DNA of 64,000 nt from Brucella grignonensis (GTDB lineage Bacteria > Pseudomonadota > Alphaproteobacteria > Rhizobiales > Rhizobiaceae), in contig NZ_NNRL01000148.1 of the NCBI RefSeq assembly GCF_002252505.1, positions 186,001 to 250,000 on the forward strand, in the 5' to 3' direction. A program made the translations under genes and the position numbers. The notes beneath the pieces are model-generated. The model saw nothing but the letters and a program-made list of their open reading frames with translations, was not told the origin of the DNA and searched no databases. Shown in pieces: positions 1 to 64,000 of this stretch; within the stretch, counting starts at the first letter, position 1; every line of letters starts with the position of its first letter.

Positions 1-626
1 CCGGCGACGTCACGCGAGGACGATTGTCCGCGCTCGACTGTTGAGGGCACAAGAATATCGCCGCACACCCCGCTTGCCAGTCCGTTGGTCATGACGATTT
101 CATTGACACGATGACGACACTTCAGCGTAAGCAAGCCATTTGAAATAGCTTCTCGCATCAGACGTTCGAAGGGAGCGACCACGCCGGGGCCAGTACCCCA
201 TGTCACGTGAAAACGCGGAACGGAATTGCCGTGTCCGTGTGCTTGAGCGCCTCCGCGCTCTGCCCAGCCGACAACGGGAAACCAGCGCATACCAAGACTG
301 TGCAGCCAAGAGCGCATCTCACCGGCCGCAAACTGCAAATAGGCTTCGGCATATTGTTTCGGCCAATAATCTTCCGGACGATCAAATTGCGCCGATCCAA
401 GCCAGTCCTGTCGTGCCAGATCAAGGCTATCCTTTATGCCGAGACGCCGTTGCTCGGGACTATCGACCATGAACAGACCGCCAAGCGACCAGAATGCTTG
501 TCCGCCAAGCGAATTTTCGCCTTCCTGCTCAAGCAGGATGACTTTTCGCCCAGCGCTGGTTAGCTCATGAGCGGCCACAAGCCCCGACAGACCTGATCCA
601 ATAATAATCGCATCCGCATTCTTCAT
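1..626 (-). CDS. FAD-binding dehydrogenase (flavoprotein), N-terminal part
   Basis: The reading frame starts at the ATG at 626 behind a GGGAGGAAG ribosome site and runs off the left edge of the window, giving about 208 residues. It opens with a dinucleotide-binding Rossmann motif (GSGLSGLVAAHE, about residues 11-22) followed by an acidic residue ending the second strand (LLEQE), as in the fumarate reductase/KsdD-like FAD flavoproteins. A WSLGG stretch and an HGHGNSVPRFH segment fit the family of predicted FAD-binding dehydrogenases of about 550 residues. The substrate cannot be told from this part. The next gene on the same strand ends at 684, so the two may be cotranscribed. Confidence 0.8.
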   Translation of the reverse strand, partial: MKNADAIIIGSGLSGLVAAHELTSAGRKVILLEQEGENSLGGQAFWSLGGLFMVDSPEQRRLGIKDSLDLARQDWLGSAQFDRPEDYWPKQYAEAYLQFAAGEMRSWLHSLGMRWFPVVGWAERGGAQAHGHGNSVPRFHVTWGTGPGVVAPFERLMREAISNGLLTLKCRHRVNEIVMTNGLASGVCGDILVPSTVERGQSSSRDVA

Positions 627-683
627 ACCCGCTTCCTCCCTCAGAAGGAGAGTGGCTTATGGAAATGCCGCTGGCAAGTGCAG

Positions 684-1445
684 TCAGGCTGTCAGGAAAG
701 GCAGAACCCAATCGGCGATCAGCTTGATTGAAAGACCGAAAAGCGTGAGCTGAACCAACAGGAAAAACGGACCATCCGGGATGATGCGAGTGAGCTTTGC
801 TCCGACAAATGTTCCTATGATGGCAGCAGGCAAAAGCCAAAGTCCAAGCGACCAGTCGAGATTGGAGAATTGTTGCAATTGCCAGTAAGGGATCAGCTTA
901 ACCGCGTTGACGATCGCAAAAAGGATGGTCGAGGTGCCTGCAAAAACAAGCTTCTCAAGATGCTGCGGCAACACATACATCTGGAATGGCGGGGCGCCCG
1001 AATGCGAAACAAAGCTCGTAAGACCAGTGAGAATACCCCAGAATGTTCCGCCCGGAATATCCGCCTTGCGTGCCTGACGTCGATATTTTGCGCCAACCCA
1101 TACATTGAAGCAGAAGAAGAGGCCGACAAGCCCCACAAGCATTCCAATGAATGTGCTTGAAAGGTGCGAACTGAAAAACCAGCCAAGGCCGATGCCGACA
1201 ATAGCGGCAGGGGTAAGGATTGCCAGATTTCGTGCTGAAAAATGATGGCGGTAGAGATACAGGCCGAACATGTCGCTGACGACATAGATCGGCAGCAAAA
1301 GAGCGGCAGCCGTGACCGGTGAAATAACCAACGCCATCAGTGGCACTGAAAGTGTCCCGACCGAAGGCAATCCGCCTTTCGACAGCCCAACCAGAAAAGC
1401 CGCGATAACGGCAACTGTCATAAACAGCGGGGTATGTTCGAGCAT
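684..1445 (-). CDS. TSUP-family exporter (TauE/SafE type)
   Basis: A 253-residue polytopic inner-membrane protein with about eight hydrophobic segments, the usual size for sulfite exporter TauE/SafE (TSUP) proteins. These export small organosulfur anions or sulfite, but the substrate here is unknown. The N-terminal VGLSKGGLPSVGTLSVPL stretch and a second glycine-rich repeat near residues 145-155 (LTSFVSHSGAPP) are typical of the two-fold TSUP repeat. It lies 57 bp upstream of the FAD dehydrogenase gene on the same strand and 49 bp downstream of the aminotransferase gene. Confidence 0.85.
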   Translation of the reverse strand: MLEHTPLFMTVAVIAAFLVGLSKGGLPSVGTLSVPLMALVISPVTAAALLLPIYVVSDMFGLYLYRHHFSARNLAILTPAAIVGIGLGWFFSSHLSSTFIGMLVGLVGLFFCFNVWVGAKYRRQARKADIPGGTFWGILTGLTSFVSHSGAPPFQMYVLPQHLEKLVFAGTSTILFAIVNAVKLIPYWQLQQFSNLDWSLGLWLLPAAIIGTFVGAKLTRIIPDGPFFLLVQLTLFGLSIKLIADWVLPFLTA

Positions 1446-1494
1446 TCAGACAGTTACCGTATCTAAATTAACAAAGGGGTTTAGGCTGTATTTC

Positions 1495-2349
1495 TCAGCT
1501 ATGCGCCCATTCCCAATAAAGCGAACGTGCGCGCTTGGTAACAGCACCATATTCCAGCTTGCGTTCATCAAAACCGATGATCGGCACAACCTTGCTCATA
1601 TTGCCGGTCGAGAAGATTTCATCTGCTTCGCGGAAGTCCTGAACGTTGAGTGTCGTTTCGTGGACGCTGACGCCCGCCTGACGCAGAAGCTTGATGACGC
1701 GCTGGCGCGTAATGCCATTCAGGAATGTACCGTTTGGAACCGGAGTGAAAACTTCACCACCGCGAACCATAAAGACATTCGAGGTGGCTGTTTCTGCGAC
1801 ATTGCCGAGAACATCGGTAACAAGCGCATTGTGAAAGCCCTTGGCTTTGGCTTCGCGCAACATGCGGCCATTGTTCGGATAAAGGCATGCAGCCTTGGCA
1901 TTAACCGGCATAACCTCGAGATAAGGACGGCGGAAAGATGTCGTCGTAACAGTAAAACCTTTTGGCTCAACCATAGGAATGGCCTCAAGGCAAAGGGCAA
2001 AATCTGTCGATTCAGGAGCGGCGGCAACCGTGCTGGAGTCGCCTTCTTCGGCCCAATACATGGGGCGGATATAGACATCCGTTCCGGGAGAAAATTTCTT
2101 CAGGCCTTCGCGTGCCAGTGCTTCGATGTCGTTGCCGCTGAGTGTGGGGGCAAGCTCGAGTGCACGCGCTGAATCGTTTGCGCGGGCTGCATGCAGATCA
2201 AGATCCGGTGTAACGCCTTCAAACAGACGCGCGCCATCGAAAACGAGCGAACCGAGCCAGGTCGCGTGCGATGCGGCACCCAGTATACGCACATCACCTT
2301 GGAGCCATTCACCCTTATAATAGGTCCACATTGCCCGCTTCTCGGTCAT
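1495..2349 (-). CDS. ilvE: class IV aminotransferase, probable branched-chain amino acid aminotransferase
   Basis: A 284-residue PLP enzyme of fold type IV, expected to transfer the amino group between Val/Leu/Ile and 2-oxoglutarate. The likely Schiff-base lysine is K152 in VNAKAACLYPNN, followed by the REAKAKGFHNALVTD segment. The TATSNVFMV stretch (about residues 207-215) matches the cofactor-phosphate loop of the family. Length is normal for short alphaproteobacterial BCAT-like proteins. D-amino acid aminotransferase or aminodeoxychorismate lyase are the alternatives in this fold. The preceding A of an AAGAG ribosome site lies just upstream of the ATG. Confidence 0.8.
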   Translation of the reverse strand: MTEKRAMWTYYKGEWLQGDVRILGAASHATWLGSLVFDGARLFEGVTPDLDLHAARANDSARALELAPTLSGNDIEALAREGLKKFSPGTDVYIRPMYWAEEGDSSTVAAAPESTDFALCLEAIPMVEPKGFTVTTTSFRRPYLEVMPVNAKAACLYPNNGRMLREAKAKGFHNALVTDVLGNVAETATSNVFMVRGGEVFTPVPNGTFLNGITRQRVIKLLRQAGVSVHETTLNVQDFREADEIFSTGNMSKVVPIIGFDERKLEYGAVTKRARSLYWEWAHS

Positions 2350-2540
2350 TCTCTTCGTCCTTCATCAATCTCGTTGTCGTGCCAAATCCCGCGCAAAACG
2401 CCTTCAGATTACTGATGCAATTGCCGGTAAAAGCGTGGGCGGGATATAAACGTAAGCTGTTATAGCACGTCACTCAAAACTGAAAACCTGTTTCAGGTCT
2501 GATGCAGACGCAGAATATTCAATCCTGCGAGAGCATCGGC

Positions 2541-3449
2541 TTATTTTTCCTCGGCCAGAGCAGGCGATGGATCAGATGTGGCAACAGCTGCCGGCCCCTC
2601 CACACCACGCTGACGTTCGCGTACGAAAGTGAATAGGCCTGAAATCGTGATCAAGATGATGCCAATCAGCATAGGCAGATCGATATGGTCGTGGAAGATG
2701 AAGTAGCCAAACAGGATGGCCCAGAGCATCTGGCTATATTGTGGTGACGCAATCGCACTTGCAGGTGCGCGTTGCGCTGCAAGCATCAGCAGAATGTTGG
2801 CCAGCGCTGCGAGCAGGCCGTAGCCCGCAAGATAGCCCCATTGAATGGCGGAAGGTGTCTGATAGCTGGGAATCATCAATGCGCCGCAGATGAGGATCGG
2901 TCCGATGAGACCGGCCGTATAAAGCGAAATACGCTTCTCTTTTTTACCCATGGCACGGAAGATTATGATGCTGAACGCGCCGCCCAAACCGCCGCCGAGA
3001 GCACCCAAATGCCCAATAGATAGCTCGCGGAAGCCGGGGCGCAGAACAACCAGCACGCCGATGAATCCGATAATAACCGCCGACCATCGACGCCAGCCAA
3101 CCTGCTCCTTGAGAAAAATCACCGAGAGTATCGTAACGAATGCCGGTAGCAGGAAGATAAGCGCAAAAGCTTCGGCCATGGAAAGATGCGTGAAGGCCAC
3201 GACACTGCCAATCACACCCATTGCGGCGGTGAGCGTGCGAAGTAACCAGAGTTTTATATTTGTGGTTCGAAACATATCGAGCCACTGATCTTCGGGTTTC
3301 TTGGTAAAGGGGATGGCCAACAATCCCAGAACAGCACCATAAAAGGCGACTTCATAGGGCGACAGGGTGCCGTCGAGAAACTTGACGCAGGCGTCGCTTA
3401 CAGCGAATGCAGCATAGGACGCAAACGCGAGGAAAATACCGTAAAGCAT
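2541..3449 (-). CDS. DMT-superfamily (EamA) transporter
   Basis: A 302-residue membrane protein with ten hydrophobic segments arranged as two EamA repeats (about residues 5-140 and 150-285). Members are usually exporters of amino acids or other metabolites, and the substrate cannot be read from sequence. The segment MAEAFALIFLLPAFVTILSV corresponds to the conserved fourth helix. The C-terminus is a charged cytoplasmic tail ending in LAEEK. It is a single gene, separated from the aminotransferase by about 190 bp. Confidence 0.85.
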   Translation of the reverse strand: MLYGIFLAFASYAAFAVSDACVKFLDGTLSPYEVAFYGAVLGLLAIPFTKKPEDQWLDMFRTTNIKLWLLRTLTAAMGVIGSVVAFTHLSMAEAFALIFLLPAFVTILSVIFLKEQVGWRRWSAVIIGFIGVLVVLRPGFRELSIGHLGALGGGLGGAFSIIIFRAMGKKEKRISLYTAGLIGPILICGALMIPSYQTPSAIQWGYLAGYGLLAALANILLMLAAQRAPASAIASPQYSQMLWAILFGYFIFHDHIDLPMLIGIILITISGLFTFVRERQRGVEGPAAVATSDPSPALAEEK

Positions 3450-3699
3450 AATGGTGTCCGCAATGGGCTAGAGATAATCTCCTCCGCGGACCGGATTAAT
3501 CGATTAAAGCCGGTTTGGCAAAAGACAATTTGATAAAAACTCAAAATAATGACCGGCCGCTATCCCCTATGACATAGGCGATTGAGACGTTTTCAAGAAG
3601 ACGAGCTCCAGCGAAAACGCATGCCTCATTTGCAATCATATCCGTGGTGTAATTTTGTGCAAAAGACTATTTAACAAGCATCCAACGAGGAGAAAACAA

Positions 3700-3837
3700 A
3701 TGAACATTCGTCAGAAATTCCAGCAGTACGTTTCCCGCCGTCGCGCAATGCGTGAACTCGGTGCAATGGACGATCATCTTCTTGCCGATATCGGCGTTTC
3801 GCGTTCGCAGATCCAGAGCGCAGTTTTCGGTAAGTAA
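3700..3837 (+). CDS. DUF1127 small protein
   Basis: A 45-residue basic protein. The ATG at 3700 follows an AACGAGGAGAAAACAA ribosome site, which decides this start over an in-frame upstream codon at 3655. The C-terminal half (ELGAMDDHLLADIGVSRSQI) is the DUF1127 signature. Short DUF1127 proteins are common in Rhizobiales, and some have been linked to phosphate and carbon metabolism and RNA turnover in Agrobacterium; for this copy no role can be assigned. A good intrinsic terminator follows at 3896-3933, so it is monocistronic. Confidence 0.9.
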   Translation: MNIRQKFQQYVSRRRAMRELGAMDDHLLADIGVSRSQIQSAVFGK

Positions 3838-3895
3838 TCACTGATGGCGCGGCTGATAATTAATCGCCCCGAAAGTGAAACTGAAATAAAATAGC

Positions 3896-3933
3896 AAAGC
3901 GTCGGTGCTCCAGTCCCGGCGCTTTTGTTTTTC
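3896..3933 (+). terminator. intrinsic terminator of the DUF1127 gene
   Basis: A 10-bp stem (AAAGCGTCGG / CCGGCGCTTT with one G-U pair) with a 10-nt loop, followed by TTTTGTTTTT. It lies 58 bp past the DUF1127 stop codon. Confidence 0.8.
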
Positions 3934-4362
3934 TATGTATATTGTAATTTTATTCTATCGACGGTTCATTTTAAACGCCCTGCAGATTTCGCGACAGATC
4001 CGTGGCCTGCAAATAGCGATCGAATTATTCGCACCACACGACGCCCTCTCCAATGAGACAAAACGGTATTCAATTTGGGATTCCTGCCACTTGAGTGGAG
4101 GGAGGCTGGAGGAGTATTGATACGCGGGCGGGGGCTGGTGATGAAGATGGGTATATGAATAGTTACTACTGCTAATTTACCTGTCTTCATTGCCACAATT
4201 TTACTGAGACTTTCATGGCAGAACATTACTTTTACTTGTTAATGTGAAGCATATTTCGTTTTGTCTTATTTGATGTCAGGCATTGGTTCAGACTGATTAT
4301 ATGCCTTGCGTGTCGGGTGGTCACACGGTTATGTGGCTGCTCGACGGCACAAGGACCTGATC
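3934..4362. other. intergenic stretch without a recognised gene
   Basis: About 430 bp, AT-rich, between the DUF1127 terminator and the DUF2938 gene. The open frames here are short, lack ribosome sites and have no recognisable product. The final part must hold the promoter of the DUF2938 gene, but no clear element could be picked out. Confidence 0.5.
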
Positions 4363-4851
4363 ATGCTCAATCTCATCATAAATGGAATTTTGATCGGCTT
4401 AGGCGCGACGATCGTTATGGATATCTGGGCATTGGTTCTTGCGCAGTTTCCAGGGCAATCTCGTCCGAATTGGGGGCTCGTCGGTCGCTGGTTCTGGCAT
4501 TTACGAGACGGCCAGATATTTCACGATGATATCGCAGCATCAAAACCCTACGCCCATGAGATTGCATTGGGCTGGATCGGTCATTATGCGGTTGGTATTC
4601 TCTACGGCATCATCTTTGCGCTTTATGGCGGCGCAGCGTGGTTTGCGAATCCAATATTTCTCCCCGCCTGGATATTCGGTATCCTCACCGTGGCAGCGGG
4701 CTGGTTTTTATTGCAACCGGGCTTGGGAATCGGCTGGGCAGCATCGCGTTTGCCAAATGCCAGAAATGTCCGTATTCTCAATCTCGTCGCCCATACATTT
4801 TTTGCCTTCGGCATGTATGGTACCGGCGTTCTCCTGAAAACAGTAGCTTAA
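4363..4851 (+). CDS. DUF2938 family membrane protein
   Basis: A 162-residue inner-membrane protein with four to five hydrophobic segments. The start ATG at 4363 (MLNLIINGILIGLGATIVMD) removes an implausible 19-residue charged extension that the longer frame would add. The N-terminal GLGATIVMDIWALVLAQF, the central HEIALGWIGHYAVGILYG and the C-terminal NARNVRILNLVAHTFFAFG stretches are typical of DUF2938. Function unknown. It stands alone, with about 325 bp before the next gene. Confidence 0.85.
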   Translation: MLNLIINGILIGLGATIVMDIWALVLAQFPGQSRPNWGLVGRWFWHLRDGQIFHDDIAASKPYAHEIALGWIGHYAVGILYGIIFALYGGAAWFANPIFLPAWIFGILTVAAGWFLLQPGLGIGWAASRLPNARNVRILNLVAHTFFAFGMYGTGVLLKTVA

Positions 4852-5176
4852 TCATATAGATAGTTTTGGGTGCTGTAACTTGGACAGCTACCATTTTTGA
4901 AGCACTTTCAAAAATTAGAGCCTGAATAGGTGGCTGGCGCGCTTCCAAAAGTCAGTCCAAACTAAATCACGTTAATAAACAGGCATTCTTGCGGCAGAAC
5001 TGTGTTTTTGATCGCGTTGGGTGTATGGGGAACAAATCCGCTCGCGCAAAATGCGGCTGCGGCTAACAAATACGGCAATCGCAATAGATTGCACCGATTT
5101 TAACAGCTGATCGCAAGCAATTGCTCTCGGCTGATCATTGGTGCCTTTGAATGCGAGCTTTTGCCCTGGAGGGACC
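4852..5176. other. leader region of the purine permease gene
   Basis: A 325-bp stretch with short dyads (for example around 4894-4915, TTTTTGAA / TTTCAAAAA) but no recognisable purine riboswitch core or terminator-antiterminator pair. It must contain the promoter of the permease gene at 5177. No gene is supported. Confidence 0.4.
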
Positions 5177-6469
5177 ATGCTGGAAAAGCTGTTCAAATTG
5201 CAGGAACATGGCACATCGGTGAGAACGGAAGTCATCGCTGGCGTGACGACCTTCCTGACGATGTCTTACATTATCTTCGTCAATCCTGATATTCTGTCCA
5301 CAACAGGTATGGATCGCAACGCAGTCTTCGTTGCTACATGTCTTGCGGCAGCATTGGGTTCGATTGTCATGGCGCTCGTCGCCAATTGGCCGATTGGCAT
5401 GGCGCCGGGTATGGGCCTGAATGCCTTCTTCGCCTTTACGGTTGTCGGCGCTATGGGTTTCTCATGGCAACAGGCGCTTGGCGCGGTCTTCATTTCCGGC
5501 ATCATCTTCCTGTTTCTCACGGTAACAGGTATCCGGCGTTGGCTGGTCGAGGGTATTCCGCATTCATTGCGCAGCGCAATTGCTGCCGGTATCGGTATGT
5601 TCCTTGCCCTGATCGGACTCAAGAACGCAGGCGTCGTCGTTGACAATCCGGCAACGCTCGTAGGTCTTGGTGACTTGCGTGAGTTTGGTCCTCTGCTTGC
5701 AATCGCCGGCTTCTTCATTATTGCAGCTCTTGATGCACTCAAGGTTCGCGGTGCGATCCTGATCGGTATCCTTGTTGTAACCATTGCATCGATTTCGCTG
5801 GGTATTACCCAGTTTGGCGGCGTGTTCTCTGCTCCTCCGAGCCTTGCACCAACTTTCCTGCAGCTTGACATCATGGGTGCGCTGCACACCGGTATCCTGC
5901 ATGTAATCCTGGTTTTCGTGCTGGTTGAAGTGTTTGATGCGACCGGTACGCTGATCGGCGTTGCCAAGCGTGGCGGCCTGATTGAACCGGGTAAGCCAAA
6001 TCGTCTTGGTAAAGCTCTGTTTGCAGACAGCACCGCAATTCTGGGTGGCTCGCTGCTCGGTACCTCGTCGACGACAGCCTATGTCGAAAGTGCTTCCGGC
6101 GTTCAGGCTGGCGGCCGCACAGGTCTGACGGCGCTTGTTGTGGCTCTGTTGTTCCTTGCTGCACTCTTTATTTCGCCTCTGGCTGGCTCCGTACCTGCCT
6201 ATGCAACAGCACCAGCGCTCGTTTACGTCGCTTGTTTGATGATGCGTGAACTGTCCGAAATCAAGTGGGACGAAATCACGGAAGCTGCACCCGCCGCTCT
6301 TACGGCGCTGTCCATTCCGTTCACCTACTCGATTGCAAACGGTCTGGCTTTCGGCTTCATCAGCTATGTTGTCCTGAAGGCTGTAACCGGCAAGGCTCGT
6401 GAGGTGCACCTTGCGACCTGGATCGTGGCGGCACTGTTTGTGATCCGCTTCGCATTCTTCCCAGAATAA
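5177..6469 (+). CDS. NCS2 purine permease, AzgA-like (hypoxanthine/guanine/adenine)
   Basis: A 430-residue permease with about twelve membrane segments that takes up purine bases by proton symport. The start is the ATG at 5177, behind a strong CTGGAGGGACC ribosome site; the frame is open 39 nt upstream but without a site. The central signature TSSTTAYVESASGVQAGGR (about residues 290-310) is characteristic of the AzgA branch, as is the N-terminal EVIAGVTTFLTMSYIIFVNP. The downstream deaminase-like gene and the adenine deaminase gene at 18.9 kb suggest a purine salvage role. A perfect terminator follows at 6475. Confidence 0.9.
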   Translation: MLEKLFKLQEHGTSVRTEVIAGVTTFLTMSYIIFVNPDILSTTGMDRNAVFVATCLAAALGSIVMALVANWPIGMAPGMGLNAFFAFTVVGAMGFSWQQALGAVFISGIIFLFLTVTGIRRWLVEGIPHSLRSAIAAGIGMFLALIGLKNAGVVVDNPATLVGLGDLREFGPLLAIAGFFIIAALDALKVRGAILIGILVVTIASISLGITQFGGVFSAPPSLAPTFLQLDIMGALHTGILHVILVFVLVEVFDATGTLIGVAKRGGLIEPGKPNRLGKALFADSTAILGGSLLGTSSTTAYVESASGVQAGGRTGLTALVVALLFLAALFISPLAGSVPAYATAPALVYVACLMMRELSEIKWDEITEAAPAALTALSIPFTYSIANGLAFGFISYVVLKAVTGKAREVHLATWIVAALFVIRFAFFPE

Positions 6470-6474
6470 CAACA

Positions 6475-6505
6475 AACGCCGGGGCAATACCCCGGCGTTT
6501 TTCTT
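6475..6505 (+). terminator. intrinsic terminator of the purine permease gene
   Basis: A perfect 10-bp stem AACGCCGGGG / CCCCGGCGTT with a 5-nt loop (CAATA), then TTTTCTTT. It starts 5 bp past the permease stop codon. Confidence 0.92.
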
Positions 6506-6544
6506 TGTGCTTTATCTGGCCTGCCTTATTTGGGAGTTGAGGTT

Positions 6545-7144
6545 ATGACACCGGAAGATTTGAAATTGCTCGAGAAGCTTTTTGATGTCATCGAACAAGA
6601 CATCATTCCCCTGACGGAGCAGGGCGTTGCAAATGGCAACAAGGTTTTTGGAGCAGCACTTCTCCGCAAATCGGATTTGTCTCTGGTCCTTGCTGAAACC
6701 AACAATGAAACCGAGAATCCGATGTGGCATGGTGAAGTGCATACGTTGAAGCGTTTTTATGAGATGCCTGAGCAGGGACGTCCAGACACAAAAGACATGG
6801 TTTTTCTGTCGACACATGAACCGTGCTCAATGTGCTTGTCAGCTATTACTTGGACCGGTTTCGACAATTTCTATTATCTGTTCAGTCATGAAGATTCCCG
6901 CGATGCGTTTTCAATCCCGCATGACCTGAAAATACTCAAGGAGGTCTTCACACTGGAGCCGGGTGGCTATAACCGCGACAATAGTTTCTGGCACAGCCAT
7001 TCGATCCCCAAAATGGTGGATTCTCTGCCGGAGCCCGATCGTTCTCGTTTTGAGAAGCGGCTTGATGCAATTCGCGCCAAATATGATGCAATGTCCGGCG
7101 CATACCAATCTTCAAAAGACGGAAACGCTATTCCTTTGAACTAG
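6545..7144 (+). CDS. cytidine/deoxycytidylate-deaminase-fold nucleoside or base deaminase
   Basis: A 199-residue protein with the zinc-dependent deaminase motifs H62-G-E64 (WHGEVHT) and P93-C94-x-x-C97 (EPCSMCLSA), in the order and spacing of CMP/dCMP-deaminase-fold enzymes. The start ATG at 6545 is preferred over a TTG 15 nt upstream because GGGAG lies 7-11 nt before it. It is longer at the C-terminus than guanine or cytosine deaminases, with a tail (about residues 130-199) that I do not recognise. It follows a purine permease, which makes a purine substrate likely but not shown. A terminator separates the two genes, so it has its own promoter or depends on read-through. Confidence 0.78.
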   Translation: MTPEDLKLLEKLFDVIEQDIIPLTEQGVANGNKVFGAALLRKSDLSLVLAETNNETENPMWHGEVHTLKRFYEMPEQGRPDTKDMVFLSTHEPCSMCLSAITWTGFDNFYYLFSHEDSRDAFSIPHDLKILKEVFTLEPGGYNRDNSFWHSHSIPKMVDSLPEPDRSRFEKRLDAIRAKYDAMSGAYQSSKDGNAIPLN

Positions 7145-7244
7145 AGCATTTCCTGTTTTGTTTGAATCATTGGAAATGTTCTATCTCTTTGTTTTTTCGC
7201 ATTATCCGACGCAAAAACGCTTCGCACTTTTGCTGGAAATGCTC
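7144..7244. repeat. dispersed palindromic repeat, family B (full copy)
   Basis: About 100 bp, beginning GAGCATTTCC and ending with the inverted GGAAATGCTC, with an internal GCAAAAACGCTTCGCACTTT core. Related copies occur at 18712-18772, 29958-30061 and 41794-41854, and a degenerate one at about 53110-53165. It sits directly behind the deaminase stop codon. Confidence 0.75.
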
Positions 7245-7250
7245 CAATAC

Positions 7251-7284
7251 AAAGGCTGCATATCAATAACGATATGCAGCCTTT
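7251..7284. terminator. bidirectional intrinsic terminator between converging genes
   Basis: A 14-bp perfect stem AAAGGCTGCATATC / GATATGCAGCCTTT with a 6-nt loop. TTTTCAATTTT follows on the plus strand. It sits between the deaminase (plus) and the FAH-family gene (minus) and can serve both. Confidence 0.8.
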
Positions 7285-7290
7285 TCAATT

Positions 7291-8460
7291 TTAGATTTTG
7301 TCGAGCAGATTGCGCTTCTGCAGGTTCTGCATCAGCGCACGAATGCCAAACGTCCATTCAGCGCAATTATCAGTGCGATCCACCCAATTGACCAGACGCC
7401 CGAGCTTCGGTGTCGAAATCTCCACCTTATCGCCAATTTCATGGGTAAAGCCTTGGCCTACGCCGCGACGGTCTTTGACTGGCGCAAACATGGTGCCGAG
7501 AAAAAGAACAGCGCCATCCGGATATTGATGATTGCGGTTCATCATCTGTCCAGCAAGGTTTTCCGGATCGCGGCTGATTGCTTCCATTGGGCTTTCGCCG
7601 GTCATCTCAAAGCCGTCAGTGCCGTTGACTTTCAGCGAAAGCTTGAGCTTGCGCAGAACGTCCATGGTAAAGTCGCCGTCAAACAGGCGAATAAACGGGC
7701 CTATGGCACAAGACGCGTTGTTGTCCTTGGCCTTGCCGAGCAGCAGGGCAGAACGTCCTTCGACGTCACGCAGATTGACATCATTGCCGAGTGTCGCCCC
7801 GACGATACGGCCATCAGAAGCAACAGCCAGAACGACTTCCGGTTCTGGATTATTCCACTGAGAGATTGGCAGAATACCAACGGTCGCACCGCAACCGACT
7901 GCGGACATTGGTTGCGACTTTGTGAAAATTTCGGCGTCCGGGCCGATGCCCACTTCCAGATATTGCGACCAGAGACCCATTTCCTGAAGCAGCGCTTTAA
8001 CCTGTGCCGCTTTTTCCGAGCCCGCTGCAACACCGCGCAAGCTGTCGCCGATCACCGGGGCCAGACGGTCGCGCACTTCGCGTGCACGACTTGGATCGCC
8101 CTTGGCCTGTTCTTCGATGACACGTTCCAGCATACTGTCAGCGAAGGTCACGCCAGCTGCCTTGATCGACTGGAGATCAATCGGTGCAAGCAATTCGCCC
8201 TTTTCGCCGGACAGATAGTCGTCCAGCGCGCCGAGATCAGCAAATCGGCCAGCATCTTTCAACTCGCTAACCAGTTCATGACGCTCCAGAAGACCCGATA
8301 CGGTCGCGGAAAGGTTGGAGAGATTATGTACACGCCCGTTTACAACCAACACCGGGCAGGGCCCGCTTTCGGCCTTCGACCACAGACGCCCAATAAGCAC
8401 TGCCGAAGCGCTGTCTTCAGGCAAAATAATGGACGAGTTTAGAGTATGCTTGTCTTGCAC
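7291..8460 (-). CDS. fumarylacetoacetate hydrolase (FAH) superfamily enzyme
   Basis: A 389-residue protein whose C-terminal two thirds is an FAH fold. Members hydrolyse C-C bonds or dehydrate 2-keto-3-deoxy sugar acids. The segments NPEPEVVLAVASDGRIVGAT and LGNDVNLRDVEGRS (about residues 210-250) contain the metal-binding and catalytic stretch. The start chosen is the GTG at 8460, behind an ideal GGGAGGAATATCC site; the frame stays open to 8601 but without one. The divergent GntR regulator and gluconokinase gene suggest a sugar-acid pathway. The exact reaction is not determined. Confidence 0.8.
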   Translation of the reverse strand: MQDKHTLNSSIILPEDSASAVLIGRLWSKAESGPCPVLVVNGRVHNLSNLSATVSGLLERHELVSELKDAGRFADLGALDDYLSGEKGELLAPIDLQSIKAAGVTFADSMLERVIEEQAKGDPSRAREVRDRLAPVIGDSLRGVAAGSEKAAQVKALLQEMGLWSQYLEVGIGPDAEIFTKSQPMSAVGCGATVGILPISQWNNPEPEVVLAVASDGRIVGATLGNDVNLRDVEGRSALLLGKAKDNNASCAIGPFIRLFDGDFTMDVLRKLKLSLKVNGTDGFEMTGESPMEAISRDPENLAGQMMNRNHQYPDGAVLFLGTMFAPVKDRRGVGQGFTHEIGDKVEISTPKLGRLVNWVDRTDNCAEWTFGIRALMQNLQKRNLLDKI

Positions 8461-8896
8461 GGATATTCCTCCCGGTTCGTTCAGTTCAAGATGTGAATGA
8501 TTGGATTTTCTGGATAGAGGCGTGACGTTCACATCAAATGCAGCCACATGAAATACGGGCACATCAAATGCGGGCCGCGTTTGGCCCGCTGAAAGCGGCA
8601 CAATCTAACTCCTCCAAGACTATGTTGTTGGGTTGTCTGATAACTATATATCTAATGATTGAAAACTCTTTTATGCATCAATTGGCGGAATTGGGATGAA
8701 ATACCCTCCCACGCAGCGGATGGAGTTCTTGACCGCTATACAGGTAGTATTAGTGCGGAATATGGTTGACTCGGGAGGATTTCGAGAAGCGTCTTGATCC
8801 TGATGCGATCATGATCCCCGGATGCCAGCTTTCGCTTGACTTGGGCAAAGACTGACGACAAATCAGTGATAGAGGACATGCAGGGAGGAGCAAGCA
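8461..8896. promoter_or_regulatory. divergent regulatory region between FAH-family gene and GntR gene
   Basis: 436 bp without a supported gene. It holds a 13-bp near-perfect palindrome GTTGTCTGATAAC at 8632-8644, a plausible operator for the adjacent FadR-type GntR protein, and two copies of CACATCAAATGC near 8530 and 8559. Both divergent genes start with GTG behind strong ribosome sites (GGGAGGAA and GGGAGGAG). Confidence 0.45.
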
Positions 8897-9604
8897 GTGT
8901 TCGGTGAAATCAGACGCAATGAGCAACTGCCCGCCCGTATCGCTTCCGAGATTGTACGCCAGATTACAGAAGGTAGTTTTTTGCCGGGGCACAAATTGCC
9001 CACCGAGCACAATCTGGCACAGAGCTTTGGCGTCAGTCGTTCGGTCATCCGCGAAGCAATTGCTCAGCTGCGCAATGAGGGACTGATCGAAACCCGGCAG
9101 GGCGTCGGAGCTTTTGTCACCGAGCCAGATCGTCGTCATGCCATCCGCATCGAGCCAGAGACGCTTGCCGACCGTAATCATTTCCAGAGCCTGTTCCAAT
9201 TGCGTATGGCTTTGGAAATTGAAGCAGCAGGCCTTGCAGCCGTGCATCATACAGCTGAAGACATGCGCAAACTTGATGAAGCCATGGCTGAGATGAACGG
9301 GACAGAGAAATGGACGGATGAGGGTATCTCTGCCGATCTGACGTTTCACCGCGCTCTTGCAGCTGCAACGCATAACGAATATTTTCCACTCGTTTTAGGC
9401 TTCATCGCAGAGCGGATAAATCAGGCAATCCGGGCGGCGCGAGCACGTGCCGTGCTTGAAGAGATCGTCGAAATCACCATCGCTGAACACACCGCTATTC
9501 GAGACGCGATAGCACTGCGCGATCCTTTGAAGGCGCGCGAAGTCATGCGGCACCACGTCGTGAGTGCAGCAAGTCGCGTTAATCTCCAACTTGAAATATT
9601 CTAA
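8897..9604 (+). CDS. GntR-family transcriptional regulator, FCD (FadR) subfamily
   Basis: A 235-residue regulator. An N-terminal winged helix-turn-helix (about residues 8-75, with HNLAQSFGVSRSVIREAIAQL as the recognition region) is followed by an all-helical FCD ligand-binding domain (about residues 95-225) with several metal- or ligand-contacting His/Asp/Arg residues. Such proteins repress sugar-acid and organic-acid catabolic genes until the effector binds. The GTG start at 8897 follows GGGAGGAG. The gluconokinase gene begins 6 bp after its stop codon, so gluconate or a related sugar acid is the likely effector. Confidence 0.88.
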   Translation: MFGEIRRNEQLPARIASEIVRQITEGSFLPGHKLPTEHNLAQSFGVSRSVIREAIAQLRNEGLIETRQGVGAFVTEPDRRHAIRIEPETLADRNHFQSLFQLRMALEIEAAGLAAVHHTAEDMRKLDEAMAEMNGTEKWTDEGISADLTFHRALAAATHNEYFPLVLGFIAERINQAIRAARARAVLEEIVEITIAEHTAIRDAIALRDPLKAREVMRHHVVSAASRVNLQLEIF

Positions 9605-9609
9605 GGAAA

Positions 9610-10128
9610 ATGAACTTGCATATCATCGTAATGGGGGTTTCAGGCTCAGGAAAGTCAACGGTTGGAGAGAAGTTGGCCGCAGCCCTTAATCTGCCTTTTC
9701 TTGAGGGCGACAGTCTGCATCCCAAAGCCAATGTCGACAAGATGGCCTCCGGCATTCCGCTGCAGGATGAGGATCGCTGGCCTTGGCTCGATAAGATTGG
9801 CGAACGACTGGCAACGGTAGAAAGCGGTATAATCGTCTCCTGTTCATCGCTGAAAAAGAGCTATCGCGACCGCTTGCGCAATGCATCACGTGGCCCACTG
9901 TTGTTCGTGTTCCTCGATGGAAGCTTCGATGTGTTGTATGAGCATATGGGCCACCGTACCGGGCATTTTATGCCGGTGACAATGCTTGAAAGCCAGCTTG
10001 CGACATTGGAAAGCCCTGTCGGCGAGCCTTTTGTATTTCGCGCCGATGTTGCTGATCCAATTGAGAAAATTGTTGCTGCAAGTCTCAACTGGGTTCAGGT
10101 AACAGCGCAGGCAGACAATCTACTTTAA
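9610..10128 (+). CDS. gntK: gluconokinase (GntK type)
   Basis: A 172-residue kinase that phosphorylates gluconate to 6-phosphogluconate, feeding the Entner-Doudoroff and pentose phosphate pathways. It has a P-loop at residues 9-17 (GVSGSGKST), the family stretch LEGDSLHPKANVDKMASGIPL (about residues 32-52) and QDEDRWPW. The LDGSFDVLYEHMGHRTGHFM segment is the usual lid region. Length is normal. It is cotranscribed with the GntR regulator (6-bp gap). Its last 9 bp overlap the end of the converging SLC13 gene. Confidence 0.93.
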   Translation: MNLHIIVMGVSGSGKSTVGEKLAAALNLPFLEGDSLHPKANVDKMASGIPLQDEDRWPWLDKIGERLATVESGIIVSCSSLKKSYRDRLRNASRGPLLFVFLDGSFDVLYEHMGHRTGHFMPVTMLESQLATLESPVGEPFVFRADVADPIEKIVAASLNWVQVTAQADNLL

Positions 10129-11892
10129 CGGCCAGAAGAACATAAGCGCTGGAACAGTCGCAAATGCGATGATGATCGATAGCGGCAGTCCAAGCCTCGG
10201 ATAATCACTGAATTTGTAGCCGCCTGGCCCCATCACAAGCGTATTACACTGGTGCCCGATTGGTGTGAGAAAATCGCAACCCGCGCCAATTGCTACTGCC
10301 ATCAGGAAGGCTTCGGGTCTAAATCCAAGGCCCGAAGCAAAACTTGTGGCAATTGGTGCCATCACCAGCACGGTTGCCGCATTGTTGAGAAACGGCGTGA
10401 CCATCATGGCCGTGACCAGAATAAGCGCCAGTGCGCCAGCTGGCGGCAAATGATGACCGATACTCGCCAATCCCTCCGCAATAAGCTCTGTACCGCCCGT
10501 GCTACGCAGGGCGTCGGATACAGGTATCAGTGCCGCCAGCATCACTAGAATAGGTCCGTCAATTTCATCATAGACTTCGTTGATCGGAATAACTTTGAAG
10601 AGCAACATGGCAACCGCCGCCGCGAAGAACGCAACGGCGACAGGAACGAGACTGAGTGCTGTCGCGCCGATTGCTGCAATCAGGATTGCCAATGGGATCA
10701 AACCGCGTCTCACACTACCGAGCATGAGTTTGCGCCGTGCGAGCGGCAACAGCTCAAACTCCGGCAGATAAGCCGAGAGAGCAGCCTGCCGTCCTTGTAA
10801 CACGATCACATCACCGAAACCGAGTATGACTTCGCTCAAGCGTTCTGTAATGCGTTCGCCGGGACGACTGACGGCAAGCAAATTGACCTCATAGCGCGAA
10901 TAGAGGTCAAGTCGCTGGGCAGTAAGTCCGACAAGTCGCGAGTTCTTTCCAATTACAGCTTCCACAACTTCAATATCTGTCGAACCACTTGTGTTGGAAG
11001 GATTACGGTTTTCGCTTAAAGTTAACTTGCCCGAATTGACGACGAGGTCGAGTGCTTTCGGATCGCCTTCAAGCAACACCACGTCGCCCTCAGCAAGAAC
11101 CGTATCGGGCAGGGGTGTCATCCGCTGATTCCTACGGATGATTGCTGTCACCATGGCCTCGCCTTCGGCAGGCTTGATGAGATCGGTAATACGTTTGCCG
11201 ACCATAGGCGAGTTTTTCAGAATGCGCGCTTCCGAAGCGTAGTTTTTGATCTTGATTGCTTCATCGAGTGATACGCTCTCTCGCGTTCGCTGGGGCACAA
11301 GCCAATAAAAAGTAACGAGATAAATCAACCCAACAACTGCCAGAACCGCACCAACCGGCGTGAAGTCAAACATGGTGAAGGGTTCACCAACCATCTCACC
11401 ACGAATGCGCGAAACCACAATGTTGGGCGAAGTGCCCACCTGTGTCATCAAGCCACCGAGCAACGCACCGAATGCCATCGGCATCAGGAATGTTGATGGG
11501 GAAACGTTCGAACGGCGTGCAAACTGAAATGCGACGGGGATCATGATTGCCAGGGCACCCACATTTTTTACGAATGCGGATAGAACCGTGACGATCGCCA
11601 CAAGAACTGCGAGTTGTAAACGAACGCTGTTCATCTCGGGAAGAAAGCGCTGCACCGCCTCCTGCATAAGGCCTGAACGCGCAACGCCAGCACTAACGAT
11701 GAGTGCACTACCAACGATGATGACGATATCGTCACTGAACCCCGTAAACGCTTTATCGAAGGGTACAACCCCAACGCCAACAGCTAGCAACAGTGAGCAA
11801 AGAGCCACTATATCGTAGCGAAACTTGCCCCAGATAAATGCCCCCATCATGAGAATAATCACGGCGAAGGACAGTATCTGCTGGTGGGTCAT
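10120..11892 (-). CDS. SLC13-family permease with two TrkA-C (RCK_C) domains
   Basis: A 590-residue inner-membrane transporter with about eleven hydrophobic segments split by a soluble insert. The N-terminal half (about residues 1-200) and the C-terminal half (about 390-590) are the two membrane repeats of the divalent anion:Na+ symporter / ArsB-like superfamily. The insert (about 205-380) holds two RCK_C domains (EARILKNSPMVGKRITDL and VEAVIGKNSRLVGLTA). The family takes up dicarboxylates, sulfate or similar anions. The motif GCDFLTPIGHQCNTLVMGPG near residue 540 is typical. No substrate clue comes from the neighbours. Confidence 0.87.
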   Translation of the reverse strand: MTHQQILSFAVIILMMGAFIWGKFRYDIVALCSLLLAVGVGVVPFDKAFTGFSDDIVIIVGSALIVSAGVARSGLMQEAVQRFLPEMNSVRLQLAVLVAIVTVLSAFVKNVGALAIMIPVAFQFARRSNVSPSTFLMPMAFGALLGGLMTQVGTSPNIVVSRIRGEMVGEPFTMFDFTPVGAVLAVVGLIYLVTFYWLVPQRTRESVSLDEAIKIKNYASEARILKNSPMVGKRITDLIKPAEGEAMVTAIIRRNQRMTPLPDTVLAEGDVVLLEGDPKALDLVVNSGKLTLSENRNPSNTSGSTDIEVVEAVIGKNSRLVGLTAQRLDLYSRYEVNLLAVSRPGERITERLSEVILGFGDVIVLQGRQAALSAYLPEFELLPLARRKLMLGSVRRGLIPLAILIAAIGATALSLVPVAVAFFAAAVAMLLFKVIPINEVYDEIDGPILVMLAALIPVSDALRSTGGTELIAEGLASIGHHLPPAGALALILVTAMMVTPFLNNAATVLVMAPIATSFASGLGFRPEAFLMAVAIGAGCDFLTPIGHQCNTLVMGPGGYKFSDYPRLGLPLSIIIAFATVPALMFFWPLK

Positions 11893-11983
11893 CCTATGCG
11901 CTTACCTCGAAAAGAGAAAAATATTCTTTTGTGTAGCGCATAACAAAGAAAACGAAAACGGATAATTAAATCGAATTCTTATA

Positions 11984-12015
11984 TATCGGGCGCTCAGAAT
12001 TCTGAACGCCCGATA
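11984..12015 (-). terminator. hairpin at the end of the ugp operon
   Basis: A 16-bp near-perfect inverted repeat (TATCGGGCG and CGCCCGATA arms centred on CAGAATTCTG) 6 bp downstream of the ugpC stop codon. There is no clear U tract, so it may be a stability hairpin rather than a full intrinsic terminator. Confidence 0.5.
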
Positions 12016-12021
12016 GTGAAA

Positions 12022-13077
12022 TTAGTTGCCTGCGCGACGTCCGTCGGCGCCAAAAATATGAACGTCCTTTGCAGACGCACCGATCTTTACAACTTCATCG
12101 ACCGAGTGTTCCGAACGACCCTGAACGCGGAAGATCAGCGGCTTGCCATCCGTGAGTGAGCTATGGATATAGCTTTCAGCACCGACAAGCTCGATCGCTT
12201 CGATACGAACTTCGGCATTGAAGCCATCCGCTTCCGGTTCGCCAGTTTCTATGATGCGAATGTCTTCCGGACGCACGCCGAAGGTATATTTGTCAGAAGG
12301 AAGTGCCACTGCCTTTCCCGGCTGCCAGACATTCTTCCCGCCGTTTTCAAACAGGTTCATAGATGGAGAACCGATGAAAGTTGCAACGAAGGTCGAGGCT
12401 GGCTTTTCATAAAGTTCGATCGGCGTACCAACCTGTTCGATATTACCAGCGTTGAGAACGACAAGACGGTCTGCCATGGTCATGGCTTCCATCTGGTCGT
12501 GGGTCACGTAAACACTTGTGGTGCCAAGCGAACGCTGGAGGCGCTTGATTTCAACGCGCATCTGCACACGCAGTTTTGCATCAAGGTTCGACAGTGGCTC
12601 ATCGAAAAGGAAGGCCGCCGGTTCGCGCACGATAGCGCGACCCATGGCAACGCGCTGACGCTGACCGCCCGAAAGCTGGCGTGGCTTGCGATCAAGGAAC
12701 TGTTCGATTTCGAGTGCCTTCGCCGCTTTGGCGATACGGCGTTCGATTTCGTCCTTCGGTGTTTTGCGGTTCTTCAGGCCATAGGCAAGATTGTCGCGCA
12801 CGGACATATGCGGGTAGAGCGCATAGTTCTGAAACACCATTGCGATGTCGCGTTCTGCTGGTTCCACATCGTTGACGACGCGGTCGCCAATGGCAATCGT
12901 GCCAGAGCTGATGCCTTCAAGGCCTGCGATCATGCGCAGGAGTGTTGACTTGCCGCAGCCAGAAGGGCCGACGAGGACGACGAATTCACCGTCCTTGATC
13001 TCCAGCGAAACGCCTTTGATGACTTCAATGCCGCCGCCATAGCACTTGCGGACATTATCAAGAATGATCTTGCTCAT
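12022..13077 (-). CDS. ugpC: sn-glycerol-3-phosphate ABC importer, ATP-binding protein UgpC
   Basis: A 351-residue ABC ATPase of the MalK/CUT1 type that powers uptake of glycerol-3-phosphate and glycerophosphodiesters. Walker [10 protein letters not shown] is at 37-45, signature LSGGQ at 135-139 and Walker B FLFDEP at 156-161. A C-terminal TOBE/OB region begins at about residue 240 (TFGVRPEDI). Its ATG overlaps the ugpE stop codon (TAATG), which shows translational coupling. Last gene of ugpBAEC. Confidence 0.95.
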
Positions 13078-13925
13078 TATTTTTCCGTTTCAACGAGACC
13101 TTTGACGAACCAGCGCTGCATCAATACCACCACAAGGATAGGTGGTATGATAGCCAGAATGGCCGTTACCATGACGTAGTTCCAAGGTGTGGAAGCATCG
13201 GCGAAATCGACCATACGGCGCAGACCGATAATGATCGTGTTCATTTTCGCATCATTGGTGACGAGCAGTGGCCACAGATACTGGGTCCAGCCATAAATGA
13301 AGAGAATGACGAAGAGGGCAGCGATATTCGTCTTCGACAGCGGTAGCAGAATGTCACGCATGAAGCGAAACGGGCCTGCATTGTCAATGCGTGCAGCTTC
13401 AACCAACTCTCCCGGAATGGTGAGGAAGAACTGACGGAAGAGGAACGTCGCTGTCGCTGATGCCATAAGTGGTAATGTGAGGCCCGCATAAGTGTCGATC
13501 AAACCGAGATCTACGATGACCTTATAGGTCGGCAGGATACGCACTTCGACCGGCAGCATCAGGGTGACGAAGATCATCCAGAAGAAGAACATGCGGAACG
13601 GAAAGCGGAAAAACACAATCGCAAAAGCCGACATGAAGGAAATGATGATCTTGCCGACTGCGATCAACATCGCAACCACGAAGGAGTTCCACAGAAGCCG
13701 TTCGAGGCTGACGCCGACCACACGCTCGACGCCACCGAAAATGGCGTCGCCATAGTTCTCCATCATGTGCCCGCCGGGAACAAGCTGGATTGGCGGGCGA
13801 ATGATATCGCCGGAGGTCAACGTCGAAGCAACGAAGGTATAGTAAATCGGAAAGGCAACAACGATGATCCCGATGATCAGGATCAAGTGGCCTAACAGAT
13901 TTGAGATTGGGCGTTTTTCAATCAT
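13077..13925 (-). CDS. ugpE: sn-glycerol-3-phosphate ABC importer, permease UgpE
   Basis: A 282-residue inner-membrane permease with six hydrophobic segments and the EAA loop at about residues 190-210 ([20 protein letters not shown]). The start ATG at 13925 follows a GAGTGAGG ribosome site; a longer frame to 13940 would overlap the end of ugpA and lacks a site. It pairs with UgpA to form the channel. Confidence 0.94.
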
Positions 13926-13936
13926 GGTCGCCTCAC

Positions 13937-14818
13937 TCAAGAATAATGCACGCGCTTCTCAATGAAGCGGAACTGGAATGCGGTCAGGGCGATCACGATA
14001 ATCATCAGAATAACCGACTGCGCCGAAGAGGAGCCGAGGTTAAGATTGACGAAGCCGTCGTTATAAACCTTGTAGACCAGGGTTTCAGTGGCTTTGGCAG
14101 GGCCGCCGCCGGTTACCGCATGAATAATGCCGAATGTGTCGAAGAAGGCGTAAACCGTGTTGACCACCAGCAGGAAGAACGTGGTTGGCGCCAATAGCGG
14201 GAACACGATCGACCAGAAACGCCGCGCGCCGCGTGCACCATCAATGGCAGCAGCTTCGATCAAGGATTTAGGGATTGCCTGAAGGCCTGCAACAAAGAAC
14301 AGGAAGTTATAGGAAATCTGTTTCCAGGCTGCGGCACCCACGATCATCGCCATTGCCTGATTGCCATTCAGCAGTGGATCCCATGCAAAACCTGCGCTGC
14401 GCAACATATAGGCCAGCGTGCCCATGGCAGGGTTGAACATGAATAGCCACAACATACCAGCAACCGCGGGCGCTACGGCATAAGGCCATATCAGCAGGGT
14501 ACGGTAGAATGTTTTGCCGCGAATGACACGGTCAGCGGCCGTTGCAAGCAACAAAGCTGCGCCCATCGCCACAAAAGCGGTCAGAAGATTGAAGACAATC
14601 GTGACCTGCACAGAATGCAGATAGTTGGGATCAGCCAGAACGGTCGTGAAATTGGCGAACCCAACAAATGTAGACTTCAATCCAAATGCGTCTTCACGCA
14701 TGAAGGACTGGTAAATTGCCTGACTTGCCGGCCAGAAGAAGAAGATCACAGTCAATATGATCTGCGGGGCCAGCAGGAAATAGGGTAAGATCTTGTTTGG
14801 AAACGTGACTTTCTGCAC
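13937..14818 (-). CDS. ugpA: sn-glycerol-3-phosphate ABC importer, permease UgpA
   Basis: A 293-residue permease with six membrane segments and the EAA motif ([19 protein letters not shown], about residues 190-208). The GTG at 14818 is chosen because AAGGAAA lies just upstream and because it gives the usual UgpA length. The frame continues to a TTG at 14851 without a ribosome site. It lies between ugpB and ugpE with short gaps on both sides. Confidence 0.92.
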
Positions 14819-14890
14819 GGGAAGTTTCCTTGCGGATAGCAATGCCGCCAACCCCTTTTAAGGGCAGGCGGCATGCTTTAGTTCATCAGA

Positions 14891-16192
14891 TTATTGTGCT
14901 GCTGCAATCGCTGCGTTTGCGCGTTTTACGGCATTATCAAGCGCAGTCTTTGCATCCTGCTTACCACCGAGCATGGCTTCGAATTCCTCATTGAGAATAT
15001 CGCGAACCTGCGGCAGATTGACGAGGCGAACACCCTTGGAGTTTTCAGTTGGAGCCTTGCCCATCATCTGAAGGATTGGTGTTTCACGGCCCGGATTCTT
15101 TTCATAGAAGTCCGAGTTCTTCGTTGCTTCATAAGCAGCCATGGTCACAGGCAGATAGCCGGACTTTTCATGCAGCTTCTGCTGAATTTTGGTCTGTGAA
15201 AGGAAGTTGAAGAACTGCGCAATGCCTTTGTACTGGTCATCGCTGAGGCCAGCAAAAACCCAAAGGCTGGCACCACCCGGAATGGTGTTCTGTGGGCCAT
15301 GGCCTTCATAGTAAGGAAGCTGGCCAATGCCGTAATTCATGCCCGACTTGACGACATCGCCAAGGCCGCCCGAAGATTCCGTCAGCATCGCGCATTCGCC
15401 GGAAGTGAAAAGCTGTTTTGCTTCAGACGTACGGCCGCCGTAACGGAAGGTGCCATCCTTGGCGAGATCAGCAATTGCCTGGAAGTGCTCAACGAAAAGC
15501 GGTTCGTTGATTTTGAGTTCAACATTGGTGCCGCCGAGGCCGTTTTCATTGGTGCCGTAGGAAACATTGTTCCAGGCAGAGAAGTTCTCAGTCTGAATCC
15601 ATGTGAGCCAGGTCGAAGTAAAGCCACAGGCAGATGCGCCGCTTGACTTGATCTTTTTGGCTGCTTCAAACACTTCCGGCCAGGTCTTTGGCGGATTGTT
15701 TTCATCAAGGCCAGCCTTCTTGAAAGCGTCCTTGTTATAATAAAGGATTGGCGAAGACGAATTGTATGGGAACGACAGCATGGTGCCGTCCGGCTTCGAA
15801 TAATAAGCAACAATGCCTGGCAGATACTGTGATTTGTCGAATTTGAAGCCGCCCTTTTCGAGCACTTCAGCCGCAGGCACGACAGCACCTTCAGCTGCCA
15901 TCATGACACCGCTGCCGGCATCGAAAACCTGAATGATTGCTGGCGGCTGTTTCGAACGGAATGCAGCGATGCCCGCATTCAATGTTTCAGGGTAGCTACC
16001 CTTATAGACCGGAACGATCTTGTATTCGCTCTGGCTTTCATTGAACTCTTTGGAAAGCTCATTGACCATTTCGTTGTTGGCACCGGTCATACCGTGCCAC
16101 CAGCTAAGCTCCGTCTGTGCGAAAGCCTGCGAACCAATGGTGAGGGCGAGGGCGCCAGTCAGCGCCGAAGTCGTGATCAGACGGGTAAGCAT
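14891..16192 (-). CDS. ugpB: sn-glycerol-3-phosphate ABC importer, periplasmic binding protein UgpB
   Basis: A 433-residue periplasmic solute-binding protein of family 1. A signal peptide (about residues 1-25, ending SQAFAQ) is followed by the mature start TELSWWHGMTGANNEMVNEL, in which the W-W-H-x-M segment is typical of UgpB. The start ATG at 16192 lies behind a perfect GAGGAGGAAAT site. It binds glycerol-3-phosphate or glycerophosphocholine and delivers it to UgpAE. First gene of the operon; a possible PHO box lies about 80 bp upstream. Confidence 0.94.
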   Translation of the reverse strand: MLTRLITTSALTGALALTIGSQAFAQTELSWWHGMTGANNEMVNELSKEFNESQSEYKIVPVYKGSYPETLNAGIAAFRSKQPPAIIQVFDAGSGVMMAAEGAVVPAAEVLEKGGFKFDKSQYLPGIVAYYSKPDGTMLSFPYNSSSPILYYNKDAFKKAGLDENNPPKTWPEVFEAAKKIKSSGASACGFTSTWLTWIQTENFSAWNNVSYGTNENGLGGTNVELKINEPLFVEHFQAIADLAKDGTFRYGGRTSEAKQLFTSGECAMLTESSGGLGDVVKSGMNYGIGQLPYYEGHGPQNTIPGGASLWVFAGLSDDQYKGIAQFFNFLSQTKIQQKLHEKSGYLPVTMAAYEATKNSDFYEKNPGRETPILQMMGKAPTENSKGVRLVNLPQVRDILNEEFEAMLGGKQDAKTALDNAVKRANAAIAAAQ

Positions 16193-16273
16193 ATTTCCTC
16201 CTCGGGAATGAGATTGCGTTAACATCAAGAGCGGAATCCTCTGCTCAGGGTGCCGGAACCTGCATTATTGTTA

Positions 16274-16290
16274 TTACACTTATATGACCC
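16274..16290 (-). promoter_or_regulatory. possible PHO box upstream of ugpB
   Basis: On the minus strand the 17 bases GGGTCATATAAGTGTAA match the PhoB consensus (CTGTCATAWAWCTGTCA) at about 12 positions, with both TGTCA-like half sites recognisable. It lies about 80 bp upstream of the ugpB start. PhoB control of ugp operons is established in several bacteria; here it is inferred. Confidence 0.35.
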
Positions 16291-16820
16291 AATTTCATTG
16301 GATCAACTTCCAGATCGCTATAATAGAATAAAACCGAAAATGTTAATGGTTGAAAGGAAAAAAAACGAAAATTAATCTATAATATTGGGGAGAAGATGTG
16401 GATAGTTTTTCAAACTATCGCTTTGCCTTAGCAACAACAGCTCTTGACAATTTAGCCGCCTTACAAATCGCCTTTTCATTTGTCTCATGTTTCGCGAAAC
16501 TGAGCAGCCTTCCTGCTCTTATTATAAGTGCGATATAAAATTCAGTAAACTCAGGGGCTTGCATGACCGCAAGAATCTCAATTATGTGGTTGCTAACCTT
16601 TGAGGGTTGCTAATGAGGGCGCTCAACACATAGCCAATCCTTACAAAGCATACATTAGAGCGGCCTTAGTGCGCCCATTCGGACGCACAAAGGCCGCTCT
16701 AAATTATAAAATCTACGGGTCGTCCTTTCCAAAAATCGAATCCGATTTTTGGGCGATGCCGCAGAGTAATTGCATATATGGAGCAGGCTACTGTTCCGAA
16801 AACCGCATGACGGAGTTTTT
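16291..16820. other. intergenic region between ugpB and the serine hydrolase gene
   Basis: About 530 bp without a supported gene. It contains an inverted repeat at 16657-16705 with arms TTAGAGCGGCCTTAGTGCG and CGCACAAAGGCCGCTCTAA (one mismatch), a palindromic element of the same general style as the family A repeats but of different sequence, and the direct repeat GGTTGCTAA near 16587 and 16605. Confidence 0.5.
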
Positions 16821-18329
16821 ATGCCCATTCGCGCTGACTGGAATGCAGCCTCGTTGTCTGCAAAATTTTATTCCAGAATCTGGGGCAAGAATGAACCTGG
16901 TGGCGTTATTATCGGGTTCGATCTGCAAGGCGTTAAGTTTGCCTATGCAGGTGGTTTGGAAAGTCTCGCGACAGGTGTTCCTTTCACAGCCAACACTGTT
17001 GTCCGCTACGCATCTATAACCAAGCATATCTTCTGTACCATGGCATTGCGTCATGCAGATGTGATCGACCTCAACGATAGACTTGGCGACCATCTGCCAG
17101 AGTTGCAAAGTCCCTTGGCCGATGTTTCTGTCGGTCGCGCGCTTGATATGACGTCGGGTTTGCCGGATGTGCGCGAATGCCTGACACTGCTGGGATTGTC
17201 CGTTTATACACATACCGATGCGGAAAGCCTATTGGAATTTCTTTCGACGTTGAACCGGCTGAACTTCAATGCGGGTAGCGAAATCTCCTATTCCAACACG
17301 GGCTATCGGCTCGTTGAAGCAGCGTTTGAACGCAAAGGTTTGTTTTTTAAGGATTTTGTTAAATCTGAGATTAGCGATTTGCTCGACATATCCATTGAAG
17401 TTCCGGATATTTGGGGCGACCCTGTCAAAGGACTCGCGCCGGGCTATTGGAGGTCTGGAGACAGATGGCAGGAAAGCGCAGCTGGCCTTCAACTCTCAGC
17501 ATCAGGAAGTCTGACAGGTAGCGGAATGGCGCTCACAAAATGGGCGCAGGCTCTCCTTGAAGACAAGGAGCAGTTTAACGGTCTGCTTTCACGCCTTTCA
17601 ACTGAACGCTTCCTCAATGACGGACGGCCAACCGGTTACGGTCTTGGTTTGCGCTGGAATGAAATTGGTGGCACGCGCTTCATTGGTCATGGTGGATCGC
17701 ATCCGGGGTATAAAAGCTATTTTCTGCTTGATCCCACGGAGAAAACCGGAATCATAGTTGTGAGCAATCGCGAAGACGCTGATACTTACAAAATAGCGCG
17801 CGACTGTATGGCAGCACTCAATGAATTGGATCTGCCTGATGCCAACTGTACCATTCCGGACGGAATATATGTCACAGAAACAGGGCCGTTCTGGATTGAG
17901 ATGCGCGAAGGCGTTGCTAACTATTTCGGTGCTGAAGATCGTCTCTACGATATAGGCGAAGGCTGGTTCTCTTCTCTATCTCCGTCATCACCAATGACGT
18001 TGCGCTGGACCGGCGATGCGTTGCAAGGCGAAATCGGCCATGTCGGGCGCGAATTGAAATCTGTAACCGCTCGCCCCGCAGGCAAAGAGTTTGATGGCCG
18101 CTGGACCGCACCACTTTATGGTGCCTCCTTTACCATCGACAATGGCCATATCATTATGGGAATTGGCCCGACGCGACAGATCATGCCATTGGAAGATCTC
18201 GGAAATGGCAGAGCGCTGTTCACATTGCGCGATGGGCCGTGGAACAAGCGCATCTGTATCCATATGCTCGATGAAGATCGTCTCGAACTGGTACTTAACC
18301 GCAGCCGCATGATTGAATATCAGCGTTGA
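16821..18329 (+). CDS. serine hydrolase of the beta-lactamase/D-aminopeptidase type (peptidase S12-like)
   Basis: A 502-residue protein with the penicillin-binding fold. S65-I-T-K68 is the nucleophile motif, Y157-S-N159 the second and H290-G-G-S the third (KTG-equivalent) motif. The His in place of Lys, the overall length and a C-terminal beta-rich extension (about residues 345-502) resemble D-aminopeptidase DAP of Ochrobactrum anthropi (catalytic Ser62, Lys65, Tyr153, His287), though the sequence is clearly divergent from DAP as I remember it. The start ATG at 16821 follows CGGAG. No signal peptide is seen, so it is probably cytoplasmic. The substrate is not known; a D-amino-acid peptide or amide is a guess. 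Confidence 0.8.
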   Translation: MPIRADWNAASLSAKFYSRIWGKNEPGGVIIGFDLQGVKFAYAGGLESLATGVPFTANTVVRYASITKHIFCTMALRHADVIDLNDRLGDHLPELQSPLADVSVGRALDMTSGLPDVRECLTLLGLSVYTHTDAESLLEFLSTLNRLNFNAGSEISYSNTGYRLVEAAFERKGLFFKDFVKSEISDLLDISIEVPDIWGDPVKGLAPGYWRSGDRWQESAAGLQLSASGSLTGSGMALTKWAQALLEDKEQFNGLLSRLSTERFLNDGRPTGYGLGLRWNEIGGTRFIGHGGSHPGYKSYFLLDPTEKTGIIVVSNREDADTYKIARDCMAALNELDLPDANCTIPDGIYVTETGPFWIEMREGVANYFGAEDRLYDIGEGWFSSLSPSSPMTLRWTGDALQGEIGHVGRELKSVTARPAGKEFDGRWTAPLYGASFTIDNGHIIMGIGPTRQIMPLEDLGNGRALFTLRDGPWNKRICIHMLDEDRLELVLNRSRMIEYQR

Positions 18330-18341
18330 ACAAGCTTCATT

Positions 18342-18443
18342 AGAGTGCGTTTCGATCTGATTGGATCAGATCGGCGCTCTAAATATTTGTTTTAACGCGC
18401 ATCTTTGTCCGAAAACCGTTTCATACTTTTCGGGATGCGCTCT
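18342..18443 (-). repeat. dispersed palindromic repeat, family A, copy 1 (reverse orientation)
   Basis: About 102 bp made of two hairpin units: GATCTGATTGGATCAGATC and the pair GCGCATC...GATGCGC. Same element as at 26551, 32836, 45872, 51546 and 58340. It abuts the inverted-repeat element at 18444. Confidence 0.85.
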
Positions 18444-18711
18444 AGGCCGTGGTGACGATTTCACTTTTGCAGCGGTATGAGGGAAAATCGTTCAGCTTTA
18501 GGAGTAAAACCGAAGGTGGAGTATTCTCCATTGAGGTTTTACGACGACAAGATGGGCGATTTTCACCATATCCCTCAAGGGACGCGGCGGATTTCCCCTC
18601 TGGCTTTGTCGAAGTTCGCTCAAGGAGGAATAACTCCTCATCGCTCACTTCTCCTCGCCAGCGTCAAAATCCCGCTCGCGCCGCTGATAAGTTAAATCGT
18701 CACCACGGCCT
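18444..18711. mobile_element. MITE-like element with 18-bp perfect terminal inverted repeats
   Basis: A 268-bp segment whose ends are AGGCCGTGGTGACGATTT and its exact complement AAATCGTCACCACGGCCT. With the flanking bases the boundary reads TAGGCC / GGCCTA, so a TA target is possible. Inside are further inverted pairs (GTAAAACC / GGTTTTAC around 18504-18543 and a GGGAAAATCG / CGATTTTCACC pair). It has no coding capacity for a transposase. It is sandwiched exactly between a family A repeat and a family B repeat. Confidence 0.6.
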
Positions 18712-18772
18712 AAAGCATTTCCAGCAAAAGTGGATGCCGGTTTTGCATTGGACAATGCATAAAAACAAATAG
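18712..18772 (-). repeat. dispersed repeat, family B (partial copy)
   Basis: About 60 bp beginning AAGCATTTCCAGCAAAAGTG and ending AAAAACAAAT, matching the right half of the family B element in reverse orientation. Confidence 0.6.
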
Positions 18773-18773
18773 T

Positions 18774-18815
18774 TACAGCGGTTCCAACGATTCAGTCTTA
18801 ACTGGAGCCGCTGTA
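18774..18815 (+). promoter_or_regulatory. hairpin in the leader of the adenine deaminase gene
   Basis: A 13-bp stem TACAGCGGTTCCA / TGGAGCCGCTGTA (one G-U pair) with a 16-nt loop, ending 50 bp before the ade start codon. It has no U tract. It may be an operator dyad or a leader structure; nothing known was recognised. Confidence 0.4.
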
Positions 18816-18865
18816 TGGTATTTTCGGGAAATTGATTCCGAAAATAATTTGAATGGAGTGAGCCA

Positions 18866-20557
18866 ATGCTTGAACAGATGATCGATCAAGGGGCCGGTCG
18901 TGAACCCGCCGACATCGTGCTGAAAGGTGGCCGCTTCTTTGATCTTGTAACCGGTGAACTGGTTGAAAGCGACATTGCGATCAGCGGTGATCGCATCGTG
19001 GGCACCTTTGGGCACTATCAGGGTAAACAGGAAATAGATATTTCGGGACGCATCATCGTACCAGGTTTTATCGATACGCATTTACATATTGAATCCTCGC
19101 ATATCACGCCGCATGAATTCGACCGTTGTGTATTGCCACAGGGTGTTACCACTGTCGTCTGCGATCCGCATGAAATTGCGAATGTGCTGGGCGCGGAAGG
19201 CCTGCAATATTTCCTCGATAGTTCGCTTGAAACCATCATGGATATTCGCGTTCAGCTCTCGAGCTGCGTGCCTGCAACACATATGGAGACCTCTGGCGCT
19301 GAACTTCTGATCAACGATCTGCTGCCTTTTGCCGATCATCCCAAGGTCATAGGACTGGCCGAGTTCATGAACTTTCCAGGCGTTCTCTCCAAAGCCCCCG
19401 AGTGCATGGCGAAACTCAAAGCATTTCAGGGACGTCATATCGATGGTCACGCACCGCTTCTGCGCGGGCTTGATCTGAATGGCTATATCGCTGCCGGAAT
19501 TCGCACTGAACACGAGGCGACAAGTGCTGAGGAAGCGCTTGAGAAGATGCGTAAGGGTATGCATGTGCTTGTGCGTGAAGGCTCAGTGTCCAAAGACCTG
19601 CATGCTTTGATGCCGATTATTACCGAGCGCCATTCGCAGTTTCTCGCGCTCTGCACGGATGATCGAAATCCTCTAGACATCGCTGATCAGGGACATCTTG
19701 ATTATCTCATCCGCACGGCAATTGCCGGAGGCGTTGAGCCGCTTGCTATCTATCGCGCAGCCAGTGTTTCAGCAGCACGTGCATTTGGCATGTTTGATCG
19801 CGGACTGGTCGCACCGGGACAACGCGCTGATCTCGTGATCGTTGACAGCCTTGAAGGTTGTCATGCCGAAATCGTACTTTCGGCGGGCAGGGTGGTTTCA
19901 GAAAAACTGTTTTCAGGTCGCAATCCGGTTGCAGAAGTTGGACGCAACAGTGTGAAAGCGCCAACAGTCAGCGCGTCAAACTTCAGGTCGCAATCCAATA
20001 GCGGCAAGACGCGTGCAATTGGCATTGTTCCAGGCAAAATCATCACCGAAAGCCTCGAGTTTGACCTGAAGGTGGGACCACATGGCGTTGAGCCCGATCT
20101 TGAGCGCGACGTTGTCAAAATCGCAGTCGTCGAGCGGCATGGAAAAAATGGCAATATCGCCACAGGTTTCGTCCATGGCTTTGGTTTGAAAGCGGGGGCT
20201 ATCGCCTCGACTGTCAGCCACGACAGCCACAATATCTGCGTTGTCGGCGTCTCGGATGAAGACATTGCAGCCGCCGCCAACCGCTTGGGTGAAATTGAAG
20301 GTGGATTTGTCGTTGTGCGCGACGGCAAAGTGCTCGCAGAAATGCCCTTGCCGATTGCCGGACTGATGAGCATTGAACCTTATGAAACAGTCCGAGAGCA
20401 GCTTCGCGAGCTTCGCCATGCAGCCGAAGAGCTTGGCTCAGTTCTTGAAGAACCATTCCTTCAGCTGGCTTTTGTTGCGTTGCCAGTTATCCCACATCTG
20501 AAGATCACAGATCGCGGACTAGTCGATGTCGATAAATTCGAGTTTGTTGGAAACTAA
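18866..20557 (+). CDS. ade: adenine deaminase
   Basis: A 563-residue amidohydrolase that converts adenine to hypoxanthine and ammonia in purine salvage. Metal-site motifs are seen in order: H-L-H-I-E-S-S-H near residues 72-79, the [11 protein letters not shown] stretch near 165, H-I-D-G-H-A near 191-196, and CTDDRNP near 263, all as in bacterial Ade. The C-terminal part contains [19 protein letters not shown], another family hallmark. The start ATG at 18866 follows GGAGTGAG. It ends 5 bp from the converging Lrp gene. It fits with the purine permease at 5.2 kb. Confidence 0.95.
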
Positions 20558-20562
20558 TAAAA

Positions 20563-20991
20563 TCAGCGATCAATTCGCGTCGAAAGAATGATCGAAGACA
20601 TGGTGCGCTCAACACCTTCGAGCGCACCGATTTTATCGAGCACGATATCCAGTTCCTGAATCGATGGCGCTTCGACCACCACAATCATATCGAAATGACC
20701 GCTGACCGAGTGCAACGTGCGCACAGCCATGATGCCACGCAATGCGGCTTCAACCTTTGGTGCAAATTTCGGCAGCGCTGTCACCAGCACATGCGCACGC
20801 ACCAGATCACGTTCAAATTCCGGAGCGATTCGAACGGTATAGCCTTCGATTACGCCCCGCTTTTCCAGCTTTTCCAACCTGCTTTGTACGGTCGTGCGTG
20901 ACACGCCGAGCCTTCTTGCAAGGTCGGCTGTGGAGGCGCGGGCGTTTTCACGCAACAGGGCAATGAGGGCGAGGTCAGCATTTGTCGTCAT
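20563..20991 (-). CDS. Lrp/AsnC-family transcriptional regulator
   Basis: A 142-residue regulator. The N-terminal helix-turn-helix (about residues 20-45, TADLARRLGVSRTTVQSRLEKL) is followed by an alpha/beta amino-acid-binding (RAM) domain from about residue 65. The start ATG at 20991 (MTTNADLALIALL) gives the usual length; the ten extra residues of the longer frame are not family-like. It is divergent from the lysine-dehydrogenase-like gene at 21132 with 140 bp between, so it probably controls that gene in response to an amino acid. Confidence 0.92.
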   Translation of the reverse strand: MTTNADLALIALLRENARASTADLARRLGVSRTTVQSRLEKLEKRGVIEGYTVRIAPEFERDLVRAHVLVTALPKFAPKVEAALRGIMAVRTLHSVSGHFDMIVVVEAPSIQELDIVLDKIGALEGVERTMSSIILSTRIDR

Positions 20992-21131
20992 AATGCATAT
21001 TAAATACGTCATATTGTACAAACAAACAACGTGAAATCGTCAGTTTAAATGCTTCTTTTCGCCGAAAATTGTGAGATCCTTTATCCATCGAAATTGCATT
21101 ACCCAACTTGCCTTATCAAAGGGGAATAGAC

Positions 21132-22235
21132 ATGAAAGAGATCGTTGTTGTAGGCGCGGGCAAAATCGGCGCGACCATTGCCGATCTTCTGGCTTCGACT
21201 GGTGATTACGCTGTAACGGTTGTTGACCGTTCGCAGGCTCAGCTCGATGCGCTGGACACGGGTGCGGAAGTCAAGACGCAGGCCCTTGACATTGCTGATG
21301 CCAAGGCACTTGAAGCTGTTTTGACAGGTAAGTTTGCAGTTCTGAGCGCTGCACCTTTCCAGCTGACCACGCTCATTGCAGAAGCCGCAGCCAAGACCGG
21401 CGTTCATTACCTCGACCTTACCGAAGACGTTGCCAGCACCAAGCGCGTCATGGAACTCGCACAGGATGCAAAGACTGCGTTCATTCCACAGTGCGGTCTG
21501 GCTCCAGGCTTCATCTCGATCGTTGCTTACGATCTCGCAAAGCGCTTCGACACGCTCGAAAACGTGCGTATGCGCGTTGGCGCCCTGCCAGAATTCCCGT
21601 CCAATGCTCTGAACTACAACCTCACCTGGAGCACTGACGGCCTGATCAACGAATATATCGAGCCATGCGAAGCCATCGTAAACGGCAAGCTGACCAAGGT
21701 TCCAGCGCTCGAAGAACGCGAAGAATTCTCGCTCGACGGCGTGACCTACGAAGCATTCAACACGTCGGGCGGCCTCGGCACGCTTTGCGATACGCTCGAA
21801 GGCAAGGTTCGCACACTTAACTACCGCACGATCCGTTATCCGGGACACGTTGCGCTCATGAAGGCGCTGCTCAACGATCTTGGTCTTCGTCATCGCCGTG
21901 AAGTGCTCAAGGACATTTTCGAAAATGCTCTGCCAAGCACATTGCAGGACGTTATCGTGATCTTCGTAACCGTTTCCGGCACCAAGAACGGTCGTCTGGT
22001 TCAAGAAACTTATGCGAACAAGGTTTATGCCAATCAGGTTGGCAAAATCGTTCGTTCGGGTATTCAGATCACGACTGCTTCGGCGATTTGCGCTGTGCTT
22101 GACATGCTGGCCAAGGGCGAAATTGCACAGAAGGGTTTTGTTCGTCAGGAAGACATCACGCTTGATGCATTCCTCGCAAACCGCTTCGGCAAAGCCTATG
22201 CTCAGGAAGATCACGCGACTCGTCTCGTTGCCTGA
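21132..22235 (+). CDS. saccharopine dehydrogenase-family enzyme, possible L-lysine 6-dehydrogenase
   Basis: A 367-residue oxidoreductase with an N-terminal Rossmann motif GAGKIG (residues 8-13) and the acidic end of strand two at VVDRSQ. It lacks the length of true saccharopine reductases and matches the size of L-lysine 6-dehydrogenases, which belong to this family and deaminate lysine at the epsilon position. The PQCGLAPGFISI stretch (about residues 118-129) is a family hallmark. The divergent Lrp regulator and the downstream basic-amino-acid-binding proteins support a lysine role, but this is inference. The start ATG at 21132 follows AAAGGGGAA. Confidence 0.72.
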   Translation: MKEIVVVGAGKIGATIADLLASTGDYAVTVVDRSQAQLDALDTGAEVKTQALDIADAKALEAVLTGKFAVLSAAPFQLTTLIAEAAAKTGVHYLDLTEDVASTKRVMELAQDAKTAFIPQCGLAPGFISIVAYDLAKRFDTLENVRMRVGALPEFPSNALNYNLTWSTDGLINEYIEPCEAIVNGKLTKVPALEEREEFSLDGVTYEAFNTSGGLGTLCDTLEGKVRTLNYRTIRYPGHVALMKALLNDLGLRHRREVLKDIFENALPSTLQDVIVIFVTVSGTKNGRLVQETYANKVYANQVGKIVRSGIQITTASAICAVLDMLAKGEIAQKGFVRQEDITLDAFLANRFGKAYAQEDHATRLVA

Positions 22236-22256
22236 AAGCACCATTAAGGCACATCA

Positions 22257-22290
22257 GACCTGTTGCGTTTAATACGCAACGGGTCATTTT
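22257..22290 (+). terminator. probable terminator after the lysine-dehydrogenase-like gene
   Basis: A 12-bp stem GACCTGTTGCGT / ACGCAACGGGTC (one G-U pair) with a 5-nt loop, followed by ATTTTG. It lies 21 bp past the stop codon. Confidence 0.6.
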
Positions 22291-22398
22291 GCGTTCAGTC
22301 AATGACATCAAAGTTGTAATTGAATTTGTTTGGCTGTGCGGGCAGGCCAAACTGAGAGCTTAAAAAAGCCCGCGACTAAGAAGTGGAATAGGGAAGCG

Positions 22399-23160
22399 AT
22401 GTTTAAAACAATTTTGCTGGCCGGACTGGCCTCTGTCGTTCTTGCCTTGCCTGGGCAGGCAAAGGAATGGAAAGAAATCCGTATTGCCAGTGAAGGCGCC
22501 TATCCGCCCTTCAACTTCATGTCGCCAAGCGGCAAGCTTGAAGGCTTCGACATTGATATTGCCAATGCGCTTTGCGAAGCCATGGAAGCCAAGTGCGAGA
22601 TCGTTTCCAATGACTGGGATGGCATGATCCCGGGCCTGCAGGCCAATAAGTTCGATGCCGTTATTGCTTCGATGGCAATCACACCAGAGCGTGAAAAGCA
22701 GGTTGCTTTTTCGGATCGCTATTACACGACGCCACTGGCAGTCGTGGTTCCTAAAGACACCGACATTACCTCGCTTGAGCCTTCTGCATTCGACGGCAAG
22801 ACTGTAGGCGCGCAAGCCGGCACCACGCAAGGTAACTATGCAGACGATGTTTATGGCAAGGCTGGCGCAGATGTGAAGCTGTATCCAACGGCTGACGAAG
22901 CAAATGCCGATCTCGAAAACGGCCGCATTGACGCTATCGCAGCTGACAAGTTCCTCGCCGCTGATTGGCTGAAGAAGCAGGGCGCTGATTGCTGCAAGTT
23001 CCTGGGCGATATCCCAGGTTCTGAAACCAAGATTTCTATTGCCATGCGTCAGGGTGACGATGATCTGCGTGAACAATTCAACGCAGCGATCAAAAAGATC
23101 CGTGACAACGGCACTTATGAGACAATCCGCAAGAAGTATTTCGACTTCGACATCTATTGA
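22399..23160 (+). CDS. periplasmic amino-acid-binding protein (Lys/Arg/Orn type), paralog 1
   Basis: A 253-residue solute-binding protein of family 3. The signal peptide is residues 1-21 (cleavage after GQA). The mature protein has the family stretches IASEGAYPPFNF, GFDIDIANALCEAME and NDWDGMIPGLQANKFDAVIASM, as in HisJ/ArgT/LAO proteins. The start ATG at 22399 follows AGGGAAG. A paralog of identical length follows at 23287. No permease or ATPase gene is next to it, so it must serve a transporter encoded elsewhere. The CEAMEAKC and DCCKF cysteines could form disulfides in the periplasm. Confidence 0.9.
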   Translation: MFKTILLAGLASVVLALPGQAKEWKEIRIASEGAYPPFNFMSPSGKLEGFDIDIANALCEAMEAKCEIVSNDWDGMIPGLQANKFDAVIASMAITPEREKQVAFSDRYYTTPLAVVVPKDTDITSLEPSAFDGKTVGAQAGTTQGNYADDVYGKAGADVKLYPTADEANADLENGRIDAIAADKFLAADWLKKQGADCCKFLGDIPGSETKISIAMRQGDDDLREQFNAAIKKIRDNGTYETIRKKYFDFDIY

Positions 23161-23169
23161 TAAAATTAT

Positions 23170-23210
23170 CGGACGCCGCTCAATCTTTAACTTGAAACAA
23201 GCGGCGTCCG
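23170..23210 (+). terminator. hairpin between the two binding-protein genes
   Basis: An 11-bp perfect stem CGGACGCCGCT / AGCGGCGTCCG with a 19-nt loop, 9 bp after the stop codon of the first gene. There is no strong U tract, so it may attenuate or protect the upstream mRNA rather than fully terminate. Confidence 0.5.
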
Positions 23211-23286
23211 GTGCTTCATTCGATTCATAATATTGCGGGCGGGCAACCTGCAAAACAGAACCATAACAACGGTCAAGGGGAATATT

Positions 23287-24048
23287 ATGCTGAAATCAAT
23301 CCTGTTCGCAGGCGTCGCTTCCATTATCGCCGCACTTCCAGCGCAGGCGAAAGAGTGGAAGGAAATCAAGATTGCGACGGAAGGTGCTTATCCTCCGTTC
23401 AATTTCGTTGCGGCTGATGGTTCTTTGCAGGGGTTGGACGTTGATATTGCGAATGCGCTTTGCAAGGCGATGGAAGCCAAGTGCACGATCGTCGCCAATG
23501 ATTGGGACGGTATGATTCCGGGCCTTCAGGCCAACAAATTTGATGCCGTCATTGCGTCGATGAGCGTGACTGAAGAGCGTCAGAAACAAGTATCTTTCAC
23601 CAACAAATATTATTCGACACCGCTTTCGGTTGCCGTTCCTAAAGACAGCAAGATTACTGCGCTCGACGCAGAAGCCTTCAAGGGTAAATCAATCGGCGCA
23701 CAGGGATCAACCACGCAGGCGACCTATGCCGAAGATGTTTACGGTAAAGCCGGTGCCGATGTGAAACTTTATCCGACCGCAGATGAAGCCAATGCCGATC
23801 TCAAAAGTGGGCGCCTTGATGCCGTCATTTCGGATAAGTTCCCAATTTCCGATTGGATTAAGGGCGACGGCGGTGAGTGCTGCAAACTGATTGGCGATGT
23901 GCCAGGTACGCAGACTGACACAGCTATTGCTGTGCGTAAGGACGACAACGATCTGCGTGAGCAGTTCAACGCCGCGATCAAGAAAATTCGCGAGGACGGC
24001 ACCTATGCAACTGTGGTGAAGAAATATTTCGATTTCGATATTTATTGA
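23287..24048 (+). CDS. periplasmic amino-acid-binding protein (Lys/Arg/Orn type), paralog 2
   Basis: A 253-residue family 3 binding protein, same length and layout as the upstream gene, with the same ends (YFDFDIY) and the shared segments EGAYPPFNF and CKAMEAKC. Signal peptide residues 1-20 (cleavage after AQA). The start ATG at 23287 follows AAGGGGAAT. Differences concentrate around residues 28-45 and 110-130, which could alter ligand preference. It probably arose by tandem duplication. A strong terminator follows at 24094. Confidence 0.9.
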   Translation: MLKSILFAGVASIIAALPAQAKEWKEIKIATEGAYPPFNFVAADGSLQGLDVDIANALCKAMEAKCTIVANDWDGMIPGLQANKFDAVIASMSVTEERQKQVSFTNKYYSTPLSVAVPKDSKITALDAEAFKGKSIGAQGSTTQATYAEDVYGKAGADVKLYPTADEANADLKSGRLDAVISDKFPISDWIKGDGGECCKLIGDVPGTQTDTAIAVRKDDNDLREQFNAAIKKIREDGTYATVVKKYFDFDIY

Positions 24049-24093
24049 TCGAAGATAAGTTACTTGTAAAAAGTTTCACTCTTTGATGTATGC

Positions 24094-24132
24094 AAGAGCG
24101 CGCTGGCACATCGTCAGCGCGCTCTTTCGTGT
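24094..24132 (+). terminator. intrinsic terminator after the binding-protein pair
   Basis: A perfect 12-bp stem AAGAGCGCGCTG / CAGCGCGCTCTT with a 9-nt loop and a short T-rich end (CTCTTTCGT). Confidence 0.8.
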
Positions 24133-24153
24133 GATGGGATTGGCGGGAATACC

Positions 24154-25398
24154 ATGCAGCAACAAGATGTCATCGTTCTGGGGGCGGGTATCGTCGGAGT
24201 TTCCGCAGCGCTGCATCTGCAAGCGCGCGGTCGTTCGGTTGTTCTGGTTGATCGAGGCGAACCGGGGCAGGGCACGAGCTATGGTAATGCTGGTCTTATC
24301 GAACGTTCCAGCGTTATTCCGTATTCATTCCCTCAAGGCTTTGGCACACTTCTACGCTATGGCCTTAATCGCCGTTCCGACGTGCGCTATGATCCATTCT
24401 ATGTGTCGCGCATCGCGCCCTGGCTGTTCCAATACTGGCGTGAATCCTCACCAGAACGGCTAAAAATTGCAACAAATGCAATGCTGCCGCTTATTGAAGC
24501 GAGTGTTCGCGAACATGATCTGCTGATCACCCAAGCTGGTTGTGAAAGGCTTGTTCGTTCGCAGGGCTGGATCGAGGTGTTCCGCAATGAGTCAGCATTC
24601 AATGCGGCCATGCAACGCCTCCCTCAATTGCAACCCTATAATCTCGCCTATGACGTGCTTGATTCCAATACGCTAAGGCAGAGGGAAACGACCCTTGGTG
24701 CGGTTGCCGGCGGCATTCATTGGCTTGACCCCAAGACGATCGTCAATCCCGGTGGTCTCGTGCAAGCCTATGCCGATCTTTTCCGGCAAAACGGTGGAAC
24801 TTTCGTAAATGGTGATGCGGCCTCACTCGTTGAAGCCGGAAATGGTTGGCAGGTGACCACTCAACAAGGTCCGATCTCTGCACGCGATGTTGTGGTGGCT
24901 CTTGGTCCTCAGTCCGGTCTGATTTTCAAGAATTTCGGTTATGCAATTCCGCTTGGTATCAAGCGTGGACATCACATGCATTTTGAAATGCAGGATGGTG
25001 CTCGGCTCGGTCATACACTGGTCGACGAGGAAGCCGGTTATGTACTTGCACCAATGGTGCAGGGAGTGCGCCTTTCGACAGGCATCGAGTTCGCTTCGCC
25101 CGATGCGCCTGCTAATTTTATTCAGCTTAATCGAGCAGAAAAGGTTGCTCGCCGCCTTTTACCGCAACTGGGTAATGCTGTGGAAGCGAAACCTTGGCTC
25201 GGGTTACGTCCTTGTCTGCCAGACATGCGTCCAGTGATCGGGCCAGCACCACGCCATAAGGGGCTGTGGTTTGATTTCGGTCATGCCCATCATGGTTTGA
25301 CGCTTGGACCGGCCAGCGGCCGCTTGCTTGCTGAAATGATGACAGGCGAGAAGACATTTACCGATCCTGCACCTTATTCAGCAAAACGTTTCCTATAA
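24154..25398 (+). CDS. FAD-dependent D-amino-acid dehydrogenase-like oxidoreductase (DadA family)
   Basis: A 414-residue flavoenzyme of the DAO fold. The N-terminal GAGIVG (residues 10-15) is the FAD Rossmann motif with the usual VVLVDRGEPGQGTSYGNAG continuation. The C-terminal GLRPCLPDMRPVIGPAP and HAHHGLTLGPASGRLLAEMM stretches are characteristic of DadA-like enzymes that oxidise D-amino acids to 2-oxo acids. It lies just past the binding-protein pair but behind a terminator, so it probably has its own promoter. A role in D-lysine or D-arginine use is possible but not shown. Confidence 0.85.
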   Translation: MQQQDVIVLGAGIVGVSAALHLQARGRSVVLVDRGEPGQGTSYGNAGLIERSSVIPYSFPQGFGTLLRYGLNRRSDVRYDPFYVSRIAPWLFQYWRESSPERLKIATNAMLPLIEASVREHDLLITQAGCERLVRSQGWIEVFRNESAFNAAMQRLPQLQPYNLAYDVLDSNTLRQRETTLGAVAGGIHWLDPKTIVNPGGLVQAYADLFRQNGGTFVNGDAASLVEAGNGWQVTTQQGPISARDVVVALGPQSGLIFKNFGYAIPLGIKRGHHMHFEMQDGARLGHTLVDEEAGYVLAPMVQGVRLSTGIEFASPDAPANFIQLNRAEKVARRLLPQLGNAVEAKPWLGLRPCLPDMRPVIGPAPRHKGLWFDFGHAHHGLTLGPASGRLLAEMMTGEKTFTDPAPYSAKRFL

Positions 25399-25507
25399 GC
25401 GGCTTCAAATATTAGCGAGCGGCCTTGTCAGCGGCAGTGTCGCGGGGGTATCAATTCCGCATCCGTCCAATCCGCGTTCTGCGGCCAAACTGATCCGGAA
25501 AAATCTC

Positions 25508-26551
25508 GTGAAAATGAAAACTTTGGGCCGTACAGGCCTCAATGTAACTGAAATCTGCCTTGGCACCATGACATGGGGCGTGCAGAATACTGAAAACGAC
25601 GCCCACGAACAGCTCGATTATGCCGTCGATGCCGGTGTCAACTTCATCGACACTGCTGAAGGTTATGCCATTCCGATGAGTCCGGAAAGTTACGGTAAGA
25701 CCGAAACCTATATTGGTAACTGGTTCAAAAAATCCGGCAAACGCGACCGCGTCATCCTTGCCAGCAAAATTGCAGGTGGTGGACGTCAGGAATGGATACG
25801 CGGAGGCGCTAAGCCAAGTCGTGCAAGTGTCGCCGATGCGGTGAATGACAGCCTGAAACGTCTTCAGACAGATTATATTGATCTTTACCAGATTCACTGG
25901 CCATCACGTCCGCATTACCATTTCGGTCAGGGTTGGAGTTTTGATCCATCCAAAGTTGACCCAAAGGCCGAAACGGTGCAGATTCACGACGTTCTTCTCG
26001 GCCTTGAAGATGCGGTTCGCGCTGGCAAAATCCGTCATGTCGGCCTTTCTAACGAAACTGCCTGGGGCACGATGCAGTGGCTGAAAATCGCTGAAGAACA
26101 CAAGCTGCCGCGTATGGTGTCAATCCAGAATGAATATGGCTTGCTACAGCGTCAGTTTGATTTCGATTTGGCCGAAGTATCCTTGTTCGAAGACGTTGGT
26201 TTGCTCGCTTACTCAACGCTTGCTGCTGGCGTTCTGACCGGAAAATATCTTGGCGGAAAGATTCCTGAAGGCTCGCGCGCTTCCGTCACCGATGGTGGCC
26301 TTTGGCGCGATAATTCTTACTCGGAGCCCGCCATTCGCGCTTACATCGATGTGGCGAAGAAGCACGGTCTCAATATCGCACAGATGGCAATCGCTTTCTC
26401 GCTGACGCGCCCCTTCATGAACTCGGTCATTATCGGTGCGACATCGGTTGAACAGCTCAAGATCGATATCACTGCGAGCGAGGTAAAGCTTTCAGACGAA
26501 GTTCTGGCAGACATTGAAAAGGTCTACCGCACCTATCCGCGTCCACTTTAG
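25508..26551 (+). CDS. aldo/keto reductase (Tas-like)
   Basis: A 347-residue NAD(P)H-dependent reductase with a TIM-barrel fold. The catalytic tetrad is visible: D48 and Y53 (FIDTAEGYAIP), K87 (ILASKIAG) and H130 (YQIHWPSR). Length and the NEYGLLQRQFDFDLAEV segment resemble E. coli Tas. The GTG at 25508 lies 7 nt from a GGAA; the ATG at 25514 is equally possible. The stop codon TAG is formed by the first bases of a family A repeat that starts at 26551. Confidence 0.9.
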   Translation: MKMKTLGRTGLNVTEICLGTMTWGVQNTENDAHEQLDYAVDAGVNFIDTAEGYAIPMSPESYGKTETYIGNWFKKSGKRDRVILASKIAGGGRQEWIRGGAKPSRASVADAVNDSLKRLQTDYIDLYQIHWPSRPHYHFGQGWSFDPSKVDPKAETVQIHDVLLGLEDAVRAGKIRHVGLSNETAWGTMQWLKIAEEHKLPRMVSIQNEYGLLQRQFDFDLAEVSLFEDVGLLAYSTLAAGVLTGKYLGGKIPEGSRASVTDGGLWRDNSYSEPAIRAYIDVAKKHGLNIAQMAIAFSLTRPFMNSVIIGATSVEQLKIDITASEVKLSDEVLADIEKVYRTYPRPL

Positions 26552-26650
26552 AGCGCATCCAGAAAAGTGTGAAACGGTTTTCGGACAAAGACGCGCGTTA
26601 AAACAAATGTTTAGAGCGCTGATCTGATCCAATCAAATCGAAACGCGCTC
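26551..26650 (+). repeat. dispersed palindromic repeat, family A, copy 2
   Basis: Forward copy (GAGCGCATCC first, GCGCTC last). It lies between the aldo/keto reductase and the converging 2H phosphoesterase gene and supplies the last base of the reductase stop codon. Confidence 0.85.
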
Positions 26651-26656
26651 TAATTA

Positions 26657-26687
26657 AAAAAGCCAGCTGCATATGTTGTGGCTGGCT
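26657..26687 (-). terminator. terminator of the ABC/LacI/2H operon
   Basis: Read on the minus strand, the stem AGCCAGC / GCTGGCT with a 13-nt loop is followed by TTTTTT. It begins at the stop codon of the 2H phosphoesterase gene. Confidence 0.75.
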
Positions 26688-27205
26688 CAGCCTTTAAGAT
26701 AAATCTCGTGTTTTACATGCCAATCATCGATTGGTGTATCGCTTGATGAGCTCACGATCACCAGACGGTCAAACCGCAGTTTTCGCCCTGAAAGCTCTTT
26801 GGCGAAGCGTTGCATTTCGGTTTGCTTGAGCGCTGAATCGTCAACACCATAGGCCAGCGAGACATGAGGCATAAAGCTCTGCAAGCTGGCTTCACTGGAT
26901 ATTTCAAGTGAATCTTGTTTAAGACACATCAAGGCTGGAGCTTTTTCCAACGCTGCATAAAACGAACGGAAATACGCCTCGCTTCCTGTCACATCTTCGA
27001 TTGCCAGTTCCAGCGGTTGGCGTCCAATCGCAAGACTCATCACCTGTGGCAGAAGTTCTTCCGCTGAACAATTCATGTCTGGCACAAGCGTTGCATGCGG
27101 CTCGAACGCTGGCGAATGGAAATGTTTGCTTAAATCCCGGACAATGTCTTCGAGAAAGATAAGATCATCATGCGCAGGGCTCAGCCAAATGGAATGATCG
27201 GACAT
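26687..27205 (-). CDS. 2H phosphoesterase-family protein (2'-5' RNA ligase / cyclic phosphodiesterase-like)
   Basis: A 172-residue protein with the two His-x-Thr/Ser motifs that define 2H phosphoesterases: H37-A-T (EPHATLVPD) and H114-V-S (MPHVSLAYG). Such enzymes open 2',3'-cyclic phosphates or similar cyclic phosphodiesters. The size and the FEPHATL start fit the plant-type cyclic phosphodiesterase branch. The ATG directly follows the TGA of the LacI gene, so it is the last gene of a six-gene ABC import operon, an uncommon setting that suggests a cyclic or phosphorylated substrate. That link is inference. Confidence 0.8.
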   Translation of the reverse strand: MSDHSIWLSPAHDDLIFLEDIVRDLSKHFHSPAFEPHATLVPDMNCSAEELLPQVMSLAIGRQPLELAIEDVTGSEAYFRSFYAALEKAPALMCLKQDSLEISSEASLQSFMPHVSLAYGVDDSALKQTEMQRFAKELSGRKLRFDRLVIVSSSSDTPIDDWHVKHEIYLKG

Positions 27206-28279
27206 TCAGGTTTTGCTTCCGTTAGCGGTATTATCGGTTTTAAGGGGCCGCACGCTGCCGCGCAGGATAAGCGGAGTGTCGATCATCACCATTTGTGGCG
27301 GTGCATTGGGCGCACTCTGCCGCTCATCGAGCAGACGGACAATTTCGGCTGACAGGCGCTCGGCATTCTGATCAAACGTTGTGAGCCTATAGGCACCCCA
27401 ACGTGCTTCGGTGACATTGTCGAAGCCAATCACTGAAAGATCGTCTGGTATAGAGAGATTGAAAACGTCGCGCGCGCAATCAATCAGCCCGAACGCCATC
27501 AGGTCGTTGACGCAAAAAACGGCTTCAACGCGGTCACGCTCACTGAGGAGGAGTGATGCCGCAGCAAAGCCACCATCATAATCAGTCAATTCCCCCCGTT
27601 GAACGCTGACGTCCAGACCAAGGCTTTTTGCGCGAGCGATATAGGCTTCTTCGCGTTCCAGCAGATTAGGGCTACGAACATTCGATGTCACAAGTCCCAA
27701 TCGTTTCATGCCGCGCGCTACGAACACGTCGACCGCCGTTTCTGCCGCTTGCCGGTTATTGATCCGGATATGATCCGGACCATCTTCATTGCGACCGACA
27801 ACAATCAGCGTATGTCCGTTACGTTGAGCTAGTTCGACAAAGGATGACGAAGGCATACCAGACAGAACAACTGTCGCCTCCGCTCGATAACGGAGAAGCG
27901 TTTGGTGCGCGGCTGAAAGGTTTTCGCCGTGCTGGCCCGTTGGGATCAATACCGGAACGCTGCCACGCGCTGTCAGCCTGCGTGAAAGCGCTGCAATCTG
28001 ACGCGAGCGGAAGGGGCTCGCCGGATCAGCCGCAATCATACCAACAATACGGCTGCGCTTGGCCAACAGACCACGCGCAAGATCATTGACCTGATAACCC
28101 AGTTTTTCGGCTGCTTTCAGCACCTTTTCGCGCGTGGAAGGCGACACACTGGCACCGGGCGTAAAAGTTCTGGACACGGCAGAACGAGATACGCCAGCTT
28201 CGACCGCGACTTCATGAGCGCTGATAAAACGCGGCAGATGTTCTGAAAGCTCATCCTGAAGGCGATCATTATCTGCCAT
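27206..28279 (-). CDS. LacI-family transcriptional regulator
   Basis: A 357-residue regulator with an N-terminal LacI helix-turn-helix (about residues 18-45, SAHEVAVEAGVSRSAVSRTF) and hinge helix, followed by a periplasmic-binding-protein-like ligand domain (about 75-345) with the usual FCVNDLMAFGLIDCARD and VIGFDNV stretches. It starts 3 bp after the permease stop codon and ends immediately before the 2H gene. It probably represses this operon until a sugar-like or phosphorylated ligand binds. Confidence 0.92.
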   Translation of the reverse strand: MADNDRLQDELSEHLPRFISAHEVAVEAGVSRSAVSRTFTPGASVSPSTREKVLKAAEKLGYQVNDLARGLLAKRSRIVGMIAADPASPFRSRQIAALSRRLTARGSVPVLIPTGQHGENLSAAHQTLLRYRAEATVVLSGMPSSSFVELAQRNGHTLIVVGRNEDGPDHIRINNRQAAETAVDVFVARGMKRLGLVTSNVRSPNLLEREEAYIARAKSLGLDVSVQRGELTDYDGGFAAASLLLSERDRVEAVFCVNDLMAFGLIDCARDVFNLSIPDDLSVIGFDNVTEARWGAYRLTTFDQNAERLSAEIVRLLDERQSAPNAPPQMVMIDTPLILRGSVRPLKTDNTANGSKT

Positions 28280-28281
28280 TG

Positions 28282-29094
28282 TTATCGACCTACTTTGGAA
28301 AGCACATCAGCTCTCAGGAAACGTTCAACCACGAACATGAAGGCAATTGAAGGCACCAGCAAGATCAGCGCGCTGATCGACGCGATCTGATAATTGCCGC
28401 CAGAACTTGCTGTATAAAGCATGAGCGGTAATGTTGTAATGTCAGGTGCCCCCACAAAATACGTTCCCGTGAACTCATCAAGTGATTCAAGGAACACAAA
28501 AATTGCGCTGGCAAGCAGGCCGGGGGCAGCGATTGGCAATGTGATGTGGAAGAATGTTTTCATGGCAGACGCCCCCATTGAGCGTGCTGCTTCTTCCAAC
28601 TCCCGATCAATCGCTGAGAAGGCAGCAGTTGCAATCCATACCGCATAGACGAGACCGTGGGTCACATGCACCAGAACCACGCCTGTAATCGTGCCATTCA
28701 ATCGCAGAGAATAGAACATCTGCGCGATATTGACGTAGATTGGCAGGTTTGGGAATGCCTGCGGAATCAACAAGATGAGCAGAACGAGCCCGCGAAACGG
28801 AAGCTTCAATCGTGCCAGCGCATAGCCTGCCGGAATAGCAAGACCGAGCGAGACGACCACCGTCAGGCTTGCGATAACCACACTTGTTCCGAGCGAGGAA
28901 AGCGCATTGCCACGCGCTGAAAACACATTCGCCCAGAAGGAAAAGCCATACTGAATGGGTAGGGTATGCGGAAAATACCAGCGTTCTGCAACTGCCCAAA
29001 GAAGCAGATTGGCGAGCGGCCCGAAGATTGCGAAGGCCAATAGACCAAGTACGATGCCGCGCGGGATCCAGCGCCAGTCAAATACATTGCTCAT
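28282..29094 (-). CDS. ABC importer permease, second subunit
   Basis: A 270-residue inner-membrane permease with six hydrophobic segments and an EAA loop at about residues 165-185 (ELEEAARSMGASAMKTFFHI). Its ATG at 29094 overlaps the stop codon of the upstream permease gene (TAATG). A longer frame to 29133 lies inside that gene and is rejected. Sequence type matches permeases of Fe3+/spermidine/phosphonate-like importers. Confidence 0.9.
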   Translation of the reverse strand: MSNVFDWRWIPRGIVLGLLAFAIFGPLANLLLWAVAERWYFPHTLPIQYGFSFWANVFSARGNALSSLGTSVVIASLTVVVSLGLAIPAGYALARLKLPFRGLVLLILLIPQAFPNLPIYVNIAQMFYSLRLNGTITGVVLVHVTHGLVYAVWIATAAFSAIDRELEEAARSMGASAMKTFFHITLPIAAPGLLASAIFVFLESLDEFTGTYFVGAPDITTLPLMLYTASSGGNYQIASISALILLVPSIAFMFVVERFLRADVLSKVGR

Positions 29095-29915
29095 TAGCCA
29101 TGCTCCTTCATGGTTTGTCTGAGATAAATCCATGCAACCAGACTGGTCATCAGGAGCGAGATGGTGCCGAGCGCATTGGCAACGCCGTAATCGCCATAAG
29201 CATTAATGCGGAATGCCATATTAGCGGTGATCATGGTTGGAGATTGGGCGTTGATCATGAGCGGTACGGAAAGCACAGACATCATGGTTACGAAACTGAG
29301 GATCAGGCCTACCAGCAGCGTTGGGCGCACTTGCGGAAGTACGATTTCGATTAGAATGCGCAGGCGTCCTGCACCGAGATTGCGCGCCGATTCAATCGTG
29401 CTGCGATCAATCGATGCCATAGCACCAGCCAGTAGCAATGTGACGAAGGGCGTCTGTTTCCAGACGAACGCGATCACGATGCCGCGCCAGTCGAGAAAGC
29501 TCATAGCTTGAAGTGGTGTCAGAACGCCGCTTTCGATCAATAGGCTGTTCATCAGACCATTCTTGGCAAGAAAGGTGCGCAAGATCTGGCCAACGACAAT
29601 GAAAGGAATGAATAGCGGCCAGCGATAGAGCCAGCGTAGAACCGTAACTGCACGTTGATTGGAGCCGAGCGTCAAATATCCGCCAATAGCGATGGAAAAA
29701 AGCGCAATCAGTGCAGAGGAGAGGGTGACAATCACAACCGTGAACAGCATATCGCTTGAATAAAGTTCGAATGCCTTTGTGAAATTGCCGAAACCCCAGT
29801 CTTCGCCAACATGAAATGCACCGGTTATCGAGCCAAACAGCGGCACGATGAACAGAAACAGCACGATGGCCAATGCTGGAGCAACCAGCAGAAAACCCGT
29901 CATTCTCTGCGACAT
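29094..29915 (-). CDS. ABC importer permease, first subunit
   Basis: A 273-residue permease with six hydrophobic segments and the EAA-like loop STIESARNLGAGRLRILIEI (about residues 172-191). It forms a heterodimeric channel with the next gene product. A family B repeat lies between it and the binding-protein gene. Confidence 0.9.
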   Translation of the reverse strand: MSQRMTGFLLVAPALAIVLFLFIVPLFGSITGAFHVGEDWGFGNFTKAFELYSSDMLFTVVIVTLSSALIALFSIAIGGYLTLGSNQRAVTVLRWLYRWPLFIPFIVVGQILRTFLAKNGLMNSLLIESGVLTPLQAMSFLDWRGIVIAFVWKQTPFVTLLLAGAMASIDRSTIESARNLGAGRLRILIEIVLPQVRPTLLVGLILSFVTMMSVLSVPLMINAQSPTMITANMAFRINAYGDYGVANALGTISLLMTSLVAWIYLRQTMKEHG

Positions 29916-29957
29916 GGATATTCCCCGAATTTTTGAATTATCGACCGGATGCGTATT

Positions 29958-30061
29958 AGAGCGTTTCCTACTTTGATTGAATCAGGAGAAACGCTCTAAG
30001 CATTTGTTTTATCGCATTTACCTCACGCAAAACCGCTTCGCACTTTTGCTGGAAATGCGCT
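29958..30061. repeat. dispersed palindromic repeat, family B (full copy)
   Basis: About 104 bp with the left hairpin AGAGCGTTTCC / GGAGAAACGCTCT and the right core GCAAAACCGCTTCGCACTTT. It sits inside the ABC operon, between the binding-protein and permease genes, where it could form mRNA hairpins. Confidence 0.75.
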
Positions 30062-30084
30062 CACGCACCCCGCCTATGCCTTTA

Positions 30085-31218
30085 TTAGTTGCCGACCTGA
30101 CGCTCGTAAGCTTCCAGGATCGCGGTGTTGTATGGTGCAATCGGGAAAGGCTTGCCATATTTGGCCAGATCTTCCGGCGAAATGTCGGTGAAAAGCTTGT
30201 TCCACGTATCGGCATCAAGTTCTGCCTTGACGTGATCGGCATCAATGCCTGGATACCAGTTGAAGCGCTTCACGATGCCTTCGGCCTGAACCTTTGGGCT
30301 GGTTGCCAGTGCCACGAATTTTTCAGCCAGTTCCTTGTTGGCGCTCTTTTCAGGAATGACGTAATGCATCGGCTGACCCGGCATACCCGGCGAAGGCAGC
30401 ACAAGCTTCATTTCTGGCGGAAGCTGACCATTGGCCTTCCACGAATAGAACATATCGACCCAGACCGGGCCCATAGCAATTTCACCACGGCTCAGCATGT
30501 CGAGCGTACCGGCATTGCCCGGCGTCAGCGTTGCATTGGTGGTGAAATCCTTGAGCGATGCAAAAGCCTTATCCCAGTTCTTGGCTTCGCCTTCTTCAAA
30601 CGGGCCTTTCATAAGTTTGTCGGCATCGCCGCCATAGGCATAAATCCAGCCCATCACGAAGCTCACGCCTGATGCGCCGCCCTTGATACCGTTATAGCCG
30701 AACTGCTTCGGGTTTTCCTTGGCCCATGTAACCAGCTCGTCATAGCTTTTCGGCGGATTAGCAACGAGCGCAGGATTATAGGCAAGCGCGGTCTGGCTGT
30801 TGAACATTGGCATGACATAGCCATCAACATCCGTACCAAGCGCCATCTTGGCGTTACCGCGCGTTACGAGCTTGCCGCTGTCGATCTTGCTGCGATAGTT
30901 TTCGAGAAACTTCTTTTGGACCATTGGGCCGGCAAATTTTTCATGGACAACGGCAACGTCGGCGTCCCACTTTTCAACGCCAGCCTTGGATTGTGCTTCA
31001 AAGCGCTCGAGAATTTTTTGCGAACCAGCATCGCCCGGTCCCGTGCCGACAACGCGAACCGTCGTGCCGGGATTTTCCTTCTCGAACAATGGGCCGAGAT
31101 ATTCGTTCACATAATCGACCATGTTCTGGTCGCCTGCGGTCAGAACGGTCAGTTCATTGGCTGCCGCGGGCGACGCCGTCAGACCAAGGACGAGAGCTGT
31201 TTTCAGGATCGTCTTCAT
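30085..31218 (-). CDS. ABC importer periplasmic solute-binding protein (family 1)
   Basis: A 377-residue binding protein with a signal peptide (residues 1-20, ending PAAA). The mature protein begins NELTVLTAGDQNMVDYVNEYLGP. Family 1 features include the LAYNPALVANPPKSYDELVTWA stretch (about residues 128-149). The type is that of iron/thiamine/spermidine/phosphonate-like binding proteins. Ligand unknown; the operon also encodes a LacI regulator and a 2H phosphoesterase. Confidence 0.88.
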   Translation of the reverse strand: MKTILKTALVLGLTASPAAANELTVLTAGDQNMVDYVNEYLGPLFEKENPGTTVRVVGTGPGDAGSQKILERFEAQSKAGVEKWDADVAVVHEKFAGPMVQKKFLENYRSKIDSGKLVTRGNAKMALGTDVDGYVMPMFNSQTALAYNPALVANPPKSYDELVTWAKENPKQFGYNGIKGGASGVSFVMGWIYAYGGDADKLMKGPFEEGEAKNWDKAFASLKDFTTNATLTPGNAGTLDMLSRGEIAMGPVWVDMFYSWKANGQLPPEMKLVLPSPGMPGQPMHYVIPEKSANKELAEKFVALATSPKVQAEGIVKRFNWYPGIDADHVKAELDADTWNKLFTDISPEDLAKYGKPFPIAPYNTAILEAYERQVGN

Positions 31219-31439
31219 CGAATAGTTCCTGCTTCTTTGATCCGCTTAGCGGAAGATTTCGACGGTTGGATATTGGATATCCGGTGAGGTGTGATCGGGA
31301 ATTTTGTGCGGCTGCGGGCAGTTTAAGGCCCGCAATCCTGTGGTGAGCAGTAGGCACTGCTAAGATCGATTTTCGGCGCAGTTTCATCGCAATGCACACC
31401 TGTGCATCTTCAAGCTTCCTGCCGAATTGATCGATCAAA

Positions 31440-32513
31440 TCACTTGTCGAACAGAAATAGAGCCTGTTCGGGAATGCGAATTTCTACCTGTGAGCCGGGT
31501 TCGTGACTTTCCGGGGCATCGACCAGAAGATGCCTGCCGCCTACGCTAATCATGTGTCGCCAAAGGCCGCCCGGATAGCTGGTCTGATCGACGGTTCCGG
31601 ACAGAATGAGTTCCGGCGTTGTGGCGGAATTGGGCGACCCGGGTGCGGTGAGCTTTGCCGCTTCACTGCGAAAGCGTGCTTTAGCAATACCGTCAGACAA
31701 ATTGCGACGCCCCGCCGGAATTGTACTCGCCTTGTTATATGTTCCGGCGGCAATCTCGATACGGTCAGCTTTGACTGTAACGGGCAGCTCAATAAGGTTT
31801 TCAGCCCCCATGAATGCCGCTACAAAATCAGAAGCCGGGTGATTGTAGACTTCTTCGGGTGCGCCAGCTTGCGCCACTTCACCATTATTCAGGATCACGA
31901 TGCGATCAGCCATGACCATGGCTTCTTCGCGATCATGGGTCACATGAACCGCGGTAATGCCAAGGCGACGCTGTAGGGCGCTGATCTCATGACGAACCGA
32001 CAGGCGAATACGTGCATCAAGATTGGAAAGCGGTTCATCGAGCAACAAGATATCGGGTTCAATAGCCAGTGCGCGTCCAAGTGCAACACGCTGGCGCTGG
32101 CCACCGGATAGTGCAGCCGGCTTACGATCAAGAAGGGCGTCAAGTCCCAGAAGACGCGCAACTTCCTGAACTTTTTGCCGGATTGTATCTTTTGCAGTTC
32201 CGCGAATGCGTAATCCATAACCAATGTTCTGGGCAACCGTCATGTGTGGCCAGAGCGCATAGGACTGGAAAACCAGAGCCATGCCGCGTTTGTCTGGTGG
32301 AAGGCGAGTGACATCTTTACCACCGACGCGGATCGCGCCATCGCTTGGTGTGTTGAAACCTGCAATTGCACGCAGCAAAGTGGTCTTGCCGCAGCCCGAT
32401 GAGCCAAGCAGCGCCACAAACTCCCCCTTCTTGACCGAAAGGTCTACACCTTTAAGAATCTCATTATTGCCATAACGGACGCGTGCATCCGCTACCTCCA
32501 AAAACGCAGGCAT
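31440..32513 (-). CDS. ABC importer ATP-binding protein
   Basis: A 357-residue ABC ATPase with Walker A GSSGCGKTT (37-45), signature LSGGQRQR near residue 135, Walker B LLLDEP and a C-terminal TOBE region (about 275-357). The start ATG at 32513 (MPAFLEVADARVRYG) is chosen over a 24-residue extension without family match. First gene of the operon ATPase, binding protein, two permeases, LacI regulator, 2H phosphoesterase. A 220-bp gap with no gene follows before the binding-protein gene. Confidence 0.9.
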   Translation of the reverse strand: MPAFLEVADARVRYGNNEILKGVDLSVKKGEFVALLGSSGCGKTTLLRAIAGFNTPSDGAIRVGGKDVTRLPPDKRGMALVFQSYALWPHMTVAQNIGYGLRIRGTAKDTIRQKVQEVARLLGLDALLDRKPAALSGGQRQRVALGRALAIEPDILLLDEPLSNLDARIRLSVRHEISALQRRLGITAVHVTHDREEAMVMADRIVILNNGEVAQAGAPEEVYNHPASDFVAAFMGAENLIELPVTVKADRIEIAAGTYNKASTIPAGRRNLSDGIAKARFRSEAAKLTAPGSPNSATTPELILSGTVDQTSYPGGLWRHMISVGGRHLLVDAPESHEPGSQVEIRIPEQALFLFDK

Positions 32514-32835
32514 ATGCGTATCCTCCCCAGGATCGACGGCCGGTTTTATTTTTTCTGCACAGCCGTGCAATCTGGATTGAAGCATTTTTATTTTACCTCG
32601 ACAAGCAACAAATTGAATTGCGCTGGAAAATCGTGAGCAGCATTTACTGGCCGCCTGTTGATATGGCTATCTAACGAGGTTTTATAACAGTGGTATGACT
32701 AGAGATGCGCAGCTGTGCAAAAAACGTGGACAGCGTTGCAAAGCTATCCACGCTGCACGCAAGCTGCTCCAATACATTGGGCATGTCTCTCAAAAGTGGA
32801 AACCAGTTTTGGGATAAAGACATGCGTTGTGCTTT
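32514..32835. other. promoter-bearing gap upstream of the ABC operon
   Basis: No gene is supported. The first 150 bp must hold the operon promoter and the LacI operator, but no clear LacI-type palindrome with a central CG was found. From about 32765 a degenerate family-B-like segment (CTCAAAAGTGGAAACCAGTTTTG) leads into the family A repeat. Confidence 0.4.
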
Positions 32836-32938
32836 AGAGCGCGTTTCGATCTGATTGGATCAGATCGACGCTCTAAATATTTGTTTTAACGCGCATCTTT
32901 GCCCGAAAGCCGTTTCACACTTTTCGGGATGCGCTCTA
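32836..32938 (-). repeat. dispersed palindromic repeat, family A, copy 3 (reverse orientation)
   Basis: About 103 bp, reverse copy beginning AGAGCGCGTTTCGATCTGAT and ending GGGATGCGCTCT. It lies just downstream of sitD. Confidence 0.85.
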
Positions 32939-32960
32939 AGACAACCTACAGGTTATTTAT

Positions 32961-33815
32961 TCAGGCCGTTTCGGTCTCATGCTGTGCTTCTGTTCGCGCT
33001 GTGCGCCATGATGAGAACAGGAACGCTACAATGAAAATTACAGTCATCAGCAGTACGATTGTCGGAGCAGGGGCGCTGTCGATGAAGAACGACAGATAGA
33101 CGCCCATGAAAGACGAAACGACCGCTACAATCACTGCGACAATCATCATACTGCTGAACCTACGGGTGAGCAGAAAGGCGATTGCGCCGGGCGCTATGAG
33201 CAGTGAGATGGCGAGAATGATGCCGACTGCTTTCAGGACACCGACAATGGTCAGCGAAATCAAGCAGAGAAGCCCATAATGCAGAAGCCTTACCGGCAAT
33301 CCAACTGCACGCGCTTGCGCCGGATCGAATGCATGAAGCAGAAAATCGCGCCATTTGACGATGAGAACGCCGGCCGTCACCGCAGCGATGACTGCGGTCT
33401 CGACAAGATCACCTGTGTTGATACCTAGAATATCACCGAATAGAATGTGATCGAGGTGCACATTTGCACGTACCGATACGTAAAGCACGAGACCCAGCCC
33501 GAACATGCCGGAGAAAACAATGCCCATCACTGTGTCTTGCTTGATCCGGCTGTTTTCCTTGAGAAATCCGGTCGCAAGAGCACAGATCATGCCTGCAATG
33601 AAAGCACCGATGCCAAAGGGCAGCCCCACCATATAGGCAATGACGACGCCCGGCAGAACGGCATGACTGATAGCATCGCCCATCAGTGACCAGCCTTTAA
33701 GCACCAGAAAGCAGGAGAGCAGGGCGGTTGGTATGGCAATCAGCACCGAAGCGATCAGCGCATAGACCATGAAATCGAACTGAAATGGCATCAAAAGCAT
33801 GTCAGGAAAACTCAT
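32961..33815 (-). CDS. sitD: Mn2+/Fe2+ ABC importer, permease SitD
   Basis: A 284-residue permease of the ABC-3 family with eight to nine hydrophobic segments and the conserved SLMGDAISHAVLPGVVIAYM stretch near residue 40. The ATG at 33815 overlaps the sitC stop by 4 nt (ATGA); the 65-residue upstream extension lies inside sitC in another frame and is rejected. Fourth gene of the sit operon. Confidence 0.92.
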   Translation of the reverse strand: MSFPDMLLMPFQFDFMVYALIASVLIAIPTALLSCFLVLKGWSLMGDAISHAVLPGVVIAYMVGLPFGIGAFIAGMICALATGFLKENSRIKQDTVMGIVFSGMFGLGLVLYVSVRANVHLDHILFGDILGINTGDLVETAVIAAVTAGVLIVKWRDFLLHAFDPAQARAVGLPVRLLHYGLLCLISLTIVGVLKAVGIILAISLLIAPGAIAFLLTRRFSSMMIVAVIVAVVSSFMGVYLSFFIDSAPAPTIVLLMTVIFIVAFLFSSWRTARTEAQHETETA

Positions 33816-34672
33816 GGCTGCGCCTCCCGTAATGCGCTTGCCGCACGTCTTCTGGCTGCCAGCATTCCATGTTTGGGTGCGAGAAAGAACACAGTCAGGA
33901 AGACCAGTGTTTGCAATACGACAATGATCCCGCCGGTGGCGCCGTCCATGAAATAGCTGACATAGGCACCGATAAAGCTCGTCAGCGCGCCGATAATGAC
34001 TGCAATCCATAGAAGTCGAGAGAAACGGTCCGTCAGAAGATAAGCTGTCGCGCCTGGTGTTACGACCATGCAGATCACCAGAAACGCGCCCACCGTTTGC
34101 ATTGCAGCAACCGTCGAGGCCGAAAGCAGCGTAAAGAACATAATTTTCAGTGCGGTTGGTTTTAGGCCGATCGAGCGCGCATGGCTTTCGTCAAAAAAGA
34201 CCACCATCAGGTCTTTCCATTTCAACAGCAGCAATGCAAGCGAGACAAAGCCGATGATCGCCAGTTGCAGGATATCGCCTGGTGTGATCGCGAGGATATT
34301 ACCAAGCACGATTGTCTGAATGCTGATCGAGGTTGGCCGTAATGAAATCATGAAAAGGCCAAGCCCAAAGAAGGCCGTAAAAATCAGCCCGATGATCGCA
34401 TCTTCCTTGAGCTTCGTGCGCTGATTGAGAAACAGCATGGCCGCAGCAGCCAGTCCACCAGAGAAGAATGCGCCAATGGAAAAGGGCAGGCCCAGCATAT
34501 AGGCGCCAGCAACGCCCGGAACGATGGAATGGGAGAGGGCATCACCAATCAGCGACCAGCCTTTAAGCATCAGATAGGCAGAGAGAAACGCGCAGACACC
34601 ACCGACAAGGGCAGAAACCCACATCGCGTTGATCATATAGCCATATTGAAATGGTTCGAGCAGAAGGGCCAT
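33812..34672 (-). CDS. sitC: Mn2+/Fe2+ ABC importer, permease SitC
   Basis: A 286-residue ABC-3 family permease, paralogous to SitD, with the stretch GWSLIGDALSHSIVPGVAGAY near residue 40. The ATG at 34672 overlaps the sitB stop codon (TGATG). SitC and SitD probably form a heterodimeric channel. Confidence 0.92.
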   Translation of the reverse strand: MALLLEPFQYGYMINAMWVSALVGGVCAFLSAYLMLKGWSLIGDALSHSIVPGVAGAYMLGLPFSIGAFFSGGLAAAAMLFLNQRTKLKEDAIIGLIFTAFFGLGLFMISLRPTSISIQTIVLGNILAITPGDILQLAIIGFVSLALLLLKWKDLMVVFFDESHARSIGLKPTALKIMFFTLLSASTVAAMQTVGAFLVICMVVTPGATAYLLTDRFSRLLWIAVIIGALTSFIGAYVSYFMDGATGGIIVVLQTLVFLTVFFLAPKHGMLAARRRAASALREAQP

Positions 34673-35559
34673 CAATCGTGTCCCTTTGTGTTTTGCTCAT
34701 AGAGAACGAAAGGCCGTTCATCATCGGTGATTACGCCGACAGCTGAGCGATTATGTTTGGTCGCCTCATCCAAAACCAGATGACGCAGAACGCCGCCAAA
34801 CGTCTTTTCCAGATTGGCTTGCGTAAAAATCTCTTCTGTCGGGCCGTAGGCGAGCACTGTGTTCTTGACCAGAACCGTGCGATCACAGAATTCCGGCACA
34901 CTGCCAAGATTGTGTGTCGAAACCAACATCACACGCCCTTCGTCACGAAGTCCGCGCAGGAGGGTGACGATTGCTTCTTCCGTCTTCACATCTACGCCGG
35001 TGAACGGCTCATCAAGCAGGATTATGCGGCCGTCCTGCGCAAGTGCACGTGCAAGAAACACGCGCTTCTTTTGCCCCCCGGAGAGTTCACCGATCTGACG
35101 CTTGCGATATTCGAGCATGTTGACACGGCTCAATGCCTTATCGACCGCTTCGTGATCAGCACGGCGGGGAATCCGCATCATACCCATATGGCCATAACGT
35201 CCCATCATGACGACGTCCTCGACCAGAACAGGAAAGTTCCAGTCAACTTCTTCACTTTGTGGCACGTAAGCGACAAGGTTTTTCTTGAGCGCTTCTTTAA
35301 CCGGCAAGCCAAGGATTGTGATCTCACCTTTGGCAAGATGTACAAAGCCCATGATGGCTTTGAATAGTGTCGATTTGCCTGAACCGTTCACACCTACAAG
35401 TGCTGTAATCGTTCCAGTCGGGATATTGAACGTCGCATTGCGCAGGGCTGTGTGCCCGTTGCGATAGGTTACAGTCGCATCTTTCACGTTCAAACCGTTT
35501 GCCGCGCTTTGTTCAAGCGCGGTGAGATTTTCGGTGTGATGACTGATCGGGACGTTCAT
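34672..35559 (-). CDS. sitB: Mn2+/Fe2+ ABC importer, ATP-binding protein SitB
   Basis: A 295-residue ABC ATPase with Walker [10 protein letters not shown] (56-64), the Q loop at [16 protein letters not shown] (typical of the metal-importer ATPases), signature LSGGQKKR and Walker [13 protein letters not shown]. Its ATG overlaps the sitA stop by 4 nt. The 25-residue N-terminal extension is common in this branch. Confidence 0.93.
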
Positions 35560-36461
35560 TGTTTGAGGCCCTTTGCAATGGTGCTCGAGGTGACTTTCAG
35601 AAGGTCAAGATAGGTTGGCACGGGGCCGTCGGCTTCTGAGAGAGAATCGACATAAAGAACGCCGCCATATTTCGCCCCAGTTTCACGCGCGACTTGCTCT
35701 GCAGGAGCGGCAGAGACCGTGCTTTCCGAGAACACCGCAGTAATGCCGTTCTCCCGCACGGCATCAATCACCTTGCGAACCTGCTGCGGCGTGCCTTGCT
35801 GATCAGCATTGATTGGCCAGAGATATAGTTCTTTCAGGTTGAAATCTCGTGCGAGATAAGAGAACGCACCTTCACTCGTTACCAACCAGCGCTTGTCTGC
35901 CGGAATTGAATCAAGTTCAACATGAATCGGATCAATCGCAGCCTTGATCTGCGCTTTGTAATTTTCTGCATTCGCCTTGTAGATGTCCGCATTGGCCGGA
36001 TCATATTTTACAAAGGCATCACGGATATTGTCGACATAAATGAGAGCCGAGGTAGGAGACATCCAAGCATGGGGATTGGGTTTGCCGCTATATGGGCCTT
36101 CATTAATATCCATCGGCACAACACCGTCAGACGCAACAGCACTCGGCACGTTCTTCAGGCGCGAGAAGAATTTTTCGAACCACAATTCCAACCCGAGGCC
36201 ATTCCACAAAACCAGTTTCGCATCCTGTGCCTTAATAAGATCGCCCGGCGTTGGCTGGTATCCATGAATTTCAGCACCCGGCTTCGTAATTGATTCAACC
36301 GTTGCCGCGTCACCCGCAACATTGCGTGCAATGTCGGCAATCACTGTGAATGTGGTTACAGCTTTGAATTTTTCAGCAGCCAAAGCTGCGCCAGACATCA
36401 CACAAAGCAACACACCCCCGGTAAGGCCAGCCGTCAAAGCCCGCGCGAAAAGTCGAATCAT
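35556..36461 (-). CDS. sitA: Mn2+/Fe2+ ABC importer, periplasmic binding protein SitA
   Basis: A 301-residue cluster A-I metal-binding protein. A signal peptide (residues 1-29) precedes the mature start. Predicted metal ligands are H66 ([11 protein letters not shown]), H131 ([10 protein letters not shown]), E196 ([10 protein letters not shown]) and D271 (LYVDSLSE). The Glu in third position instead of His, and the absence of a His-rich loop, point to Mn2+/Fe2+ rather than Zn2+. The start ATG at 36461 follows AAGGAGTTGGGG. A palindromic operator candidate lies upstream. Confidence 0.93.
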
Positions 36462-36482
36462 CCCCAACTCCTTAATGCCAAT

Positions 36483-36547
36483 CATTTGCATTTGCATAAA
36501 ATAGAAAATGGCTATCCACAAGCGCTTTTGCAAATCATTTGCAAAAG
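36483..36547. promoter_or_regulatory. candidate metalloregulator (Mur/Fur-type) operator region of sitABCD
   Basis: A perfect 23-bp palindrome occupies 36525-36547, with arms CTTTTGCAAAT and ATTTGCAAAAG around one base. A second partial copy at 36483-36497 reads ATTTGCATTTGCAT. The TGCAAAT...ATTTGCA core is like the manganese-responsive Mur sites described upstream of rhizobial sitABCD. The second copy lies 22-36 bp upstream of the sitA start. The AraC gene on the other side could also be affected. Confidence 0.6.
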
Positions 36548-36770
36548 TGGGGACACATTTTGTGGATCGAACCGTCCGGCAAAAAAAGAAAAATACACCA
36601 ATAAATTGTATTCTTGATTATTTTTGTGTAACTTCCTGCGTCGTGGATGTAGCCCTTCTGGCGGCATTTGGGACGATTTTTATATCAGCGATACCATTCA
36701 ATCCAGCTATGGCAGACGTGCATGCGTTCGGAATCATTCTCATATTTGCTTTTTTGGGACGGGAACAAAG
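36548..36770. other. gap between the sit operator and the AraC-family gene
   Basis: About 220 bp. The frame of the AraC gene is open through most of it (back to about 36624) but without ribosome site or family match. No other gene is seen. Confidence 0.4.
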
Positions 36771-37688
36771 ATGCGCTCAAGTACCGATAAAACTAATAAA
36801 AATCATAGTTCTGTGCGTGAAGCAACGACCTACACAGGATCAGATCATCACACTGAAATGATAAATTCCACAAAAGGCTGCTTCACCTATGGCGTGACTG
36901 AGATCGGTCAGCATGTATATGTGTCGGATCAAACTTTAGGGATAATATTGCTGGAGCCGATACGCAATCTAAGGTGGAAATCAGGAGGTGGCGGCGAATT
37001 CATTTCGAGCTATGTCGCTGGAACAGCTTTCATTATCCCGGCAAAACAAACCTTGGAAATCTGCTGGACCGAACCTGCGGAATATTTGCGGCTAACCATT
37101 CCAACAATCGTCAATCCGGCCGAGAATGAAAAAAACGGTGCGGCTGACCAGGAAGGTACAGCTGGCAATATTATCAATTTTTCCAGCAAGCAATGTCTGC
37201 AGGTGAGCCAGCTTGTTATTGAGCAGCTGATGGAAAATGACGAAGAGAAGCAAGGCTATCTCGCTTCTCTTCATTCTGTTTTGGTCCATCTTTTACAACG
37301 GAATGCTCGGACGGTTCAATCATCGGCGGTGATGCCGGCGGGCCTGAGCAGCTATGCAGCTCGTCAAATAGAGGCGTATTTGAAAGATAAGTTCCGTGAG
37401 CCGGTGTCCGTACGCGATATGGCATTGGCGCTGGGCATATCGGCCGGGCACTTTGCAACCCGTTTTCGGGAAAGCTTCGGCCAAACGCCCCACCAGTATC
37501 TGATGAGCTTGCGGCTGGATGAAGCTGAGCGGTGGCTGAGAGAAACAGATATGCCAATCAGCGCTATCGCGGCACGACTAAGTTTTTCAAGCCAGAGCCA
37601 TCTTACAACCGCTCTAAGAAAATACAGACGACTTACCCCCGGTGAAATCAGGCGCCGAAGTTCGCATCTAAAATACCGCAGGCCCTAG
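36771..37688 (+). CDS. AraC-family transcriptional regulator
   Basis: A 305-residue regulator. The N-terminal two thirds is an AraC-binding-like domain (GVTEIGQHVYVSDQTLGIIL and a cupin-like GTAFIIPAKQTLEI stretch). The C-terminal 100 residues hold two helix-turn-helix motifs (VSVRDMALALGISAGHFATRF and ISAIAARLSFSSQSHLTTAL) with the RRLTPGEIRR end. The start ATG at 36771 follows GGGACGGGAAC; an ATG at 36858 is also possible. Target genes are unknown. Confidence 0.85.
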   Translation: MRSSTDKTNKNHSSVREATTYTGSDHHTEMINSTKGCFTYGVTEIGQHVYVSDQTLGIILLEPIRNLRWKSGGGGEFISSYVAGTAFIIPAKQTLEICWTEPAEYLRLTIPTIVNPAENEKNGAADQEGTAGNIINFSSKQCLQVSQLVIEQLMENDEEKQGYLASLHSVLVHLLQRNARTVQSSAVMPAGLSSYAARQIEAYLKDKFREPVSVRDMALALGISAGHFATRFRESFGQTPHQYLMSLRLDEAERWLRETDMPISAIAARLSFSSQSHLTTALRKYRRLTPGEIRRRSSHLKYRRP

Positions 37689-37733
37689 ATAGTCCACAGT
37701 ATCACGAAGATTCTTAGCGGCCGACTATCAAGA

Positions 37734-38063
37734 CTAGTTCGCTGTTGTTGTCGAACCACGTTTCAGCCATTTGCGCCAAATGTGAATTTCGCTTCTGCGT
37801 CGCAAGCGACGAACACGGTGAGAGTCGTGGGATAAGACGATTAAACCGAGCGGTAACATCCAGAAACCAAGGACTGGCAAAAATCCTAATGCGCCGCCAA
37901 CAACGAGTGTACCACCAAGCGCTCTCCGCATCATGACCGATTGCGGCATAGGGATTCGCTTTCCAAGAATCACAATCACACGTTTTCGCGGTTTTGGTTC
38001 GTATTCTTCGGTCACTCGGCATTTCTCACAGGTTAGAATAGGGCGCTTCGCATCTGGAAACAT
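37734..38063 (-). CDS. small membrane protein (PGPGW-like)
   Basis: A 109-residue protein with two CxxC-type cysteines near the N-terminus (TCEKC, residues 11-15), a basic stretch, then a hydrophobic hairpin (RALGGTLVVGGALGFLPVLG, followed by FWMLPLGLIVLSHD) like the PGPGW transmembrane family, and a very basic C-terminus. Function unknown. Confidence 0.65.
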   Translation of the reverse strand: MFPDAKRPILTCEKCRVTEEYEPKPRKRVIVILGKRIPMPQSVMMRRALGGTLVVGGALGFLPVLGFWMLPLGLIVLSHDSHRVRRLRRRSEIHIWRKWLKRGSTTTAN

Positions 38064-38183
38064 ACCAGAGAATATAGGGTTTCACGATCAGAATGCAAAA
38101 AGTTGGAAAAAATTGAAATTAGGGCTTTGCAAATCAGAAATCCTCCTGCTATACGCCACCTCGCTGACGCAACGAGCACCTCT

Positions 38184-38258
38184 TCCCCGGTAGCTCAGTG
38201 GTAGAGCAACCGGCTGTTAACCGGTTGGTCGCTGGTTCGAATCCGGCCCGGGGAGCCA
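38184..38258 (+). tRNA. tRNA-Asn (anticodon GTT)
   Basis: The cloverleaf can be drawn in full. The acceptor stem is TCCCCGG / CCGGGGA, the anticodon stem ACCGG / CCGGT around the loop CTGTTAA (anticodon GTT at 38216-38218), and the T arm contains GGTTCGAATCC. The discriminator is G and CCA is encoded (38256-38258). Confidence 0.97.
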
Positions 38259-38280
38259 CTTACTTCTTGTAAGTGTTTGG
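38257..38280 (+). terminator. possible tRNA terminator hairpin
   Basis: A 7-bp stem CACTTAC / GTAAGTG with a 5-nt loop begins within the CCA end and is followed by TTTGG. Weak U tract. Confidence 0.4.
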
Positions 38281-38518
38281 AGGGATTGTTTTTCTCCCTC
38301 GGCTCTAACTCTTTCCAGTTTCATTTTTCAACGTGTCAGCGAGATACGGCTTTCTTCATTGTCGCTGAATGATGACTGCGAATCGGTGTTTCGTTTTGCG
38401 CCGTTGTTCACAAAGCAATCTCGGACAGAGTTTTTTTATAGAATCGCGGCTTGTTTCATCAACCATGGAACCGGATTGCGCCCGTCGCAGTTATATCTCT
38501 ACCTATGCAGGAGAGAAT

Positions 38519-38575
38519 TATGCTGACCGCAGACGCGACAACGATGACGAAATTCTGCCTTCAAGAACATCAATG
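38519..38575 (+). CDS. possible 18-codon small ORF
   Basis: ATG at 38519 directly behind an excellent ribosome site (GCAGGAGAGAATT), encoding MLTADATTMTKFCLQEHQ and a stop. It is not membrane-like and has no recognised relatives. It lies in the 410-bp gap between tRNA-Asn and the secreted-protein gene. It could be a small protein, a leader peptide or chance. Confidence 0.25.
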
Positions 38576-38669
38576 ATATCGGTGTGTTGAAAACACAACG
38601 TGATGACGCCGCAGCCTGTTCTTCGACTACCCTGCCCAATATCGCCAAGTCTCATGAATGGAGAAAGAT

Positions 38670-38993
38670 ATGAAGCTTTCTATGATTTCGCTGGCCGCTG
38701 CTATGGCTATGTTTTCGTTTGGTGCAAATGCAGCGCCTGTTTCTATGCCAGAGCCTATCAATCAGAGCGGTTTGACGCATAAAGTCGATTATCGCTGTGG
38801 ACCAGGTCGTGTAACTGACCGCCGTGGACGGTGTGTGCGTGTGCGTCGTCATGCGCCGCCACCACCACCTCGCTGGGATCGCGATCGCCCATCCCGTGAT
38901 TGGAGGAACGAGCGCCATCACAGATCTGACAGGCGGTATCGTGACAGTGACAATCGCTACTTCGTTCCTAAAAAGCGCGAACCTCACAACTAG
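38670..38993 (+). CDS. small secreted basic protein, function unknown
   Basis: A 107-residue protein with a signal peptide (residues 1-22, MKLSMISLAAAMAMFSFGAN then AAP). The mature part has YRCGPGRVTDRRGRCVRVRR, a Cys pair in a Gly/Arg-rich setting seen in many small alphaproteobacterial secreted proteins. A proline run and an Arg/Asp/His-rich tail (about residues 60-95) follow. The ATG at 38670 lies behind GGAGAAAGAT; the ATG at 38658 overlaps that site. A terminator follows at 39024. Confidence 0.75.
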   Translation: MKLSMISLAAAMAMFSFGANAAPVSMPEPINQSGLTHKVDYRCGPGRVTDRRGRCVRVRRHAPPPPPRWDRDRPSRDWRNERHHRSDRRYRDSDNRYFVPKKREPHN

Positions 38994-39023
38994 AATTATT
39001 TCGCCCGCCAAATCTATAATACT

Positions 39024-39056
39024 GCCCTGTCAGCTCTACAGCCGACAGGGCTTTTT
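39024..39056 (+). terminator. intrinsic terminator of the small secreted protein gene
   Basis: An 8-bp core stem GCCCTGTC / GACAGGGC, with a 12-nt loop that can extend the stem by AGC / GCC pairing, followed by TTTTT. Confidence 0.85.
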
Positions 39057-39118
39057 CATGCCCTTGACTTGGCGATACATCGCGACATTATCATGCCAAG
39101 ATCAATCGGGTGAACATC

Positions 39119-39505
39119 ATGAGAAGGTCATTCCTCGTCGCCATTATTGCTTTTTCCGCTTCGCCGGTTTTCGCGGATAATCTCTATGATAAGTGTATTG
39201 ATCAGTCTGACGGAACCAATACTGCGTGGGGACAGTGTGGTGGTGAGTTGCTAAAGCGCGCCGACAGCAAGCTGAATGCGACCTGGAAGAAGATCTATGG
39301 CCAGGTTAATGGGCAAACCAAAACCGACCTGCTGGCTGAACAGCGTTTATGGAACAGCTATAAGGAGTCGTCCTGCAGTTTCTACACAAACGGCGATTGG
39401 GGCAGGGAAGGCCAGGTGCTGCATTATCCTAGTTGCAGAGCAAGCGTGATTGAGGCTCGCACAAAGCAATTACAGGAATATGGCTCATTCACCTCGGGGC
39501 AGTAA
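39119..39505 (+). CDS. LprI/DUF1311-family secreted protein
   Basis: A 128-residue protein with a signal peptide (residues 1-19, ending PVFA). The mature part has four cysteines (DKCIDQ, QCGGELL, SSCSFY, PSCRA) and the LLAEQRLWNSYKESSCSFY segment, which together define the DUF1311 / lysozyme-inhibitor LprI domain. It may protect against host or competitor lysozyme, a role shown for some LprI proteins but not for this one. The ATG at 39119 is preferred over a GTG at 39110. Confidence 0.82.
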   Translation: MRRSFLVAIIAFSASPVFADNLYDKCIDQSDGTNTAWGQCGGELLKRADSKLNATWKKIYGQVNGQTKTDLLAEQRLWNSYKESSCSFYTNGDWGREGQVLHYPSCRASVIEARTKQLQEYGSFTSGQ

Positions 39506-39522
39506 GACAGTCGCCATAAAAT

Positions 39523-40187
39523 TTAAGACAGATTGACGTCACCCTGCCTGCGCTTTGGTGCTCGACGTGGAAGTTGTCCGAAAGGACGACTTGGATAGGG
39601 CTTAAGGTTGTTTGGCTCCTGCCAAGCATTGATTGGCGGTATCGACAATTTTGATCCCTGTTGATGCAAATAAAGGCCTGCCGTCAAATAAGCATCTTCC
39701 AGAGCCCCATGGCGAACTCCCACACGCGATAAACCGATTTTGGAAACACAATGGTCCAGCTTGGCGGATTCGCCTCTCCAGAGCCGTCTGGCGCCATCCA
39801 TTGTGCAATAGACCGGCTGGTTGAGCATCGGAACTTCGGCTTTGCGGAATTCCCGTTGAATATAACGCATATCAAATTCAGCGTTGTGAGCCACCAGCTC
39901 GTCTGCCCAGCCGAACCATTGCCGCAATGAACTTGCCAGATCGGCAAATAATCCTGATAGCGCGTCATCCAATTGTCGAAGCCATGAACTGCTTCAGCTT
40001 GTGGTGAACTGTCTTTTCTGGGATCGAAAATCAAATAGAGTGACTGCGTTAGGAGCTCATCGCCTTCAATCTTCACCGCGCCAAGCGTGATGATGCGATC
40101 ATACGGTAATAGCCCCGTCGTTTCGGTATCAAAAACAATGATCTTTTTCTTGCGGGTGTGGACTGCGGGCGTGAAAATATCTGTCAT
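39523..40187 (-). pseudogene. DnaQ-like 3'-5' exonuclease gene split by a -1 frameshift
   Basis: The first frame (start ATG at 40187) encodes the N-terminal exonuclease motif I, VFDTETTGLLPYDR, and runs on to HGFDNWMTRYQD. The family match then continues in the -1 frame from about 39970-39945 (LFADLASSLRQWF) with motif II HNAEFD and motif III HGALEDAYLT, down to the stop at 39523. All three catalytic motifs are intact, so the gene has lost one base near 39950. The 3'-5' exonuclease domain resembles DNA polymerase III epsilon and related proofreading nucleases, total about 220 residues. It may be a recent mutation or a sequencing error. Confidence 0.8.
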
Positions 40188-40342
40188 GCTATGCCTTGTT
40201 CATGCTTAACCGAAATAAGCATATTTCCCGAACAAGTTGAAGGTTTGCAGAATTGGGAAAGCGACGAAAAGAACAGCTCAAATATGACAGCAATAGCGAT
40301 ATACGACCGAGCTGAAAAACTCAGCTGCTTTCCCGCCCAAGA

Positions 40343-40663
40343 TTAAGCCCGCTCCTCGATGGTATAGGTACTGAGTTTGCAGAGATCCTGCGTGTCTGTC
40401 ATGGTGTCGAGATCATCGCTATCCCGAAACTCGAAACGCATGTCGCATTTGCACACGCGACGACCGTCAGCGATCGTTTCGCCCGGATTGAGGATCTCCT
40501 GCCCAAAAACATCACCTTCCCAGTCATTAACGCCAACATTGGAAGTGTAAAAGTGAGCAAGAACCGAGTTTTTACCATTACTTGGAATAAATACTAGATC
40601 ATCTGCGTTTGTAAAACTGGCTATTTCAACAGAAATAGCAAATGTTATTTTTATAATTTTCAT
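40343..40663 (-). CDS. small secreted protein, function unknown
   Basis: A 106-residue protein with a signal peptide (residues 1-20, MKIIKITFAISVEIASFTNA). The mature part has NVGVNDWEGDVFGQEILNPG and a later CKCDMRFEFRD segment, a pattern (N-x-W-x-x-D-x-x-G, then L-x-P-G-E) seen in a family of small alphaproteobacterial exported proteins of unknown role. Start ATG at 40663; a longer frame to 40684 is less likely. Confidence 0.6.
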   Translation of the reverse strand: MKIIKITFAISVEIASFTNADDLVFIPSNGKNSVLAHFYTSNVGVNDWEGDVFGQEILNPGETIADGRRVCKCDMRFEFRDSDDLDTMTDTQDLCKLSTYTIEERA

Positions 40664-40932
40664 TATTACCCATACTCTCAACATTGATATTAAAATATTA
40701 TTTGGAAATATTTAAGTCGTAAATAGCCGTGATCGTTCAGGAATAACCCTTTTTTGGTGTAATTTTCTTTCGAATTTCGCAAGCCACCTTCATAAGGCTC
40801 GTTCCGATTGACGTGATAGCTGTAGGGCAGGAGCGGAAACGCTTTGGCATAACCACTATATTTTGAGGTCCGATTGAACCAAATCGCGGTGGCTGCGTTG
40901 TTTACCTGTCGTTAACCATAATGGAGGCTGAC

Positions 40933-41013
40933 ATGCTACTATATTCAAAGATTGAAACAGGCATTGCCGCTGCATTTCTTATCCTCGTACCGCTCGTGCT
41001 TTTTCTGGTATGA
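40933..41013 (+). CDS. 26-residue single-span membrane miniprotein
   Basis: ATG at 40933, 6 nt behind an ideal GGAGG site (AATGGAGGCTGAC), encoding 26 residues. After MLLYSKIETG comes a hydrophobic stretch (IAAAFLILVPLVLFLV) that fits one membrane span. The tight ribosome site and the complete hydrophobic span argue for a real small protein. Confidence 0.55.
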   Translation: MLLYSKIETGIAAAFLILVPLVLFLV

Positions 41014-41182
41014 GTAGTATGAGGCGCGCATTCCAAGGGCGACATTGAAGGCCGTTAGCTTTGAATGTCGCCCGATTCCCATTTTGATCACATCGATTTT
41101 ATTTAATGTTTGGATCCTTCTCCATTCATCTCGCGTTCACTCCGGCGACGATACATTTGCATCAACACAAAAGGAGTGTCCC

Positions 41183-41533
41183 ATGATTAAGAAAGCCGTT
41201 CTCGCCGCTATTGCCCTTTCGTTTGTCGGCGCGCCACTTGCACAGGCTCAGGATTATCATCAGCCGCGCAAGCCGGGATACAACCACGCGGAACCTGCTC
41301 GTCCGTCGCATAGTAAGGAATTTAAGCGCCATGATCGTCGGGATCAGGGACACAAGCGTTGGTCGCGCGGTGAACGCTACAACGACTGGCAGCGCCACCA
41401 GGAAATTCGCGATTACAAACGCTATGGCCTTCGCAAGCCGGGTCGCGGCCAGCATTGGGTAAAGGTTGACAATCAATATCTGCTGGTGACCGCTGCAACT
41501 GGTCTTATCGCCAGCATTCTTGTAGCGCGGTAA
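41183..41533 (+). CDS. RcnB-family periplasmic protein
   Basis: A 116-residue protein with a signal peptide (residues 1-22, ending AQA). The mature part is rich in His, Arg and Tyr. The C-terminal region (YGLRKPGRGQHWVKVDNQYL followed by a short hydrophobic end) matches the RcnB domain, named from the E. coli protein that modulates Ni/Co homeostasis; in alphaproteobacteria the role is unknown. The start ATG at 41183 follows AAAAGGAGTGTCCC. A terminator follows. Confidence 0.8.
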   Translation: MIKKAVLAAIALSFVGAPLAQAQDYHQPRKPGYNHAEPARPSHSKEFKRHDRRDQGHKRWSRGERYNDWQRHQEIRDYKRYGLRKPGRGQHWVKVDNQYLLVTAATGLIASILVAR

Positions 41534-41567
41534 AACCAAAAACAACTCTTCGTTTCGAAACAATGAA

Positions 41568-41589
41568 GGCGGCATTAGCCGCCTTTTTT
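41568..41589 (+). terminator. intrinsic terminator of the RcnB-family gene
   Basis: Perfect 6-bp stem GGCGGC / GCCGCC with a 4-nt loop followed by TTTTTT. Confidence 0.85.
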
Positions 41590-41793
41590 CATTTGAATAT
41601 GTAAACCGAGAGCACGTCCGGCCACTGCAAAGCCACGAGATGCGCGCGGCGCATGGCTTGCCGAACTATGTGCGAGTCTGCAATGTAGAGCTAATACAAG
41701 CGTCATCCACGCCGTGTGACAGCGGGCCCGGCGCTCAGACGATGAAGCGTTACAGGGGGGCCAGTAAAGACTGGAACTATGTAATTGCCGTAA

Positions 41794-41854
41794 CTATTTG
41801 TTTTTACGCATTATCCCACGCAAAACCGCTTTGCACTTTTGCTGGAAATGCTCT
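41794..41854. repeat. dispersed repeat, family B (right half)
   Basis: About 60 bp, ACTATTTGTTTTTACGCATT then GCAAAACCGCTTTGCACTTT and GGAAATGCTC. It ends 16 bp before the DUF808 start codon, so it forms the leader of that gene. The 200 bp before it hold no supported gene. Confidence 0.65.
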
Positions 41855-41869
41855 GAGCGGAGAAACTAT

Positions 41870-42829
41870 ATGAGCGGATTTCTGGCCCTTCTGGATGATG
41901 TTGCAGCAATCGCCAAGATCGCAGCTGCATCAGTGGACGACATATCCGCGAACGCCGCGAAAGCTGGCAGCAAGACCGTTGGCGTATTGATTGACGATGC
42001 AGCAGTCACTCCCAACTATGTGGTTGGTATAACCGCCGCACGTGAATTGCCGATGATCGGCAAAATCGCGATGGGAAGTCTCCGAAATAAAGCGCTGCTT
42101 ATTCCTGTTCTTCTGGCACTCGATTATTTTCTGCCGATAGCAATTACAGCCCTTTTGATGATTGGCGGTGCTTATCTGTGCTTTGAGGGTGCCGAAAAAG
42201 TCTGGCACAAACTGTTTCCGGGTGAAGAGCATCATGAAAATGGAGCACAAGAGGATAAGGACCCAACTTCACTTGAAGAAAAACGCGTTGCAGGCGCAAT
42301 CAAGACCGATCTCATTCTTTCTGCAGAAATCATGACGCTTGCTCTTTCGATGATTGAAACCAACTCAATCTGGATTGAGCTTGCCACACTTATAGTCGTC
42401 GGCATCATGATTACGGTGCTGGTTTATGGTGTTGTAGCAGTTATCGTGAAGCTTGATGATTTTGGTGTCTTACTGGCGCGTAAGGGTCGCCTCTCGGCAA
42501 CGCGGGCTTTGGGGCGCCTTACGGTTCGTGCGGTTCCCAAGCTATTGTTTGTGCTTACAATTATTGGAACTGCCGCAATGCTCTGGGTTGGAGGTAATAT
42601 TTTCATCCATGGATTGCACGAATTGGGTGTTCATCAGCCTTTTGCATGGATTACGGAAAACGCCGCCAACCTTGCAACTTATGTGTCAGCGGGTCTGGCC
42701 AGCACCGTAAACTGGTTTGCAACAGCTTTCGCAGATGGCGTGTTCGGTTTTGTGCTCGGTTCACTGATTGTGTTTTTCATGGTCAAGATTGCCGAACCGC
42801 TTTGGAATGCCACGACGGGCAAAGCCTGA
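41870..42829 (+). CDS. DUF808 family membrane protein (YedI-like)
   Basis: A 319-residue inner-membrane protein. The N-terminus MSGFLALLDDVAAIAKIAAA, the segment ARELPMIGKIAMGSLRNKAL and six to seven later hydrophobic spans are typical of DUF808/YedI proteins. Function unknown. The start ATG at 41870 follows AGCGGAGAAAC; an upstream extension to 41798 would be encoded by the repeat and is rejected. Confidence 0.9.
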   Translation: MSGFLALLDDVAAIAKIAAASVDDISANAAKAGSKTVGVLIDDAAVTPNYVVGITAARELPMIGKIAMGSLRNKALLIPVLLALDYFLPIAITALLMIGGAYLCFEGAEKVWHKLFPGEEHHENGAQEDKDPTSLEEKRVAGAIKTDLILSAEIMTLALSMIETNSIWIELATLIVVGIMITVLVYGVVAVIVKLDDFGVLLARKGRLSATRALGRLTVRAVPKLLFVLTIIGTAAMLWVGGNIFIHGLHELGVHQPFAWITENAANLATYVSAGLASTVNWFATAFADGVFGFVLGSLIVFFMVKIAEPLWNATTGKA

Positions 42830-42837
42830 ACCACAGC

Positions 42838-42867
42838 AATGAGCGCGGGAAAACCCTCGCTCATTTA
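42838..42867. terminator. hairpin between converging DUF808 and SDR genes
   Basis: Stem AATGAGCG / CGCTCATT with a 12-nt loop, 9 bp past the DUF808 stop codon. It can act in both directions. Confidence 0.6.
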
Positions 42868-42878
42868 TCTGATGGGTG

Positions 42879-43619
42879 TCAGATCATGCCGCCATTGGCG
42901 CGTAAAACCTGGCCGTTAATCCAGCCTCCGTCTTCACCGACCAGAAATGCGACTGCCGCAGCAATATCTTCGGGCGTTCCAAGTCTTTCCAGCGGGTTCA
43001 TTTTCGCCATCCGATCAATCAATTCATCGGATTTTCCGTTCAGGAACAGTTCTGTTGCTGTTGGTCCCGGAGCGACCGCATTGACCGTGATGTCGCGGCC
43101 ACGTAGCTCTTTCGCGAGAATTGCTGTCAATGTTTCAACGGCGGCTTTCGTTGCGGCATAGATACCATAATTTTCAAGCTTCAATCCGACCACGCTTGTC
43201 GAGAAATTGACAATGCGCCCACCGTCACGCAAGCGCTGAGCTGCTTCCCGCATTGTATAGACACTGCCTTTGAGATTGATCGCAATCTGGCTATCGATGA
43301 CTGAATCGTCGCCATCCTTCATAGAAGCAAGCTTCATAATACCAGCATTGTTGACCAGCACATCGACGCCACCAAAGGCAGTTTCAGCGCTTTCGAACAT
43401 GCGTTTTACAGCTGCTGCATCGCTCACATCAGCCTGATGTGTCACGGCTTGGCCGCCGGACTGGATAATCTCGGCCACCAATTCTTCGGCCGCATTTTTA
43501 CTGCCTGCATAATTGACGATAACGGTGAAACCATCCGTTGCCAATCGACGCGCGATAGCAGCGCCTATGCCACGTGATGCACCTGTAACGATTGCAACCC
43601 TGTCATTGTTAGCTGGCAT
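42879..43619 (-). CDS. short-chain dehydrogenase/reductase (SDR)
   Basis: A 246-residue classical SDR with the cofactor motif TGASRGIG (12-19), NNAG (90-93), the catalytic Y154-x-x-x-K158 (YAATK) and the C-terminal PLERLGTPEDIAAAVAFL stretch. The Arg after TGAS and the basic residues after the second strand suggest NADP(H). The gene is divergent from a LysR regulator that probably controls it. The substrate is unknown. Confidence 0.92.
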   Translation of the reverse strand: MPANNDRVAIVTGASRGIGAAIARRLATDGFTVIVNYAGSKNAAEELVAEIIQSGGQAVTHQADVSDAAAVKRMFESAETAFGGVDVLVNNAGIMKLASMKDGDDSVIDSQIAINLKGSVYTMREAAQRLRDGGRIVNFSTSVVGLKLENYGIYAATKAAVETLTAILAKELRGRDITVNAVAPGPTATELFLNGKSDELIDRMAKMNPLERLGTPEDIAAAVAFLVGEDGGWINGQVLRANGGMI

Positions 43620-43799
43620 GAACTTAGCTTTCCTTTGGCGCGCCTTTCAAAGAAGTTTGAGAGGCGACACGCATTAAAATAAATGTCGAGCGTCGATCAA
43701 TAGCGGTGCGCGCGCTATTCGAGACAAACATAACGCTTTTGTAAATCCGGATAATCATGCATAATTCAGCATCACTATCCGAAAATAGCGAATAATATT

Positions 43800-44720
43800 A
43801 TGGACCGATTTGATGCTATGCGGGTTTTTACCCGAGTTGCGGAACGCCGTAGTTTCACGCTTGCTGCTGAAGATTTGGGACTGCCGCGGTCGACTGTTAC
43901 TGATGCGGTGAAGCAGCTGGAGAAACGTCTTGATGTCTGCCTTCTTCAACGCACCACTCGCCATGTCAGCCCAACGCTTGACGGTGAAGCCTATTATCGG
44001 CGCTGCTTATCTATTCTCAACGAACTGGAGGACGCAGAAGGTGCTTTTGCCGGACACAAGCCTAAAGGAACATTGCGCATCGATGTGCATGGCACGCTTG
44101 CCCGTCATTTTCTGCTGCCAGCGCTGCCACGCTTCTTCGAAGCCTACCCCGAAATTGAAATCTACATGAGCGAAGGCGACCGTTTCGTCGATCTCGTCCG
44201 CGAGGGTATTGATTGCGTACTGAGAGCCGGAACATTACAGGATAGCGACATGATTGCTCGCCGTGTCGCCTTGCTGAAAGAGATAACGCTCGCCTCTCCG
44301 GCCTATCTGGAACGCCACGGCACGCCCACACATCCGGATAATTTGGCCCACAGTCATTGTATGGTCGGATTTCAGTCAACATCAACCGGCGGATTGCTGC
44401 CTTTAGAATTTACCGTCGCGGGCAGGGTGGTGGAGGTCGGCTTACCTGCACCCATGTCAGTCAATGCGGCTGAGAGTTATGTATCGGCTGCTTGTCTCGG
44501 CCTGGGGTTGATCCAGGTTCCGATCTATCACGTTATAAAGCTGATGGAATCCGGCGATTTGGTTGAAGTACTTGCGGATTTTCCTCCAAAGCCGACGCCT
44601 GTTTCCCTGCTTTACAGGCGTGAGCGCCAGCTTTCGCCACGCGTACGAGTTTTCATGGACTGGCTGCAACAAGAGTTCAAAGAAGCACAAGCGTCCAACA
44701 CGAAACTTGCATTCTTGTAG
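43800..44720 (+). CDS. LysR-family transcriptional regulator
   Basis: A 306-residue regulator with an N-terminal helix-turn-helix (residues 3-60, FTRVAERRSFTLAAEDLGLP) and an effector-binding domain from about residue 90. Length is typical. The 180-bp divergent region shared with the SDR gene is the likely operator. It closely resembles the LysR proteins often paired with SDR or quinone-reductase genes. Confidence 0.92.
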   Translation: MDRFDAMRVFTRVAERRSFTLAAEDLGLPRSTVTDAVKQLEKRLDVCLLQRTTRHVSPTLDGEAYYRRCLSILNELEDAEGAFAGHKPKGTLRIDVHGTLARHFLLPALPRFFEAYPEIEIYMSEGDRFVDLVREGIDCVLRAGTLQDSDMIARRVALLKEITLASPAYLERHGTPTHPDNLAHSHCMVGFQSTSTGGLLPLEFTVAGRVVEVGLPAPMSVNAAESYVSAACLGLGLIQVPIYHVIKLMESGDLVEVLADFPPKPTPVSLLYRRERQLSPRVRVFMDWLQQEFKEAQASNTKLAFL

Positions 44721-44788
44721 TCTTGGGGTATGTCAGTGCGCGGGGGTCTTTTTCAAGCATGGTGTGTTTGCAGTTTTTCAGGCGAAAT

Positions 44789-45808
44789 ATGCGTTACTCA
44801 GCAATCCGGCTCGGATTGAACGCAATTGCCTTTTCACGCCTGGACAAATTGGTTCCGTCTGCTGGCGGGCGAGGCGTAGTCTTTACACTGCATCACGTTG
44901 GCCCAGACCAGACCGATAAATTTCGGCCCAATTCCTTTTTGTCCATTACACCTGAATTTCTTACAGAGACAATTCAAACGGTGCTTGAAGCTGGTTTGAC
45001 GCCCGTTCACGTGCATGATTTACCGGCACTACTCGCAAATAGCTCGGATAATCGAAAGTTTGTCGCTTTCACATTCGACGATGGTTATCGAAACAACATA
45101 ACGGCTGCTGCCCCAATTTTCCGTAAGTTTGGTATTCCATTTACGGTTTTTCCGACCATGGGCTTTATCGACCGAACACACACAATCTGGTGGGAAACGG
45201 CTGCGGCACTTTTAAAGAATACGCAGCAGATCAGGTTCGATTTCGGCAAAGGGTTGGAGAAAATGCGTACTGAAACGGTTGCGCAAAAATATGCTGCATT
45301 CGACCGGTTGACTACGTTCGTGCGTAACGGTGAAGAAGATGACGCTGTCCGTCGCATCAACGAACTTGCAACCACGCAGTGCAGTGTTGATCCTCGTGCC
45401 ATTGTTGACGAACTGGTGATGGACTACGCACAGCTACAATCCTTGGCGAGCGATCCGCTCGTTCATATTGGCGGACACACAATCACACATGTTAATCTTC
45501 GCCGCGTGAACGAAGAGCGTCTTGCCCTCGAAATAGATGGATCGACAGCTGCAATCGAGCGCTGTGTCGGTTATCGTCCCAAATCATTCTCATATCCCTA
45601 CGGATGGTGCTCGGCCGTCGGCGAGCGTGAGATAGAGATGACAGCAAAGGCTGGCTTTCTGGCCGCCGTCACGACCCGGCCAGCTGCACTGCAGCGATCA
45701 GACGCTTTGAAGCCTACCGCTATAAAGCGTATATCGCTCAATGGTAACTTTCAAAAACAGCGTTATGTCAAAGCCCTGATTTCAGGCCTTGGATTCAGGT
45801 TTCTATAG
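44789..45808 (+). CDS. polysaccharide deacetylase-family protein
   Basis: A 339-residue protein with a NodB-homology domain. F-T-F-D97-D98-G is motif 1 and H230-T-I-T-H234 is motif 2, giving the metal-binding Asp-His-His triad. The later SYPYGWCSAVGEREI stretch is motif 3. It removes acetyl groups from a polysaccharide or glycoconjugate. The start is uncertain: the ATG at 44789 (MRYSAIRLGL) gives a sensible N-terminus, while the frame is open to 44723, 2 bp after the LysR stop. Confidence 0.82.
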   Translation: MRYSAIRLGLNAIAFSRLDKLVPSAGGRGVVFTLHHVGPDQTDKFRPNSFLSITPEFLTETIQTVLEAGLTPVHVHDLPALLANSSDNRKFVAFTFDDGYRNNITAAAPIFRKFGIPFTVFPTMGFIDRTHTIWWETAAALLKNTQQIRFDFGKGLEKMRTETVAQKYAAFDRLTTFVRNGEEDDAVRRINELATTQCSVDPRAIVDELVMDYAQLQSLASDPLVHIGGHTITHVNLRRVNEERLALEIDGSTAAIERCVGYRPKSFSYPYGWCSAVGEREIEMTAKAGFLAAVTTRPAALQRSDALKPTAIKRISLNGNFQKQRYVKALISGLGFRFL

Positions 45809-45871
45809 GTTCGACTTGGATTCGAGCAATTCCATGCACAAAGCCTTACTCGTGGCCGAATTATCGGGATT

Positions 45872-45974
45872 AGAACGCATCCCGAAAAGTGTGAAACGGT
45901 TTTCGGAAAAAGATGCGCGTTAAAACAAATATTTAGAGCGCCGATCTGATCCAATCAGATCGAAACGAGCTCTA
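45872..45974 (+). repeat. dispersed palindromic repeat, family A, copy 4
   Basis: Forward copy (AGAACGCATCCCGAAAAGTG first). Its right end fuses with the coding remnant that begins at 45974, replacing the N-terminus of that gene. Confidence 0.85.
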
Positions 45975-46168
45975 AAAGCCAGCCAATAGCCCTTCTTGCT
46001 TGTGCGCGTATCCGCCAGACCGAGAAACGCTGGGATCATGAGCTTTACGATAGTCAGGCGCGGCACCATGTGGTTTATCCAGCACTTCGCAACGGTGCGT
46101 ATTATCCGTGGGATTATCAACCGCTACAGAAGGCATCGGAGTGCTATATGGGCAATCATTGGGTTTGA
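45974..46168 (+). pseudogene. truncated lipoprotein-like remnant fused to a family A repeat
   Basis: An open frame of 64 codons without a start codon. It begins KSQPIALLACARIRQTEKRW, in which PIALLAC looks like a lipobox with the modification Cys, and continues with WDHELYDSQARHHVVYPALR and a conserved-looking YYPWDYQPLQ, to a stop at 46166. The start and the first part of the signal peptide appear to have been replaced by the adjacent repeat; the same frame hits a stop inside the repeat. The residue composition looks protein-like rather than random. Confidence 0.5.
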
Positions 46169-46210
46169 ATATTGTTGAACAAAATCAGTGCTTTCTGCGT
46201 TAATTCTAAT

Positions 46211-46239
46211 AAAAAGGCTGATCAAAGATCAGCCTTTTT
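46211..46239. terminator. bidirectional intrinsic terminator
   Basis: A perfect 13-bp stem AAAAAGGCTGATC / GATCAGCCTTTTT with a 3-nt loop. It ends 3 bp from the stop codon of the converging GntR gene and can serve both strands. Confidence 0.9.
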
Positions 46240-46241
46240 AT

Positions 46242-46961
46242 TTAACGGAGAATGTCTGAAAGGCGCTTCTGTTCTTTTTCCATGCGATCAAGATTGAGAC
46301 CTGCGAGCAGGTCCAGAATATGCGTCTTCATCAAGGATTCCGCTTCCTCAATCTTATGCTGCTCAATAGCATCAACAAGCGCATTATGTGCATGGCTTTC
46401 ACAAGTCGTTTCCCGGCGCTGCCAATAAAGCGCGATGATCAGCGATGAGCGCGGCAACAGTTCGGCGACAAAGCCCGCCAGAATGGAATGTCCTGCAATC
46501 TCTGCAAGATCGAGGTGAAAGCGAGCCGAAAGCCTGATCGCATCGCTGTCGCGACCGGCATGAAGTGCGGCATGTTCATCATCGAGATGCTTGCGAAGCC
46601 TGGCAATGTCGTCCGCTGTTGCCACCTTGGCTGCAAGGGCTGCGACTTCGGGCTCAATCAGGGTGCGAGCCTCAAACACTTCTCGTGCTTCTTCCCGCGA
46701 GGGTTCGGCAACAAATGCGCCGCGGTTGGGTTCTAGGCGTGCAAGCCGATCATGCGATAGTGCCTGTAAGGCTGATCGCACAACTGCGCGGCTGACGGAA
46801 TAGATCGTTGCCAGCTCATCTTCCGGCAGTTTGGTGCCAGGCAGCAACTGATGGCTGACGATTGCATCACGCAAGCCCTGATAAACGGAATGCCAGCGTG
46901 CCGCCCCATTATTATTGCCGTTTTCAGCCGTGTCTGGTGCGTTAGAGCCAAAAAAAATCAT
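46242..46961 (-). CDS. GntR-family transcriptional regulator, FCD subfamily
   Basis: A 239-residue regulator with a winged helix-turn-helix (about residues 24-85, LPEDELATIYSVSRAVVRSAL) and a helical FCD domain (about 95-225). It lies downstream of a racemase-family gene and the liv-type operon. The same 12-bp sequence AATTGTCAACAA occurs upstream of this gene (47057-47068) and upstream of the livK-type gene (52923-52934), a good candidate for its operator. Confidence 0.9.
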   Translation of the reverse strand: MIFFGSNAPDTAENGNNNGAARWHSVYQGLRDAIVSHQLLPGTKLPEDELATIYSVSRAVVRSALQALSHDRLARLEPNRGAFVAEPSREEAREVFEARTLIEPEVAALAAKVATADDIARLRKHLDDEHAALHAGRDSDAIRLSARFHLDLAEIAGHSILAGFVAELLPRSSLIIALYWQRRETTCESHAHNALVDAIEQHKIEEAESLMKTHILDLLAGLNLDRMEKEQKRLSDILR

Positions 46962-47056
46962 TTGTATCCGGATGCCAGGTTATTCAGATCACAGGACGCC
47001 CTGCAAACATGCAGGGCCTTCAGAGCTTTTCATGTACATATCGAACTCACCTCAAT

Positions 47057-47068
47057 AATTGTCAACAA
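47057..47068. promoter_or_regulatory. candidate GntR operator upstream of the GntR gene
   Basis: AATTGTCAACAA, containing the inverted pair TTGT-N2-ACAA typical of FadR/FCD regulator sites, 96-107 bp upstream of the gntR-type start codon. An identical 12-mer lies upstream of the livK-type gene. Confidence 0.5.
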
Positions 47069-47121
47069 ATTCGGCAATTTGATCTACAACATGGGTTCAA
47101 TACATCACCTTTATGCTCAAC

Positions 47122-47853
47122 TCACCGCCCTGGTGAATATGGTTCAAACATCCCTTCAAAGGTCTTTGTCCGCGGTGGCAGATATCCGCCTCTTTTGGAT
47201 GTTTTCAAACCCAGACTTACCAGCCCTTCGCAGAGTTTGACCGCAGCCGTCACGCCATCGATCACCGGCAAACCATGTTCCTGCGATAAGGAAGCAGCGA
47301 GATCAGCCATGCCCGCACAGCCAAGCACAATCGCCTCCGCATGATCATCGCGGATCGCACGCGCTATCTCATCTGATATACGTTTTCGTGCATCAGAACC
47401 GGGAATTTCGAGTTCCAATACTGCAACATCGCTGGCTCTTACACGAGCACAACGTGTCGCCAACCCGTAGCGTACCAGATTATGCTCGATAGCGGGCACA
47501 GAGCGGGAGAGGGTGGTTACCACACTGAACTTGCCTGAAATCAGGCTCGCCATGTGGAAAGCAGCCTCACCAATGCCAATCACAGGCATTGTGCTGGCAC
47601 AGCGTGCAGCATCCAATCCCGTATCGTCGAAACAAGCTATCATGCAAGCATCGGCTGACGAGTGCTTCTGCATTTCGCCGATCATGCCAGGAATTGCAAA
47701 AACCTCATCGAAGTAACCTTCTATGCTGGGTGGGCCGTCTTTGGGATTAACGGCTATGATATTGGTATCGGCCATTGCTACGCTTCGCGCGGCTTCGCCG
47801 ATTTTACGCGTCATAGAAGCGGTCGTATTCGGGTTGACGACAAGTATGTCCAT
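47122..47853 (-). CDS. Asp/Glu/hydantoin racemase-family protein
   Basis: A 243-residue protein of the Asp/Glu racemase superfamily, closest in type to hydantoin racemases, which racemise 5-substituted hydantoins. Two catalytic cysteines are present, in MIACFDDTGLDAAR (about residue 79) and in IVLGCAGMADL (about residue 182), and the N-terminal LVVNPNTT motif is typical. It lies between the liv-type importer and a GntR regulator. No hydantoinase or carbamoylase gene is in the window. Confidence 0.82.
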   Translation of the reverse strand: MDILVVNPNTTASMTRKIGEAARSVAMADTNIIAVNPKDGPPSIEGYFDEVFAIPGMIGEMQKHSSADACMIACFDDTGLDAARCASTMPVIGIGEAAFHMASLISGKFSVVTTLSRSVPAIEHNLVRYGLATRCARVRASDVAVLELEIPGSDARKRISDEIARAIRDDHAEAIVLGCAGMADLAASLSQEHGLPVIDGVTAAVKLCEGLVSLGLKTSKRGGYLPPRTKTFEGMFEPYSPGR

Positions 47854-48009
47854 TTCCTCAAACCATCTTTTTTTATCGTTGTTGATGGCTTAAAGCGCGT
47901 TGCCCTTGTAATATTCACTTCGCGCTTCAAGTTATTGTTTTCAAGCAGAAATCCTGATCTCGATTTCTAAAAATTCTTTAGGCATAGTAATGCCTCAAAG
48001 CAGAATTCA

Positions 48010-48043
48010 AGCAGCCGTGCCTTGCCCCCACGACACGGCTGCT
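48010..48043 (-). terminator. hairpin after the liv-type operon
   Basis: A perfect 10-bp stem AGCAGCCGTG / CACGGCTGCT with a 14-nt loop, 17 bp past the livF-type stop codon. It lacks a strong U tract. Confidence 0.5.
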
Positions 48044-48059
48044 GATCCGGTGTCGCAAC

Positions 48060-48782
48060 TTAGATTTCGCCCCCCAGATAAAGTTTCTTCACGCGTTCAT
48101 CCGAGATGAGTTCTTCTGAATTGCCGGAGAGCACAATCTTACCGGTGGTGAGGGCATAAGCCCGCTGCGAGATACGAAGTGCCATGCGCGAGTTTTGCTC
48201 GACGAGCAGAACACTCACTTTTTCATCGCGGTTGATGGCTACAATCGAACGCGCAATATCCTGCACAAGCTTTGGTGCGACGCCGAGCGATGGTTCATCG
48301 AGAAGCAACAATTTGGGTTTTGCCATAAGCGCGCGCCCGATAACCAGCATCTGCTGTTCACCGCCACTCATAGTGCCTGCTGCCTGCGAATAGCGCTCTT
48401 TCAGACGTGGGAAGCGGCCCATCACCATTTCCAGCGTATTGGCAATTTCTGCCTTGCTGGAGCGGGTAAAGGCTCCCATCAGGAGATTGTCGCGCACGCT
48501 CATATATGGAAAGACACGGCGTCCCTCGGGCACCATCGCAATACCCATCTCAACAATCGTATCCGAACGCGTGCCATCAAGGCGACGTCCCTCAAAATAG
48601 ATCTCGCCTTTGCGCAATTTGTTCAGCCCTGTAATCGCTCGCAGAATTGAGGATTTTCCAGCGCCGTTTGCACCAATGAGAGCGACGGTCTCGCCTTCAT
48701 TGACCGTCAGCGAAACGCCTTTAAGGGCATAGACGTGATCATAATAGAGTTCGGCATCGTTGACTTTCAGAAGCTCTGTCAT
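48060..48782 (-). CDS. livF: branched-chain-type ABC importer, ATP-binding protein LivF
   Basis: A 240-residue ABC ATPase. Walker A GANGAGKSS (37-45), the family Q-loop region MVPEGRRVFPYMSVRDNL, signature MSGGEQQM and Walker B LLLLDEPSLG, all as in LivF. It starts 2 bp after the livG-type gene. Last gene of the five-gene importer set. Confidence 0.93.
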   Translation of the reverse strand: MTELLKVNDAELYYDHVYALKGVSLTVNEGETVALIGANGAGKSSILRAITGLNKLRKGEIYFEGRRLDGTRSDTIVEMGIAMVPEGRRVFPYMSVRDNLLMGAFTRSSKAEIANTLEMVMGRFPRLKERYSQAAGTMSGGEQQMLVIGRALMAKPKLLLLDEPSLGVAPKLVQDIARSIVAINRDEKVSVLLVEQNSRMALRISQRAYALTTGKIVLSGNSEELISDERVKKLYLGGEI

Positions 48783-48784
48783 GA

Positions 48785-49564
48785 TCAGTATCCAATCGTT
48801 TCGTCTTCTGCGCCGAGATAGGCTTCGATGACTTTCTCGTTCTCCTGAATCTCTTTGGGTGTGCCTTCCGCAATCTTCTGACCGAAATTGATGACAACGA
48901 TCCGATCAGAGATATTCATGACGGCTGGCATATCATGTTCAACGAGAAGAACTGTGACACCGCGATCCCGCACGGCACGCACCATTTCCACTGCTTTGAC
49001 GGTCTCATCGTGGTTCATGCCCGCAAAAGGTTCATCAAGCAGCAGGATTTTAGGCTCCGTGGCCAGTCCAATCGCAATACCAAGTGCGCGAAGATGACCA
49101 TGAGGAAGGGTCTGGGCAATTTCATTGCGCTGACTGCCAAGCCCCAGAAAGTCCAGAATTTCGTCGGCAGAACGGCCAAATTCCTCCTGATCTTGTCGAG
49201 CCAGCCCCGTGCCGACATAACATCCGAGGAAACTTGCCTTGGCGCGCAGATGATGAGCGACAATCACATTGTCACGTACCGTCATGCCTTTGAAGATAGT
49301 CGTTTCCTGAAACGTGCGAACCACGCCTTTACGGGCAACAATATGTGGAGCAAGCCCCGATATACGTTCACCCTTAAAGCGCACTTCACCGGTCGTGGGT
49401 GTGATGAAGGATGCGATTAGCTTGAAAAGTGTCGACTTTCCGGCCCCGTTCGGCCCGATCACTGATAGAATTTCCTTTTCCTTGACCGAGAAGGAAACGT
49501 CGTTGACTGCCACAAGCCCGCCAAAACGCTTGGTCAGCCCTTTGACTTCGAGAAGTGCACTCAT
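48785..49564 (-). CDS. livG: branched-chain-type ABC importer, ATP-binding protein LivG
   Basis: A 259-residue ABC ATPase. Walker A GPNGAGKST (37-45), VRTFQETTIFKGMTVRDNV as the Q loop, and the LPHGHLRALGIAIGLA signature variant followed by ILLLDEPFAGMN. The ATG overlaps the livM-type stop by 4 nt. The C-terminal EAYLGAED end is the family hallmark. Confidence 0.93.
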   Translation of the reverse strand: MSALLEVKGLTKRFGGLVAVNDVSFSVKEKEILSVIGPNGAGKSTLFKLIASFITPTTGEVRFKGERISGLAPHIVARKGVVRTFQETTIFKGMTVRDNVIVAHHLRAKASFLGCYVGTGLARQDQEEFGRSADEILDFLGLGSQRNEIAQTLPHGHLRALGIAIGLATEPKILLLDEPFAGMNHDETVKAVEMVRAVRDRGVTVLLVEHDMPAVMNISDRIVVINFGQKIAEGTPKEIQENEKVIEAYLGAEDETIGY

Positions 49565-50541
49565 GATCTCGATCCTTTCTTGCCAGTCAGTCGAAGGCTG
49601 AGCAGGCCGTTAGGCAGGAACAGCATCAGAATGATCAACAGGCTTGAGAAGATAAGGAGCTGGAATTTTCCGGTCTGAAACAGGAAATCCCAACCGAAAT
49701 AGAGGACAAAAGTGCCGATGATTGGCCCGAAAACATAGCCAAGCCCACCAAGGAAGCAGTTGAGCATGAAGTTGACGGAGTCCGTAACAGTGAAACTCGA
49801 AGGATAGATGGACTGCGAGATTGCCACAAACATCGCACCGCCAAGACCACCAAGAAAAGAGGAAATGGCATAGGCCAGTACGCGCAGATATGTAATGTTG
49901 ACGCCAATTGAGGAGGCGAGTTCTTCGTTCTGTTGCAGCGACTGGCAAAGCCCGCCGATGCGCGAATGAATAAGCCGGTAAAGTCCAGCGAAGCAGAGCA
50001 CCATCAGCACGACCGACACGTAATAGAAAGCTGCACGAGGGTTCTGTAGTGTTGCGAAATCCGGCAGGATAGTCACACCGAATATCGATATGCCGCCGGG
50101 CATCGGAATGCTGACCATGCCCTTCGCACCATTGGTGATTGGCAAGGCCATTGCCAGCAATCGCGCAACTTCCGTGAGCACCAGTGTGACCATAGCGAAG
50201 TAAACACCGCGAAGCCTCAGGATTGGTATGCCGATAAGGATGCTGGCGAAGGCACAGAACAGACCAGCCAATGGCAATGTCAGCCAGAAAGAAAAGCCAT
50301 ATTTGACCATCAGAATGGCCGAAACATAGCCCCCCATCAGCGCATAGGCGCCCTGGCCGATATTGATGCGGCCAATGTAGAAGGTAAGCCACACACCACC
50401 GCTGACGATAGATAACAAGGCCACCGAAGTCAGTGTATAATAAAGGTCGTTGCGTCCGGTTACTTCAATGAGCAGCGGAATGCCGATCAGCACGAGTGCG
50501 AGAAAGGCAACGACGCCAAGGAGTTTTGTTGTCTTTGTCAT
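49561..50541 (-). CDS. livM: branched-chain-type ABC importer, permease LivM
   Basis: A 326-residue permease with about nine hydrophobic segments and the conserved RLRGVYFAMVTLVLTEVARL and ISSFLGGLGGAMFVAISQS stretches. The ATG at 50541 lies behind GGGGGC; the frame is open to 50562 but would overlap the end of livH. Confidence 0.92.
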   Translation of the reverse strand: MTKTTKLLGVVAFLALVLIGIPLLIEVTGRNDLYYTLTSVALLSIVSGGVWLTFYIGRINIGQGAYALMGGYVSAILMVKYGFSFWLTLPLAGLFCAFASILIGIPILRLRGVYFAMVTLVLTEVARLLAMALPITNGAKGMVSIPMPGGISIFGVTILPDFATLQNPRAAFYYVSVVLMVLCFAGLYRLIHSRIGGLCQSLQQNEELASSIGVNITYLRVLAYAISSFLGGLGGAMFVAISQSIYPSSFTVTDSVNFMLNCFLGGLGYVFGPIIGTFVLYFGWDFLFQTGKFQLLIFSSLLIILMLFLPNGLLSLRLTGKKGSRS

Positions 50542-50552
50542 GATTGCCCCCA

Positions 50553-51419
50553 TCAGCCCCAAGGTTTGCCCATAAGCCCATTCGGGCGGAGACTGAGGAA
50601 GACCATCAGCCCGGCAAAGATGACGAGATAGGTGATATCACCATAAGGACGCAGCACAGTGAGGCCGACCGACTCCAGCATGCCTAGGATGAAGCCGCCC
50701 GCAATTGCGCCGCTGACGACACCTGCGCCACCAATCATCACCATCATGAAAGCCTTGATGGAAATTGCTCCACCGATACCTGAATTAACACCGGTAATGG
50801 CAACCAGCAGACCACCGACGAGGCCTGCCAGCATAGCTCCCATTGCGAAGCCGATCATGGAGTAGCGGTCAACATTCACCCCCATCAGTTGCGCAGCCAC
50901 GCGGTCCTGGGCGAGCGCGCGCATTGCACGGCCGGGTTTCGTAAACTGCATAAAGAGAACAAAAGCAGCGATGAAGATGACGGCGAGTGCGCCGATCAAC
51001 ATGCGGTCATAAGGCATTATCAGCCAATCAGAAACGAAGACACCGTTTATGATTTTTGGCACGCCGCGCTGCTTTTCGCCAAAAAGCAGAAGAATGATCG
51101 CATCGAGAAAGAAAGCGACCGCTGCCGCAAGCAGCATGGTACTTTCATCTCTCAGACTTCGCTTGATGACCGGCCTGAACAACAGCTTTTCAACCAATGC
51201 GCCGACAATCATCAATGTGACTGCAGACGCGAGCAAGGCGACGACAAACGGCAAGCCGAGCTGACCGTAGACTGTGTACGTGACGAAGCCGCCGAGCACA
51301 TACATCTGGCCGTGTGCGAAATTGAGGACGTTCATCAGTGCGAAGATCAGCGTCAATCCTAACGCGATCAGTGCATATTGCGCACCGAGATATAGCCCAT
51401 TCGCTATAACTTGTTCCAT
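50553..51419 (-). CDS. livH: branched-chain-type ABC importer, permease LivH
   Basis: A 288-residue permease with about eight hydrophobic segments. The stretch LTLIFALMNVLNFAHGQMYV and the EAA-like region GRAMRALAQDRVAAQLMGVN (about residues 172-191) are typical of LivH. The ATG at 51419 follows GGGGGAGTC. A family A repeat separates it from the binding-protein gene. Confidence 0.93.
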   Translation of the reverse strand: MEQVIANGLYLGAQYALIALGLTLIFALMNVLNFAHGQMYVLGGFVTYTVYGQLGLPFVVALLASAVTLMIVGALVEKLLFRPVIKRSLRDESTMLLAAAVAFFLDAIILLLFGEKQRGVPKIINGVFVSDWLIMPYDRMLIGALAVIFIAAFVLFMQFTKPGRAMRALAQDRVAAQLMGVNVDRYSMIGFAMGAMLAGLVGGLLVAITGVNSGIGGAISIKAFMMVMIGGAGVVSGAIAGGFILGMLESVGLTVLRPYGDITYLVIFAGLMVFLSLRPNGLMGKPWG

Positions 51420-51545
51420 GAAGGCAGACTCCCCCTGCGGAGACAGGGCCAAGCCAAAGCCTCCGTGACAGTTCTTTACGGTTGGGAGGCCTGACGCGGA
51501 CTATATCAACGCCGCATCAGGCTATTGCTTGAGTGCAGTTCGTTT

Positions 51546-51648
51546 AGAGCGCATCCTGAAAAGTGTGAAACAGTTTTCGGAAAAAGATGCGCGTTAAAAC
51601 AAATATTTAGAGCGTCAATCTGATCCAATCAGATCGAAGCGCGCTCTA
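51546..51648 (+). repeat. dispersed palindromic repeat, family A, copy 5
   Basis: Forward copy (AGAGCGCATCCTGAAAAGTG first) in the gap between the livK-type and livH-type genes. Its right end supplies the TAG stop codon of the livK-type gene (51646-51648). In the mRNA it would form two hairpins between the binding-protein and permease cistrons. Confidence 0.85.
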
Positions 51649-52845
51649 ATCGACCTTCGCCACGAACAGCGTTTCAAACTTGCCGTCCTTGTACTCTGTC
51701 ACAACCATCGGAATGCCGATCTGGCGCTTCTGGCCAAACGACGTCGTGCCAACATAAGTCAACTTCGCATCGTCCCCCTTCACGAAAGGGTTCTTTGCGG
51801 AGAATGTATCCATGGTCTTCATGAATTCTTTGACATTATCGATTGCAGCAGGATTGGCTTTGATCGTTTCGATAATATAGTCGAGCGCATAAACCTTGGT
51901 GTTGGACTCGTCATTATACTCGCCGTAGGCCTTCGTGTAGCGATCAACGAATTCCTTCATGGTGTCAGACGCGATTTCCGGCGTCGAAGCACCACCTACA
52001 GAAATGAAGCCATTCGCAAGTTCACCGGCACCTTCTTCAAGAACTTTAGCATCCTGTGCGGTTTCAGTCGAAATGAAACCTTCATAACCGAGTTCACGCG
52101 CGGCGCGGATGAGAAGTGGTGCATTGCCTGGTGCGACACCTGAAAGAACCAGAAGATCGGGCTTCTGCATGATGATAGGTGTCAAAACAGGCGTAAAATC
52201 GCGGGTGTCGTTCTGGTAGGCATCGCTGGTAGAGACGACTTCAAGGCCAAGAGCCTTGGCAGCCTCGATGCCGCTATCGCGCTGGCTCAGCGGATCGGAT
52301 TCATTGGCGGCAACGAATGCGACGCTCTTAATGCCCTTATTGTCCTTGAGGTATTTATAGATGGCCGGACCGGACTGATAGTTCGCGATCATGCCCAGAA
52401 CAGCGTTGGATGCTGGGGGCGTATAAAGCTCTTTCGGAAATGAATAAGGGAAGTAGATGATCCCTTTGGATTCGGCCACCGGTCGCACGGCAGCGGCACC
52501 GTCATCAACATTTGGCCCTACGACGTAATGCACACCTTCCTGAGCCATTTTTTCCATACCGGCAATGGCACGCTTGGGATCTTTCTGATCATCGAATGTG
52601 ACGATGTTGATCTTGTAAGTATCATCGCCGATCTTTACGCCACCGGACTCATTAAGCCAGTCTGCACGTACCTGCATCGAACGAACGTTAGAAGTGCCCC
52701 ATGCCGCAGCGGGCCCGCTGGTTACACCGACAAAACCGATTTTGAGTTCTTTGTCTGCTGCTTGGGAGGCATTGGCGGACATGAGCGCAAAAAGTGAAAC
52801 GGCGCCCAGCGCCGCAGTTTTGATAACTGCGCGTCTGTTAAACAT
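51646..52845 (-). CDS. branched-chain-type ABC importer, periplasmic binding protein
   Basis: A 399-residue binding protein of the Leu/Ile/Val (family 6) type. The signal peptide (residues 1-29) begins FNRRAVIK, with a twin-arginine-like motif. The mature part starts DKELKIGFVGVTSGPAAAWG; the residues VGPNVDDGAAAVRP and SGVAPGNAPLLIRAARELGY form the ligand cleft region of the family. The ligand need not be a branched-chain amino acid: the neighbouring racemase suggests a hydantoin or a related amide. First gene of the set, with a candidate GntR operator upstream. Confidence 0.88.
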   Translation of the reverse strand: MFNRRAVIKTAALGAVSLFALMSANASQAADKELKIGFVGVTSGPAAAWGTSNVRSMQVRADWLNESGGVKIGDDTYKINIVTFDDQKDPKRAIAGMEKMAQEGVHYVVGPNVDDGAAAVRPVAESKGIIYFPYSFPKELYTPPASNAVLGMIANYQSGPAIYKYLKDNKGIKSVAFVAANESDPLSQRDSGIEAAKALGLEVVSTSDAYQNDTRDFTPVLTPIIMQKPDLLVLSGVAPGNAPLLIRAARELGYEGFISTETAQDAKVLEEGAGELANGFISVGGASTPEIASDTMKEFVDRYTKAYGEYNDESNTKVYALDYIIETIKANPAAIDNVKEFMKTMDTFSAKNPFVKGDDAKLTYVGTTSFGQKRQIGIPMVVTEYKDGKFETLFVAKVD

Positions 52846-53229
52846 TTTTATTCCCCTTGTTTAAATCACCCCTCTCTCGTTTGATGGAGAAGAGCATGAT
52901 GGATTGAACGTCACATCTAAAAAATTGTCAACAATATTAATTATCATCATAAACAAAACGGTGGCAACGTGATCACAATGCTTATTAGCAAGGGATAAAA
53001 CACTTCATTTCTAATGGCTTACGTCCAACCATCGCCTGTGAAAAATACAGGCTCAGTCAGGAGACAATTTCATCCAATATTGAATCGTTGAATTCACTCT
53101 ATTTGTTTGTGTAACCTATTTGTCTTCCACGAAACCGCTTCGCACTTCTGGCTCAAATGCTTTAGGGTTTGCTGGATGCGAAATGAATTGCAGTCACGTT
53201 TGATAAAAACTCCAGACCAAAGAGATCTC
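52846..53229. promoter_or_regulatory. divergent region with a candidate GntR operator
   Basis: 384 bp between the livK-type gene and the AI-2E-family gene. At 52923-52934 it holds AATTGTCAACAA, identical to the site upstream of the GntR gene, 78-89 bp upstream of the livK-type start. A degenerate family B segment lies at about 53110-53165. No gene is supported. Confidence 0.5.
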
Positions 53230-54297
53230 ATGTCAATCCAGCGCGTAAGTTTCTATATTCTTCTGGCTCTGGTCACTATCGCCTTCACGTGGCTGCTTAT
53301 TCCTTATTATTCTGCAGTTCTTTGGGGCGTTATCCTCGCGGTCATTTTCTATCCAGTTCAACAATGGCTGTTGCGGATTCTGCGTGGGCGACGCAATGTT
53401 GCCGCGCTGCTGTCAGTGTTGATGTGCATTTGTTTGGTGATCATTCCGACGCTTTTGATCTTTGGATCGCTGGTTCAGGAAGGCAACTCGCTCTATCAGC
53501 GACTGAGCACCCGTGAGTTCGATCTGAACAGCTACATAACCAGCATTCTGGGAGCGTTACCCGACTCCCTTGAAGAATGGATGGTCCGTTTTGAGCTTGG
53601 TAGTTTTGCGGAATGGCGTTCGCGCATTTCATCCGCCATTTTGCAAGGCAGTCAAATCTTCGCAGGCCAGTTGGTCAGCTTTGGTCAGAATACGCTTCAG
53701 TTCTTCATCAGCTTCGGCATCATGATCTATCTGCTGTTTTTCCTGTTCCGCGATGGCGCAGAGCTGGGCGCCAAAATTCGTCAGGCTATTCCTCTTACAG
53801 ATGAATATACAGGCCAGATTCTGGAAAAGTTTACCGCAGTCATCCGCGCCACTGTTAAAGGCAACATCATCATAGCGCTTATTCAAGGAACGCTTGGCGG
53901 CTTGACCTTCTGGTTTCTTGGCATTGAGGCTGCATTGCTTTGGGGGGTGATGATGACGATCTTTTCGCTGCTTCCTGTTGTCGGCGCTTCTCTCGTATGG
54001 GGACCGGCAGCCATCTGGTTTATGGTCAACGGCATCTGGATAAAGGCGGCGATCCTTGTGTTCGTAGGTGTTTTCGTAATCGGCCTGATCGACAACTTCT
54101 TGCGCCCGCCGCTGGTCGGCAAAGGCACACGTATGCCCGATTTTGTCGTACTCATCTCGACGATCGGTGGCATTTCGCTGGTGGGAATTAATGGCTTTGT
54201 GGTCGGCCCGATGATCGCCGCCATGTTTATCGCTGGCTGGTCACTCCTCGCACAAGAACAGAAGAAAGAGATCGCTCCAGAGAAGCGAGCTGACTGA
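53230..54297 (+). CDS. AI-2E-family transporter
   Basis: A 355-residue inner-membrane protein with seven to eight hydrophobic segments. N-terminal LALVTIAFTWLLIPYYSAVL, the central ATVKGNIIIALIQGTLGGLT and the later LIDNFLRPPLVGKGTRMPDF are the conserved stretches of the AI-2 exporter / PerM family. Substrate unknown despite the name. The ATG at 53230 removes a 41-residue extension encoded partly by a repeat. It converges on the small RNA at 54324. Confidence 0.88.
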   Translation: MSIQRVSFYILLALVTIAFTWLLIPYYSAVLWGVILAVIFYPVQQWLLRILRGRRNVAALLSVLMCICLVIIPTLLIFGSLVQEGNSLYQRLSTREFDLNSYITSILGALPDSLEEWMVRFELGSFAEWRSRISSAILQGSQIFAGQLVSFGQNTLQFFISFGIMIYLLFFLFRDGAELGAKIRQAIPLTDEYTGQILEKFTAVIRATVKGNIIIALIQGTLGGLTFWFLGIEAALLWGVMMTIFSLLPVVGASLVWGPAAIWFMVNGIWIKAAILVFVGVFVIGLIDNFLRPPLVGKGTRMPDFVVLISTIGGISLVGINGFVVGPMIAAMFIAGWSLLAQEQKKEIAPEKRAD

Positions 54298-54323
54298 CAA
54301 AACACTCGGGAAATGCAGGGGCT

Positions 54324-54447
54324 TAAAAACAAGAAAGCCCGCTGCACTGGGAGGAGGAGTGTGCAACGGGCTGATCTGGAAAGCGCGACTGGGAGGAGGA
54401 GTGTCGCGCTTCGCGTTCAGTTTCTGGGAGGAGGAGTGAAACTGAAC
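54324..54447 (-). ncRNA. small RNA with three anti-Shine-Dalgarno hairpin loops (alpha-r14/NfeR1-like)
   Basis: Read on the minus strand, three successive hairpins each carry the loop ACUCCUCCUCCCA. Hairpin 1 has arms GUUCAGUUUC / GAAACUGAAC (54424-54446 region), hairpin 2 GCGCGAC / GUCGCGC (around 54384-54408) and hairpin 3 AGCCCGUUGCAC / GUGCAGCGGGCU (54336-54372). Hairpin 3 is followed by UUCUUGUUUUU and is the terminator. A promoter lies at 54454-54482, so the transcript is about 123 nt. The layout matches the Rhizobiales alpha-r14 family (Smr14C2/NfeR1), known to hold CCUCCUCCC anti-SD motifs in loops. Family membership is from memory and not searched. Confidence 0.8.
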
Positions 54448-54453
54448 AAGCCC

Positions 54454-54482
54454 AAGATAGGAGCGGGACCCGCCACTTACAA
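54454..54482 (-). promoter_or_regulatory. sigma-70-type promoter of the three-loop small RNA
   Basis: On the minus strand TTGTAA (54482-54477), a 17-bp spacer and TATCTT (54459-54454). The predicted start is near 54447, just before the first hairpin. Confidence 0.65.
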
Positions 54483-54523
54483 GAGGCGATGCTGCAAGGC
54501 AGTTATGCATTTATGAATAGCTT

Positions 54524-54590
54524 AAAAAAGAAACCGCCCCGCAGCGATATACGCGCTGGGGCGGCTCTATCCTCCTCCAAGTGGAGCCGA
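54524..54590 (-). ncRNA. small RNA with a GGAGGAGGA loop and strong terminator (MmgR/suhB-like candidate)
   Basis: Read on the minus strand: a first stem-loop GGCUC / GAGCC with the loop CACUUGGAGGAGGAUA (54563-54588), then the terminator hairpin CCGCCCCAGCG / CGCUGCGGGGCGG with UUUCUUUUUU (54524-54562). The length of about 65 nt, the G-rich loop and the terminator resemble the alphaproteobacterial MmgR (formerly suhB) RNA, a match from memory. It lies 77 nt upstream of the three-loop RNA on the same strand, and its loop is complementary to that RNA's loops over 9 nt. No clear -35/-10 pair was found (TTGCTT and TTATTG with a 15-bp spacer is the best). Confidence 0.6.
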
Positions 54591-54599
54591 CAATAACGG

Positions 54600-54990
54600 C
54601 AAGAGATCAAAAAGCAACCCCTTAATATTCAACTCTAATTTTCAGAAATTACTGAAATTAATGTAGGTGTGAACACTGCTATAAAATAGCTATGAAGTTC
54701 TACTTTCGAAGTCTTCATTACCAATCTAGCATTTAGTAATTTTTTAATTGGCATGTAAAAAATTTCACTGATCATCCCGAAGCCCTATCTTCATCCGTGA
54801 AATTAATGCTCCATTCTTTAATCGATTAAACCTGCACGACGCCTAGCATTTTACAACCAATGCATACTCCTTCTCCACATTTGCATAATTAAAGTTGACT
54901 AATAATATCATGATTAATATAGCCTCCAATTAATATGAGTCTTTTTATCATCTTAATGGCATGACGGTGAAAGCCAATTCGGGGGTTGCA
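54600..54990. promoter_or_regulatory. AT-rich regulatory region of the heme receptor gene
   Basis: About 390 bp. It holds dyads such as TTTCAG-N6-CTGAAA (54640-54657) and ATGAAG...CTTCAT (about 54692-54717, with ACTTTCGAAGT inside), candidates for iron regulators (Irr, RirA or Fur), but no confident Irr or RirA consensus was found. No gene is supported. Confidence 0.4.
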
Positions 54991-57105
54991 ATGAAAATGA
55001 AGTCGAGATGCAGCAGCTATCTGTTGGAAACAACAGTTTTGGGCGGAGCAATTGGCTTGAGTCTTCTGGCGGCGATGCCCGCTTTTGGACAAACTTTTCA
55101 GAATCAAAAAGCAGCAGAGGCGGATCAGCTGACTCAAAAGAAAGAGCAGGCACTCCAGCTCGATACAATTACCATTTCCCCAAATATTCAGAACCAGGCT
55201 GCCATTGATGCCATGGCATCCACGAGTGTCATCACGCAGCAGCAGCTTGATCGCATTCAGGCAACGACGGCCGCTGACATTTTCCGTTCGACACCCGGCG
55301 TGCATGCGTCCTTGAACGGAGACGACCCCGCGACATCGATCAATATTCGCGGTCTTCAGGAGTATGGTCGTGTTGCAGTAACGATTGACGGCGCACGTCA
55401 GGACTATTGGCGTGTCGGTCACGGCTCAGGTTCATTCTATATCGACCCGGAAATGCTTAAGCAGGTAACCGTTATTCGCGGACCTGTTTCCAATGCATAC
55501 GGTTCTGGTGGTATCGGCGGTCTCGTCGCTTTTGAAACCAAGGATGCGGGTGATTTCCTGCGCGACGACGAAACCTGGGCGCTGAGCGAAAAGCTGCGTT
55601 ACGAAAGTAACGGAAATGGCTGGATGACCAGCACAGTCGGCGCCTATCGCCTCAATCCGAACTTCGATGTGATTGGCAACATCAACTATCGTGATAGCGA
55701 TGCCTATAAGAATGGTGACGGCGATGTCGTGCGCTGGACTGGTGAACGTGTCGTCAGTGGCCTTGGTAAAATTACAATCCGACCGGCAGACGGTCACGAG
55801 GTAAAACTCGGTTTCCAGCGCCAGAAATATAACGACATCATGACGGGCAGCAGCGGATCTACCTCCAGCACACTGTCTCGCTATAATGCTGAAACGAATG
55901 TCAGCACCTATACCGGCAACTACACCTATAAGCCTGACGATAATCCATTCTGGGATCTGTCGGTTAATGCCTATTACAGCGATACCGACAATGACCAGTA
56001 TCAGGTCTGGACCAAGGCCAACATAGGCAAGACCCGTTACTACGATGTTTCGACAGCTGGTTTCCGTGCCTATAACAGTTCACGCTTTGAAACGGCGGCC
56101 ATGAGCCATACGCTCACTTATGGCGTGGACTATTATAAGATGCGCGGTGAATCTGACACCGACAACTTCGGCAACGGTGAACAGCAGGCTTATGGCGGCG
56201 TTATCCAGTGGCAGGGTGATTATCAGAAGTGGCTCGAACTGATCGGTGCCCTGCGTTACGATGGCTACCGTCTCGACGGCACGACCAAGGCCACCAATGT
56301 TCTGCCTTCGGAAGATGTCAGCGTCGATGGCAATCGCGTTTCGCCGCGTTTCAGCGTCGGTGTGACGCCGTGGGATGGTGTTCAGTTTTACGGCCTTTAT
56401 TCGCAAGGATATCGTGTTCCTCACATGCAGGACATGTTCAGACAGAACGGAGCGCACGGTTCAGGATATGAACCGAACCTGCTTCTCAAGCCGGAAGTGG
56501 CAACTTCGTATGAATTGGGTGTCAATCTGCGTCAGGATGGCATTCTGGACACGGGCGATCAAGTCCGTGCCAAGCTCAACTTCTTCCATACCGACGTCGA
56601 GAATTACATCAACACCGTCAAGACCGGCAGTGTGACGACGTCTGAGAATGTCGGCGATGCACGTCTGCGCGGGGTCGAGCTGGAAGGCACCTATGACAAT
56701 TGGTGGGGCTACGTGAACCTCGCGGCTTCTTATACCAACGCGGAAATGAAGGATGGTGTTTACAAGGGCGAAAGCCTGAGCAACACGCCGCTCAACAATC
56801 TCAGTGCAACGTTGGGCCTGAAGGCCTTTGAAGAAAAGCTGGTTTACGGTGTCGAATATGAAAGCATCGGCAAGGTCAATCGTGCGCTTACAACGGGTGG
56901 CGTCAAAGTCTATCCGCGCGTCGATCTCGTAAACGTCTTCGCCAACTGGCAGATTACTGACAGTGTGAAGCTCGACTTCGGCGTCGATAACCTCTTCAAC
57001 AAAGCCTATACCGATGCACAGACCGGTTGGGCCACAAGCACGGACATCGAGCAGGCAAAGGGGCGCACTTTTAAGGTCGCCATCACTGGTCGCATCGGCG
57101 GCTGA
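54991..57105 (+). CDS. bhuA: TonB-dependent heme/hemoglobin outer-membrane receptor
   Basis: A 704-residue outer-membrane receptor that takes up heme with TonB energy. A long signal region (about residues 1-34, ending PAFGQ) is followed by a TonB-box-like DTITI (about 58-62), the plug domain (about 75-190; INIRGLQEYGRVAVTIDGAR and TVIRGPVSNAYGSGGIGGLV) and a 22-strand barrel ending in Gly-Gly. The heme-binding region has FRQNGAHGSGYEPNLLLKPE, with a His between the FRAP-like and NPNL-like parts as in HemR/BhuA proteins. The ATG at 54991 lies behind GGGGG; an ATG at 54961 is possible. It is followed by a siderophore-interacting reductase gene. Confidence 0.9.
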   Translation: MKMKSRCSSYLLETTVLGGAIGLSLLAAMPAFGQTFQNQKAAEADQLTQKKEQALQLDTITISPNIQNQAAIDAMASTSVITQQQLDRIQATTAADIFRSTPGVHASLNGDDPATSINIRGLQEYGRVAVTIDGARQDYWRVGHGSGSFYIDPEMLKQVTVIRGPVSNAYGSGGIGGLVAFETKDAGDFLRDDETWALSEKLRYESNGNGWMTSTVGAYRLNPNFDVIGNINYRDSDAYKNGDGDVVRWTGERVVSGLGKITIRPADGHEVKLGFQRQKYNDIMTGSSGSTSSTLSRYNAETNVSTYTGNYTYKPDDNPFWDLSVNAYYSDTDNDQYQVWTKANIGKTRYYDVSTAGFRAYNSSRFETAAMSHTLTYGVDYYKMRGESDTDNFGNGEQQAYGGVIQWQGDYQKWLELIGALRYDGYRLDGTTKATNVLPSEDVSVDGNRVSPRFSVGVTPWDGVQFYGLYSQGYRVPHMQDMFRQNGAHGSGYEPNLLLKPEVATSYELGVNLRQDGILDTGDQVRAKLNFFHTDVENYINTVKTGSVTTSENVGDARLRGVELEGTYDNWWGYVNLAASYTNAEMKDGVYKGESLSNTPLNNLSATLGLKAFEEKLVYGVEYESIGKVNRALTTGGVKVYPRVDLVNVFANWQITDSVKLDFGVDNLFNKAYTDAQTGWATSTDIEQAKGRTFKVAITGRIGG

Positions 57106-57227
57106 TTTTGCAGTGGGCGAGGCGGCTATTTACGTCGCCCGCCACCTCCGATTAGAACAACAAAACTTTTCCAGAACACTCAACTTTATGCTAGTAAGAT
57201 TCTGGAAAACACAGATTGAGATTAGCC

Positions 57228-58325
57228 GTGTCCAAGACGTCATCAGAACTGACAGCCAGGCTGACAAGCCACTCCCATATTAGCCTTCAGAAAGGCGAAG
57301 CTTATCTCCCGAACATTATTGACCGGCTGAATTCCTATCAGGCTCAGTATGATAGCCATGAAGGTCGCCATGCTTTCGGTTACGATTTCGGTCGGATAGA
57401 AATTGATGCCGCTGATAACGGTTATCGCGTTTCTCTTTTTGCTGATGAGGATATCGGCCTGCATCGTCTCAAGGACCTCGCAGCCGTCGCCATCAAGCTT
57501 TACACCAAAGAAGAAGCACCGGAGATTGTGTGGCAGGGCGACCGTGCCGGTGAACAGGTTCTGCCGCAGTTTCGGCTGATGCGCGTTTTATCGACGAGCC
57601 TTTTCACACCGCATATGTTGCGCGTGCGGCTTGCCGGAGAAGACCTGAAGCGCTTTTCACTCTTTGGAGCGATGCATGTTCGCTTGCTACTTCCGACAGA
57701 AGAGGTGCCTCAGCCAGTCTGGCCTATCATGGGACCAAATGGCCTGCCATTCTGGCCCGATGAAGCACGCAAACCGGCATCGCGTGCCTATACGATCCGC
57801 GGCCTTGATATCGATGCTGGCTGGCTTGAAATCGACTTCTATCTGCATGAAGTCGAAGGCTTGGCCTGCAAATGGGCTAAAGGCGCGCAGATCGGCGACA
57901 CTGTTGGCCTGATGGGACCAGTGGGACGTCCGCTGCGCCAGGCGAGTCGTTACCTGATCGGAGCCGACGCCACCGGATTGCCAGCTATAGGACGTATGTT
58001 GGAGGAGTTTTCCCCGGACGTAACAGGCCGTGTTATCATCGCTGTCGATAGTGAGAAAGACGTACAGCCGTTGCAGCATCCGCAAGGTATTTCCGTCGAC
58101 TGGATTATCGATTCAGATCAGAAGCGTGCCGCAGAAACATTGACGCAAATTCTCTGCGAAGCCGAATGGCCAGAAGGTCCGGATAGTTTCGGCTGGTTTG
58201 CGGGCGAGGCGGATCAGGCCAAGATTGTTCGACAATATTGGCGGCAGACACTCGGCAAGAGCCGAGAGAGTACACTTGTTGCCGGATATTGGCACAAGGA
58301 TGCAGTGGGTTTCATGGCCGGTTAA
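57228..58325 (+). CDS. siderophore-interacting FAD protein with N-terminal DUF2218
   Basis: A 365-residue protein. The N-terminal 95 residues are a DUF2218 domain (GRHAFGYDFGRIEI, LHRLKDLAAVAIKLYTKEE). Residues about 110-365 are a siderophore-interacting (SIP/ViuB) domain: RAYTIRGLD is the FAD-binding segment and LIGADATGLPAIGRML the NAD(P)H-binding one. Such proteins reduce ferric siderophores, or ferric iron from heme, in the cytoplasm. The GTG at 57228 is chosen behind GAG; weak ribosome site. It lies 122 bp downstream of the heme receptor gene and is probably in the same iron regulon. Confidence 0.88.
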   Translation: MSKTSSELTARLTSHSHISLQKGEAYLPNIIDRLNSYQAQYDSHEGRHAFGYDFGRIEIDAADNGYRVSLFADEDIGLHRLKDLAAVAIKLYTKEEAPEIVWQGDRAGEQVLPQFRLMRVLSTSLFTPHMLRVRLAGEDLKRFSLFGAMHVRLLLPTEEVPQPVWPIMGPNGLPFWPDEARKPASRAYTIRGLDIDAGWLEIDFYLHEVEGLACKWAKGAQIGDTVGLMGPVGRPLRQASRYLIGADATGLPAIGRMLEEFSPDVTGRVIIAVDSEKDVQPLQHPQGISVDWIIDSDQKRAAETLTQILCEAEWPEGPDSFGWFAGEADQAKIVRQYWRQTLGKSRESTLVAGYWHKDAVGFMAG

Positions 58326-58339
58326 TGCAGGCTGAAGCT

Positions 58340-58442
58340 AGAGCGCATCCCGAAAAATGTGAAACAGTTTTCGGGCAAAGATGCGCGTTAAAATAAATAT
58401 TTAGAGCGCCGATCTGATCCAATCAGATCGAAATGCGCTCTA
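58340..58442 (+). repeat. dispersed palindromic repeat, family A, copy 6
   Basis: Forward copy (AGAGCGCATCCCGAAAAATG first) between the siderophore-interacting protein gene and the ABC exporter-type gene. Confidence 0.85.
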
Positions 58443-58590
58443 AAACGAGCGGTTTGGGCACATTTATGTGCCTCCGCTTGATTGAAAAGTTGTTTCCAAA
58501 AAATGCTGACTTCGGAAGTCATAATAACCTTTCGCTTGCAAACGGAATGCGTTAGGCACCCTATTAATTGTGAATAGAAGGAGCTGGGCC

Positions 58591-60348
58591 GTGGCCGATT
58601 TGTTGAAACGCTTTGCCAGCTACTACCGACCGCATCGCGGTTTGTTTCTGCTGGACTTTTCAAGCGCTGTGGCAGCCGGTCTTCTGGAGCTTGCCTTTCC
58701 GATTGCAGTAACACTCTTCATCGACCGGCTGCTGCCAACGGGCCAACTTGGCATTATTTCACTGGCAGCCATCGGTTTGCTTGGGATCTATGTGCTCAAT
58801 GCTTTCCTGCAGGTTATCGTAACCTATTGGGGCCACATGCTCGGCATCAATATCGAGACCGAGATGCGCCGCAAGGCTTTCGATCATTTGCAAAAGCTGT
58901 CCTTCGGCTTCTTCGATAATCAGAAAACTGGCCATCTGGTTGCCAGATTGACCAAGGACCTTGAAGAGATTGGCGAGGTCGCCCACCACGGACCGGAAGA
59001 TCTGTTTATTGCCATCATGACACTGATCGGCGCGTTCTGTCTCATGATGTGGGTTCATGTTCCATTGGCCCTGATAACGGCTGTGATTGTGCCGCTTTGT
59101 GCCTACGTGACGCTGCGCTATGGCGGCCGCATGACAACAACATGGCACGCGCTCTATCGCCGCGTCGGTGACTTCAATGCCCGTATTGAAGAAAATGTCG
59201 GTGGTATCCGCGTTGTTCAGGCCTTCACCAATGAAGACCATGAACGCAAGCTCTTTGCCGAAAGCAACGAGAACTATCAGAAGACAAAGCTCGCCGCCTA
59301 CAAGATCATGGCAGCCTCTATGTCGCTATCTTATCTCTCGATGCGCTTTGTGCAGGTCGTGGTTATGCTTGCAGGTGCCTGGTTTGTCGTGCGCGGTGAA
59401 CTGACTGCGGGGGGCTTTGTCGGCTTCCTGTTGCTCGTCAACGTCTTCTTCCGCCCAATCGATAAGATCAATTCGGTTATCGAAACCTATCCGAAGGGTA
59501 TTGCCGGTTTTCAACGCTATATCCAGTTTCTCGATACACGCCCTGATATTGCTGATCGTCCGAATGCAAAATCGGTTGCACGCCTCAAAGGCGATATCGA
59601 ATACCGCGATGTCAGCTTTGGTTATAATTCCGAGCGACCAATCTTCGATGGCCTGAACATGACAATCAATGCGGGCGAAACAATCGCTTTTGTTGGCTCG
59701 TCGGGGGCGGGCAAGACGACGATCTGCTCGTTGTTGCCACGTTTTTACGAAGTTAACGGCGGGGCCATTCTGGTTGACGGTATGGATATTCGCGACATGA
59801 CGCTGAAATCGCTGCGTTCCAACATCGGAATTGTCAGTCAGGATGTCTTTCTGTTCGCAGGAACTATCCGCGAGAATATTGCCTATGGTCGTTTGGACGC
59901 AAGTGATCAGGAAATTGCCGATGCCGCCCGCCGTGCCCGCCTCGATACAGTCATTGCTGCAATGCCAGAAGGTTATGACACGATTATCGGTGAGCGGGGC
60001 GTCAAGCTTTCCGGCGGGCAGAAGCAACGCCTCGCTATTGCGCGTATTTTCTTACGCAACCCACCGATCCTGATCCTCGATGAAGCCACCTCTGCTCTCG
60101 ATACGGAAACCGAGCGCGCGATCCAGCAGTCTTTGTCGGAGCTTTCAGTTGGCCGCACGACACTGGTAATTGCACATCGCCTTGCAACCATCATCAATGC
60201 GGACCGAATTATGGTTGTCGAGGATGGCCAGATTGTCGAGCAGGGCAACCATGCCGAACTCCTGTCTGTAAAGAATGGACGCTACAAGCGCCTCCATGCG
60301 GTACAGGCAGGCTCGTCAGGCGACGGGCTGTTTTCAGCCGCCGGATGA
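58591..60348 (+). CDS. exporter-fold ABC transporter (fused permease and ATPase)
   Basis: A 585-residue half transporter. The N-terminal region (about 1-310) holds six membrane helices. The ATPase domain has Walker A GSSGAGKTT (369-377), signature LSGGQKQRLAIARIFLRNPP and Walker B ILILDEATSALD. The GTG at 58591 follows GAAGGAGCTGGGCC; a GTG at 58570 lies before that site. It is typical of MsbA/multidrug type homodimers. Next to a siderophore-interacting protein it could alternatively work like mycobacterial IrtAB, which pairs such a domain with an exporter-fold importer; this is only an idea. Confidence 0.88.
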   Translation: MADLLKRFASYYRPHRGLFLLDFSSAVAAGLLELAFPIAVTLFIDRLLPTGQLGIISLAAIGLLGIYVLNAFLQVIVTYWGHMLGINIETEMRRKAFDHLQKLSFGFFDNQKTGHLVARLTKDLEEIGEVAHHGPEDLFIAIMTLIGAFCLMMWVHVPLALITAVIVPLCAYVTLRYGGRMTTTWHALYRRVGDFNARIEENVGGIRVVQAFTNEDHERKLFAESNENYQKTKLAAYKIMAASMSLSYLSMRFVQVVVMLAGAWFVVRGELTAGGFVGFLLLVNVFFRPIDKINSVIETYPKGIAGFQRYIQFLDTRPDIADRPNAKSVARLKGDIEYRDVSFGYNSERPIFDGLNMTINAGETIAFVGSSGAGKTTICSLLPRFYEVNGGAILVDGMDIRDMTLKSLRSNIGIVSQDVFLFAGTIRENIAYGRLDASDQEIADAARRARLDTVIAAMPEGYDTIIGERGVKLSGGQKQRLAIARIFLRNPPILILDEATSALDTETERAIQQSLSELSVGRTTLVIAHRLATIINADRIMVVEDGQIVEQGNHAELLSVKNGRYKRLHAVQAGSSGDGLFSAAG

Positions 60349-60386
60349 TGATTTCGGGCTTTGCCCTGAATGCATCAAGAGTTATT

Positions 60387-60410
60387 GTTTCCTGAAGCCA
60401 TTCAGGAAAC
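60387..60410 (+). promoter_or_regulatory. hairpin covering the Shine-Dalgarno site of the DUF488 gene
   Basis: A perfect 10-bp stem GTTTCCTGAA / TTCAGGAAAC with a 4-nt loop. The 3' arm contains AGGAA (60404-60408), 8-9 nt from the ATG at 60417, so the ribosome site is fully paired in the folded RNA. It could act as a translational switch (temperature, ligand or sRNA) or terminate upstream transcription; there is no U tract. Confidence 0.5.
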
Positions 60411-60416
60411 AACGTC

Positions 60417-60770
60417 ATGACCACGATCAGCATCAAGCGGATTTATGAGGCACCACAATCCGATGACGGATTTCGTGTTTTGGTTGATCGTATATGGCCA
60501 CGTGGCATGACCAAAGAGAAAGCAGCACTCGATCTTTGGGCCAAAGACATTGCTCCTTCGTCAGCGCTTCGCAAATGGTTCAACCATGATATCTCCAAAT
60601 GGAGCGAGTTCGAGAACAGATATCGCAGCGAGCTGATAAACAATGAGGCCGCAATAGTTGAACTTATGCAAAAGGCGGCTCAGCGACATGTGACACTGCT
60701 TTATGGGGCCAAAGACGAGCAACACAATCAGGCTGTCGTCCTGCGAGATTTCATTCAATCTCTTTCCTAA
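60417..60770 (+). CDS. DUF488-family protein (YeaO-like)
   Basis: A 117-residue cytoplasmic protein. The stretches RIYEAPQSDDGFRVLVDRIWPRG and LDLWAKDIAPSSALRKWFNHD are hallmarks of DUF488 (YeaO type). Biochemical function is unknown. It lies 68 bp after the ABC exporter gene. The ribosome site is inside a stable hairpin. Confidence 0.9.
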   Translation: MTTISIKRIYEAPQSDDGFRVLVDRIWPRGMTKEKAALDLWAKDIAPSSALRKWFNHDISKWSEFENRYRSELINNEAAIVELMQKAAQRHVTLLYGAKDEQHNQAVVLRDFIQSLS

Positions 60771-61037
60771 ATTATTCTCATAAGAAACATAATTATTGTC
60801 GAACAGATTGGTCACATTGAGGTCAATTCAGGCACCTTGTATTCAACAAAGATCGAAGCCTGCTGTTCGGATAGCAAATATGTCAGCAAACCTGACAGCA
60901 TTTATCGGACACATCAGATCGGGAAAGTCCCGGCATTATGGTGCCTGAACATCTAGAAATTTACGGCATTCAGATGGACGTCATGCGACATGCATCAACA
61001 GACCACCTGATCGCCGCACCCCGATAAAGGCGGCAAT
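60771..61037. other. gap between converging DUF488 and dctD genes
   Basis: 267 bp without a supported gene. No intrinsic terminator for either gene stands out. Confidence 0.4.
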
Positions 61038-62378
61038 TCAGCTTTCGGATTTATAATCCGCCCGGTTTATCCCGTGGCGCTGCATCTTATCGTAAAAGGT
61101 TTTGCGTGGGATACCGAGGGCTTCAAGCGTTTGCTGAACATCACCATTGTTCGTTGCAAGCGTCTCCCGAATAAGTGTCGCTTCATAAAGCTCAACTCGC
61201 TTTGGTAGCGTTGTTTGCTCATCGAAGACCGACACAGGTTTGGCGGGATCAGTGACGCCTAGCGAAAACCTCTCCGCGAAATGCACGAGTTCACGCACAT
61301 TGCCCGGCCAGTTATGCTCCATGAGATGCCGGTGTGTGGCGGCATCAAGTGCAGGAATATCCCTATTGAAGCGCCGGGCAGCGCGCGCAAGAAAATGCGC
61401 GAAGAGCAGGGGAATATCGTCACGCCGTTCGCGCAAAGGCGGAATCGTCAGTGTGACGACATTCAAACGGTAATAAAGGTCTTCGCGAAAATCACCGCGC
61501 TGTTCGGGATTGCCAAGATCAATCTTGGCTGCCGCCACCACGCGCAGATCAACTGGCCGGATTTCGTTGGTTCCAAGTGGCGTAATCTCGCGCATTTCCA
61601 AAACACGCAGAAGCTTCACCTGTGTTGCCGCTGGCATGCTTTCAATCTCGTCAAGAAACAGCGTGCCACCACTTGCATGCTCAATGCGTCCGACCCGCTT
61701 TTTTTGAGCGCCGGTAAAGGCTCCCGGCTCATGACCGAACAATTCACTTTCGATCACCGTTTCAGGCAATGCGCCGCAGTTGAGCGCAACGAAATTGCCT
61801 TTTCGCCGTCTTCCCCAATCGTGAAGCAGTTGAGCCACAACTTCCTTGCCGCTGCCGGTTTCGCCTGCAATCAACACGTCGACATCTGTATCGGCAATAT
61901 CGCGTATTGTACGGCGAAGATTTTCAATCGCAGGCGTTTGGCCTATCAACGGCATATTATTCTGTGCTTCATCGGCCATCTGACGCAGGCTGCGGTTTTC
62001 CAGAACAAGCTTGCGCCGCTCGCCAGCTCTCAGAACGCTGTGAACCAGCCTGTCAGTCGCAAACGGCTTGGCTATGAAATCATATGCGCCATCCTGGATA
62101 GCCCGAACCGCCATCGGAATGTCGCCATGACCAGTGATCAGGATAACCGGCAAATCCACATCTATTTCACGAATGCGGGCGAAAAGCTCAAGCCCATCGA
62201 TCTGTGGCATACGCACATCTGTAACGATCACACCTTCGAATGAGGTGCTGATGACGGTCAGGGCTTCATTGGCACTTGCAAAATCCAACACCTCATAACC
62301 TGCAAGTTCCAGTGTCTGTCTGGTTGCGTGACGTAGTGCTTTGTCGTCATCGACGAGTATAACTGGAATATTCATCAT
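61038..62378 (-). CDS. dctD: C4-dicarboxylate sigma-54 response regulator DctD
   Basis: A 446-residue NtrC-family regulator. The receiver domain has the phosphoacceptor D54 (IVTDVRMP) and the later K104. The AAA+ domain has Walker A GETGSGKE (172-179) and the sigma-54 contact motif GAFTGA (219-224). A Fis-type helix-turn-helix ends the protein (about 405-440, [19 protein letters not shown]). It activates dicarboxylate transport genes. Its ATG overlaps the dctB stop by 4 nt. dctA is not in the window. Confidence 0.93.
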
Positions 62379-64000
62379 GCTTTCTTGAATTCCACGCGGA
62401 ATTGAGTGCCATCAGCGCTGCTTTTCACTGAAATCTTGCCGCCGTAATCGGTCAGAATTTCCTTGGCGATCACCAGGCCAAGCCCAAGGCCTCGTTCCTT
62501 AGATGTGTTGAACGGCGTAAAAAGATTATCCAGAATGTGTTTTGGAATGCCGGAGCCATTATCGGAAACTGTCACCACAACGCTCTTCGAGAGAGCTTTC
62601 GTACGCACTTCAATATGCCCTTCATTTCCTTTATTTTCAACAGCTTCCAGAGCATTTTGAAACAGGTTTATAAGCACTTGCTCAAGTCGAATTGAATGTC
62701 CGGTTACGCAGAGGTCAGGCGCAGGCAGTTCGATATTGAGCTGATCCATGCTGCCCGCAAACCGGCTGCGCAGTAGCACCAATGCGCCTGAAATCACTTG
62801 CGCAAGCGGCACGGGCTCTGAAGCACGATGACCTTTGCGCGCGAAAGCGCGTAAATCGCCGGTAATCGTTCCGATACGTTCCGTGAGCGATGCAATTTCC
62901 GCCAGATTATCCGCCGCCGCATCCAATCGCTTTCGATCGATGAAGGTGCGGGCATTGTCCGCATAAGCACGAATTGTCGCGACTGGCTGGTTGATCTCAT
63001 GCGCTACACCTGCCGCGACTTGCCCCATGATCGCCAAACGGTTTGCATGAACGAGGTCTTGTTGCACACCTTGCAGCATGCTCTCGGTTTTATGGTGATC
63101 ACTTATTTCGGATTCCAGACGATCACGCGCTGTAATGAGATCGCTGGTGCGCTCGGCCACGCGCTGCTCGAGTTCAATCTGCCTGCGTTGAGCGTCGGCA
63201 ATTCGCGCGGCAACGCGCTGGCGACGACGCAACAGGATTCCAGCAACAGTGGCGATACTCGCAAGCAGAATGAAGGCAATCAGCCGTGCTTCACGTATGG
63301 CCGCTTCGACAGGCTGTCTGATGGGCGCGAGGCTATACATCAACCATGGTGTACTCGGCACATGGGAGCGAATGGCCAAAAAGTCCGTGCTACGTGCCGA
63401 GCCGGGCAGAATGGCATCGACCAGAACCATATCGTCTCCAGCCACGGGCTTTAGCGACAGTGGCAATGGCTTCAAAGGCGCATCGCCAAACTGGAGGCTA
63501 TTGCGGATGGTTTCAACATTCTGAGGCTGTATTTCACCAATCGTCATGAACCGCCAGGACGGCATAGTCGTGATCAATACGATATTTCGATTATCGGTCA
63601 CGAAAGTCGGGCGACCAGTTTCGTTCCAGTCGCTTTCGAGCTGATCGAACGACAGTTTCACCACAACAACGCCAAGCGGTCCATTTGGCCCATCGACACG
63701 GCGCGAAATATAAAGACCCGGACGACGGCTTACATTACCGAGTGCAAAATACTCGGCATTGGTATTTTTCAAAGCGTCGTTGAAGTAAGGACGAAACTTA
63801 TAGTCGTTGCCGACAAAGCTGTCAGGCTCGCTCCAGTTGCTGGCCGATATCGCATAGCCGTGAAGGCCGACAAGATAGATCACGGCTGCTTGCGTACCTT
63901 CAGCGAGCGCCTCCAGCTTACGGTTCAGCTGATCGATAGCCACCGCACTCGGCATTGCGAGCGCATCCGCCAGTTCCTTGTCTTTGGAAAGGACCAATGG
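62375..64000 (-). CDS. dctB: C4-dicarboxylate sensor histidine kinase DctB, partial
   Basis: The C-terminal 541 residues; the N-terminus is beyond the window. The fragment holds a periplasmic double-PAS sensor (about residues 1-225 of the fragment, with [20 protein letters not shown]), a membrane segment ([18 protein letters not shown]), a coiled coil, the dimerisation/phosphoacceptor box [20 protein letters not shown] (the His is the phosphorylation site) and a HATPase domain with N box, DNGSGIP and GLGLGL. It phosphorylates DctD. The family is normally about 620 residues. Confidence 0.92.

What the first reader, a model, noticed from the sequence alone, without database searches (positions are those of the whole stretch)
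54324..54590. Two adjacent small RNAs with complementary loops: possible built-in sponge pair
On the same strand, 77 nt upstream of the three-loop RNA, a second RNA (54524-54590) exposes GGAGGAGGA in its first loop, with its own strong terminator. GGAGGAGGA pairs perfectly over 9 nt with UCCUCCUCC in each loop of the downstream RNA. So one RNA mimics a ribosome site and the other blocks ribosome sites, and they are encoded in tandem. Read-through past the first terminator would place both in one transcript. I know of each RNA type separately but not of a regulatory pairing between them.
Basis: inference. Interest (0 to 1): 0.72.

Follow-up and report, generated by a model that had tools for sequence, protein, structure and literature searches.

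The report
Tandem small RNA and its decoy
In soil relatives of Brucella, a known small RNA that blocks ribosome sites on messages is encoded just downstream of a much shorter RNA shaped to pair with its working loops, probably a built-in decoy whose switch looks shared with a respiration operon.

Summary
The core observation holds; some details do not. The downstream RNA (54454-54332, minus strand) is ar14/cuckoo (NfeR1 family, RF02344). Upstream lies a separate short RNA, here RNA1, probably 54582-54524, with its own promoter-like boxes, a terminator and an 11-nt seed ACUUGGAGGAG identical in 29 of 29 loci (own plus 28 relatives). Predicted pairing with each ar14 loop is -15.0 kcal/mol (0 of 120 shuffles, 0 of 160 random ends reach it).

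A model of RNA1 finds 59 copies in 32 of 35 Brucella/Ochrobactrum genomes, in five seed classes; 57 of 59 lie just upstream of ar14-type loops, same strand. None of 39 ar14 loci read from other genera has it.

Unexpected: class-1 RNA1 promoters carry a palindrome 17 of 18 identical to a published footprint of CydE, a cytochrome-bd repressor. All 57 exact sites in the genus genomes fall at RNA1 (24) or at a GbsR-like gene (33) that in the own genome heads cydDCA.

Best reading: a CydE-linked sponge of ar14 RNAs. No expression or binding data. New variant of a known kind.

The parts
54524..54582 (-). RNA1, class 1: predicted ~59-nt RNA, 5'-ACUUGGAGGAGGA seed then intrinsic terminator
   Evidence: seed ACTTGGAGGAG identical in 29 of 29 class-1 loci, own included; found by blastn in 29 of 35 genus genomes, own included, and in 0 of 25 from other genera; fold z -3.97
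54570..54578 (-). GGAGGAGGA, the nine bases complementary to UCCUCCUCC in each ar14 loop
   Evidence: net pairing -15.0 kcal/mol per loop
54524..54567 (-). intrinsic terminator of RNA1 (stem CCGCCCC...GGGGCGG, tail UUUCUUUUUU)
   Evidence: design shared by all classes in the alignment, with changes on both sides in 3 of 15 predicted pairs
54612..54617 (-). -35-like box TTGCTT of RNA1
   Evidence: conserved block in 29 class-1 loci; coordinates read
54590..54595 (-). -10-like box TATTGT of RNA1, 16 nt from the -35-like box, 7 nt before the proposed start
   Evidence: conserved block; coordinates read. The sigma-70 scan did not list this promoter
54640..54657 (-). palindromic CydE-type operator TTTCAGTAATTTCTGAAA, -75 to -58 from the proposed RNA1 start
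   Evidence: 26 of 29 class-1 loci; 57 exact sites in 33 of 35 genus genomes, all at RNA1 or a GbsR-like gene; 17 of 18 identical to a published CydE footprint
54332..54454 (-). ar14 (cuckoo RNA, NfeR1 family): three hairpins, each loop ACUCCUCCUCCCA
   Evidence: RF02344, 84.2 bits, E 1e-13; fold z -7.39
54455..54483 (-). ar14 promoter-like CTTGTA-N17-CTATCT
   Evidence: same layout in the 28 of 29 class-1 loci that keep ar14; resembles the CTTAGAC-N17-CTATAT signature reported for NfeR1 homologues (PMC10746234, passages). Not listed by the scan
54493..54509 (-). dyad TGCATAACTGCCTTGCA before the ar14 promoter, resembling the reported LsrB box
   Evidence: 28 of 29 class-1 loci, all that keep ar14 (in 2 of the 28 only the left half fits the pattern); LsrB box TGCA-N6-GCAT in PMC10746234 (passages)

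Best explanation
RNA1 and ar14 are two separately transcribed small RNAs encoded in tandem. ar14 exposes three anti-Shine-Dalgarno loops that repress mRNAs by covering their ribosome sites (known for its family). RNA1 is a ~59-nt decoy: a 5' seed resembling a ribosome site, followed by a terminator whose U-tail would also suit Hfq (inference). It pairs with the ar14 loops and withdraws ar14, and probably the sibling cuckoo RNAs with the same loops, from their targets. In class 1 the RNA1 promoter has a CydE-type operator, so the decoy is predicted to be controlled together with the cytochrome bd operon, while ar14 keeps an LsrB-like box: the pair would connect respiratory state to release from ar14 repression. 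Shown here: sequence, conservation, tandem linkage, operator sharing. Inferred: transcription, start sites, pairing in the cell, direction of CydE control, effect on targets.
For: Seed identical in 29 of 29 loci while the bases just 5' of it vary. Genome-wide model search: 59 copies in 32 of 35 genomes, 57 of 59 followed on the same strand by two (3 copies) or three (54) CCUCC loops. Net pairing -15.0 kcal/mol to each loop; 0 of 120 shuffles and 0 of 160 random 17-mers reach it. Over relatives, class 1 mean -12.7 against -7.0 for shuffles and classes 2/5 -12.0 against -5.8; pairing with a 16S 3' tail is weaker, -7.8 and -7.6. In one genome (G032) the neighbouring ar14 is gone while RNA1 keeps seed, promoter boxes and terminator, and four ar14 matches remain elsewhere, as expected of a trans-acting RNA. 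The operator is shared only with the cyd regulator gene: 57 of 57 exact sites. Precedent: CrfA in Caulobacter sponges four anti-Shine-Dalgarno aR8 RNAs (PMC12559287, passages).
Against: No transcript or binding data. Classes 3 and 4 carry a loop that pairs only weakly with ar14 (-7.8, 6 of 100 shuffles as good; -7.0, 39 of 250, one copy worse than its shuffles, and in several the best partner is not a loop motif), so decoy action may not be common to all classes. Class 1 has one fixed mismatch (U opposite C) to an exact antisense of the loop; 23 of 475 class-1 shuffles did as well. In the modelled 59-mer the seed partly pairs with the U-tail (3.3 kcal/mol to open). Three of 35 genomes have ar14 without RNA1 and most ar14 copies have none. 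The generic promoter scan listed neither promoter. A repressor site at -75 to -58 is unusual, and the second published CydE site was not looked for.
Confidence: 0.62

Rival explanations
1. RNA1 is an ordinary regulatory RNA that pairs with C-rich stretches of mRNAs; ar14 complementarity is a by-product of its ribosome-site-like seed, and the two are neighbours by shared ancestry of the locus.
For: Seeds differ among classes, and classes 3/4 pair weakly with ar14; class 1 has its own CydE-type operator. Two copies exist without an ar14 neighbour.
Against: 57 of 59 copies adjoin ar14-type loops and the seed fits these loops better than shuffles in classes 1, 2 and 5.
Confidence: 0.18
2. RNA1 is a leader or attenuator of ar14: ar14 pairing with the seed changes termination and so read-through into the ar14 gene (feedback).
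For: Fixed order and short distance; in the fold the seed can pair with the U-tail.
Against: ar14 has its own promoter-like boxes and dyad in the 28 class-1 loci that keep it; one relative carries a ~143-nt longer spacer and one has lost ar14 but keeps RNA1.
Confidence: 0.08
3. The seed titrates a protein that binds GGA motifs (CsrA/RsmA), like CsrB or RsmZ.
For: GGA repeats next to a stem.
Against: No CsrA (PF02599) match in the own genome, 0 of 1, while the same search rings in 3 of 14 control genomes.
Confidence: 0.02
4. The seed is the ribosome site of a tiny leader ORF, or a decoy for 30S subunits.
For: GGAGG is a perfect core ribosome-site sequence.
Against: 22 of 29 class-1 RNAs have no ATG/GTG/TTG within 16 nt after GGAGGAG, 5 have a GTG at +3 and 2 a TTG at 0. 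Mean pairing with the 16S tail (treated as fully open) is weaker than with ar14 in each class, by about 1 kcal/mol only in classes 3 and 4. The invariant UU before GG does not fit the 16S tail.
Confidence: 0.05

Closest known systems
ar14 / cuckoo RNA family (RF02344; NfeR1 of Sinorhizobium meliloti)
   Same: The downstream RNA is a member: three hairpins with CCUCCUCCC loops, a promoter layout like the reported one and an LsrB-like dyad (PMC10746234 passages)
   Different: In the 39 loci read from genera outside Brucella/Ochrobactrum there is no RNA1 upstream
CrfA sponge of SisA-D (aR8) in Caulobacter crescentus
   Same: A G/A-rich sponge pairing with the shared anti-Shine-Dalgarno motif of a family of sibling RNAs in an alphaproteobacterium (PMC12559287, passages)
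   Different: Other target family (aR8, UUUCCUCCCU); tandem encoding of sponge and target not mentioned in the passages seen; homology of CrfA and RNA1 not tested
QrrX sponge of Qrr1-4 in Vibrio cholerae
   Same: One sponge for several siblings, with a dedicated transcription factor (PMC9732341, passages)
   Different: qrrX is linked to its regulator gene qrrT; RNA1 is linked to its supposed target, and its supposed regulator lies elsewhere
CydE (GbsR-type) control of cytochrome bd in Alishewanella
   Same: Footprint core TTTCAGAAATTTCTGAAA, 17 of 18 identical to the RNA1 operator (PMC6096048 passages)
   Different: The passages seen show CydE as a repressor of the cydE-cydA-cydB operon with two sites; no small RNA is mentioned in them

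Membership tests
ar14 (RF02344) | covariance-model score above the curated cut-off | tested here: met
   84.2 against 58.8 bits
ar14 (RF02344) | three hairpins with CCUCCUCCC in every loop | tested here: met
ar14 (RF02344) | represses mRNAs through the loops | not testable with these tools
   no bench data; shown for NfeR1 according to PMC7143759 (passages)
sRNA sponge (CrfA/QrrX kind) | complementary to the target-binding site of one or more sRNAs | tested here: met
   window RNA1 and classes 1, 2 and 5; weak for 3 and 4
sRNA sponge (CrfA/QrrX kind) | expressed as an RNA of its own | tested here: inconclusive
   conserved promoter-like boxes and terminator; not listed by the generic promoter scan; no transcript data
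sRNA sponge (CrfA/QrrX kind) | binds and inactivates the sRNA in the cell | not testable with these tools
   needs binding and reporter assays
CrfA family | sequence homology to CrfA | not tested
   no CrfA sequence was compared; RNA1 has no Rfam match up to E 1 in the six loci scanned
CydE regulon | operator like the footprinted site | tested here: met
   17 of 18, 26 of 29 class-1 loci
CydE regulon | GbsR-type regulator encoded with cyd genes under the same operator | tested here: met
   own genome: MarR_2 protein (over the Pfam cut-off), weak NCBIfam match to CudC, 44.5 bits against a 218 cut-off (that CudC is GbsR-type is recalled), followed by CydD and CydC (over cut-off) and a truncated CydA-like ORF; the same short protein motif lies by the site in 33 of 33 genomes with a site; cyd genes checked in the own genome only
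CydE regulon | regulator binds this operator and changes transcription | not testable with these tools
   needs protein and reporter assays
CsrB/RsmZ-type RNA | CsrA present in the genome | tested here: not met
   0 of 1

The most novel reading that the evidence does not exclude
A heritable small-RNA/anti-small-RNA module, in which the blocker RNA and its decoy travel together as a tandem unit, has duplicated and diversified into at least five seed classes within one bacterial genus, each free to be put under a different regulator; class 1 has been taken into the CydE regulon, so that cytochrome bd induction would directly set the free level of a set of anti-Shine-Dalgarno RNAs.
Probability: 0.4. 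Interest if true: 0.75.

Novelty: new variant of a known kind. Interest (0 to 1): 0.62.

Why it matters
Cuckoo RNAs occur in several copies with near-identical loops that could pair with many ribosome sites; how a cell keeps them in check is not obvious. A dedicated decoy encoded beside the blocker, with a separate regulator, would be a simple answer and makes a direct prediction: the operator that controls cytochrome bd also controls release from ar14 repression. The genus offers natural variants (decoy without ar14, ar14 without decoy) for comparison.

Tried and rejected
CsrA titration: disfavoured, no CsrA match in the own genome. Leader ORF: no conserved start codon. Conserved 5' hairpin around the class-1 seed: rejected. 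Known RNA family for RNA1: none in Rfam at gathering in the window or up to E 1 in six loci (the weak CcsR1, potC, sX13 and anti-hemB matches lie on the ar14 hairpins). RNA1 outside the genus: of 10 genomes with a hit among 297 drawn from the family (stricter filters), 6 were the genus and 4 were not; those four loci have no cluster of CCUCC loops and look like ordinary terminators or coding DNA. Alignment A1 was made with wrong coordinate ranges and served only for a glance at the ar14 promoter. Covariation of the class 3/4 stem was not counted formally: alignment A3 put the two classes out of register.

Published description of the pair: none seen in search listings 10, 14, 50, 51, 52, 55, 74, 81 and 82 (open-licence library), nor in term look-ups in a review of Brucella small RNAs (PMC9751625: 0 occurrences of six terms) and passages plus one section of PMC3927594. 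The main cuckoo RNA paper PMC4615179 is not held.

Rows left out of counts: one search used 36 of the 46 distinct copies. One search analysed 31 copies, identical RNAs counted once and loci L173-L233 not used; 13 printed class-4 rows (some repeats) failed its pattern, and 10 of the 11 class-4 hits were analysed. The class-1 mean includes L015, which has no ar14 (its partner there is a chance stretch, -5.37). One search counts CCUCC motifs within 330 nt (250 for some short loci), not Rfam scores, and its pattern left 3 hits untyped; I read them as class 5 by eye. Of the 57 operator sites, 31 were read, 18, and 8 were assigned to RNA1 by coordinates.

Full report
What is there. The minus strand of 54297-54961, between a convergent AI-2E-type transporter gene and a divergent TonB receptor gene, carries two elements. 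54454-54332 is ar14 (RF02344), three strong hairpins with loops ACUCCUCCUCCCA. Upstream, 54582-54524, is a short RNA-like element (RNA1) with the seed ACUUGGAGGAGGA and an intrinsic terminator. GGAGGAGGA pairs perfectly with UCCUCCUCC in each of the three loops and occurs nowhere else in the window outside this locus.

Where RNA1 starts. Aligning the 29 class-1 loci (own genome and 28 others) without gaps shows three conserved blocks: GGGGTTGCTTT at -38 to -28, TTATTGT at -13 to -7, and an identical ACTTGGAGGAG from +1; the bases between -6 and -1 vary. This is the picture of a promoter and a 5' end. The generic sigma-70 scan did not list it, so the promoter rests on conservation.

A family, and a tandem. 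Blastn found RNA1 in 29 of 60 genomes, all in the genus (29 of 35, own included; 0 of 25 others). Reading upstream of other ar14 genes showed further RNAs with the same terminator design but other seeds: class 2 CUCUUGGGAGGAUUAAA and relatives, class 5 CUCUUGGGAGGGAGUUAGA, and classes 3 and 4 with UUGGGGGCUU or a close variant in the loop of a stem; in class 3 one stem shows a G-C to A-U exchange by eye. A covariance model from 36 copies was run over 35 genus genomes: 59 hits in 32 genomes. 54 have three CCUCC loops within about 310 nt downstream on the same strand, 3 have two, and 2 have no such group. The two orphans are G032, where the ar14 place is empty while RNA1 is intact (its contig length equals that of Brucella gallinifaecis NZ_ML636800.1), and G028 (class 3). 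The converse is not true: one search counts 183 ar14-type matches in 35 genomes (my sum of its rows), so most ar14 genes have no RNA1. Because the model was built from copies found next to ar14 (one orphan included), the adjacency of close copies is partly inherited; the separate seed classes at separate loci are the stronger evidence.

Spread. In 199 genomes of the order (own included), 63 have ar14 matches at E 0.001 and 29 over the curated cut-off. I fetched 39 of the listed loci from other genera and the fifth own-genome copy; none of the 39 has an RNA1-type terminator, and G-rich seed-like words within 500 nt upstream occur in four, all more than 310 nt away. The model search over 297 family genomes gave 6 genus genomes and 4 others judged false. 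A pattern scan of named genomes gave 22 records: 20 Brucella or Ochrobactrum and 2 'Rhizobiales bacterium'; no classical Brucella species is among them, but I did not verify that the collection holds one. Contig lengths tie the genus label g1 to Brucella/Ochrobactrum.

Pairing. With accessibility included, RNA1 of the window binds each loop at -15.0 kcal/mol; shuffled 5' ends average -6.0 (best -14.05) and random window 17-mers -2.65 (best -10.44). Means over relatives: class 1 -12.7 (19 copies), classes 2/5 -12.0 (7), class 3 -7.8 (4), class 4 -7.0 (10); shuffles reach the observed value in 23 of 475, 2 of 175, 6 of 100 and 39 of 250 cases (one class-4 copy, L031, was also run, -7.57, 3 of 25). 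Pairing is thus convincing for classes 1, 2 and 5 and open for 3 and 4.

Regulation. In the 28 class-1 loci that keep ar14, ar14 has its own promoter-like boxes (in the window CTTGTA-N17-CTATCT) and a dyad TGCATA..C.GC..TGCA (two show only the left half). Published work on NfeR1 reports CTTAGAC-N17-CTATAT and an LsrB box TGCA-N6-GCAT (PMC10746234, passages). RNA1 class 1 has a different site, TTTCAGTAWTTTCTGAAA or a near variant, at a fixed place in 26 of 29 loci; 15 copies of classes 2, 3 and 5 lack it. In the own genome exact matches are only two: RNA1 and a gene for a MarR/GbsR-like protein followed by cydD, cydC and the start of a cydA-like ORF. Over the genus there are 57 exact sites in 33 of 35 genomes (reversed control: 0); 24 lie at RNA1 and 33 at the GbsR-like gene. 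One of two CydE footprints in Alishewanella, TATTTCAGAAATTTCTGAAAGTTCA (PMC6096048, passages), has the same core, 17 of 18; the other site was not looked for here. This link was found by following the sequence, not looked for.

Judgement (my estimates). That RNA1 is a real conserved element linked to ar14: about 0.95. That it is transcribed as its own RNA: about 0.85. That class 1 answers to the CydE-type regulator: about 0.75. That it acts mainly as a sponge of ar14: about 0.62. Closest precedent is CrfA, a sponge of anti-Shine-Dalgarno aR8 RNAs (PMC12559287, passages); the tandem layout, the ar14 target family and the cytochrome-bd link are what differ.

Noticed in passing
54657-54640 (-) and own contig C50:273059-273076: A CydE-type palindrome occurs exactly twice in the own genome without mismatch: at RNA1 and at the cyd regulator gene; over the genus it looks like a two-promoter regulon.
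   Followed up: yes
L016 and L023-L032: In the 11 genomes with a class-4 RNA1 the same intergenic region holds two RNA1-ar14 modules (class 1 and class 4) on opposite strands, pointing away from each other, as if the whole unit had been duplicated in inverted order.
   Followed up: partly
L086, L092 (genomes G004, G026): Two of the three genomes without RNA1 have shortened anti-Shine-Dalgarno motifs in ar14 loops at the related locus (for example CUCCUCCUAAAA), while G033 keeps full loops; loss of the decoy may go with decay of ar14.
   Followed up: no
L066, L172 and similar loci: Other ar14-type RNAs with three or four hairpins follow small ORFs that look like DUF1127 genes (by eye, recalled) and have no RNA1.
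   Followed up: partly
L018 (genome G016): The spacer between RNA1 and ar14 is about 143 nt longer than elsewhere, yet both elements are intact.
   Followed up: no
own contig C60:155946-155963 (L255): A CydE-like palindrome with two mismatches lies upstream of a SCO1/SenC gene (cytochrome oxidase assembly), a possible further member of the regulon.
   Followed up: no
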